DNA of 42,564 nucleotides. Source: Labilithrix sp. GTDB taxonomy: Bacteria; Myxococcota_A; Polyangia; Polyangiales; Polyangiaceae. Positions within the stretch are counted from its first letter, which is position 1. Each line of letters begins with the position of its first letter. Below are positions 1 to 42,564 of the stretch, in pieces. The DNA is taken from assembly GCA_028287065.1 (NCBI GenBank), contig JAQBQJ010000342.1, positions 1 to 42,564 of the forward strand, read 5' to 3'. The translations under genes were made by a program, and so were the position numbers. The notes under the pieces are model-generated. The model was not told the origin of the DNA. It searched no databases and was given only the letters and a program-made list of their open reading frames with translations.

Positions 1-890
1 GGCTTCGCTTGCCTCGCGGGCTTCGCCGGCGCGTACGTCGTGACGACGAGCTCCGTCACGTCACCCCGCTTGCTCGGGTCCGAGTTGATCGCACGCGCCG
101 CCTGGATGTCGTCGACCACGAAGCCGCGACTCAGATACAGGGCGCGGCTCTCGAGCGTTGCTGCGTTGGAGAGCATCGCGTTGACGCGCCTCTTCTTCAG
201 CGCCGCGAGCTCGTCGGCGAGTCGCTCCTGCTCCTCCGGTCCGAAGCGATCCGACGCATACGCCGTGAAGTTCGCCGTCTTCGACACCGGGACGTACGGC
301 GGATCGAAGTACGCGAAGTCGCCGGCCTTCAGCTTCTTCGTCACGTCCGCGAAATCCGCGACCTGCACGTCGGCGAGCGACAGCGCCTCGTGGGCGGCAC
401 GCAACCCCTCCACGTCGAGGATCCTCGGGCGCGCATACTTGCCGAAGGGCACGTTGAACCGCCCCGACGCATTGACGCGCCAGAGGCCGTTGAAGCACGT
501 CTTGTTGAGGAACAAGAGACGAGCGCCGCGCTCGATGGTCTTCATCGTCGCCGTCTCGAGCGCGCGCACGTCGTAGAAGTGCGCGCGACGCTTCTCGTCG
601 TCGAGGCGGAAGTGATCGTCCTGATAGCCCCGCACCCGATCGATGAGCGACTCCACGTCGGTCTTGATCGCTCTATAGAGCTCGACGAGCTCCTCGTTCT
701 TGTCGGCGAGGAGCGCGCGGTCGAAGCGCCGCTTGGGCTCCGCCGCGAGCGCGAAGAACATCGCGGCTCCTCCGCAGAACGGCTCGGCATAGGTCGGGAA
801 TCGACCTGCCGGCAGGCGCTTCATGAGGCGATCGAGGAGGCGCGACTTGCCTCCCGCCCACTTCACGACCGGACGCGGTGCCACCAGCAT
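1..890 (-). CDS. dam: Dam-type (D12 class) DNA N6-adenine methyltransferase, C-terminus cut by window edge
   Basis: Own translation of the open minus frame (absent from ORF track because no stop in window): MLVAPRPVVKWAGGKSRLLDRLMKRLPAGRFPTYAEPFCGGAAMFF...FLNKTCFNGLWRVNASGRFNVPFG...FAYFDPPYVPVS; KWAGGK, AEPFCGG and DPPY motifs. Confidence 0.93.
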   Translation of the reverse strand, partial: MLVAPRPVVKWAGGKSRLLDRLMKRLPAGRFPTYAEPFCGGAAMFFALAAEPKRRFDRALLADKNEELVELYRAIKTDVESLIDRVRGYQDDHFRLDDEKRRAHFYDVRALETATMKTIERGARLLFLNKTCFNGLWRVNASGRFNVPFGKYARPRILDVEGLRAAHEALSLADVQVADFADVTKKLKAGDFAYFDPPYVPVSKTANFTAYASDRFGPEEQERLADELAALKKRRVNAMLSNAATLESRALYLSRGFVVDDIQAARAINSDPSKRGDVTELVVTTYAPAKPARQAK

Positions 891-894
891 TTCG

Positions 895-2970
895 TTATCG
901 TGCCCCGCCGTCCGGCGCAATCAACAAGGGCGCGAGCCGTGATTCGGCGACGGAGAAGGTCGCGTTCAGGCCGTCGAGCCCGCAGTGGCGTTCGGTCTTC
1001 GAGATCGATTTGCAGGCGATTCGCCGCGCGGGACCGCCTTCCGCGACGGTGACCTCGATCACGAGATCCGGCGCGCCCTCCGGCTTCTTCAGCGACACGA
1101 CGCGGTCGGCAAAGAGCGCGGCCATGGTGTCCCGCTGGGTCGAGGCATCCGCCACGGTGACCGGCTTTCCCTCGGCGAGCACGCGCACGCGCTCGATCCG
1201 CTCGGCCTGCGTGCGGAGCGAGCCGCGGCTCACGTAGATGCTCTTCGCGAGATCGCGGAGCGACCGCGGCGCGACGAGGACGCCCGGCCGAGGATCGACG
1301 CGTACGTACACGCCGCCCTCGCCTTCCGCGCCGAACCACACCGTGACCGGCGCGTTTCCGTCCGGGAAGACGAGCACGACGTGACATCCGTCCTTCGTGA
1401 AGCCGAACGAGCCGTCGTCGGCGTCGGCGACCCATGCATCGATGTGGCCGCGCACGAGCGCGTCGACGAGCGGCACGATCGCGCCGTCGGTCTCGTACCC
1501 TGCCGGCGACACGAGGCGGAAGCCCTCGCCGCGATCGACGAGCTCCTGATCCGTTCCGCAGCGGAGGATGACGCGCGAGGGGCGTCGCGCGTCACCCTCG
1601 AGGATCGTGCGCGGGCGAAGGCTCGTCGCGCGCGGAACGAACCGGCGCCACATCGCGGCGTCGACCTCGAGACGAGCGTCGTCGAGCACGCGCCGCAACG
1701 TCGCCCGCCCATCGGCGCCGAGCGCACCGACCTCGATGATCTGCTCTCGCTCGCCGGAATGCACGACCGCGCGTCCGATCGACGGGAACGCGCCGCCTCC
1801 GCGCGTGACCGCGCGAGCCTCCGACTGCGCGATGCGCGTCACGAGCTCGGATGCTGCATCGGCCTCGGCGGGCGGCAGATCGCGATCGACGGGCGCGCGC
1901 TGGTGGAAGCCCGTGCCCTTGCGCGCGAGCTCGATCGCTGGAGGATCGCCGCCGGCGCGCTCGAGACGAAGCTCCTCGATCTCGTCCATACCGAACGTGA
2001 ACGGCAGCTTCTCCACGAGCGCATCGGGCTTCTCTTGCAGCGCGACGACGACGTCCTTCGGCGCGCATGCGGCGGCGCGCGCCGGCTTCTTGCGGAGGAC
2101 CACGACGTCCGACGGATGCCCCGGGCACGCCTCGCCGAGCACGAGCTCCGCGGGCGCCTTGCTCGCGTCCTTCGGCGTGAGCACCAGCGTGACGGTCGGA
2201 TTCGCGGTGAGACGATCGGCGTCGGCGTCCTTCGGGAACGCTTCCGCGCGCATCTCCGCGAGCGCAGCCCAGAGTCGAGCGACGGCGGTGCGCGATGCGA
2301 GCAGCCCGGTGCCGGCAACCCGGAACGAGTGCTCGTCGAGACGCTCGAGGGCGATCGTCGTAACGCCGTACCTCACCTCGAAGCGCGCAAGCTCCGTCGC
2401 GAGATACGGCACGACGGCGCGATCGCGATACGTGTCCGACGGCGCGAGCAGCGCGGTCGTCACCTCCTTCGACACGACGATCGGCGCTGCGTCGCTGGCG
2501 CGGAAGTAGCTCGAGCCCTCGGGCTGCGGCGACGGAGCTCCGAGCACGAACGGCACCTCGAGGCTGCCCATCGTGACGGCGCCGGCTGCGCGCGGAGGAG
2601 CGCTCGGCTCGAGACCGACCGCGGCTCCGGCGGCGACCTTGCGTGCGATGGTCGCGAGCTCGAGGGTCGAGAGCAGGCGCTCGACGGCGACGGGATCGGC
2701 GCGCTCCTCGCGCGGCGACGTCATGCGCCAGCGTCCTTCCTTGCCCTCTCCGCGCTTGTCGTTCGATGCGCGGTCGCGCTCGAGGACGATCGTCTCGTCG
2801 TCGTGACGGATCGCGATCCTGGTCACCTCGTCGCGCCGCCACACGACGAAAGCGCTATTTTCACGGCGTTTGCGCTCACCCTCGGTGACGCGATCGCGAT
2901 CGACCCAAAGCCACACGCCGAGGGCGAGCGCGAGGACGACGAGCACGATGGTCGTCGCGTGCCTCTTCAC
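895..2970 (-). CDS. DUF4340 domain-containing protein
   Basis: Real part of ORF 895..5250: GTG start VKRHATTIVLVVLALALGVWLWVDRDRV..., N-terminal TM helix, then DUF4340-like sequence; 4-bp overlap with upstream GldG-like gene. Confidence 0.82.
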   Translation of the reverse strand: MKRHATTIVLVVLALALGVWLWVDRDRVTEGERKRRENSAFVVWRRDEVTRIAIRHDDETIVLERDRASNDKRGEGKEGRWRMTSPREERADPVAVERLLSTLELATIARKVAAGAAVGLEPSAPPRAAGAVTMGSLEVPFVLGAPSPQPEGSSYFRASDAAPIVVSKEVTTALLAPSDTYRDRAVVPYLATELARFEVRYGVTTIALERLDEHSFRVAGTGLLASRTAVARLWAALAEMRAEAFPKDADADRLTANPTVTLVLTPKDASKAPAELVLGEACPGHPSDVVVLRKKPARAAACAPKDVVVALQEKPDALVEKLPFTFGMDEIEELRLERAGGDPPAIELARKGTGFHQRAPVDRDLPPAEADAASELVTRIAQSEARAVTRGGGAFPSIGRAVVHSGEREQIIEVGALGADGRATLRRVLDDARLEVDAAMWRRFVPRATSLRPRTILEGDARRPSRVILRCGTDQELVDRGEGFRLVSPAGYETDGAIVPLVDALVRGHIDAWVADADDGSFGFTKDGCHVVLVFPDGNAPVTVWFGAEGEGGVYVRVDPRPGVLVAPRSLRDLAKSIYVSRGSLRTQAERIERVRVLAEGKPVTVADASTQRDTMAALFADRVVSLKKPEGAPDLVIEVTVAEGGPARRIACKSISKTERHCGLDGLNATFSVAESRLAPLLIAPDGGAR

Positions 2971-4562
2971 CCCGGCTTCTTCCTTCGGTTCGGCTTCGAG
3001 GTCTTCGAGGTCTTCGCCGTGCGGCCTTCGCCGGCGCGACGGAAGAGCGCGATCGCGATGCCGAGGAGCGCAACGGTCGCCGGCATGAACAGGACGACGT
3101 AGCGACGGATGGTCCCGCGCGACTCCTCGTTGACGCGCATGCCCGCGCCGACGGCGCTCTTCTCGGGCACGTCGAGCACCTGCGGCCTGGCGGCGAGCCA
3201 CGAGATGGCGCTCTCGCTGAGGAGCGCCGCGCCGCGATACGCCGGGAGCTCGTGGAACGCCTCGCCGGCCATCACGCTGCTCGTTCCGGCGACGACGATG
3301 CGCGGCCCGTGCGGCGATGCCGCCGAGACCTTCGGTCGCTCGGCGGCCATGGCGATCGAGAGCGGCCCTGCGAGATCGCCGGCGCGCTTCTGCGGCGTGT
3401 CCTTCCAGTCGGCCGCGCCTTCGATGCCGTGGAGGCCGAACGCGCTCGCGGACGTGCCGAGCAGCTCTTGCGCGTTGACCGAGCCCGGCTCCACGGCGCG
3501 ATGCATCGAGCGCGTGAGGCTCACGACGACGCGCGGCACCTCGCGCGATCGCTCCGTCTTCACGAGCGCGGTCGTGACCGGATGCTGCCGGGGTTGCGCG
3601 ACGAAGCGGAAGCCGCCGCTCTCGGGCAGCGAGACGTCGGCCTCTTGCTCGGTGACGACCACGTCGTCGAGCGCGATGCCGAACGGACCGAGCACGCGCT
3701 CGAGACCGGCGGGCACGAGCCCGTTGCCCTGGCCGGGCGCGGTCAGGATGGGGCTCGCCGCGAGGAAGAGATTGCCGTCCTCGAGGAGCCACGTGCGAAG
3801 GCGCTCGGCCTCGTCCTTCGCGAACGGCGCGCGCAGCCCGGCCACGACCGCGACCGCGCAGCCGTCGAGCGGCTTCGAAGCGGCGTTCGGCGCGCCGAGG
3901 TCGACGATCGCGACGGCGTAGTTGTCCTTGTCGAGGACCTCCTTGAGCGCGCCGGCGCCTCGTTCGCCGGCGTCGGCGGGCGTCAGCTCGCCGTGCCCGG
4001 TGGTGAAGCAGATCTTCGATTTCGTGCCGCCGAGCACGCTGCGGATCGCGCCGGTGAGCGCGCGTTCTTCGCGCGGCTTCACCTTCGTGTCGTCCTGGGC
4101 GGCGACCTCGACCATGTCGCTCGCGGTCACGAACCAGTGACGATCGCCGCGCGCGACGACGACCACGGCGTCGGCGACGACGTGACCGTCTTCGGTGCGC
4201 CCGGTCTCGATCTTGAATCGCTTGCGGACGTCCTCGAGGGCAATCGTGTCGCGATCGGGATCGACGTAGTGGATGTCGAGCTTCGTCGTCTCGGCCTGGT
4301 ACGCGACGAGGAGCTGCTTCACGCTCTGCTCGAGCGGATCCGCGGTGCCGAGGAGAACCCAGATCTGCACCGTCTCGGGGAGCTCGTGGAGCGTCTGCAC
4401 GGTCGCGGACGAGAGCGAGTAGCGCTTGTTCGACGTCCAGTCCCAGCGCGTGAAGCGGCGGGCGGCGACGACGTTGACGAGCACGACGACGACGACCGCA
4501 GCGAGGACGCCGAGGAGCTGCGCGGCGTGCGCGGGATCGATCGCAAGCTTCTTCTTCGCCAT
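2967..4562 (-). CDS. GldG-family ABC-type transport system protein
   Basis: ORF 531 aa MAKKKLAIDPAHAAQLLGVLAAVVVVVLVNVVAARRFTRWDWTSNKRYSLSSATVQTL...; N-terminal TM, C-terminal TM; in operon with ABC ATPase and permease. Confidence 0.88.
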   Translation of the reverse strand: MAKKKLAIDPAHAAQLLGVLAAVVVVVLVNVVAARRFTRWDWTSNKRYSLSSATVQTLHELPETVQIWVLLGTADPLEQSVKQLLVAYQAETTKLDIHYVDPDRDTIALEDVRKRFKIETGRTEDGHVVADAVVVVARGDRHWFVTASDMVEVAAQDDTKVKPREERALTGAIRSVLGGTKSKICFTTGHGELTPADAGERGAGALKEVLDKDNYAVAIVDLGAPNAASKPLDGCAVAVVAGLRAPFAKDEAERLRTWLLEDGNLFLAASPILTAPGQGNGLVPAGLERVLGPFGIALDDVVVTEQEADVSLPESGGFRFVAQPRQHPVTTALVKTERSREVPRVVVSLTRSMHRAVEPGSVNAQELLGTSASAFGLHGIEGAADWKDTPQKRAGDLAGPLSIAMAAERPKVSAASPHGPRIVVAGTSSVMAGEAFHELPAYRGAALLSESAISWLAARPQVLDVPEKSAVGAGMRVNEESRGTIRRYVVLFMPATVALLGIAIALFRRAGEGRTAKTSKTSKPNRRKKPG

Positions 4563-5312
4563 CTAGCCCCACCTCCATGCGTCGACCGCGCGCACGGTGA
4601 CGAAGAGCGGGAGCACGACGCACGAGCCGTAGAAGACGACGCGGCGCGAATCGATGATGCCCGAGGCGAAGTCGTTCATGTGCGCCCACACCGAGACGTG
4701 CGAGCAGACGTCGTGCATGAGCGTGCCCTCGCGCGTGACGAACTCGCCGACGCCGAGGATGAAGAGACCGAGCACGACGAGCGCCGTCATGATGAGCGCG
4801 AGGAACTGGCTCGTGGTGATCGCGCTCATGAGCAAGCCGAGCGACAGATAGCCGGCGCCGACGAGGAACACGCCGAGGTATGCGGAGGCGGCGACGCCCC
4901 AGTCGACCTCTCCGCTGCGCTGCAGGATGACGAGATAGAAGACCGTGGGCGCCCACATCGCGACGTAGGTCGTGAGCACCGAGGCGTACTTCGCGAGCAC
5001 GACCGACCAGCTCGAGACCGGCGCGGTCATGAGCGATTCGATCGTGCCGCTCCGTCGCTCCTCGGCGAAGAGGCGCATCGTCATCGGCGGGACGAGCAGG
5101 AAGAGGACGAGATAGAGGAGGATCGTGTTGCCGAAGAAGGCCTGGATGGGCGTCTGATCGCTCGCGGCGGCGCCCATGTTCGAGAAGTGATCGACGAGGA
5201 GGAAGAAGTGCATTCCCTGCACGAGCAGGAAGACGGTGATGAGCACCCACGCGAGCGGTGTGACGAAGAACGCGAAGAGCTCGCGCTTGTAGATGGGCCA
5301 GAAGCTCTTCAC
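4563..5312 (-). CDS. GldF-like ABC transporter permease
   Basis: Frame VKSFWPIYKRELFAFFVTPLAWVLITVFLLVQG...MRLFAEERRSGTIESLMTAPVSSWSVVLAKY; multiple TM; GTG start overlaps the upstream ATPase by 4 bp. Confidence 0.88.
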   Translation of the reverse strand: MKSFWPIYKRELFAFFVTPLAWVLITVFLLVQGMHFFLLVDHFSNMGAAASDQTPIQAFFGNTILLYLVLFLLVPPMTMRLFAEERRSGTIESLMTAPVSSWSVVLAKYASVLTTYVAMWAPTVFYLVILQRSGEVDWGVAASAYLGVFLVGAGYLSLGLLMSAITTSQFLALIMTALVVLGLFILGVGEFVTREGTLMHDVCSHVSVWAHMNDFASGIIDSRRVVFYGSCVVLPLFVTVRAVDAWRWG

Positions 5313-6307
5313 GGATCCGCCTTCTCGTCGTGCTCGTGCTCGTGCCCGTGCTCGGAGCTCGTGAGCTCGGCGAACACCTCTTCGAGGGAGCTGCGGATCG
5401 GGCGAACCTCGCGGACGAAACAGCCTGCGCTCACGAGCGCGGCGACGGCTTGCTCGATGGCTTGCGCCGTCCCCGCTTCGTCGAGCTTCTTCTGCCAGCT
5501 GCAGCGGAGCTCGTGCGTGTCGGTGCCGGAGGCTTCGGGCTCGGCCTTCGCGATGCCCGGGACGGCGCGCACGGCGGAGAGCGCGGCCTCGACATCGCCG
5601 CGCACGACGAGCACGAGGCCCGCGGCGCGGCGCTTCCGCGAGATCGACTCCATCGTGCCTTCGGCGACGAGCTTGCCCTTCGCGATGACGACGACGCGGC
5701 TGCAGCTCGCCTCGACCTCGCTGAGGATGTGCGTCGAGAGGAGGACAGTGTGCTCCTTGCCGAGATCGCGGATGACGTCGCGGACCTCGCGGATCTGGTT
5801 CGGATCGAGGCCGGCCGTGGGCTCGTCGAGGACGAGGAGCGGAGGGCGCGCGACGAGGGCGTCGGCGAGACCGACGCGCTGGCGGTAGCCCTTGGAGAGG
5901 CTGCCGATGAGGACGTTCGCGACGTCGTCGACGTTGGCCTTCGCCATCGCGTCGTCGACGAACGCGGGACGATCGCGGCGCGGCACGCGCTTGAGCTCGG
6001 CGCGGAACGCGAGGTACTCGGCGACGCGCATCTCGGGATAGAGCGGGACCGCTTCGGGCATGTAGCCGATCTTCTGGCGAGCCTCGAAGCTCTGATCGCG
6101 GATGTCGAAGCCCGCGACGCTGACCTTGCCGCTCGTCATGCCGAGGAAGCCCGACAGGATGCGGAGCGTCGTGCTCTTTCCGGCGCCGTTCGGTCCGAGG
6201 AAGCCGACCACCTCGCCCTTGTCGACCTCGAAGGACACGTCGTCGACGGCGAGGCGGGCATTCGCGCCGGTGCCGTAGCGCTTGACGAGCTTCTGGACGG
6301 AAATCAT
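5309..6307 (-). CDS. GldA-like ABC transporter ATP-binding protein
   Basis: ORF 332 aa; Walker A GPNGAGKSTT, signature LSKGYRQRVGLA, Walker B LLVLDEPTAGLD; His/Glu-rich C-terminus. Confidence 0.95.
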   Translation of the reverse strand: MISVQKLVKRYGTGANARLAVDDVSFEVDKGEVVGFLGPNGAGKSTTLRILSGFLGMTSGKVSVAGFDIRDQSFEARQKIGYMPEAVPLYPEMRVAEYLAFRAELKRVPRRDRPAFVDDAMAKANVDDVANVLIGSLSKGYRQRVGLADALVARPPLLVLDEPTAGLDPNQIREVRDVIRDLGKEHTVLLSTHILSEVEASCSRVVVIAKGKLVAEGTMESISRKRRAAGLVLVVRGDVEAALSAVRAVPGIAKAEPEASGTDTHELRCSWQKKLDEAGTAQAIEQAVAALVSAGCFVREVRPIRSSLEEVFAELTSSEHGHEHEHDEKADP

Positions 6308-6387
6308 GCGGGGTCGAGCGAGCGGGTTTTACCACGCCCGCGCGTGAGAAGTTTCCCTCGGCGGCCGCGGCGAGGCACATTTACGGG

Positions 6388-7386
6388 GTGAGGAAGAGGG
6401 CATCGGTTTCGATCGGCGTGATCGGCGTGATCGGGATCGTCGCGTGTCGGTCGGGGGCGGCGCCGGCGCCGGCGGGACCGGCGGTGAGTGCGGAGGCGGA
6501 GGCGTGCGCGACCGCGAGCGCTGACGCGAGCGCGAGCGCGGACGCTGACGCGAGCGCGAGCGCGGACGCTGACGCGAGAACGGATTCGGGCACGGGCACG
6601 GGCACGGGTACGGGTACGGGGGCGCGTGGCGAGGACGGGATGCTCGTCGTGACGGGAGGGACCTTCACCATGGGCGCCGAGAGTGGCGGCGAAGGCGACG
6701 AGCGGCCGGCGCACCCGGTCACCGTGGCGTCGTTCTGGTTGGATCGGACGGAGGTCACGCAGGCGGCCTACGACGAGTGTGTCGTGGCGAAGGCTTGTCC
6801 GGCGCCGGACGCGGCGATCCTCGCGACGTTCGGCGGTCTGTTCAAGGGACCGAACAAGCCGGTGGTGGGCGTGTCGTGGTTCGCCGCGCGTGACTACTGC
6901 AAGTGGAAGGGCAAGCGGCTGCCGCGTGAAGCGGAGTACGAGCGTGCCGTGCGCGGGGAAGATGGTCGTCGGTATCCGTGGGGCAACGACGCGCCGACGC
7001 ACGAGCGCACGGTGTTCGAAGCGAATGCGACGGAGGACGTCGCGACGCATCCGAGCGGCAGAGGGCCGTACGGCCACGACGATCTGGCGGGCAACGTCTG
7101 GGAGTGGATCGAGGACGACTACGATCCGCTCGCGTACACGAGACCGGGAGCCGCCGAGGGCAAGGCCGGCACGTGCGAGGAGATCGTCGCAGCGCAGAAC
7201 AAGCTGCGAGCGGAGAACAAGCAGGGCTTCACCGGCTCGAACCCGATCCCGACCGAGTGCGAAAAGTCGATCCGCGGAGGTGCGTACAACTACCCGGCGG
7301 GCGGGTTGAGGAGCACGAACCGGATTCACCATCCGCCGGGGTTCAAGTTGCGGATGACGGGGGTTCGGTGCGCGAAGGACGCGTAG
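6388..7386 (+). CDS. SUMF1/formylglycine-generating-enzyme-like domain lipoprotein with repetitive linker
   Basis: ORF 332 aa; lipobox-like IVAC; GGTFTMGAESGG..., WLDRTEVTQAAYDECV, LPREAEYERAVRG, YPWGND, GNVWEW, GGAYNY motifs. Confidence 0.88.
   Translation: MRKRASVSIGVIGVIGIVACRSGAAPAPAGPAVSAEAEACATASADASASADADASASADADARTDSGTGTGTGTGTGARGEDGMLVVTGGTFTMGAESGGEGDERPAHPVTVASFWLDRTEVTQAAYDECVVAKACPAPDAAILATFGGLFKGPNKPVVGVSWFAARDYCKWKGKRLPREAEYERAVRGEDGRRYPWGNDAPTHERTVFEANATEDVATHPSGRGPYGHDDLAGNVWEWIEDDYDPLAYTRPGAAEGKAGTCEEIVAAQNKLRAENKQGFTGSNPIPTECEKSIRGGAYNYPAGGLRSTNRIHHPPGFKLRMTGVRCAKDA
6521..6578. repeat. 2.4 copies of a perfect 24-bp tandem repeat (ctgacgcgagcgcgagcgcggacg)
   Basis: Direct reading; encodes ADASASAD-type linker repeats. 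Confidence 0.95.
6586..6621. repeat. (GGGCAC/GGGTAC)n hexamer array, encodes (TG)n linker
   Basis: cgggcacgggcacgggcacgggtacgggtacggg read directly. Confidence 0.9.
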
Positions 7387-7393
7387 GCTGCCC

Positions 7394-8092
7394 CTACCCC
7401 TTCAAAATACTCTCCATGTCCGACTGCAACGTGTCCTCGATGTGCCGGATCGTCTTCCCCCTCAGCCGCACCTTCGTCGCCGCATACGCCGTCCGCGACA
7501 GGCCCCCTAGCCTCGCCGCCTCCTCCATCGCCTTCCCCATCACGTCGGCCGGCGGCGCCACCGCATCCACATACCCCGCGCGCGCCGCGTCCTCCGGCGC
7601 ATAGATCGTCGCCTGCAGCGTCGCCTTCGCCAGCTCCGCTGCCGCGATTCGATCCCGCGCCAGCTCCATCGCGAGCACCGGCACCGGAAGCCCGATCGAC
7701 ACCTCGTTCAACCCGATCCGATACGCGCCCGACGCCGCGATCCGCACGTCGCCCGTCAACAGCACCAGCGCCCCGCCCGCAAGCGCATGGCCCGTGCACG
7801 CGATCACCAGGGGCAGCGGCACACCATACAGCTTCATGAGCAGCGCCGACCCGCGTGTCAGCAGCGCCTTCGCGTTCTCCGGACCGCTCATCATCACCTT
7901 CAGGTCGAAGCCCGCGCAGAAGCGGTCCGGCCTCCCCGCCAGCACGATCGCGCTCGCCTCCTTCTCTGCGCGATCGAGCGCCGCCATCAGCGCGTCGATC
8001 ATCGCGTCGGAGAGCGCGTTCGCCTTGCCGTCATCCATGCGCAGGACAGCGGTGGTTCCTTCGAGGGTGTACGTGAGGACGTCGGTGGTCAC
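7394..8092 (-). CDS. Enoyl-CoA hydratase/isomerase (crotonase) family protein
   Basis: ORF 232 aa; ...FCAGFDLKVM, GHALAGGALVLLTGDVRIA, GLNEVSIGLPVP crotonase signature. Confidence 0.92.
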   Translation of the reverse strand: MTTDVLTYTLEGTTAVLRMDDGKANALSDAMIDALMAALDRAEKEASAIVLAGRPDRFCAGFDLKVMMSGPENAKALLTRGSALLMKLYGVPLPLVIACTGHALAGGALVLLTGDVRIAASGAYRIGLNEVSIGLPVPVLAMELARDRIAAAELAKATLQATIYAPEDAARAGYVDAVAPPADVMGKAMEEAARLGGLSRTAYAATKVRLRGKTIRHIEDTLQSDMESILKG

Positions 8093-8115
8093 GACGCGAA
8101 CTCTAGCTCATCGCT

Positions 8116-8583
8116 TCAGCCGCGGACGCGCCAGTTCCCCACGAACGTGCGCGAGACCTCGTCGCACGTCGGGTCGGTCACGATCAGCTCCGGGCGGCCG
8201 TTCCGGTTCACGACGATGGTGTTCTGGCGGAACACGCGACCGAACGCGACCGCCTCTTCACGATCCATGTCGTGGACGAGCCACGACGGCTCGCGCCAGG
8301 TGCCCTCGGGGTCCTCCTCGTAGCCGACGCACTGCTCGACGCGATAGCAGCCGAGGATGAGCATGTCGCGGAGCACGGCGTGGCGCGCCTCGTTGACCTT
8401 GCGCGGCAGCAGCATCGAACGCGGGTTGAACGCGGTGAGCACCGTGAAGGGACGCACGAGCAGCTCGGGGAGCGACGACACGTCCTGCACGATGTCGCCG
8501 TCGAGCGACACGCGCAGCGGACCGTTCGCCGTGGGCAGGTCGTAGACGGTCGCGAGGTACTGCCGGAGAAGATTCTGATCCAT
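8116..8583 (-). CDS. DUF3293 domain-containing protein
   Basis: ORF 155 aa; FTVLTAFNPRSMLLPRKVNEARHAVLRDML...EPSWLVHDMDREEAVAFGRVFRQNTIV. Confidence 0.75.
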   Translation of the reverse strand: MDQNLLRQYLATVYDLPTANGPLRVSLDGDIVQDVSSLPELLVRPFTVLTAFNPRSMLLPRKVNEARHAVLRDMLILGCYRVEQCVGYEEDPEGTWREPSWLVHDMDREEAVAFGRVFRQNTIVVNRNGRPELIVTDPTCDEVSRTFVGNWRVRG

Positions 8584-8610
8584 GAAGGACTGCCTCTTAG
8601 CCCATTCTCG

Positions 8611-9330
8611 TCAGCCGTCGAAGCGGTACCCGACGCCGCGGACCGTCTGGATGTAGACGGGCTCCTGCGGGTCGACTTCGAGCTTGGCTCGGAGCTGCTG
8701 GATGAAGTTGTCGACGGTACGCGGCGTGCCGTGGTGCTTCGGCCCCCATACGCGCCGGAAGATGTCGTCGCGCGAGAGCACGCGACCGCGCTCGCTGACG
8801 AGGCACACGAGGACATCGAACTCGCGTGCGGTCATCTCGACCGGCTCGCCGCCGCGCTTCACGTTGCGGGCGGCGACGTCGACCTCGACGTCGCCGAACA
8901 CGATCCCGCGACGGCGCTCGGGGGGAGCCGCATGGCCGCGACGGAGCGCGGCCCGCACGCGTGCGAGCAGCTCGGCGAGGCTGAACGGCTTCGCGACGTA
9001 GTCCTCCGCTCCGAGCTCGAGCCCGGCGACCTTGTCCATCTCGCCGGCCTTCGCGGAGAGGATGATGATCGGCATCGTGCGGCCCTCGCCGCGCAGATCG
9101 TGGAGCACCTCGAGGCCGTTGCGCTTCGGGAGCATCACGTCGAGGACGATGAGATCGGGCTCGATGCTGCGCGCGAGCTCGAGGCCCTTCTCGCCGTCGT
9201 CCGCGACCTCGACGACGTAGCCTTCGCTCTCGAGATTGATCCGCAGGCCGATGGCGATGCTCGGATCGTCCTCGACGACGAGGACGCGTTTTCCCGACAG
9301 ATCCGCGGTCTTTCGCTTCGGCTCCAGCAT
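8611..9330 (-). CDS. OmpR/PhoB-family response regulator
   Basis: ORF 239 aa; receiver VLVVEDDPSIAIGLRINLE...DLIVLDVMLPKRNG, winged-helix C-terminus RTVDNFIQQLRAKLEVDPQEPVYIQTVRGVGYRFDG. Confidence 0.96.
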   Translation of the reverse strand: MLEPKRKTADLSGKRVLVVEDDPSIAIGLRINLESEGYVVEVADDGEKGLELARSIEPDLIVLDVMLPKRNGLEVLHDLRGEGRTMPIIILSAKAGEMDKVAGLELGAEDYVAKPFSLAELLARVRAALRRGHAAPPERRRGIVFGDVEVDVAARNVKRGGEPVEMTAREFDVLVCLVSERGRVLSRDDIFRRVWGPKHHGTPRTVDNFIQQLRAKLEVDPQEPVYIQTVRGVGYRFDG

Positions 9331-9333
9331 CGG

Positions 9334-10407
9334 TCAGGCAGTGCTCGCGCGGATGACCGTGGGTTCCGCGTCGATGTCCCCGTTCGTGTCCTTCTTCTCG
9401 CTCGCGCGCGTGGTCTTCGCGCGCCGCGAGGCCTTCGGATCGCGCGATGCCGGCGCGGCCGGCAGCACGATCGTGAAGCGGCTGCCCTGACCGGGCGCGC
9501 TCTCGACCGTGACCCGCGCATGATGCGCGCGGGCGACGTGCTTCACGATCGCGAGGCCGAGGCCCGAGCCTTCCTTCGACCGGGAGAGACGATCGTCGAT
9601 GCGGTAGAACTTCTCGAAGATGCGTCGCTGCTCCGGTCGCGGGATGCCTTCGCCGTTGTCGGTGACGGCGATCCCGACCTCGCCCTTCGGCGTGAGCAGC
9701 GCGAGCAGGCGCACGGCGGGCGGCGTGCCTCCGTACTTGTGAGCGTTGGACACGAGGTTCACGACTGCGTCGACGATGGCGGCGCGATCCACGATGACGT
9801 TCGGGAGATCGGGCGCGACCTCGACCTCCAGATCGAGGTCCTTGCCGATGTGCGTACGCGGCGCGTAGGCGCGGACCGTATCGTCGATGATGTCCTGCAC
9901 GTTCTCGAGCCGCAGCTCGTAGATCTTGCGACCGGCCGCCATGCGTCCCCAGTCGAGGAGACGCTCGATCAGGCGCGAGAGCCGCTCCGACTCGGCGACG
10001 AGCAGCGACGTGCACTGCGTTCGCGTCGCGGCGTCGTCGCCCGAGCGCTCGATGGTCTCCGCGAAGAGGCGGATCGCGGTGAGCGGCGTCCGGAGCTCGT
10101 GGCTGACCTTCGAGACGAAGTCGGCCTGGAGCTCGGAGAGGTTGGCCTCGCGCCGGATGAAGACGAGCACGAGCACGACGCCGGTGACGACGACCGAGAC
10201 GAAGCTGACCGAGAGGATGCCGAAGAGGAGGTTGATCCGCGCCTCGACGAACATCTGGATGATGCCGATCGAGAGGAGGAGGACGGTCGGGACGATGACG
10301 AGATACACGAGGAGCTGGACGATCCGCCGATACCCCATCCGCTGGAGGTTCTTGGCGGCGACCTGCCGGATGGTCTTGCCGCCGGTCTGGGAAGGCCGAT
10401 CGCTCAT
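9334..10407 (-). CDS. Sensor histidine kinase with two TM helices and very short extracytoplasmic loop
   Basis: Part of ORF 9334..10605 from MSDRPSQ; H-box FVSKVSHELRTPLTAIRLFAE, N box NLVSNAHKYGG, DNGEGIP, GSGLGLAIVKHV. Confidence 0.94.
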   Translation of the reverse strand: MSDRPSQTGGKTIRQVAAKNLQRMGYRRIVQLLVYLVIVPTVLLLSIGIIQMFVEARINLLFGILSVSFVSVVVTGVVLVLVFIRREANLSELQADFVSKVSHELRTPLTAIRLFAETIERSGDDAATRTQCTSLLVAESERLSRLIERLLDWGRMAAGRKIYELRLENVQDIIDDTVRAYAPRTHIGKDLDLEVEVAPDLPNVIVDRAAIVDAVVNLVSNAHKYGGTPPAVRLLALLTPKGEVGIAVTDNGEGIPRPEQRRIFEKFYRIDDRLSRSKEGSGLGLAIVKHVARAHHARVTVESAPGQGSRFTIVLPAAPASRDPKASRRAKTTRASEKKDTNGDIDAEPTVIRASTA

Positions 10408-10466
10408 GTCCAGCCGCGTCATTAGCACCGCCGTCACGAATCGTCGCCTTCGTCCGACGAGGGGGT

Positions 10467-11156
10467 GTGATGCGTTCGTCGATGGCGCTTTTTGCGGCGA
10501 TTGTGGTGTTTTCTGCAGCAGCGTGCCGATCCCCAGAGATCGGTTCACGGAGCACGGCCACGGCGACGGCCACGGCCACGGCCACGGCCGTGAGCCCCAT
10601 TCCAATCCCTGTTCCTGTTCCTGTTCCTGTTCCGCCCAACCCCATCGTCACCCGCGCTCGCCTCGAGGTCGCACGCGGCGTCACCTACGACTCCGCATAC
10701 CTCCCGATCGCCTACCCCAACGGCGATCCCTCGCCCGACCGCGGCGTCTGCACCGACGTCGTCATCCGATCCCTCCGCGCCACCGGCGTCGATCTCCAGT
10801 CGCGCATCCACGAGGACATCCTTCGCCACCCCACCGCGTACGCGACCGTCAAGCACCCCGACGGCAACATCGACCACCGCCGCGTCACGCCGATGCTCGC
10901 GTACCTCCGCGCGCACGCGACCGAGCTGCCGAAGACGTTCGACGACGCATCGCTCTCGACGTGGCAACCCGGCGACATCGTCGTCTGGGCCTTTCGCCCG
11001 TGCCCGGCGTGCAATCCCGATCACGTCGGCATCGTGAGCGATCGCAAGGGGGCACGCGACGTGCCGCTCGTCCTGCACAACATCGGGCCGGTCCCGAGCG
11101 AGGACGATCGCCTCGACGCATGGACCGTGCTCGGTCACTTCCGCGTGAAGAGCTGA
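10467..11156 (+). CDS. DUF1287 domain lipoprotein with repetitive N-terminal linker
   Basis: ORF 229 aa; lipobox-like AAAC; GVTYDSAYLPIAYPNGDPSPDRGVCTDVVIRSLRATGVDLQ..., TWQPGDIVVWAF, HVGIVSD. Confidence 0.87.
   Translation: MMRSSMALFAAIVVFSAAACRSPEIGSRSTATATATATATAVSPIPIPVPVPVPVPPNPIVTRARLEVARGVTYDSAYLPIAYPNGDPSPDRGVCTDVVIRSLRATGVDLQSRIHEDILRHPTAYATVKHPDGNIDHRRVTPMLAYLRAHATELPKTFDDASLSTWQPGDIVVWAFRPCPACNPDHVGIVSDRKGARDVPLVLHNIGPVPSEDDRLDAWTVLGHFRVKS
10538..10592 (+). repeat. Dispersed element copy B: GATCGGTTCACGGAGCAC(GGCCAC)n
   Basis: Direct reading; shares GATCGGTTCACGGA with 13609-13622 and CACGGAGCACGGCCACGGC with the reverse complement of 13502-13552. Confidence 0.85.
10608..10634. 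repeat. (CCTGTT)n hexamer array encoding (PV)n
   Basis: ccctgttcctgttcctgttcctgttcc read directly. Confidence 0.9.
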
Positions 11157-11164
11157 CGCGTCGT

Positions 11165-12070
11165 TCAGGAGATCGAGTCGTCGATCGCGCTGCGCATCAC
11201 CGCGAGCGGCGCCGGCATGCCGAGCCACAGCTCGAACGCGAGGGCGCCTTGTCGCGCGAGCATGCCGAGACCGTTGTCGCATGCGAGCCCGCGATCCTTC
11301 GCAGAGGCGAGGAACGGCGTTCGTTGTGGCGCGTACACCACGTCGAGCGCGACGGCGCCCATCGGGACCTGGTCCCAGCGCACCGCGCCGGCGACCACCT
11401 CGCCCGGCGCCGCGCCCTTCATCCCGCAGCTCGTCGCCTGGACGATCGCGACGAGGCGCGCGTCTTCCGCGTCCGGCGCGTGCAAGCCGTCCGCGCCGAG
11501 CGCGACCGCCACGCCGCGACCGCCTGCGACGGCGAGCAAGCGATCGATCTCACGAACGTACGCAACGGCGTGCCCGGTCTCGCCCAGCGATCGACCACGG
11601 ATGAGCACGCGACCGAGGGAGAGATGCGACGCCATCGCGACGATCGCCGCACGCGCCGCGCCACCGGTGCCGATCACGACGCCGACCCCGCCTCGCAGCT
11701 TCACGGCGCCGATGCCCGCGAGGCGAACGATCTCGTCGGCGATGGCCGGCATGTCGGTGTTGTGCGCGCGCACGCGCCCTTCGGGCGTTCGCACCAGCGT
11801 GTTCGCCGCGCCGGTCGCACGCGCGCTCGCATGCACCTCGTCGACGAGCCCGAGCACGCTCTGCTTGTGCGGGACGGTGACGTTGAGCCCCGCGAATTCG
11901 CCGCGCCGCAGCGCATCGACGCGCCCTTTGAGGTCGGCGGCGCTCGTCTCGAGCTTCTCGTACACGTGCGGCAGACCCAGCGCTCGAAACGCCGCGGAGT
12001 GCATCGCAGGGCTCTTCGAGTGTGCGATCGGCGTCCCGATCACCGCGAACCGAAGCGGCGCATCGATCAT
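11165..12070 (-). CDS. aroE: Shikimate dehydrogenase
   Basis: ORF 301 aa; FAVIGTPIAHSKSPAMHSAAFRALGL, GLNVTVPHKQ, ATGAANTLVR, HNTDMPAI. Confidence 0.95.
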   Translation of the reverse strand: MIDAPLRFAVIGTPIAHSKSPAMHSAAFRALGLPHVYEKLETSAADLKGRVDALRRGEFAGLNVTVPHKQSVLGLVDEVHASARATGAANTLVRTPEGRVRAHNTDMPAIADEIVRLAGIGAVKLRGGVGVVIGTGGAARAAIVAMASHLSLGRVLIRGRSLGETGHAVAYVREIDRLLAVAGGRGVAVALGADGLHAPDAEDARLVAIVQATSCGMKGAAPGEVVAGAVRWDQVPMGAVALDVVYAPQRTPFLASAKDRGLACDNGLGMLARQGALAFELWLGMPAPLAVMRSAIDDSIS

Positions 12071-13752
12071 TTCTTGCTCCGCGGAACGGGGTCGGTCGCG
12101 TCGACGTTCGTCACCTCGGCGTCGAACGAGCCGGCGCCGACCCGCACGTGCACGCGATCGCCCGGAGCGACCTCGCTCGCGTCACGCACCGCGCGTCCGT
12201 CCTTCGTGCGTGTCGCGATCGCGTAGCCGCGCGAAAGGACCTTGAGCGGGCTCATCGCGTCGAGACGTCCGGCGAGACCGGCGATCTCGCGACGCTCGTC
12301 GGAGAGACGCGCGCGCGAAGCTTCGACGAGCCGCCCCCGCACCTCGTTCGTGTGACCGCGCGTGGCCGTGAGGCGCGCGCGGGCGATCTCGAACAGACGC
12401 GTGCGGTATGCAAGCACCTGTCCCAGGTCGCGGGCGATCCGTGCGCGGGGATGCGCCGCGCCGAGCCTCCCGCCGAGGCGCGTGGCGGTCTCGCGATCGC
12501 GCGCGATGGTCCGCGTCACCATCCGCGACATGCGCGCGACGTGATCGTCGACGCGCTGCTGCGCGCTCGCGATGAGCAGCCGTGGATCGCGGAACGCGCT
12601 CGCGACCTTCGCGGTGCGCGCGCGCTCCTCGGCGATCCGCGCGTGGACGGCGCGGCGGAGGCGCATGTCGCGCTCCTCGAGGAGACGGCGGCGCCCGTTC
12701 GCGTCGGGCACGACCATCTCGGCGGCCTGCGAAGGCGTGGACGCGCGGGCATCGGCGGCGAAGTCGACGAGCGTAATGTCGGTCTCGTGACCGACGGCGC
12801 TGACCACGGGGACGCGGCACGCAGCGACGTCACGCACGAGCTGCTCGTCGTGGAACGCGAGGAGATCGTCCTGCGAGCCGCCGCCGCGTCCGACGATGAT
12901 CACGTCGACCTCGGGGATCCGCTGGAGAGCGGCGAGCGAGCGACGGACCGCCTCGGCGGCGCCGACGCCTTGCACCTGCGCGGGCGCGAGCAGGATGCGC
13001 GCGCCGCCGCGACGGAACGACACCTTGCAGATGTCGTGGATGACGGCGCCGCCCGCGCTCGTCACGACGCCGATGATGCGCGGCTCGTGAGGGAGCGGCC
13101 GCTTGCGCTCCTGCGCGAAGAGGCCTTCGGCGTGGAGCTTGACCTTGAGCTTCTCGAGCGCCTCGAGGAGAGCGCCCTTGCCGGTCGGCTCGATGCGATC
13201 GCCGATGAACTGCATCTTCCCGCGCGGCGACCAGAAGGTCGGCTTTCCGCGAAGGCGGATGCGAACGCCGTCTTTGACGAGCGCCTTCGAGCGCGGCGTG
13301 ACGTTCGCGCGATAGACGACGCAATCGACGACGGCCTCTTCGTCCTCGTCTTTGAGGCAGAAGTAGAGGTGGCCGCTGGGCGCGGGCCGAGCGCCGCTGA
13401 TCTCGCCCTCGACCCAGAGGGCTTCGGAGAAGTTTCGTTCGAGGGTGCGGGTGAGGATGCGGCCGAGCTGCGCGACGGTGAAGATCGTCGGCACCGCTTT
13501 CGCCGTGGCCGTGGCCGCCGTGGCCGTGGCCGTGCTCCGTGGAGGACCGATCTTCTCGGGGGGCGTCGCCGGCTGAGACGTCGTCGCGGCCTGCTGACCT
13601 TCATCCGGGATCGGTTCACGGATGACGGCCACGGCCACGGCCACGGCGGGAGAAGGCGGCGATTCCTCCTTCGGCTTCGGTGCTTGCGGGGCAAACACCG
13701 CGAAGTCGAACGCGATGTTCTCGCCCTTCGCCGGCGGGCGCTTCTCGCTCAT
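12067..13752 (-). CDS. xseA: Exodeoxyribonuclease VII large subunit with repeat-bearing N-terminal extension
   Basis: Part of ORF 12067..14271 from MSEKRPPAKGENIAF; LWVEGEISGARPAPSGHLYFCLKDEDEEAVVDCVVYR, ITSAGGAVIHDI-like VVTSAGGAVIHDICKV, GRGGGSQDDLLAFHDEQLVR, VSAVGHETDITLVDFAADARASTPSQAAE. Confidence 0.95.
   Translation of the reverse strand: MSEKRPPAKGENIAFDFAVFAPQAPKPKEESPPSPAVAVAVAVIREPIPDEGQQAATTSQPATPPEKIGPPRSTATATAATATAKAVPTIFTVAQLGRILTRTLERNFSEALWVEGEISGARPAPSGHLYFCLKDEDEEAVVDCVVYRANVTPRSKALVKDGVRIRLRGKPTFWSPRGKMQFIGDRIEPTGKGALLEALEKLKVKLHAEGLFAQERKRPLPHEPRIIGVVTSAGGAVIHDICKVSFRRGGARILLAPAQVQGVGAAEAVRRSLAALQRIPEVDVIIVGRGGGSQDDLLAFHDEQLVRDVAACRVPVVSAVGHETDITLVDFAADARASTPSQAAEMVVPDANGRRRLLEERDMRLRRAVHARIAEERARTAKVASAFRDPRLLIASAQQRVDDHVARMSRMVTRTIARDRETATRLGGRLGAAHPRARIARDLGQVLAYRTRLFEIARARLTATRGHTNEVRGRLVEASRARLSDERREIAGLAGRLDAMSPLKVLSRGYAIATRTKDGRAVRDASEVAPGDRVHVRVGAGSFDAEVTNVDATDPVPRSKK
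13502..13552 (-). repeat. Dispersed element copy C1 (inverted): (GCCGTG)n..GGCCGTGCTCCGTGGAGGACCGATC
   Basis: Reverse complement reads GATCGGTCCTCCACGGAGCACGGCCACGGCCACGG; matches copy B. Confidence 0.82.
13609..13650 (+). repeat. Dispersed element copy C2: GATCGGTTCACGGATGAC(GGCCAC)n
   Basis: Direct reading; 14-bp identity with copy B followed by the same hexamer array. Confidence 0.85.
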
Positions 13753-14213
13753 CCGGCCGGCTCGACGTCGAGGACGCGCACGCCGCGCTTCTTCTTCTCT
13801 TGCTCGGTCGAGTAGCGGAGCTTCTCGTACAGCGACATCACGTTCGTCTTGATGCCGACGATGCGGATTTCCGGCGTCGTCTTGTCCATCGCCTCGAGGA
13901 TGATGTTGCCCGTGCCCATGATGCGCTGCCCGAACGGCCGCTCCACGACGTAGTCGACGACGCGGTAGAGATCGAGCTGCTCCATGCGCTTCGAGAACAC
14001 GCCCTTCTCGATGACCACGCGCTGACTCGTGATCCGGTAGTGCACGCCGCGCGTCTGGAAGAAGGTGACGAGCACCGAGATGCCGAGCGTGAGGATCGCG
14101 AGCAAGAGCCCGCCCACCCCCTGGATGAGCGCCGGCCGGCCCTCGAACAGCAGCTCTTCGCTCGCGCCGGGCATGAGCCCTGGCGCGCCGGGCTTCACGA
14201 GACCCTGGGACAT
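13749..14213 (-). CDS. Bacterial PH-domain membrane protein
   Basis: ORF 154 aa; two-sided hydrophobic segment then YRITSQRVVIEKGVFSKRMEQLDLYRVVDYVVERPFGQRIMGTGNIIL. Confidence 0.85.
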   Translation of the reverse strand: MSQGLVKPGAPGLMPGASEELLFEGRPALIQGVGGLLLAILTLGISVLVTFFQTRGVHYRITSQRVVIEKGVFSKRMEQLDLYRVVDYVVERPFGQRIMGTGNIILEAMDKTTPEIRIVGIKTNVMSLYEKLRYSTEQEKKKRGVRVLDVEPAG

Positions 14214-14279
14214 GGGGATAGGGTCGTCTCTGCGCGCGCGGGATGCAAGACGGAGCGTCTGGTAGACTCACTGCGCGCC

Positions 14280-16010
14280 GTGAAGATACGGGTCCTCCTC
14301 GTCGCGTGCAGCTTCGTCGTCGCCCACCCCGACATGCCGGCGAGCGCGCAACCGCAGCCGAGCCCGGCCCTGCTCCTCGACGACCCGCAGGCGCTCCACC
14401 ACCTCGAAGCGAACGGCTACGCCTTCGATGCGATCGTCAGCCCAGCGAAGAAGCGCGCGTTCGTCGCGAAGATCGCCGAGGACATGGCCGAATTCACCCG
14501 CGGCGCCACGCCCGAGAGCGTGCGACGTCCGTTCCAGATCGCATGGCTCGAGCGCGGTCGCTTCGAGCTCGTGGGCGTCGTGAACCGCTTCGATCGCCGG
14601 CTCGATCCGCTCGACGCTCCGTCGTGCGGCGAGGTCCGGCTCGTGTATCGCCTCGCGCTCGACAACCCGGGACGCCCGACGACGCGCCTGCCGATGACGG
14701 TCAACGTTCGCTTCCCGCAAGCCGATCGCGGAGGGTGCCGCAAGATCGCCGAGACGTGGCTCTCGGGTCGCGACGTCCTCACGATCCTGCGCGACCTGCC
14801 TCCGTTCACGCGCCTCGAGACGAACTTCCAGTCCATCCACGTGCCGTCGTACCGGCTCGACATGGACGACAACGCCGAGTACGTGATGCGCACCTTCAAG
14901 GTGGCGGGCGACGGCCTCGTGCCCGACACGCTGACCAACACGCCTCGCGATGATCTCGGCGCCGACGAGGTCGCCGCGCTCGCGCGCTGGGTGCGCGAGA
15001 ACATCGCCGCGATCGACGCCGGCACCGCGCTCGTGCCCGAAAAGTTCCTCGCCATGCGCAGCGTATCGGTATCGCCGCGCGGGCTCCTGCATGTCGCGAA
15101 TCGCCCATTTTCCAGGCACTTCCCGGATGCGCTGGTCGCCTTCGGCCACGCGCTCGCGACGAGCCCGCCGCGGGAGCGCGCGCAGACGCCCGAGCTGCTG
15201 CTGCGCCGCCTCGACGAGGCCACGTGCGTTGGATGCCACCAGAGCCGCGGTGTCGCCGGTTTCCATCTGCTCGGCGAAGAGCGCGATCGCGCGAAGACGT
15301 TCAACGCGCTCGCGGTCGGTCACTCTCCGCACCTCGCCGCAGAGCTGCCGTGGCGTGCCGAGGTGCTCGCCGCTTCGTCGCGCGGTGAGCCACTACCGCG
15401 ATCGCGACCGTTCTCCGGACGCGCTGACGGACCGGGCGTCGCGGGCGCAGAGTGCGGCCTCGCTCCGGGCTTCGAAGCATGGACGTGCGCGCCGGGCCTC
15501 TCCTGTCGTGAGATGCAGCAAGGAAGCCTGGGCGTGTGCGCTCCGGACTCCGGGTCCCGTCCCGGCGATCCCTGCGAGACGGTGACGTCGGAGCCGAGCG
15601 CGCGACCCGAGGGCCCGGTGGTGACGAGCCACACGCCCGACGCGACGTGCCCCGCGCTCGGCCCGGACACGGGCTCGCGCCCGTTCTGCGCCCCGAACTG
15701 GCTCGGCTTCACCGGCGGCATGTGCAGCGCGTACTGCACGCGCCTCGGCGAGGTCGACGGCGGAGCGATCTGCGCGCCGCTCCCCGCGGCCCGCTACGAG
15801 GCCGATTGCTTCTACTCGCGCGAGCCTGTCGAGCGATGTCTGAAGCGCCACTTCATCAAGGCGAAGGTCGCGACCTGCGATGCCGAGCGGGCCTGCCGTG
15901 ACGACTTCGCCTGCACCCGCGTGCCCGGCGCGCCCGACGGTCTCGGCGCCTGCGTCCCTCCCTATTTCGTGTTCCAGGTCCGCGTCGACGGCCCCGTGCT
16001 CGACCGCTGA
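14280..16010 (+). CDS. Secreted Cys-rich protein of unknown function with a CxxCH heme-binding motif
   Basis: Frame VKIRVLLVACSFVVAHPDMPASAQPQ...CVGCHQSRGVAGFHLLGEERDR...; part of ORF 13680..16010; signal peptide, many Cys at C-terminus. Confidence 0.8.
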   Translation: MKIRVLLVACSFVVAHPDMPASAQPQPSPALLLDDPQALHHLEANGYAFDAIVSPAKKRAFVAKIAEDMAEFTRGATPESVRRPFQIAWLERGRFELVGVVNRFDRRLDPLDAPSCGEVRLVYRLALDNPGRPTTRLPMTVNVRFPQADRGGCRKIAETWLSGRDVLTILRDLPPFTRLETNFQSIHVPSYRLDMDDNAEYVMRTFKVAGDGLVPDTLTNTPRDDLGADEVAALARWVRENIAAIDAGTALVPEKFLAMRSVSVSPRGLLHVANRPFSRHFPDALVAFGHALATSPPRERAQTPELLLRRLDEATCVGCHQSRGVAGFHLLGEERDRAKTFNALAVGHSPHLAAELPWRAEVLAASSRGEPLPRSRPFSGRADGPGVAGAECGLAPGFEAWTCAPGLSCREMQQGSLGVCAPDSGSRPGDPCETVTSEPSARPEGPVVTSHTPDATCPALGPDTGSRPFCAPNWLGFTGGMCSAYCTRLGEVDGGAICAPLPAARYEADCFYSREPVERCLKRHFIKAKVATCDAERACRDDFACTRVPGAPDGLGACVPPYFVFQVRVDGPVLDR

Positions 16011-16071
16011 CGGTGCTCCGCCGCTCGTGCGGCCTCGACGCCTCGGCGCCTGCGTGATCCAGGGCTCGCAT

Positions 16072-16099
16072 ACGGTTCCGAGCGCTCCCGCGGAACTGT
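16072..16099. promoter_or_regulatory. Imperfect inverted repeat ACGGTTCCG-N10-CGGAACTGT, candidate enhancer-binding site
   Basis: 8 of 9 arm positions complementary; lies about 75 bp upstream of the expected start of the sigma-54 promoter at 16134. Confidence 0.45.
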
Positions 16100-16133
16100 T
16101 GGGTTTTCACGACAATCAACCACATTGTAGGGC

Positions 16134-16149
16134 TGGCACCCACCTTGCT
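16134..16149 (+). promoter_or_regulatory. Sigma-54 (-24/-12) promoter TGGCAC-N5-TTGCT
   Basis: tggcacccaccttgct; exact match to TGGCAC-N5-TTGCW with GG/GC spacing 12; 36 bp upstream of the ATG at 16186. Confidence 0.78.
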
Positions 16150-16185
16150 GGGACCGGGGTGTCCCTCAACCCCTCGGAGAATCCC

Positions 16186-16668
16186 ATGAAACATTCAGTC
16201 GCCATCGCTGCCGCCGCCTTCTCCGTGCTCGGCCTCCTCACAGTCGTCGCCTGCTCCGGACAGTCGGATGACGGCACCACCGGCGACGACCAGGAGGTCC
16301 GCGGCGCAGGAAAGATGTGCGGAGGGATCGCCGGACTTCGCTGCGCGGCCGGCCTGACGTGCAGCTACGTCGGCTCGTATCCCGACGCCGCCGGCACGTG
16401 CGTCGCGCCGAAACCGGGCGAGGAAGGCGCGCAGTGCGGAGGCATCGCCGCGCTCAAGTGCAATCCGGGCCTGACCTGCAAGATCGCCGGAACGCAGTCG
16501 AGCGGACCCCCGCCCGGCACGATGGGTATGCCCGCGCTCGATGCGGGCCATGGTGGACCGCCTCCCGGCGCCGTCGGCCTGCCGTTCCCGGACGCCTCCG
16601 GCACGTGCGTGAAGAGCAGCGGTCCGCCGCCCGGCACGATGGGCTTCCCCGCGCCTCCGCACAGGTGA
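16186..16668 (+). CDS. Small Cys-rich repeat lipoprotein
   Basis: ATG frame MKHSVAIAAAAFSVLGLLTVVACSGQ...; lipobox VVAC; two CGGIA(G/A)L(R/K)C..GLTC repeats and three PPPG(T/A)(M/V)G repeats. Confidence 0.82.
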   Translation: MKHSVAIAAAAFSVLGLLTVVACSGQSDDGTTGDDQEVRGAGKMCGGIAGLRCAAGLTCSYVGSYPDAAGTCVAPKPGEEGAQCGGIAALKCNPGLTCKIAGTQSSGPPPGTMGMPALDAGHGGPPPGAVGLPFPDASGTCVKSSGPPPGTMGFPAPPHR

Positions 16669-16719
16669 GCCGTGCGCGCGTAGTGGTCACCGTTGGAGAA
16701 TCGCGGTAACGGTGCCGCC

Positions 16720-18234
<1,515 letters not shown>

Positions 18235-18283
18235 GGGCCGGCTAGGGCCTGTCGGGCATTCGTCGCGGTCACGTCGCCTCTCG

Positions 18284-18382
18284 CCCGTAAACGTGAACGT
18301 GCCCGTGCACGTGCACGATCTTCGATCTCGGACCCGACGATCCGAGATCGGGCACGGGCACGGGCACGTTCACGTTTACGGG
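18284..18382. repeat. Long inverted repeat/hairpin: 21-bp perfect outer stem, asymmetric internal region, 10-bp inner stem, 8-nt loop
   Basis: cccgtaaacgtgaacgtgccc (18284-18304) with gggcacgttcacgtttacggg (18362-18382); cgatctcgga (18323-18332) with tccgagatcg (18341-18350). Confidence 0.92.
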
Positions 18383-18420
18383 GAGACTGCGCCGCGCGGT
18401 CGCGGCGGGCGCCCGCGCCG

Positions 18421-18948
18421 CTAGTCGCCGTCCGCCGCGGCGTCCGAGCTCGGCTCCGCGTCGGGACCGGCGTCGACGGCGCATTCGACCGGGCATGTAC
18501 TCTGCACGCACCCGAGGAGCGAGAGCGCGTCCTTGCGCGTCTCCTTCGTGACGAAGATGTTCGCGAGCTCCGACGCGCAGCCGATCATCTGCGTGGTGAG
18601 GTAGCACTCGAGCGCGTTCCTCACGATCTCCTGGCACGGGCAGTCCTCCGTGCAATTCGCGATCGCCGCGCCGCACTCCTTGCGCGCGCAGCCGAGGCAC
18701 AGGCCCGTCGTCGACGATCCGTCTCCGATCGACGCGTCGTGGACCCTCGCGAACAGATCCGCCGCGCGGTTGCACGGCGGATCGCGATCGGCCGCGTCGT
18801 CCGACGCGGCCTCGCGCCGGCCGCCTTCGCCCGTCGCCGCATCGACGACGTCGTCGGCCGTGACGTCGCTGGCGCTGCACGCCTGGACCGCGAGCGCGCC
18901 CCCGAGCAGCCCGATCGACACGAAGGCGAGCGGGGTCCGGAGGCGCAC
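18421..18948 (-). CDS. Cys-rich lipoprotein, paralog of the 18968..19489 product
   Basis: ORF 175 aa; lipobox VQAC; CLGCARKECGAAIANCTEDCPCQE...LLGCVQSTCPVEC. Confidence 0.8.
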   Translation of the reverse strand: MRLRTPLAFVSIGLLGGALAVQACSASDVTADDVVDAATGEGGRREAASDDAADRDPPCNRAADLFARVHDASIGDGSSTTGLCLGCARKECGAAIANCTEDCPCQEIVRNALECYLTTQMIGCASELANIFVTKETRKDALSLLGCVQSTCPVECAVDAGPDAEPSSDAAADGD

Positions 18949-18967
18949 GTGAATCCGCGTCGTCCGA

Positions 18968-19489
18968 TCAGCCGCCGTCGCCGCCGTCGCCCGCGTCCGG
19001 GTCGAACTGCGACGTCGCGCACTCGTCCGGGCACTGCTGGTTGAGGCAACCGAAGAGGGCGATGCCGATGTTCCGCGTCGCCGTCGGAACGCTCGCGAAC
19101 CCGCTGCCGCACGAGAGGATGCTGCCGCCCTTCAGGTAGCAACCGATCGCGTCGCCCGCGAGGTTCTGGCACGCGCAGTCCTTCGCGCACGCGGAGATCT
19201 CCGCTTTGCACTTCGCGTTCGCGCACGAGAGGCACGCGCCGGTCGTGGTCGCGCCGTCGGCGAGCGACGCATCCGGGATGTCCTTCAGGTAGTCCTTGTT
19301 CGGATCGCACGGCGGAGCGGCGTCCTTCACGTCGGGCTGGTTGACGTCCTTTGCGGCGGACGCTTCGAAGGCGTCCGTTCCGGCATCGACGGGTGTGTCG
19401 TCGTTGACGGTGCTGCCACACGCCTGGATCGCGAGCCCGCTCGCGACGAGCCCGATCGAGACCAAGACGAGAAAAGGTCGAATGCGCAT
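18968..19489 (-). CDS. Cys-rich lipoprotein, tandem paralog
   Basis: C-terminal part of ORF 18968..21415 from MRIRPFLVLVSIGLVASGLAIQAC; CLSCANAKCKAEISACAKDCACQN...LFGCLNQQCPDEC. Confidence 0.82.
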   Translation of the reverse strand: MRIRPFLVLVSIGLVASGLAIQACGSTVNDDTPVDAGTDAFEASAAKDVNQPDVKDAAPPCDPNKDYLKDIPDASLADGATTTGACLSCANAKCKAEISACAKDCACQNLAGDAIGCYLKGGSILSCGSGFASVPTATRNIGIALFGCLNQQCPDECATSQFDPDAGDGGDGG

Positions 19490-19585
19490 GGTGCCGTCCT
19501 CCGTAAATCCCGGGCCCTTCTTACACGATGGAGGGCGTGGGCGCCACTCGCCCAGCGGTCGTCGAGAGCGTAACGTTTCGTCCAC

Positions 19586-21991
19586 ATGCGCGCGTGTCAT
19601 GGGCTCGTCCCGCTCCTTCTCCTGATCCTTCCGCTCGCCTTCACGGCCTGCTCCAGCGACCCCGCGCCGGAGCCTGCAGCGAGCGACGCATCGGCGCACC
19701 CGCGATTCCGACTCGGAAATGAAGCCCTTCCAGGGTTCCTCGACGTCCCGTTCCCCTCCGACGCGTACATGAAGGACGGCCATTTCGTGTCGTCGTTCCC
19801 TGGGCTCGATCGCACCTTCGCGAGCAATTCGGACGTCCTCGCGACGCAGCTCGGTCTCACGAGCGGGTGGTCCCGCATCGCGCCCGTCCTGTTCGCCGTC
19901 GAGGACGGCGCCCTGCCGGCCGGCGACAACGGCGAGCCCCCCGGTGCCGGCATCGATCGCACCTCGCTCCCGGAGGACGAGGACGCGTGCAAGGCCGACG
20001 GCAGCTCGGTGTTCCTCGTCGACCTCGAGGCGACCGATCCTGCCGCTGCGCGCGTCCCTTGTCGCGCGAGCGTGCTCGACGAACGCGAGCGCGACAGCGG
20101 ACGCACGCTCGTCGCGATCGGTCCGGCGCGCGGCTTCGTCCTCGCCGAGGGGCATCGGTACGCGGCGGTGATGACGAGCCGCGTGAAGAGCGAGTCGGGC
20201 GTGGGCCTCGCCGCGACGGCGGACTTCATGACGACCGCCGTGAAGAAGGAAGGCGCGCTCGGTGCGATCTACGGCGCGGCCTACGACACCGTCATGACCT
20301 CGATCGGCGGCGCCCTCGCGACCGACGGGGCGCGGATCGTCGCGCTCGCGCCGTACACGACGCAGAAGGTGACCCACGAGCTCTTCGCGATCCGCGACGC
20401 GCTCGAAGCCGCGCCCGCGCCCGCGCTCTCGTGGGACGCCGCGAAGATCATGCCGATGACGAACGCGAAGTTCGCGGCGAAGGTCGCAGGCGCCGTGCCG
20501 GCGGGCTTCACGGCGAGCCTCGACGACTGGCTCGGCGTGGTCGCAAAGGCCGCGAAGCTCCCCGACGGCACCGACGATCCCGACGACTCGCTGCCCGTGC
20601 GCGCGCACGACGAGCTCGCGGCGGTCGGCACCGCGGTGTTCGATGCGCCGAGCTACCTGCGCGTGCGCGATCGGAAGTACGAGGACCTCGAGCACGCCAC
20701 CTTCGCACGCGACGCATCGGGGACGCCGATCCCCGCGCCCGAGGCGCCGACGGCGAAGATCTGGGTGACCTTCGCCGTGCCTACCGCGCCGATGCCGCCG
20801 GCGGGGTATCCCGTCGTCATCGTGCAGCACGGCCTCCAAGGCTCGCGCGACTACCTGCTCTCGCTCGCGAACCGGATCGCGTCGAAGGGCTGGATGGCGG
20901 TCGCGATCGACAGCGTCACGTTCGGCGCGCGCAGCGTCGACCCGAAATACCGCGTCGACGGCACGAGCGAGTACGCGAACGCCCCCGGCGCGACCTACAA
21001 GGGCGGCGACGGCATCAACGACGTCGTCAACGGCGCGCGCGGGAGCAGCCTCGAGCTGTTCGGCAACCTCAAGAACCTGCTCGCGCTGCGCGATCAGCTG
21101 CGTCAGGCCGAGATCGACACGGTCTCTCTCGTGAAGGTGCTCCGCTCGAACCCCGATCTCGCGCCGCTCACGACCGGCGCCGCCGCGCCGAAGATCGATC
21201 CCGATCGCATCGCGTACGTCGGCGACTCGCTCGGCGCGATCGAGGGCGCGGTCGCAGCCGCGATCGAGCCGCGCGTGAAGGCATGGACGCTCAACGTCGG
21301 AGGCGGCGGCGTGATCTCCGAGGCCGCCGCGCACGGGCCCGTGATCAACGCGAACCTCGCGCTCGCCGGGACCGTCAATTTCGGCTTCGGCGGCACCTCG
21401 TACATCGAGTCGCATCCCGTCGTCGTCGTCGCGCAGACGCTGATCGAGGCCGGCGATCCGATCGCGTATGCCGACCGCCTCGTCATGAAGCCCGCGCCCC
21501 TGGCCTCTGCGCCGACCACGGCACGGAACATCCTCCAGATCTCGGTCGTCTTCGACGAGCTCGTCGCCAACGAGTCGAACGAGGCGCTCGCGCGCGCCGC
21601 CGGGTACGCGCTCGCCTCACCGAACGTCGGCCTCAACTCCGGCGTCGCGGATCTCGTGACGCACGCGCCCTACCGAGGCGGCGGAATCAAGCTGCCGATC
21701 CTGCCCGAGGCCGCAGACGGCTACCACGACGTGCCGGTCGCAGGCTCGACGGCCATCCTCGTCCAGGCCTCGCCTGCGCAGCACGGGGAGGACCTCGTTC
21801 GTGCGAAGTGCAACCGCACCTATCGCATCCCGTTCAACACGCCGGACGGGAAGCTCGACAACACGCGCCAAGATCCGTCGCCCATCACGTGTCCATACCG
21901 GCAGCTCCAGGACACGATGGTGCGCTTCTTCGGTGATGCGTTCGAGGGTCGCGTGCCGGTGGTCGCGGGATTCGCGACGCCGACGCGTTGA
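19586..21991 (+). CDS. Alpha/beta-hydrolase-like (lipase-like) lipoprotein
   Basis: ORF 801 aa; lipobox FTAC; VVIVQHGLQGSRDYLLSLANRIASKGWMAVAIDS and VGDSLGAIEG nucleophile-elbow-like motif. Confidence 0.78.
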   Translation: MRACHGLVPLLLLILPLAFTACSSDPAPEPAASDASAHPRFRLGNEALPGFLDVPFPSDAYMKDGHFVSSFPGLDRTFASNSDVLATQLGLTSGWSRIAPVLFAVEDGALPAGDNGEPPGAGIDRTSLPEDEDACKADGSSVFLVDLEATDPAAARVPCRASVLDERERDSGRTLVAIGPARGFVLAEGHRYAAVMTSRVKSESGVGLAATADFMTTAVKKEGALGAIYGAAYDTVMTSIGGALATDGARIVALAPYTTQKVTHELFAIRDALEAAPAPALSWDAAKIMPMTNAKFAAKVAGAVPAGFTASLDDWLGVVAKAAKLPDGTDDPDDSLPVRAHDELAAVGTAVFDAPSYLRVRDRKYEDLEHATFARDASGTPIPAPEAPTAKIWVTFAVPTAPMPPAGYPVVIVQHGLQGSRDYLLSLANRIASKGWMAVAIDSVTFGARSVDPKYRVDGTSEYANAPGATYKGGDGINDVVNGARGSSLELFGNLKNLLALRDQLRQAEIDTVSLVKVLRSNPDLAPLTTGAAAPKIDPDRIAYVGDSLGAIEGAVAAAIEPRVKAWTLNVGGGGVISEAAAHGPVINANLALAGTVNFGFGGTSYIESHPVVVVAQTLIEAGDPIAYADRLVMKPAPLASAPTTARNILQISVVFDELVANESNEALARAAGYALASPNVGLNSGVADLVTHAPYRGGGIKLPILPEAADGYHDVPVAGSTAILVQASPAQHGEDLVRAKCNRTYRIPFNTPDGKLDNTRQDPSPITCPYRQLQDTMVRFFGDAFEGRVPVVAGFATPTR

Positions 21992-22176
21992 GGCCATTAC
22001 GCGAACGCGCAACGCGTCACTAGCTGACCCGCACCTACCTCCGCCGACTCGTTCGATCTCTCACCAGCTTTGGCGTGAGCGCACGCGCCGGCCTGGTGCT
22101 ATTTTCTATTGTCACTCGCTGCGGTTCGGCGGGCGTCGTTCACGTCACGCGCGAGAGCGCAGGTAGCTGGTTCGCA

Positions 22177-23241
22177 ATGACACGGGATCGCCGGCGTCCG
22201 GCCCGAACACACGCCTCGAGACTCGAACGCTGGCCGCTGTTGCTCGCGAACGCCCCAGTTCCGCCGAGCACGCGCAGCCGGCGGATCGCCGCGATCGCGC
22301 TCGGCATCGCTGCGATCGGCGCATCGGCCGTGCCCGATGTCGGGATCGCTCTCGCGCTGCGCGTCGCGCTCGGCCTCGCGGGCCTGCTCGCGGTCGTCTG
22401 GGCGGTGTTCGCGCGCCGTCCCGCGGTCCAGCCGAGCGGCACGTACGTCCAGGCGGACGAGGCGGGGCTCACCCGCGTGACGGAGGACGGGACCAAGTCG
22501 ATCGTGAAGTGGGACGCGCCGTTCGGGGTCGCGCTCCTCGCGTCGTACGGTCGCCCCACCGCCGTGCTCGCCTTCACGACGCCCACGCAGACGCGCTACG
22601 TGCCCGCACGCATCGACGATCGCTCCGAGGCCGACGACGAGCTGCTCGCGCGGATCGCCGTGCTCGCCGATCTCGACCTCGTCGACGACGTCGTGCACGA
22701 GGCCGCGCTCACCGCCGCTGCCACGGCCTCGCTGGTGCGCCGTCTCGAAGATCACGACAAGGACGCGCTCGGCCGCGTGTACCTCAGCGACGGGAAGGGC
22801 ATGCCGATCGCGCTCGATCGCGCGACGCTCGCCGTCGGCGATCGCAGCTTCGATCTCTCGAGCCAGCTCGAGTGGCGTCCCCTGATGTTCCACGAGTCGA
22901 CCGGACAGGCGCTCGCGCTGTACCAGGCGACTTGGATCAAGCAGGGCGGCTCCGAGGTCGTGCTCGTCGCGCCGATGCCGTCGTCGCTGGTCCCTCGCGG
23001 AAGCAACGCCCACCGGGACGCGACCGGACGCCTCGGCCGAGCCCTCACGCGCGACCTCCGCCTGCTCCAGGCGCCCGCGGAGAATCCGCCCTCGCGCGAC
23101 GTTCGCGTGGCGATCGATCGCCCCTTCATGATGGCCGTGCGCCGCGTGCTCGACGATGCGCCGCTCGCCGCTCGCGTGCTGGCCGATCCGCGCACCGAGT
23201 CCTCGGCCCCCAAGGCCGAGCGCCGCGGAACGCTGCCCTGA
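22177..23241 (+). CDS. Hypothetical membrane protein
   Basis: Internal ATG (MTRDRRRPARTHAS) of ORF 22075..23241; hydrophobic segments RIAAIALGIAAIGASAVPDVGIALALRVALGLAGLLAVVWAVF. Confidence 0.6.
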   Translation: MTRDRRRPARTHASRLERWPLLLANAPVPPSTRSRRIAAIALGIAAIGASAVPDVGIALALRVALGLAGLLAVVWAVFARRPAVQPSGTYVQADEAGLTRVTEDGTKSIVKWDAPFGVALLASYGRPTAVLAFTTPTQTRYVPARIDDRSEADDELLARIAVLADLDLVDDVVHEAALTAAATASLVRRLEDHDKDALGRVYLSDGKGMPIALDRATLAVGDRSFDLSSQLEWRPLMFHESTGQALALYQATWIKQGGSEVVLVAPMPSSLVPRGSNAHRDATGRLGRALTRDLRLLQAPAENPPSRDVRVAIDRPFMMAVRRVLDDAPLAARVLADPRTESSAPKAERRGTLP

Positions 23242-23283
23242 TCGGATTCGGTTTCACGGCATTCGTGCTAAGCCCGTCCCGCG

Positions 23284-25305
23284 ATGGGACGCTTCTACGC
23301 AACGACGCCGATTTACTACGTCAACGACGTGCCGCATCTCGGCACGGCGTACACGACGATCGTGACGGACGCGCTACGCCGCTTCCACCAGTTGATCGGC
23401 GACGAGACGTTCATGCTGACCGGGACCGACGAGCACGGTCTCAAGATCGAGCGTGAGGCGAAGGCCCAGGGGCTCGATCCGAAGGTCTTCTGCGATCGCA
23501 TCAGCGCGCGCTTCCGCGACGCGTGGCCGAAGCTCGACGTCTCTCCCGATCGCTTCATCCGCACGACGGACCCCGACCACGAGGCGTTCGTCAAGGAGCT
23601 CTGGAAGAAGATCGAGGCGAACGGCGATCTCTACGAGGGCGAGTACGAAGGCTGGTACTGCGTCGGCTGCGAGTCCCTGAAGACCGAGAAGGAGCTCGAG
23701 CAGCCGGGCAACCTCTGTCCGCTGCACAAGGCGCCCGTCGAGCGCATCAAGGAGAGCTCGTACTTCTTCCGCCTCGAGAAGTGGCAAAAGCCCTTGCTCG
23801 ACTTCTACGCGCGGCATCCGAATTTCATCCAGCCCGAGTCGCGCAAGAACGAGGTCCTCTCGTTCGTGCAGAGCGGCCTGAAGGACCTCTCGGTGTCGCG
23901 GACCACGTTCTCGTGGGGCATCCCGGTCCCGAGCAATCCGAAGCACGTCATGTACGTGTGGTTCGACGCGCTCTCGAACTATCGCAGCGCGCTCGGCAAC
24001 GGCGAGCTCGCGCGGTTCTGGGCGCCGAACGCGAAGGTCGTGCACCTCGTCGGCAAGGACATCCTCCGTTTCCACGCGGTCTTCTGGCCCGCGTTCCTGT
24101 TGAGTGCAGGATACAGGGAAGAGGAGCTGCCCGACGTCGTCTACGCGCACGGCGTCCTCACGGTCGACGGCCAGAAGATGAGCAAGTCGCTCCGCAACGC
24201 GGTCGATCCGCTCAAGCTCGCCGCCGAGCTCGGACCGGACGTGCTGCGCTATCACCTGCTCCGCGCGATCGCGTTCGGTCAGGACGGCGACTTCGATCAC
24301 GCCGCGCTCCTCGAGCGTTACAACGCCGATCTCGGCAAGAACGTGGGCAACCTGCTCTCGCGCGTCATCGGGCTCTGCACGAAGATGACGAACGGCAAGC
24401 ACCCCGACGACGACGTCGCGACCGACGGCCCGCTCGAGGCGGAGCTCTTCGAGGCCTACGAGCAGAACGTGAGCGCGGCGCGCGACGCGTGGCTGAACCT
24501 CGCGCCGCATCTCGCGCTCGATCACGCGATGAAGCTCGCGAACGCCGCAAACCTCTACGTCGCGAAGACGGAGCCCTGGGCCGAGGCGAAGAACGGCAAC
24601 ACGGCGCGCGTGAACAAGATCCTCTCGCGCATGCTGCGCGTGCTCGAGGCCATCAGCGTGATGCTGTGGCCGGCGATGCCCTTGAAGAGCGACGCGATGC
24701 GCGCGCAGCTCGGTCTCCCGCCGGTGCGCGCAGGCGTGGGCGTCGACATCTGGCCGCTGAAGCTGCCGTCGATCCGCGCCGGGCTCGAGCTCGCGAATGC
24801 CGGGCCGCTGTTCCCGACGTACGACGAGAAGGCGCAGGCGGAGCTGCTCGAGAGGCTCGTGCCGAAGATCGAGAAGAGTGAAGAGACGGCGAAGCCGAGC
24901 GCGAAGACGGGCACGGGCACGGGCACGGGCCCGGGCACGGGCACGGATGGCGGCACCATTGCTTACGATGACTTTGCCACGGTCGACCTGCGGGTGGGGC
25001 TCGTCATCAGCGCCGAAAAGGTACCCAAGAAAGACAAGCTCCTTCGGCTCACCGTCGATCTCGGCGAGACCGAGCCTCGCACCATCGTCGCGGGGCTCGC
25101 GCTCTCCTTCACGCCCGAGGCGCTCGCCGGCAAGAAGGTGATCGTCGTCGCGAACCTCGCGCCGCGCGAGTTCGGGTCTGCCGAATTCGACGGCAAGAAG
25201 GTCAAGCTCGTGTCGCACGGCATGCTCCTCGCGAGCGGTCCCTCCGAGGATCTCCGCCTCGCGACGATCGACGGCGACGCTGCACCGGGCGCCAGGTTGA
25301 AGTGA
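23284..25305 (+). CDS. metG: Methionyl-tRNA synthetase with C-terminal tRNA-binding domain
   Basis: ORF 673 aa; YYVNDVPHLGTAYT, CVGCESLK...LCPLHK, KMSKSLRNAVDP, C-terminal DDFATVDLRVGLVISAEKVPKKDKLLRLTVDLGE. Confidence 0.97.
   Translation: MGRFYATTPIYYVNDVPHLGTAYTTIVTDALRRFHQLIGDETFMLTGTDEHGLKIEREAKAQGLDPKVFCDRISARFRDAWPKLDVSPDRFIRTTDPDHEAFVKELWKKIEANGDLYEGEYEGWYCVGCESLKTEKELEQPGNLCPLHKAPVERIKESSYFFRLEKWQKPLLDFYARHPNFIQPESRKNEVLSFVQSGLKDLSVSRTTFSWGIPVPSNPKHVMYVWFDALSNYRSALGNGELARFWAPNAKVVHLVGKDILRFHAVFWPAFLLSAGYREEELPDVVYAHGVLTVDGQKMSKSLRNAVDPLKLAAELGPDVLRYHLLRAIAFGQDGDFDHAALLERYNADLGKNVGNLLSRVIGLCTKMTNGKHPDDDVATDGPLEAELFEAYEQNVSAARDAWLNLAPHLALDHAMKLANAANLYVAKTEPWAEAKNGNTARVNKILSRMLRVLEAISVMLWPAMPLKSDAMRAQLGLPPVRAGVGVDIWPLKLPSIRAGLELANAGPLFPTYDEKAQAELLERLVPKIEKSEETAKPSAKTGTGTGTGPGTGTDGGTIAYDDFATVDLRVGLVISAEKVPKKDKLLRLTVDLGETEPRTIVAGLALSFTPEALAGKKVIVVANLAPREFGSAEFDGKKVKLVSHGMLLASGPSEDLRLATIDGDAAPGARLK
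24908..24948. repeat. (GGGCAC)n hexamer array in metG interdomain linker
   Basis: gggcacgggcacgggcacgggcccgggcacgggcacgg; encodes TGTGTGPGTGT. Confidence 0.92.
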
Positions 25306-26882
25306 ACGGCGCCTCTCTCGCCGCGTGTCAGAAGAACGCGATCGCGCCGACGCGCGTCGCCATCGCCATCCACGTCGTGTGCGAAGCGGCGAGCGCCGTC
25401 CACGCCGCGCATGCGATGCAAGGCAACGCCGCTCCGGCGATCACGCCGGAGAACATCCGCGTCCGCTACGACGCGACGGTCGAGCTCATCGGCGCACCGC
25501 CACCCACCGGCGCGGAGGCGACGCGTTCCGGATCGGCCTACCTCGCGCCGGAGCAGGTGGCGGGCGGCGCCGTCGTCGACCTTCGCGCGAACGTGTTCTC
25601 GCTCGGCGTGGTGCTGTGGGAGCTCCTCACCGCGACGAACCTCTTCGCGCGCGACACCCCCGCCGCCACGCGCACCGCGATCATCGAGGATCCCGTCCTC
25701 GACGTGCGCGACGTGAACCCCGACGTGCCCGTGATCGTCGGCGAGGTGCTGGCGACGGCGCTGCAGCGGGAGCCCACGGCGCGCTTCGAAACGCCGCAGG
25801 CGTTCTGTACTGCGCTCAAGGCCGCACGCGACGCGAGCGCGCTCGCCGCGGCGACGAAGCACGAGATCGTCGCGTGGGTCGCCGAGCTCGTGCCCCCCGC
25901 GCTTCGTCCCGCCGCTGCAGCAGCCGCCGTTCCCGACCTCGACGTCGGCGATGCGGGTCGCGCTCGCCGCCCCAGCGCCGGCGGGATACCCGCGCTCGAC
26001 GTCGATGCGATGGCCGCCGCCGCGCTCGCGCCGCCCGCGAGCGTGCCCGACCTGTCGTTCGATGCACGCCCTTCCGCGTCCGTACCCGGACGCGCGCCTC
26101 TGCCGGGTCCGACGTCCTCGCCCGAGCGAGCATCGGTCGCGTCGGCTCCGGCGATCTCGCCCGTCGACGACGGCACCGACGACTTCGACATGGAGATCGA
26201 GCGCAACGTCGCATCGACCTCCATGCCGACCGCCACGAGCTCACGCGGGCCGGCCTCGCAGAGCGGCGCAGCGCGCGCCGGCGGAGGCTCCGGCGGTCTC
26301 GAGCTCGCAGCGCCTTCGCGCATGGCGCGCGAAGAGGCCGCGCGGCATCCTCGAGGTTTCACCGAGCCGACCAGCGGCGAGGAGCTCGTGGGAATCGCGC
26401 TCTCGCTTGCGATCGCCGGCGGCACTGCATTTGCGATGTGGAAATACGTGCATCATGCAGGTGGCTTCGACGTCACTCGCGCGATGCCTCACGCGTTCGA
26501 CGGCACGTCCGCGACCGAGAGCGGCGCGTTCTCGCTCGTGTCGCTCGTCCTCGCCGTGTTCCTCGGGTACTTCGGTCTCAAGGCGAAGCCGCACGCGTGG
26601 GCGGTGATCGCCGCCGGCGGAGTCACGCTCCTCCTCGCGCTCGCGATGGTCACCGTCACGCTCGCGTCGACCGGCGAGAACCCGACACCGCCGGACGGCG
26701 CGCTGCTCGTGCCGTGGTTGCTCCCGGCCGCCGTGCTGGTCCTGGCGTTCGGTCTCGTGGGTCGCGCGGGACGCCTGTTCGCGCTCGGCGGGAGCCGGCG
26801 ACGCGCGGCGTTCGTTCCCGTCGCGATCATCGCGGGCGCGATCGCGTTCGCCGCGTTCGAGGCGAGCCGCTTCGCACGCTGA
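25302..26882 (+). CDS. Truncated/degenerate Ser-Thr protein kinase-like (pseudokinase) membrane protein
   Basis: ORF 526 aa, GTG start overlapping metG stop; AVHAAHAMQGNAAPAITPENIRVRYDATVELIGAPP, SAYLAPEQ, VFSLGVVLWELLT; about four C-terminal TM segments. Confidence 0.8.
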   Translation: MNGASLAACQKNAIAPTRVAIAIHVVCEAASAVHAAHAMQGNAAPAITPENIRVRYDATVELIGAPPPTGAEATRSGSAYLAPEQVAGGAVVDLRANVFSLGVVLWELLTATNLFARDTPAATRTAIIEDPVLDVRDVNPDVPVIVGEVLATALQREPTARFETPQAFCTALKAARDASALAAATKHEIVAWVAELVPPALRPAAAAAAVPDLDVGDAGRARRPSAGGIPALDVDAMAAAALAPPASVPDLSFDARPSASVPGRAPLPGPTSSPERASVASAPAISPVDDGTDDFDMEIERNVASTSMPTATSSRGPASQSGAARAGGGSGGLELAAPSRMAREEAARHPRGFTEPTSGEELVGIALSLAIAGGTAFAMWKYVHHAGGFDVTRAMPHAFDGTSATESGAFSLVSLVLAVFLGYFGLKAKPHAWAVIAAGGVTLLLALAMVTVTLASTGENPTPPDGALLVPWLLPAAVLVLAFGLVGRAGRLFALGGSRRRAAFVPVAIIAGAIAFAAFEASRFAR

Positions 26883-26890
26883 AGCTCAGA

Positions 26891-28204
<1,314 letters not shown>

Positions 28205-28245
28205 GGCCCCGCAGCGTAGCCGGTAATTTGTGTAAGCTCACGGCC

Positions 28246-28857
28246 ATGCTCGACCGGCATCTCTTCACCCCCATCCTCGGAACCGCTCTCGCTCTCGCTC
28301 TTCTCGCTTCGGCGTGCACCAAGATCGAAGGCCAGAGCTCCGGCACGTCGACGACCGGCACGGCGGCGACTGCGACGCCGTCCGGCTCGACCACGGCCGC
28401 AGCCGCAGCGCCGGACGCATCGCCCACCGGGGCCGACACCACGACCGGCACCACGCCGACCGGCGGCGCCGACGCGACGGCGCCTACCGCGAGCGGCGCC
28501 AGTGGCACCGGCAGCGCCACCGCGAAGAACGCCGGCGTCGCATCGGCTGCGGCCGCCGCCTCCGCAGGCCCGGTCGAGTGCGGGACGAAGCCGCTCCCCG
28601 ACTGCCCGCTCCAGGCATGGATGAAGGCGAACACCAACCCGGCGGTCGCCGCCTCGGACTTCCCGGCGCTCGCCACGGCGCTCGACAAGATCGCGGCGTT
28701 CACGCCTGCCGGCTACACGAACTGGGCGTCGATCGCGAAGGACGGCGCGAAGGCCGCGCGCGCGCAGGACATGACCGCCGCGAAGGCGTCGTGCCGCACC
28801 TGTCACGACCAGTACAAGGACAAGTACAAGAAGGAGATGCGCGCTCGTAAGATCTGA
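28246..28857 (+). CDS. Lipoprotein with Ala/Thr-rich linker and C-terminal c-type heme motif
   Basis: Internal ATG (MLDRHLFTPILG) of ORF 28228..28857; lipobox ASAC; CRTCHDQYKDKYKKEMR near C-terminus, as in cytochrome c'/c556-type helical proteins. Confidence 0.78.
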   Translation: MLDRHLFTPILGTALALALLASACTKIEGQSSGTSTTGTAATATPSGSTTAAAAAPDASPTGADTTTGTTPTGGADATAPTASGASGTGSATAKNAGVASAAAAASAGPVECGTKPLPDCPLQAWMKANTNPAVAASDFPALATALDKIAAFTPAGYTNWASIAKDGAKAARAQDMTAAKASCRTCHDQYKDKYKKEMRARKI

Positions 28858-28869
28858 GGGCGAGCACGC

Positions 28870-29976
28870 ATGCGGACGCTCCCTCCGTTCGGCGAGAACG
28901 CACGACGCATCCCGAAGCCGCGCGTCCCGAAGGTCGGAAGGCCCGAGGGACGCTTCACGCAGCACCGCCGTCTCGACAAGCTCCGTGAGCTCCTCGAGAG
29001 CGAGCCTCGGGGCCTCACGCTCGAGGAGCTCGCACGGATGCTGCGCGTCACGCAGCGCTCGGTGCGCCGTTACCTCCTCGAGCTCGACGGCACGACGGAT
29101 CCCGCGAGATACGAGCTCCTCGAGTCGATCGAGACGACGCCGGGCGGCGCGCATCTCTGGCGCATCCGGCCCGGCGAGCGAGGCCGCACCGTCTCGCTCC
29201 GTCGCGCGCAGGCGTACGCGATCCTCGCGACGCGCCGCGCGCTCGACATCCTCAAGGGCTCCGCGCTCTACGACGAGGTGGATCTGGCGCTCGGCCACAT
29301 CGAGAAGGTCGCGCAGACGCCGTTCCGCGCGCAGGGTCGCGCGCAGATCTCGGGCGAGCAGGGCCTCGAAGGCCGCTTTTTCTGGCTCCCGCCCGCGTCA
29401 CGCACCTACGGCGCGCGCGGCGAGGACATGGACGAGCTCTTTCGCGCCGTCGCCGACCTCCGCGTCCTGCGCTTCCGGCCGCGCACGCCGCCCGGGGCGC
29501 CGCGCGCCGAGCGGATCGTCTTCCATCCGTACGCGATGGTCGTGCACAAGGGCTCGATCGTCTGCCTCGGCGTCCGCAGCCACGCGCGCGCAGCGTCCGA
29601 TGCGGAGGTCATCCCGTTCGAAGCGATGACGGAGATCCGCTCGAGCGAGACCGAGCACTTCGAGCTGCCGGCGGCGTTCGATGTGACGCACTACGTGCAC
29701 GGTGAGTTCGGCCTCGGCAAGCCGTCGAAGGTCCGTGCGCTCGTGGAGTTCGACGCGCGCGTCGCCGACGAGATCCGTTCGAAGAAGCTGCATCGCGATC
29801 AGCGCGTCGCGATGAGCCCCGACGGAAGGCTTCGGCTCTCGGTGCCGCTCGTGAACGTCGATGCGTTCATCGGATGGGTGCTGTCGTTCGGCGACGCAGC
29901 AACCGTCGTCGAGCCGCCGGAGGTGGCGCGCCAGGTCGCGGACATCCTCACGCGAGCCGCTGCGCGCTACGGCTGA
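28870..29976 (+). CDS. HTH/WYL-domain transcriptional regulator
   Basis: ORF 368 aa; N-terminal LTLEELARMLRVTQRSVRRYLLEL HTH; WYL-like FHPYAMVVHKGSIVCLGVRSH; C-terminal WCX-like segment. Confidence 0.85.
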   Translation: MRTLPPFGENARRIPKPRVPKVGRPEGRFTQHRRLDKLRELLESEPRGLTLEELARMLRVTQRSVRRYLLELDGTTDPARYELLESIETTPGGAHLWRIRPGERGRTVSLRRAQAYAILATRRALDILKGSALYDEVDLALGHIEKVAQTPFRAQGRAQISGEQGLEGRFFWLPPASRTYGARGEDMDELFRAVADLRVLRFRPRTPPGAPRAERIVFHPYAMVVHKGSIVCLGVRSHARAASDAEVIPFEAMTEIRSSETEHFELPAAFDVTHYVHGEFGLGKPSKVRALVEFDARVADEIRSKKLHRDQRVAMSPDGRLRLSVPLVNVDAFIGWVLSFGDAATVVEPPEVARQVADILTRAAARYG

Positions 29977-30016
29977 GCAGTACCGCACGCATCCATCTTC
30001 CCGTAGGCTCCCGCCG

Positions 30017-31291
30017 ATGTCGCCGGCTCCCCCTTCGTCCTCTCGCGAACACGACATCGTCCTCTTCGGGGCGACGGGCTTCACGGGCAAGCTCGTCGCG
30101 GAGTACCTCGCGAAGCATGCGCGCCAGGGTGGGAAGGGCGTTCGCTGGGCGATTGCCGGGCGGAACGCGAAGAAGCTCGAGGGCGTGAAGCGCGACCTCG
30201 TCGCGATCGACGCCGCGCTCGAGAGCCTCCCGATCCTGATCGCCGACGGTCACGACGAGGCATCGCTCGATGCGCTCGTTCCGAAGACGCACGTCATCTG
30301 CACCACTGTCGGCCCGTTCGGACAGCACGGCCGCAAGCTCGTCGCGGCCTGCGCGCGACATGGCACGCACTATTGCGACATCACGGGCGAGGTTCCGTTC
30401 ATCCGCACCTCGATCGACGAGAACCACGCGAAGGCGACGGAGACGCGCGCGCGCATCGTGCACTGCTGCGGCTTCGACTCGATCCCCTCGGACCTCGGCG
30501 TGCACCTCGTATGGGACGAAGCACGGAAGCACGGCGGCTCGCTGAGCTGGACCAAGGGCTTCGTCGGCGAGATGAGCGGCACCGCGAGCGGAGGCACCGC
30601 GGCGACCATGCTCGCGATCGTCGAGGAGGCAACGCGCGATCCGGAGGTGCGACGCCTCCTCGGCAACCCGCATGCGCTCGATCCGGAGGTGCCGCGCGGC
30701 CGCACGCGCGATCCGTTCGAGGCCGACCCGAAGGGCGTCGCGTTCGACGAGGACATCCATGGCTGGACGGCGCCGTTCGTCATGTCGACGATCAACACGC
30801 GGATCGTGCGCCGCTCGAACGCGCTCCTGCACTACGGCAGCGACTTCCGCTACCGCGAGGCCATGAGCCTCCCGAAGGGACCGAAGGGCCTCGCCGCCGC
30901 GTGCGTCGTGACCGCAGGCATGGGCGCATTCGCGATCGGCGCCGCATTGCCGCCGACGCGCGCGCTCCTCGCACGCTTCGTCCTCCCGAAGCCCGGCGAA
31001 GGCCCGTCGCGCGAGGCGCGCGAGCGCGGCCACTTCACCCTGCGGTTCGTCGGCGAGGGCAAGACGGAGAGCGGTGCGACGTTCCGCGCCACGGCGACCG
31101 TGAAGGGCACGAGCGATCCCGGCTACGGCGAGACGGCGAAGATGCTCGGGCAATCCGCGCTCTGCCTGGCGCAGGACGGCGAGCGCCTCGAGCCGCGCTT
31201 CGGCGTCCTCACGCCGGCCAGCGCGATGGGCATGACGCTCGTCGAGCGACTCCGTCGCGAGGGCATGACGTTCGCGGTCGAACGCGCCTGA
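30017..31291 (+). CDS. Saccharopine dehydrogenase-like / trans-acting enoyl reductase family protein
   Basis: Internal ATG MSPAPPSSSREHDIVLFGATGFTGKLVAEYLAKHA...; THVICTTVGPFGQHGRKLVAACARHGTHYCDITGE; HCCGFDSIPSDLGVH. Confidence 0.88.
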   Translation: MSPAPPSSSREHDIVLFGATGFTGKLVAEYLAKHARQGGKGVRWAIAGRNAKKLEGVKRDLVAIDAALESLPILIADGHDEASLDALVPKTHVICTTVGPFGQHGRKLVAACARHGTHYCDITGEVPFIRTSIDENHAKATETRARIVHCCGFDSIPSDLGVHLVWDEARKHGGSLSWTKGFVGEMSGTASGGTAATMLAIVEEATRDPEVRRLLGNPHALDPEVPRGRTRDPFEADPKGVAFDEDIHGWTAPFVMSTINTRIVRRSNALLHYGSDFRYREAMSLPKGPKGLAAACVVTAGMGAFAIGAALPPTRALLARFVLPKPGEGPSREARERGHFTLRFVGEGKTESGATFRATATVKGTSDPGYGETAKMLGQSALCLAQDGERLEPRFGVLTPASAMGMTLVERLRREGMTFAVERA

Positions 31292-31297
31292 CGCACC

Positions 31298-31322
31298 AAA
31301 AAACCCGCATGTTGATGGGGTT
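31298..31322 (-). terminator. Leftward-facing intrinsic terminator between two rightward genes
   Basis: Minus strand AACCCCATCAACATGCGGGTTTTTT: 8 bp of pairing with one bulge, 4-nt loop, followed by T run. Confidence 0.5.
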
Positions 31323-31355
31323 GCGGCAGCGCGTCTGCCGTGGAATGTAGAGGGC

Positions 31356-32738
<1,383 letters not shown>

Positions 32739-32791
32739 CACGGCTCCGCGCGGGTGTTGCCTCGCGGTTGTTCTCGGGTACATTTTTGGAG

Positions 32792-33451
32792 ATGAGGATC
32801 ATCTTCGCCGCTGCGATCGCGCTCGCTTCCGTGGGCACGTCGAGCTGCAAGGATCTCGACCCTCCGCCGACTCCGCCCTTCCAGATCTTCATCCGGATCG
32901 ACAGTGATCCAGGTCGGCCGATCGCCGGCGCGACGGTCAGTCGGAACAACAAGACGCTCGGCACCACGGGCCCCGACGGACGCACGATGCTGACGGTCAC
33001 GGGCGCCGAGGGCGAGACCACCGACGTCACGATCAAGTGCCCGGATGCATTCACTTCTCCGGTGAAGCCCACGAGCATCCGGCTCACGCGGTTCGCCGAC
33101 AAATCGAAGGTCCCCGAGTACACCGTGTCGTGCCCGCCGATGCTCCGGCGCGTCGTCGTCGCGGTGAAGGCGGAGAACGGCCCGAACCTGCCCGTCGTCT
33201 ACTTGAACAAGGTGATCACGCGGACCGACGTGTCCGGCGCGGCCCATTTTGCCCTGGAAGTAGCGCCGAATACGCAGTTCCAGGTGACGCTCGACACGAC
33301 CGAGCACACGAAGCTGAAGCCGATCAGCCCGACGAAGCCGTTCACCGCTCCTTCGCACGACGAGATCCTCGTCTTCGACCAGAAGTTCGATCTCGAGAAG
33401 ACGCGCGTGTTCGCGGCGCCCAAGCCCAACATCCCGAAGGCGCTCAACTAA
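32792..33451 (+). CDS. Secreted/lipoprotein with carboxypeptidase-regulatory-like beta domain
   Basis: Internal ATG MRIIFAAAIALASVGTSSCKDL; PGRPIAGATVSRNNKTLGTTGPDGRTMLTV. Confidence 0.68.
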   Translation: MRIIFAAAIALASVGTSSCKDLDPPPTPPFQIFIRIDSDPGRPIAGATVSRNNKTLGTTGPDGRTMLTVTGAEGETTDVTIKCPDAFTSPVKPTSIRLTRFADKSKVPEYTVSCPPMLRRVVVAVKAENGPNLPVVYLNKVITRTDVSGAAHFALEVAPNTQFQVTLDTTEHTKLKPISPTKPFTAPSHDEILVFDQKFDLEKTRVFAAPKPNIPKALN

Positions 33452-33488
33452 TTCGCCTCCGGGCGACGCCGGGCCAACGCGTGGAAAG

Positions 33489-33555
33489 CGCCTATGTAGG
33501 CGAATCTACTCGTGTAGCCCGTCTGGGTGGATCAAGATCCACCCACCCAATTGGG
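33489..33555. promoter_or_regulatory. Cluster of four consecutive palindromes upstream of Flp pilin
   Basis: CGCCTA-TG-TAGGCG (33489-33502), CTAC-TCGT-GTAG (33506-33517), TGGGTGGATC-AA-GATCCACCCA (33524-33545), CCCAATTGGG (33546-33555). Confidence 0.6.
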
Positions 33556-33796
33556 CATTCCGGGATCCAGGCCGGCAAAACGTATGAGCGGGTCGCACCC
33601 CGCAAAATACCGATGAACGTTGCTCCGGAGACAACGGCCCGGCCCGAGTTCCACTCTCAGCGGCCAGGAACGGCCTGGCACCATTCGTGGATACTGTTGT
33701 CTACGACGCAACGAGGCGGCGCAAACGGTGAAGCGCAGCACTCCGGGTCGAAAGACCAACCAACTCCCCACTGTCAACGAAAGCAGGAGAATCCAC

Positions 33797-33967
33797 ATGT
33801 CCAAGGCCCAGACGCTTCTCGCCAAGACCCGCGGCGCCACCATCGTCGAGTACGCGATGCTCATCATCGCCGTCATGTTCATCGCGGCCGCGACCTTCCG
33901 CATCCTCGGCGGCAAGGTGAAGGACAACGCGCAGAAGTCCTCGGACGAAATCACGAAGACGCAGTGA
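33797..33967 (+). CDS. flp: Flp/Fap-family type IVb pilin
   Basis: ATG frame MSKAQTLLAKTRGATIVEYAMLIIAVMFIAAATFRILGGKVKDNAQKSSDEITKTQ, 56 aa; G/ATIVEY pilin signature. Confidence 0.93.
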   Translation: MSKAQTLLAKTRGATIVEYAMLIIAVMFIAAATFRILGGKVKDNAQKSSDEITKTQ

Positions 33968-33973
33968 TTTGTC

Positions 33974-34020
33974 GCGATACCCTCGTGAGGGCACTCCCGA
34001 AGAGTGCTCCTGGGGGTCGC
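33974..34020 (+). other. Structured intergenic hairpin region after pilin gene (possible attenuator/processing stem)
   Basis: GCACTC-CCGAA-GAGTGC (33991-34007) plus CCTC-GT-GAGG (33981-33990); no T run. Confidence 0.45.
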
Positions 34021-34082
34021 GCGGTCACGCTGGGATAGTCCTGGCCTAGCGAGCGATCGTCGCTCGCACGAGACGAAGCCGG

Positions 34083-34637
34083 ATGTACGAACCGCTACCG
34101 TATCAGCACGTTGTTTTCATCGTTGCGATTGCGGTAGCTGCGTTTGCCGCCGTCTCGGACTGGCGGCGCGGTGAGATCCCGAACTGGCTGACGTACGGAG
34201 CACTGGCCCTCGGGCCCGTGCTCCACGTCGGTCGAGGGCTCGCGGGGCACAGCGCTCTCGAGACCTCGCTCACCGAGGGCGGATACTCCGTCCTCGGTGC
34301 CCTCGTGTGCATCATCGTTCCGGCGATGTTGTATCGGCAAGGGGCGATCGGCGGAGGAGACCTCAAGCTCCTCGCAGCTCTCGGAGCTCTGCTCCAGACG
34401 GTCCTCGGCGTCGAAGCCGAGATGTATGGATTCTTCGCGGCAGCTCTGATCGCTCCGGCCCGTCTCGCATACGAGGGCAAGCTGGTCGCCACCGTGAAGA
34501 ACGCCAGCACGATCCTCGTGAACATGTTCATGCCCAAGTCGAAGCAACGACATGTCGAGGAGACGGCGCTGTCGTGGTTCCGGCTCGGACCTCCTTTGTT
34601 CTTCGGAGTCGCGCTGACGGTCTACTTGCACTGGTAA
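34083..34637 (+). CDS. cpaA: A24 prepilin peptidase (CpaA/TadV)
   Basis: ORF 184 aa; SDWRRGEIPNWLTYGALALG and GGGDLKLLAALGAL peptidase motifs. Confidence 0.93.
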   Translation: MYEPLPYQHVVFIVAIAVAAFAAVSDWRRGEIPNWLTYGALALGPVLHVGRGLAGHSALETSLTEGGYSVLGALVCIIVPAMLYRQGAIGGGDLKLLAALGALLQTVLGVEAEMYGFFAAALIAPARLAYEGKLVATVKNASTILVNMFMPKSKQRHVEETALSWFRLGPPLFFGVALTVYLHW

Positions 34638-34673
34638 GCCGTTTGCAGAGGTAACGTCGTGGAGGGCTCGCGG

Positions 34674-34841
34674 ATGATGCGTTGGATTCGAGCACGCCGT
34701 CGCGGCGCCGTCGCCGTCGAGTATGCGCTCCTGCTCATGGCAGTGGGCGTTCCTGCCGTTGTAGGCCTGACCGCTGGCGGGGTGCAGATGCTCACGAACT
34801 ACCGCGAGGCGCGCAACTCGATGCTCGCGCCGTTCCCGTGA
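34674..34841 (+). CDS. Second Flp-like minipilin/pseudopilin
   Basis: MMRWIRARRRGAVAVEYALLLMAVGVPAVVGLTAGGVQMLTNYREARNSMLAPFP; RGAVAVEY pilin signature. Confidence 0.75.
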   Translation: MMRWIRARRRGAVAVEYALLLMAVGVPAVVGLTAGGVQMLTNYREARNSMLAPFP

Positions 34842-35362
34842 AGAACCGCCGCATGAACAATCCGACCATCAGCAAGCTTCACGGTGACAAGCGAGGCGCA
34901 GTCCTCGTCGAGTTCGTCGTCGCGTTCATGCCGCTGATGATCACGTTCTCGTGCTTCGTCCAGCTGTCGCAGATGGCGACCGCGAAGATCGTGGTGAAGC
35001 ACAGCGCCGTCGTCGGCGCGCGGGCCGCCGCCGTCATCGCCAACGGGCACAAGAACACGCCCGACCAGAAGCAGGGCGACAACAAGGCGGACGTCGAAGC
35101 GGGCGTCAAAGCCGCGATGGGGCCTTGGACCAAGACGATGAAGAGCGTGGACGTCGCGATCGACGACAAGTCGAGCTGCACGGACCCCTACGGCCTCGTC
35201 AGCGTCACGGTCACGGCCGAGTACAAGTGCAGCGTTCCCTTCGGCGGCCGCCTTCTCTGCGGAGCCGTCGGCGCGACGCGCACGATGAAACAGACGTACG
35301 GATTCCCTCACCAGGGAGCTCGCTACAAGCTCGAAGGCTCCGACTGCGGCGGGGGCGGCTGA
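34838..35362 (+). CDS. TadE-like pseudopilin
   Basis: VKNRRMNNPTISKLHGDKRGAVLVEFVVAFMPLMITFSCFVQLSQMA...; GTGA overlap with upstream gene; alternative ATG at 34853. Confidence 0.82.
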   Translation: MKNRRMNNPTISKLHGDKRGAVLVEFVVAFMPLMITFSCFVQLSQMATAKIVVKHSAVVGARAAAVIANGHKNTPDQKQGDNKADVEAGVKAAMGPWTKTMKSVDVAIDDKSSCTDPYGLVSVTVTAEYKCSVPFGGRLLCGAVGATRTMKQTYGFPHQGARYKLEGSDCGGGG

Positions 35363-37002
35363 TGCGAGGTGCAATTCCAATGAGCGCCCAGACGAAGATG
35401 CGAGACCTCCACAACGACAAGCGCGGAGCCATCATGCTGATGGGACTCTGCATGTCGTGTTTCTTGATCGGCTCGCTCTGGTTCCTCATCGGCATCGGCG
35501 ACGCGATCGTCTTCCGCGACAACATGCAGGAAGCGACCGACCACGCGACGTTCACGTCCGCGGCGCTCCACGCGAAGGGGATGAACTTCATCTCCGCGTG
35601 CAACCTGTTCATCCTTGCGCTGATCGCGATCCACATCCTCCTCGGCCTCGTGCACGACGTGCTCCTCGCCGTCTGCATCCTCACGGTCGGCTTCGGCTGC
35701 GGCGCGTACCTCACAGCGCGGCGCGTCTACACGACGTACAGCAAGGTCTTCAAGCCGATCGCCGGCGCGCTGCACTACGCCGAGGTCGGAGCCGCGTACG
35801 GCTACCCGCTGCTCGCCGCGTACAAGGGCTACACAGTCGGCTCGGACTACGGAGAATTCGGTCCAAAGAAACACGACGTCAGCATGTTCGTCGTGGGTCC
35901 ATCGCTTCTCCCCGGCGGCATCATCGACTCTGCGCTCAACAAGGCGTTCACGCGCAAGGGCAAGGGCCCGGTCGGCGCGGACGGCAAGCCGAGCGACGAC
36001 AAGAGCTTCACCGGGACCTCCGGCAAGCGCTTCGGTCTGCCCGTGCAGGCGAAGAAGTTCGCGGACGTCTGCGACCTCGTCGGCAAGAAGGGCATCGACG
36101 CTCTCCTCTCGATCACCGGCGTCGGCCATAGCGGCGTCTTCGACACGGTGAAGGGCTGGATCGGAAAGGCCCTGAAATTCAGGTACTGCAACGACCTCGG
36201 CTCGACCACGCCCGACCTCGGAGCGAACCTCGGCAAGGGCAACGACGCGATCACCGCCGAGAACAAGGACAACGCGGCGGCGAACGCGAAGCTGCCGGCC
36301 GGCCAGAAGGGCAAGAGCCCGCTCGACACCGTCGACATCGGCAGCGGCAGCGGCAAGGGCGAGGGCGCGATGAAGTGCATGAAGGACAACAGCAGCATCG
36401 ACCCCGGGCTCGACTCGTGGTGGGGTTGCGACGGTCCGCTCGTCCCCTGGGGCGGCACCTCGAACGGCAGCCCGTGGAACCAGGTCTGGGGCGTCAACTT
36501 CCGCCCGTCGTTCTCGGACGCGCAGGAGCATCGCGTCGCGGTCGGTCATCGCAAGTTCGGAGTGACCAGCAGCGCGGAGCCGAGCACGTACTTCTCGGAA
36601 GGCGAGTTCTACTTCGATTGCAACAAGGCGTGGGGCGACGAGGCCTGCAACAAGGACGACAACGCGGGCTATTCGGTCCAGTGGCGCGCACGTCTGAAGC
36701 GCCTCGAGTTCCCGCAGATCGGTGAGCTCCTCGGCAGCTTCGCCGGCCAGTTCCTCGGCGCGCTGAAGGTCTACAAGGACTTCCAGAAGACCGTGAAGGA
36801 CCTGACCAAGAACGTCGACAAGGACGGCAAGGTCATCACGACGCCGGGCCAGGGCGGCAACCCGCTCGTTTCGACCGGCTTCGAGCAGATCATCGACGAC
36901 ATCTTCAAGAAGTACGTCACCAAGCCTGTCCAGGACGGCCTGACCAACGCCGGAAAGTACGCCGACAAGCTTCTCGACCCCGACCTCGGCGCCTACCATT
37001 GA
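35362..37002 (+). CDS. Large TadG-like protein with pilin-like N-terminus
   Basis: MRGAIPMSAQTKMRDLHNDKRGAIMLMGLCMSCFLIGSLWFLIGIGDAIVFRDNMQEATDHATFTSAALHAKGMNF; TGATG coupling to upstream gene. Confidence 0.72.
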   Translation: MRGAIPMSAQTKMRDLHNDKRGAIMLMGLCMSCFLIGSLWFLIGIGDAIVFRDNMQEATDHATFTSAALHAKGMNFISACNLFILALIAIHILLGLVHDVLLAVCILTVGFGCGAYLTARRVYTTYSKVFKPIAGALHYAEVGAAYGYPLLAAYKGYTVGSDYGEFGPKKHDVSMFVVGPSLLPGGIIDSALNKAFTRKGKGPVGADGKPSDDKSFTGTSGKRFGLPVQAKKFADVCDLVGKKGIDALLSITGVGHSGVFDTVKGWIGKALKFRYCNDLGSTTPDLGANLGKGNDAITAENKDNAAANAKLPAGQKGKSPLDTVDIGSGSGKGEGAMKCMKDNSSIDPGLDSWWGCDGPLVPWGGTSNGSPWNQVWGVNFRPSFSDAQEHRVAVGHRKFGVTSSAEPSTYFSEGEFYFDCNKAWGDEACNKDDNAGYSVQWRARLKRLEFPQIGELLGSFAGQFLGALKVYKDFQKTVKDLTKNVDKDGKVITTPGQGGNPLVSTGFEQIIDDIFKKYVTKPVQDGLTNAGKYADKLLDPDLGAYH

Positions 37003-37019
37003 GATCGGCCAGGAACACC

Positions 37020-37574
37020 ATGAAGACCCTCACCAAAGCACAACGACTCGCGAAGCGGTCGCGTCGTCACGCGCGCGGCGCGGCGCTGGTCGAAGCAGCG
37101 GTCGTCGTGCCCGTCATGTTGGTCTTCGCCGGCTGCATCATGTTCGCCCACCGCTCGTACGCGGCGAAGATGGACAAGCAGATGGGCACGCGCGCAGGCA
37201 TCCTCTACTACGCGTCGCACAACTGCGAAGGCGAGCTCCCGCCGGGAACCGTCCCGCCGGTGAAGCAGAGCGCGGATCCCGGCACCGGTGACGTGCCGGG
37301 CGGTCCGGCGACGGATTCGAGCCGTCTCTCCGGCGACCAGGGCAGCGCGCAGGGCGCAGCTGCCGGCATCGACAAGTCGTGGAGCATGGCGAAGGCCAGC
37401 CCCGCGGACACGCCGGTCTACGGCAGCGCGATCAACGACCGCAAGACCGTCCTCCTGAATCGCACGATCACGGCGGCCTCCGAGGCCGGTTGCAACGAGA
37501 AGCCGTACCCCAACAAGTGGTCGGCGACCTTCGAGTTCTTCGGAAGCTTCTTCCGGTCCGGCGGCGGGCTCTAG
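37020..37574 (+). CDS. TadE-like pseudopilin
   Basis: MKTLTKAQRLAKRSRRHARGAALVEAAVVVPVMLVFAGCIMFAHRSYAAKMDKQMG. Confidence 0.8.
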   Translation: MKTLTKAQRLAKRSRRHARGAALVEAAVVVPVMLVFAGCIMFAHRSYAAKMDKQMGTRAGILYYASHNCEGELPPGTVPPVKQSADPGTGDVPGGPATDSSRLSGDQGSAQGAAAGIDKSWSMAKASPADTPVYGSAINDRKTVLLNRTITAASEAGCNEKPYPNKWSATFEFFGSFFRSGGGL

Positions 37575-37599
37575 CTTCTACGCCACGGGGAGTTCAACG

Positions 37600-38637
37600 A
37601 TGTCCTGGTTCATCACTCGCACCTCGCCCAAGCGCATGAAGCGCATCAAGGGACTCGCGCGCGCGGGCGCGTACGTCCTCGGCCTCAGCGCTGTGTTCGG
37701 CGTCGTCCAGATCCGCTCGGCGCGCGCCGAGATGGCGAACCGCACGGTCGAGCTGGGTCGTCAGATGATGACGCTCGCGAACGCGTCGCAGCACGAAGTG
37801 AACAAGGTGAGCATCAACGGCCAGCAGATGTGGCTGGGCAACTCGATCGCGCACGAGACCGCAGGACGCATCCTCGATCGCTACCAGGCACACTGCGAGT
37901 CGAACTCCGCGCAGCCTGCGGCGGAATGGCGCGCGATCGCCGACCAGAAGGACAACGAGGCCGCGAAGAAGGTCCCCGGCACCGGCGTCCTGCGCGGCGG
38001 CTCGGACACCGAAGGCAGCGTCCTCTGCTTCACGAAGACGGGGAAATCGAAGCAGTCGATCGCGGAGGCCATGAAGGCCTTTTCGGAGACGGGCGACCTC
38101 GGCGCGATCGGCGCGGCGCGTTACGCGTACGTGAAGACCAACGCCGACACGGGTAATACGCACGTCCTCACGGCGTGGACGGACGACACGTTCAGCATCA
38201 CCGACCTCGTCGGCGACGAGACGAAGGACGTGCCCGGCGTCGACTTCGGTGGAGAAATCCCGCGCGTTCCCGATTCGCGCCGCGCGTTCTCCGCGCGCCT
38301 CGAGGACTCGCCGTTCGGCGTGAACGTGTATCACAGCAAAGAGACGCCGATCGCCATCGCCCGGCGCTACGACGACGCGATGCAGGTGCAGGGTTGGGCG
38401 GCCGTCGACCCGGACCTCGAGCACAAGGAGCCCGCCAGCAAGGCGGTCGCTCGCCTGTACGAGAAGGACAACGTGGTGCTCACGGTCGCGTCCACGCCGA
38501 TGTCGGACGATCCCAAGGAGGGCACGTTCACCGTGCTCGGCCTCGCGGGCGCGAACGGCGACGGCAAGACCGCGGTCAAGCCGGGCACCGAGTCGGGCGC
38601 GAAGGCGCGCACGCAGTCGTTCTCGAAGAAGGACTGA
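37600..38637 (+). CDS. Tad-locus hypothetical protein
   Basis: ORF 345 aa with N-terminal hydrophobic segment ARAGAYVLGLSAVFGVVQI; no family recognised; within same-strand Tad cluster. Confidence 0.72.
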   Translation: MSWFITRTSPKRMKRIKGLARAGAYVLGLSAVFGVVQIRSARAEMANRTVELGRQMMTLANASQHEVNKVSINGQQMWLGNSIAHETAGRILDRYQAHCESNSAQPAAEWRAIADQKDNEAAKKVPGTGVLRGGSDTEGSVLCFTKTGKSKQSIAEAMKAFSETGDLGAIGAARYAYVKTNADTGNTHVLTAWTDDTFSITDLVGDETKDVPGVDFGGEIPRVPDSRRAFSARLEDSPFGVNVYHSKETPIAIARRYDDAMQVQGWAAVDPDLEHKEPASKAVARLYEKDNVVLTVASTPMSDDPKEGTFTVLGLAGANGDGKTAVKPGTESGAKARTQSFSKKD

Positions 38638-38726
38638 CCTCGCGCATTTCGCGCACACGCTGCGACGAGTGAGCGGGGCGCACGAGCCTTCCCGCGACCG
38701 ATGGCTCCGTGTAGCATTTGAGCGGG

Positions 38727-39512
38727 ATGAATCGCCGCGCTCTTCTCGTCGCCTTCGTGGTCGGCATCTTAGGCGTGTTCCTGCTGCTGCTGTATCAGCG
38801 CCGGTTCGAGCTCGAAGCCTCGGGTGGTGAGAAGATCAAGCTTCTCATCGCGGTGAAGCGCGTCGAGCGAGGGAAGCCGATCACCGACGAGGCGATCTCG
38901 GTCCGCGAGGTTCCCCTCGCGTACGTCGACGATCGCTCGATCCGCGAGGTCGACAAGAACAAGATCCTGGGCTTGCGCCTCGGCACGACCGTCAAGGAGC
39001 AGCAGCTCCTCCTGTGGACCGACCTCGCGACGGGCTCGGACGACCGCAAGGAGCTCAGCTCGCTCGTCCTCCCGGGCTATCGCGCCGTCTCGATTCGCGC
39101 CGCGCGCGACGACACGAGCATCACGCTCCTGCGCCCCGGGGACTACGTCGACGTCATCGGCGTCCTCGGCGCCTCGAACGCGGAAGCGAAGAGCGCCGTC
39201 GTCCTCCTCCAGCGCGTGCTCGTCCTCGCGATGGGCAGCGAGACGTCGCCCGACGCGCTCGATCAGCGAGACAACCGCAATCAGGCGGAGAACCTCCTCA
39301 CGCTGAGCCTCACGCTGTCGGAGGCGCAGATCATCGCGCTCGCGGCCGAGCGCGGTCGGCTCGCGGTCGCCGTGCGCCATCCCGACGACCAGCAGAAGGC
39401 CGGCGTCACGGACATCAATTTCGACTCGCTGCTCGACGCGAAGAAGCGCGGCGAGATCAAGGGCGTGCGTGCCGGTAGCACCGCGCCTGTGAACATCACG
39501 GGTGGTCAGTGA
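38727..39512 (+). CDS. cpaB: Flp pilus assembly protein CpaB/RcpC
   Basis: MNRRALLVAFVVGILGVFLLLLYQRR..., LLIAVKRVERGKPITDEAISVREVPLAYV, RPGDYVDVIGVL. Confidence 0.92.
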   Translation: MNRRALLVAFVVGILGVFLLLLYQRRFELEASGGEKIKLLIAVKRVERGKPITDEAISVREVPLAYVDDRSIREVDKNKILGLRLGTTVKEQQLLLWTDLATGSDDRKELSSLVLPGYRAVSIRAARDDTSITLLRPGDYVDVIGVLGASNAEAKSAVVLLQRVLVLAMGSETSPDALDQRDNRNQAENLLTLSLTLSEAQIIALAAERGRLAVAVRHPDDQQKAGVTDINFDSLLDAKKRGEIKGVRAGSTAPVNITGGQ

Positions 39513-40879
39513 CACGAGCTCGTTCTGAAACACTCGCGCGCACGTTGCGCGCGTTCGGCCTCTGTTCGACGACGCGAGCGCTTGGTGCAGCGTTCGCGGG
39601 CATCGCCGCGTTCGCTGCCGTGAGCCTCGATGCTCGCCCCGCGTTCGCGCAGAAGAACGGCGCCGGCAATCACGAGGAGATCTCGCTCGCCGTCGGTGAG
39701 ACCAAGACGCTGCCCGCGGGCGGCGTGAAGGAGTACTCCGAAGGCGTCAAAGGCATCGTCGACGTCGTGCCCACGCCCGACGGCCGCACGTTCGTCATCA
39801 CCGGCAAGAAGCCCGGCACCACGACCCTTCTCCTCATCAAGAACGACGGCTCGCAGACCACGTTCGACATCTCCGTCGCCAACCGCAATCCGCAGCAGGT
39901 CGAGCGCGAGATCCAGAGCCTGCTCGAGCCTTTTCCGGGCGTGAAGAGCCGTCGCGTCGCCTCGCGCATCTTCATCGAAGGCGCCGTTCCGACGGACCAG
40001 GAATACAAGCGCATCCAGCAGATCATCGCGGTCTACGGCGGTCAGGTCGACTCGCTCGTCACCGTCGGCGTCGCCGAGCGCAAGCTCCTCATCCGTCTCG
40101 ATTTCTTCTTCGTCCAGTACTCGAAGACGTCCGGCTACAACGTCGGCGTCGGCTGGCCGGCGAACATCGGCGGAACCACGCAGGCCGGACAGCCGGTCGT
40201 GCAGAGCCAGTACACGTTCGACTTCATCTCGCGCACGACGCAGACGGCGCAGGCCTCGGTCGTCAATCAGCCGCTGCCGCGCCTCGACATCGCCGCGCGC
40301 CACGGTTGGGCGAAGGTGATGAAGCAGTCGAGCGTCATCACGGCGAACGGCAACGAGGCGACGTTCCAGAACGGCGGCGAGGTGAACTTCCTCCTCACCG
40401 GCATCGGTACCGCGTCGATCGTCGGCGTGAAGTTCGGCACGAACGTGACCGTGCTCCCGCGCTACGACTCCAACTCGCGCGACGTCGACATCAAGCTCGC
40501 GGCGGACGTCGCGGATCTCACGGCGCCGGCCACTGCGGGCGGTCCTCCAGGCCGCCTCACCACGAAGCTCGAGACGCAGGTCACGCTGAAGCTCGGTCAG
40601 GCGCTCATCCTGTCCGGCATCAAGACGTCGGCGCAGCAGCGCAACGTCGCCGGCCTCCCGGGTCTCAGCGAGATCCCCGTCATCGGTCTCCTCTTCGGCA
40701 CGCACGCGCAGGAGAAGCAGGACACCGAAGGCGCGGTCTTCATCGTCCCGAGCGTCGTCGACACGGTGCCGAAGAGCGCGCTCGAGCTCATCAACAACGC
40801 GATGGGGACCTACCGAGAGTTCGCAGGCGAGATCGAATACATCGACACGTACCCCAAGACTCCTCCGTCCGCGAAGTAG
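39509..40879 (+). CDS. cpaC: Flp pilus secretin CpaC/RcpA
   Basis: ORF 456 aa; ISLAVGETKTLPAGGV, GTTTLLLIKNDG, VASRIFIEGAVP, secretin AKVMKQSSVITANGNEATFQNGGEVNFL, LPGLSEIPVIGLLFGT. Confidence 0.95.
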   Translation: MTRARSETLARTLRAFGLCSTTRALGAAFAGIAAFAAVSLDARPAFAQKNGAGNHEEISLAVGETKTLPAGGVKEYSEGVKGIVDVVPTPDGRTFVITGKKPGTTTLLLIKNDGSQTTFDISVANRNPQQVEREIQSLLEPFPGVKSRRVASRIFIEGAVPTDQEYKRIQQIIAVYGGQVDSLVTVGVAERKLLIRLDFFFVQYSKTSGYNVGVGWPANIGGTTQAGQPVVQSQYTFDFISRTTQTAQASVVNQPLPRLDIAARHGWAKVMKQSSVITANGNEATFQNGGEVNFLLTGIGTASIVGVKFGTNVTVLPRYDSNSRDVDIKLAADVADLTAPATAGGPPGRLTTKLETQVTLKLGQALILSGIKTSAQQRNVAGLPGLSEIPVIGLLFGTHAQEKQDTEGAVFIVPSVVDTVPKSALELINNAMGTYREFAGEIEYIDTYPKTPPSAK

Positions 40880-40921
40880 CGGGCGGCGAAGTCACGGAGA
40901 GCAAGGCCGGAACGAATCACG

Positions 40922-42564
40922 ATGCATTTGCAAGTCGTCGTCCAATCAGACGATGGGATGCAGCGCACGGAGCTCTATCCGGCGAACGGTCCCCTCACGA
41001 TCGGTCGTCATCCGCAGTGCTCACTGCGGCTCGACAGCGATCTGGTCTCGCGCCAGCACGCCGTGATCCAGGCGGGGCACGGCACGCTGCGCGTGGAGGA
41101 CGTGTCGACCAACGGAACGATCGCCGGCGACCTCCTGCTCCGGCGTGACTCCGTCGAGGTGCCCTACGGCACGCCGATCGTCGTCGGAGACTTCACGGTC
41201 TTCGTCTATCCCGCGGAGCAGCAGAACGCCGCGGCGCTCGCCGCGCAGCATCCGCGGCACCCGCAGGCGCCGCTCGGGCCTCCTGGCGCGACCGGGCAGC
41301 ATCCCGTCCACGACACGCGCCAGCGCATGCCGTCGGGCGGACAGCAGAACGCGACGGTGCCGCCCGGTGCGCAGAACAGCCCGGCGAACGGCGTCAACGG
41401 CATGCTGGCGCGCAGCGGCTCCGGTCCGTACGGAACATCCGGCGCGGTGCCGGTCGTGACGGGAATGAATCCCGTCATCGCCCATGTCGGAGCGCAGCCG
41501 GGCTCGGGAGGCGTGCACCTCCCGGCGATGCGGAACGACGAGGCCAAGCACAAGGCGGAGGTCGATCTCCGTCGCGAGATCCACAAGCTGCTGCTCGAGC
41601 ACCTCGACCTCGCGACCATCGACGCGAAGAAGCTCGACGACCCGTCGATGCGTCCGAAGGTGCTGAACGCGCTTCGTCGCATCGTCGCGAGCCTCGAGAG
41701 CCGCATTCCTCGCGAGGTCCAGCCCGACACGCTCATCGGCGAGCTCGCGGACGAAGCGCTCGGCCTCGGCCCGCTCGAGCGCTTCCTCGCGGACCCGACC
41801 ATCACCGAGATCATGGTCGTGGACCCGAACACGATCTACATCGAGCAGCACGGCAAGATCACGCTGTCGCATGCGCGCTTCACCGACGACGAGCGCGTGC
41901 GCGCCGTCATCGAGCGCATCGTCACGCCGCTCGGTCGACGCATCGACGAGTCGTCACCGCTCGTCGACGCGCGACTCAAGGACGGCTCCCGCGTCAACGC
42001 CGTCATCCGTCCGATCGCGCTGCGCGGCTCGTGCATCACGATCCGGAAGTTCGCGAAGATCCCGCTCACGCTCGAGAAGATCGTGTCCTTCGGCACGATG
42101 ACCGAGCGCATGGGACGCTTCCTCACGCGCTGCGTGCACGCGAAGAAGAACATCGTCATCTCCGGCGGCACCGGCTCCGGAAAGACGACGCTGCTCAACG
42201 TGCTCTCGGGCGCGATCCCCGCCGAGGAGCGCATCGTCACCATCGAGGACGCCGCCGAGCTCCAGCTCAAGCAGCCGCACGTCGTCTCGATGGAAACGCG
42301 TCCCGCCAACCTCGAGGGACGAGGCGAGTACACGATCCGCGACCTCGTGAAGAACGCACTTCGTATGCGTCCCGACCGCATCGTCGTCGGAGAGTGCCGC
42401 GGCGGCGAAGCGCTCGACATGCTCCAGGCGATGAACACGGGCCACGACGGCTCGCTCTCGACGACGCACGCCAACTCGCCGAGGGAAGCCGTGAGCCGCC
42501 TCGAGACGCTCGGCCTCATGGCCGGCCTCGAGCTGCCGATGCGCGCGATTCGCGAGCATATCGC
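40922..42564 (+). CDS. cpaF: FHA domain fused to CpaF/TadA secretion ATPase, C-terminus cut by window edge
   Basis: Own translation of open frame: MHLQVVVQSDDGMQRTELYPANGPLTIGRHPQCSLRLDSDLVSRQHAVIQ...VSTNGT (FHA); ...NIVISGGTGSGKTTLLNVLSG (Walker A), IEDAAELQL, RMRPDRIVVGECRGGEALDMLQAMNTGHDGSLSTTHANS. Confidence 0.95.
   Translation, partial: MHLQVVVQSDDGMQRTELYPANGPLTIGRHPQCSLRLDSDLVSRQHAVIQAGHGTLRVEDVSTNGTIAGDLLLRRDSVEVPYGTPIVVGDFTVFVYPAEQQNAAALAAQHPRHPQAPLGPPGATGQHPVHDTRQRMPSGGQQNATVPPGAQNSPANGVNGMLARSGSGPYGTSGAVPVVTGMNPVIAHVGAQPGSGGVHLPAMRNDEAKHKAEVDLRREIHKLLLEHLDLATIDAKKLDDPSMRPKVLNALRRIVASLESRIPREVQPDTLIGELADEALGLGPLERFLADPTITEIMVVDPNTIYIEQHGKITLSHARFTDDERVRAVIERIVTPLGRRIDESSPLVDARLKDGSRVNAVIRPIALRGSCITIRKFAKIPLTLEKIVSFGTMTERMGRFLTRCVHAKKNIVISGGTGSGKTTLLNVLSGAIPAEERIVTIEDAAELQLKQPHVVSMETRPANLEGRGEYTIRDLVKNALRMRPDRIVVGECRGGEALDMLQAMNTGHDGSLSTTHANSPREAVSRLETLGLMAGLELPMRAIREHI

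Follow-up and report, generated by a model that had tools for sequence, protein, structure and literature searches.

A long hairpin between two convergent genes of a Labilithrix genome is a probable relic of a small transposon inserted at a CTAG on a stop codon

The window analysed here is a stretch of 42,564 nt from Labilithrix sp. in which an accC-like biotin carboxylase gene (16720–18234, plus strand; Pfam PF00289, PF02786 and PF02785; alternative in-frame start upstream at 16693) converges with a gene for a predicted lipoprotein (18421–18948, minus strand; signal peptide ending in ...AVQAC as read from the translation). Both genes were called by our own codon-usage caller. The gap between them contains a hairpin that is not assigned to either strand (18284–18382), found both by folding and by a search for inverted repeats. 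Its distance is 49 bp to the accC stop and 38 bp to that of the lipoprotein gene, and no inverted repeat in the window is longer.

The two arms of the hairpin are 44 nt long, 91% complementary and 11 nt apart. A perfect outer stem of 21 bp is formed by 18284–18304 (CCCGTAAACGTGAACGTGCCC) and 18362–18382 (GGGCACGTTCACGTTTACGGG), and an inner stem of 10 bp by 18323–18332 (CGATCTCGGA) and 18341–18350 (TCCGAGATCG), all read on the plus strand. The inner stem was picked in the fold of the minus strand and on inspection of the sequence closes a loop of 8 nt; the two stems are joined by an asymmetric middle part made of hexamers. Folded as RNA, the hairpin reaches −92 kcal/mol on the plus strand and −97 kcal/mol on the minus strand, about 10 standard deviations better than shuffled sequences on both strands (z = −10.1 and −10.7, with 0 of 200 shuffles equally good). 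All of these elements, from the perfect outer stem through the asymmetric hexamer part to the inner stem with its loop, had been given correctly in a preliminary description, as had the placement between the convergent stops at 18234 and 18421. The strong fold is the argument for a structured non-coding RNA gene, one of the readings raised in that description. However, a search of Rfam with the hairpin returned no family match, no promoter-like site was found nearby in a scan that used the sigma-70 consensus only, the hairpin is not conserved at this locus and has arms similar to transposon ends. A non-coding RNA is therefore hardly credible.

The full feature is larger than that description had it and runs from CTAG to CTAG (18242–18424). 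Between the left CTAG (18242–18245) and the right CTAG (18421–18424), neither of which is assigned to a strand, lies an inserted, MITE-like element of 175 bp (18246–18420, plus strand), with a 141 bp core that recurs in the genome (18262–18402, plus strand). The first three positions of the right CTAG (18421–18423) also serve, on the minus strand, as the lipoprotein gene's TAG stop. Our gene caller leaves the gap between the two genes empty, and the element is short and has no transposase gene. The two CTAG copies are inferred to be a target-site repeat from the sequence and from comparison of the locus with that of congeners.

Lipoprotein-related proteins follow accC in five congeners (G007, G002, G006, G003 and G009). 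In the other six (G001, G004, G005, G008, G010 and G011) the neighbour is different or was not recognised, and these genomes therefore inform only on the absence of the hairpin. The element is found downstream of accC in none of the 11 congeners, as judged from the first 400 nt of the gaps together with a search of the genomes for the element. G002 represents an empty site: its single CTAG coincides with the lipoprotein stop, GAC-TAG being the context both here and in the host genome (G000), and the gap reads TAG, 18 bp and CTA(G), compared with TAG, 7 nt, CTAG, 175 bp and CTAG in the host. In G007 the gap is 7 bp, with 93% identity in the accC segment and 59% in the lipoprotein, and the distance to the related lipoprotein is 58 bp in G006, 138 bp in G003 and 880 bp in G009. 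Both the target-site repeat and the empty site that would mark a MITE of an IS5-family element are thus present, and CTAG on both sides is compatible with duplication of either 4 bp (CTAG) or 2 bp (TA).

These loci also bear on the possibility that the hairpin is a functional bidirectional terminator or mRNA 3′-end stabiliser common to the two genes and kept for that role. Its closeness to both stops and its very stable fold are in agreement with such a role, and copies on contig C340 of the host, in G108 and in several cases in G006 are likewise placed between convergent genes, at comparable distances. On the other hand, neither strand has a T tract, as the preliminary description had already seen, so that the hairpin does not qualify as an intrinsic terminator, and a terminator scan likewise returned no terminator-like site near it. 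The hairpin is missing at the locus in all congeners, with G007 and G002 managing with gaps of only 7 and 18 bp between these two genes, some related units lie between divergent genes (L025 and L047), and the position is accounted for by CTAG targeting. We thus consider a retained terminator improbable, while a terminator effect as a side effect of a transposon remnant is possible.

The host genome is a MAG of 7.09 Mb in 577 contigs that is 72% complete. It contains the 141 bp core at no fewer than three further sites with 88–94% identity, namely C340:9096–9236 (94%), C260:5961–6088 (88%) and C260:5712–5820 (94%, plus its right part at 5848–5895); in one of the C260 copies the inner part is duplicated. 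The surroundings of these copies are mutually unrelated, and a related palindrome with different flanks is present on C126. The several dispersed copies that characterise a MITE are thus represented by at least three core copies and the C126 palindrome, and the search for the palindrome elsewhere in the genome that had been proposed earlier turned out positive. These other copies match over the 141 bp core only, and each lacks CTAG on at least one side. All five palindromes found in the host are intergenic and downstream of a gene, and two of the five are between convergent genes. More than 20 solo half-units also occur in the host, commonly with a GATC head and often with a tail GTTTACGGG or GTGTACGGG; by inspection, the consensus of the half-unit is CCCGTAAACGTG(NNCGTG)nCGATC. 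A gapped version of the half-unit pattern, run against all species genomes, hit ten contigs; the six that were inspected are coding-like and lack a palindrome, and these hits were judged by their appearance to be chance matches. The window also holds a second hexamer family, consisting of GATCGGTTCACGG followed by CCACGG repeats, at 10545–10589 and 13494–13649, the latter in inverted orientation within a predicted gene. A literature search on hexanucleotide palindromes or MITEs in myxobacteria returned nothing pertinent.

Hexanucleotide microsatellites in chance inverted copies, without any transposition, could be invoked here, and period-6 arrays in the host do exceed a Markov control (14 against 2, of which 2 are runs of N). 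However, the copies have common non-repetitive flanks (141 bp at 94%), the GATC heads and GTTTACGGG tails recur, and the insertion at the locus is flanked by CTAG. The microsatellite reading is already contradicted by the common asymmetric flanks, and we regard it as highly improbable.

The outer parts of the element point to a transposon. The left end begins with CTAGGGCCTGTC at 18242 and continues as CTAGGGCCTGTC...GGTCACG..CGCCTCT. It corresponds to the ends of MITEs in a related genus (G020). One of these MITEs, 190 bp in size (C138:53682–53871), has perfectly inverted 13 bp ends (CTAGGGCCTGTCC) and an internal hexamer array. The 42 nt of the left end align with a G020 end more closely than any of 2000 shuffles. 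At the degenerate right end the match to IS ends is at chance level, with 46–367 of 2000 shuffles doing equally well, and the resemblance to an inverted left end is weak (reached by 9 of 2000 shuffles). The inner hexamers form an excellent inverted repeat. In G006, a family-wide pattern search picked up inverted pairs of units 165–300 bp apart that form MITE-like elements bordered by CTAG, on the left in eight of nine and on both sides in six of nine, where about 0.02 is expected per 70 bp flank from the CTAG frequency of the host genome. The G006 arrays are oriented the other way round with respect to the ends, and these elements are therefore a variant and not the window layout. The elements at L211–L219 of G006, about 165–300 bp in size, mostly sit right after TAG or CTAG near gene ends, and the one at L219 has a long CGTCT pentamer array inside.

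A candidate parent type is provided by related insertion sequences (ISs) in the congeners G011 and G004 and in G020. The copies in G011 and G004 are about 1.37 kb in size, flanked by CTAG and carry 4–6 GTGCCC hexamers inside each end. The G011 element is 1368 bp, again with CTAG on its flanks; one of its ends has (GTGCCC)6 on the inner side and the other has (GGGCAC)4. Its ORF is that of an IS5-family transposase (NF033580 above cut-off, PF13340 and PF01609); the profiles were run on this G011 copy, which is frameshifted, so that the pieces are named from separate frames. The similar copy in G004 has one stop. The minus strand of the G011 IS also encodes a four-helix-bundle protein (TIGR02436; L274 and L281 on C14), an unusual passenger. 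Going inward from CTAG, the outer end is followed by CCC(GTGCCC)n and then GATC, an order that is common to the IS and the arms of the window hairpin. Loss of the interior of such an IS would therefore give the architecture seen in the window. The preliminary description had recognised that the hairpin is built of one type of hexamer; that hexamer belongs to transposon ends. In the host, neither a protein search nor a PF13340 search matched a DUF4096/IS5 transposase of the type carried by the IS, which is weak evidence for its absence since the MAG is only 72% complete. As an autonomous IS with the same ends is not found in the host, our claim is limited to a MITE with IS5-type ends, and the parent is not proven.

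A different mobile origin of the palindrome, as a REP doublet (BIME) moved by a REP-associated tyrosine transposase (RAYT), was examined because RAYT genes are abundant in the host and units adjoin them at three loci. There are 19 RAYT-like matches in the host, more than in any other of the 58 genomes searched, and 13 Pfam Y1_Tnp matches. Inverted half-units flank the C217 RAYT on both sides, one unit lies upstream of that on C352 and the C126 palindrome is about 165 bp past the C-terminus of a RAYT. Yet G001, G006, G020 and G030 carry units without a RAYT of this class, and these RAYTs are therefore not the general source. Most units have no RAYT close by, a GTAG/GGAG head is missing from the unit, and the CTAG ends together with IS5-type ISs carrying the same arrays provide a better fit. 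The RAYT origin was dropped on the strength of the four RAYT-free genomes and the IS5-type ends, and we consider it even less probable than a retained terminator. The RAYT-like loci of the host (C217, C155, C321, C441, C230, C352, C80 and others) have other palindromic repeats in their flanks, for example CGAACCTTGGTTCGTTT and GGAACTAAGGAC.

The hairpin thus looks, from its sequence, like the remnant of a small transposon inserted at the CTAG on the stop codon of the lipoprotein gene, and the reading as a transposon remnant is well supported. The element is present here and absent at the locus in congeners, has CTAG on both sides, has dispersed copies, and shares its left end with MITEs and its subterminal hexamer array with an IS. 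Of the interpretations in the preliminary description, the small palindromic mobile repeat gains from the dispersed copies, the CTAG-flanked insertion, the empty site of a congener and the IS with the same subterminal array, while the structured RNA falls away. More specifically, we estimate a probability of roughly 0.8 that the element is a MITE of a CTAG-targeting IS5-type element that has lost its interior. The source would be an IS5-family IS that targets CTAG and has ends composed of an outer segment of about 30–45 nt and a CCCGTG-type hexamer array. Deletion of the transposase-bearing interior would have brought the two hexamer ends together, producing a near-perfect hairpin. Subsequent copying, presumably by an IS5-type transposase, into the CTAG that doubles as the lipoprotein TAG stop would leave a CTAG at either side and disrupt neither reading frame.

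Elements of this kind would settle at the 3′ ends of genes, often between convergent ones, because CTAG is rare within genes and concentrated at stop codons and in gaps. In 227.6 kb of the host genome CTAG is observed 52 times against 649 expected from base composition, an approximately 12-fold depletion. Fifteen of the 52 share bases with a stop codon, 25 lie between genes and 12 within them, in sequence that is about 92% coding. Among genes facing elements 18 of 31 stop with TAG, compared with a background of 42 of 187 (binomial P of about 2e-5); the count was tallied by hand over several genomes mixed, with the background taken from the host. A requirement for CTAG in connection with a stop codon is also found in IS870 of Agrobacterium vitis, where the target completes the ORF of the IS itself; here, in contrast, CTAG provides the stop of a host gene. 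Apart from a possible influence on mRNA 3′ ends, the element most likely has no function for the host.

The solo half-units are distributed differently from the intergenic palindromes: 16 of the 22 placed by the gene caller in the host are inside genes. One of them (L075) lies in the window at 6586–6620 on the minus strand, inside the gene 6418–7386, and reads ...SGTGTGTGTGTG... The hexamer array is open in all six frames. Of 15 genic half-units that were read, 11 use a single frame, (S)GTGTGT(F)TG with SGTGTGTGTFTG or a close variant (L007, L008, L010, L014, L015, L023, L065, L071, L075, L077 and L078), three read VHVPVPVP and one RARARA. This bias has a P of about 1e-5 if the six frames are equally likely, an assumption that selection may violate. 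In G007 few genic units were read, mostly in the VPVPVP frame. The host genes include those for RlmN and CoaBC and, by protein reading, also PheT, a UvrD-type helicase, a ClpA-like protein and MFS proteins. The RlmN insert SGTGTGTFTG is absent from 10 of 10 aligned congeners. The CoaBC insert TGTGTGTFTG is absent in the 11 congeners, except for a short AGTGT at the same position in G007. Ordinary MITE transposition does not explain the solo half-units in genes. Two further repeats were observed in coding regions of the window: directly upstream of the half-unit insert, the same gene carries a 24 bp coding repeat in 3.9 copies (6486–6578), and an ACGGGC hexamer array at 24907–24946 in the predicted gene 23284–25305 is by its reading frame a GTGTGT-type insert.

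The window element resembles MITEs of the IS5 family (IS427 and IS5 groups; YTAR or TA target) in being short, devoid of a transposase gene, flanked by CTAG, dispersed and in having the subterminal hexamer array of IS5-family ISs of related genomes. Insertion sites of IS5 in Escherichia coli include CTAA and CTAG (PMC11677980), and elements of the IS427 group mostly make a 2 bp duplication, with one listed with 4 bp (PMC3281130). It differs in that the inner part of the window-type ends consists of hexamer arrays of variable copy number, and loss of the interior therefore leaves a very long hairpin; moreover, the related IS, which is assigned to IS5 at the family level, carries the four-helix-bundle ORF as a passenger. 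Like REP/BIME elements with their RAYTs, it has short units paired in inverted orientation at the 3′ ends of genes, and some of these units flank RAYT genes. Its CTAG ends, the missing head and its occurrence in genomes without this RAYT class set it apart. The Rickettsia palindromic elements (RPEs), the reference for in-frame repeat inserts (PMC10969869), are alike in that related repeat units are inserted in frame in housekeeping genes (RlmN, CoaBC and others). In-frame repeats in conserved genes that orthologues lack are a property of the solo half-units and not of the window hairpin. The units concerned are half-units of about 30–48 bp and not the whole palindrome, the five palindromes of the host are intergenic, and the likeness is one of kind and does not come from a comparison of sequences.

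The odd hairpin thereby becomes a traceable event, with a target site, an empty site in a relative and a candidate parent IS. A target that is rare and concentrated at stop codons amounts to a self-limiting strategy, in which few genes are broken and strong hairpins are left at mRNA 3′ ends. More tentatively, and with the odds somewhat against it, the IS5-type ends may have become a portable coding module, deposited as whole MITEs at stop codons and as solo half-units that serve as flexible in-frame SGTGTGTFTG linkers in housekeeping genes. It would resemble the RPE system, lie outside Rickettsia and have a transposon source that can be identified. The gain of peptide segments by conserved proteins from short mobile DNA can be tested, outside Rickettsia, on the in-frame inserts of RlmN, CoaBC and further housekeeping proteins.
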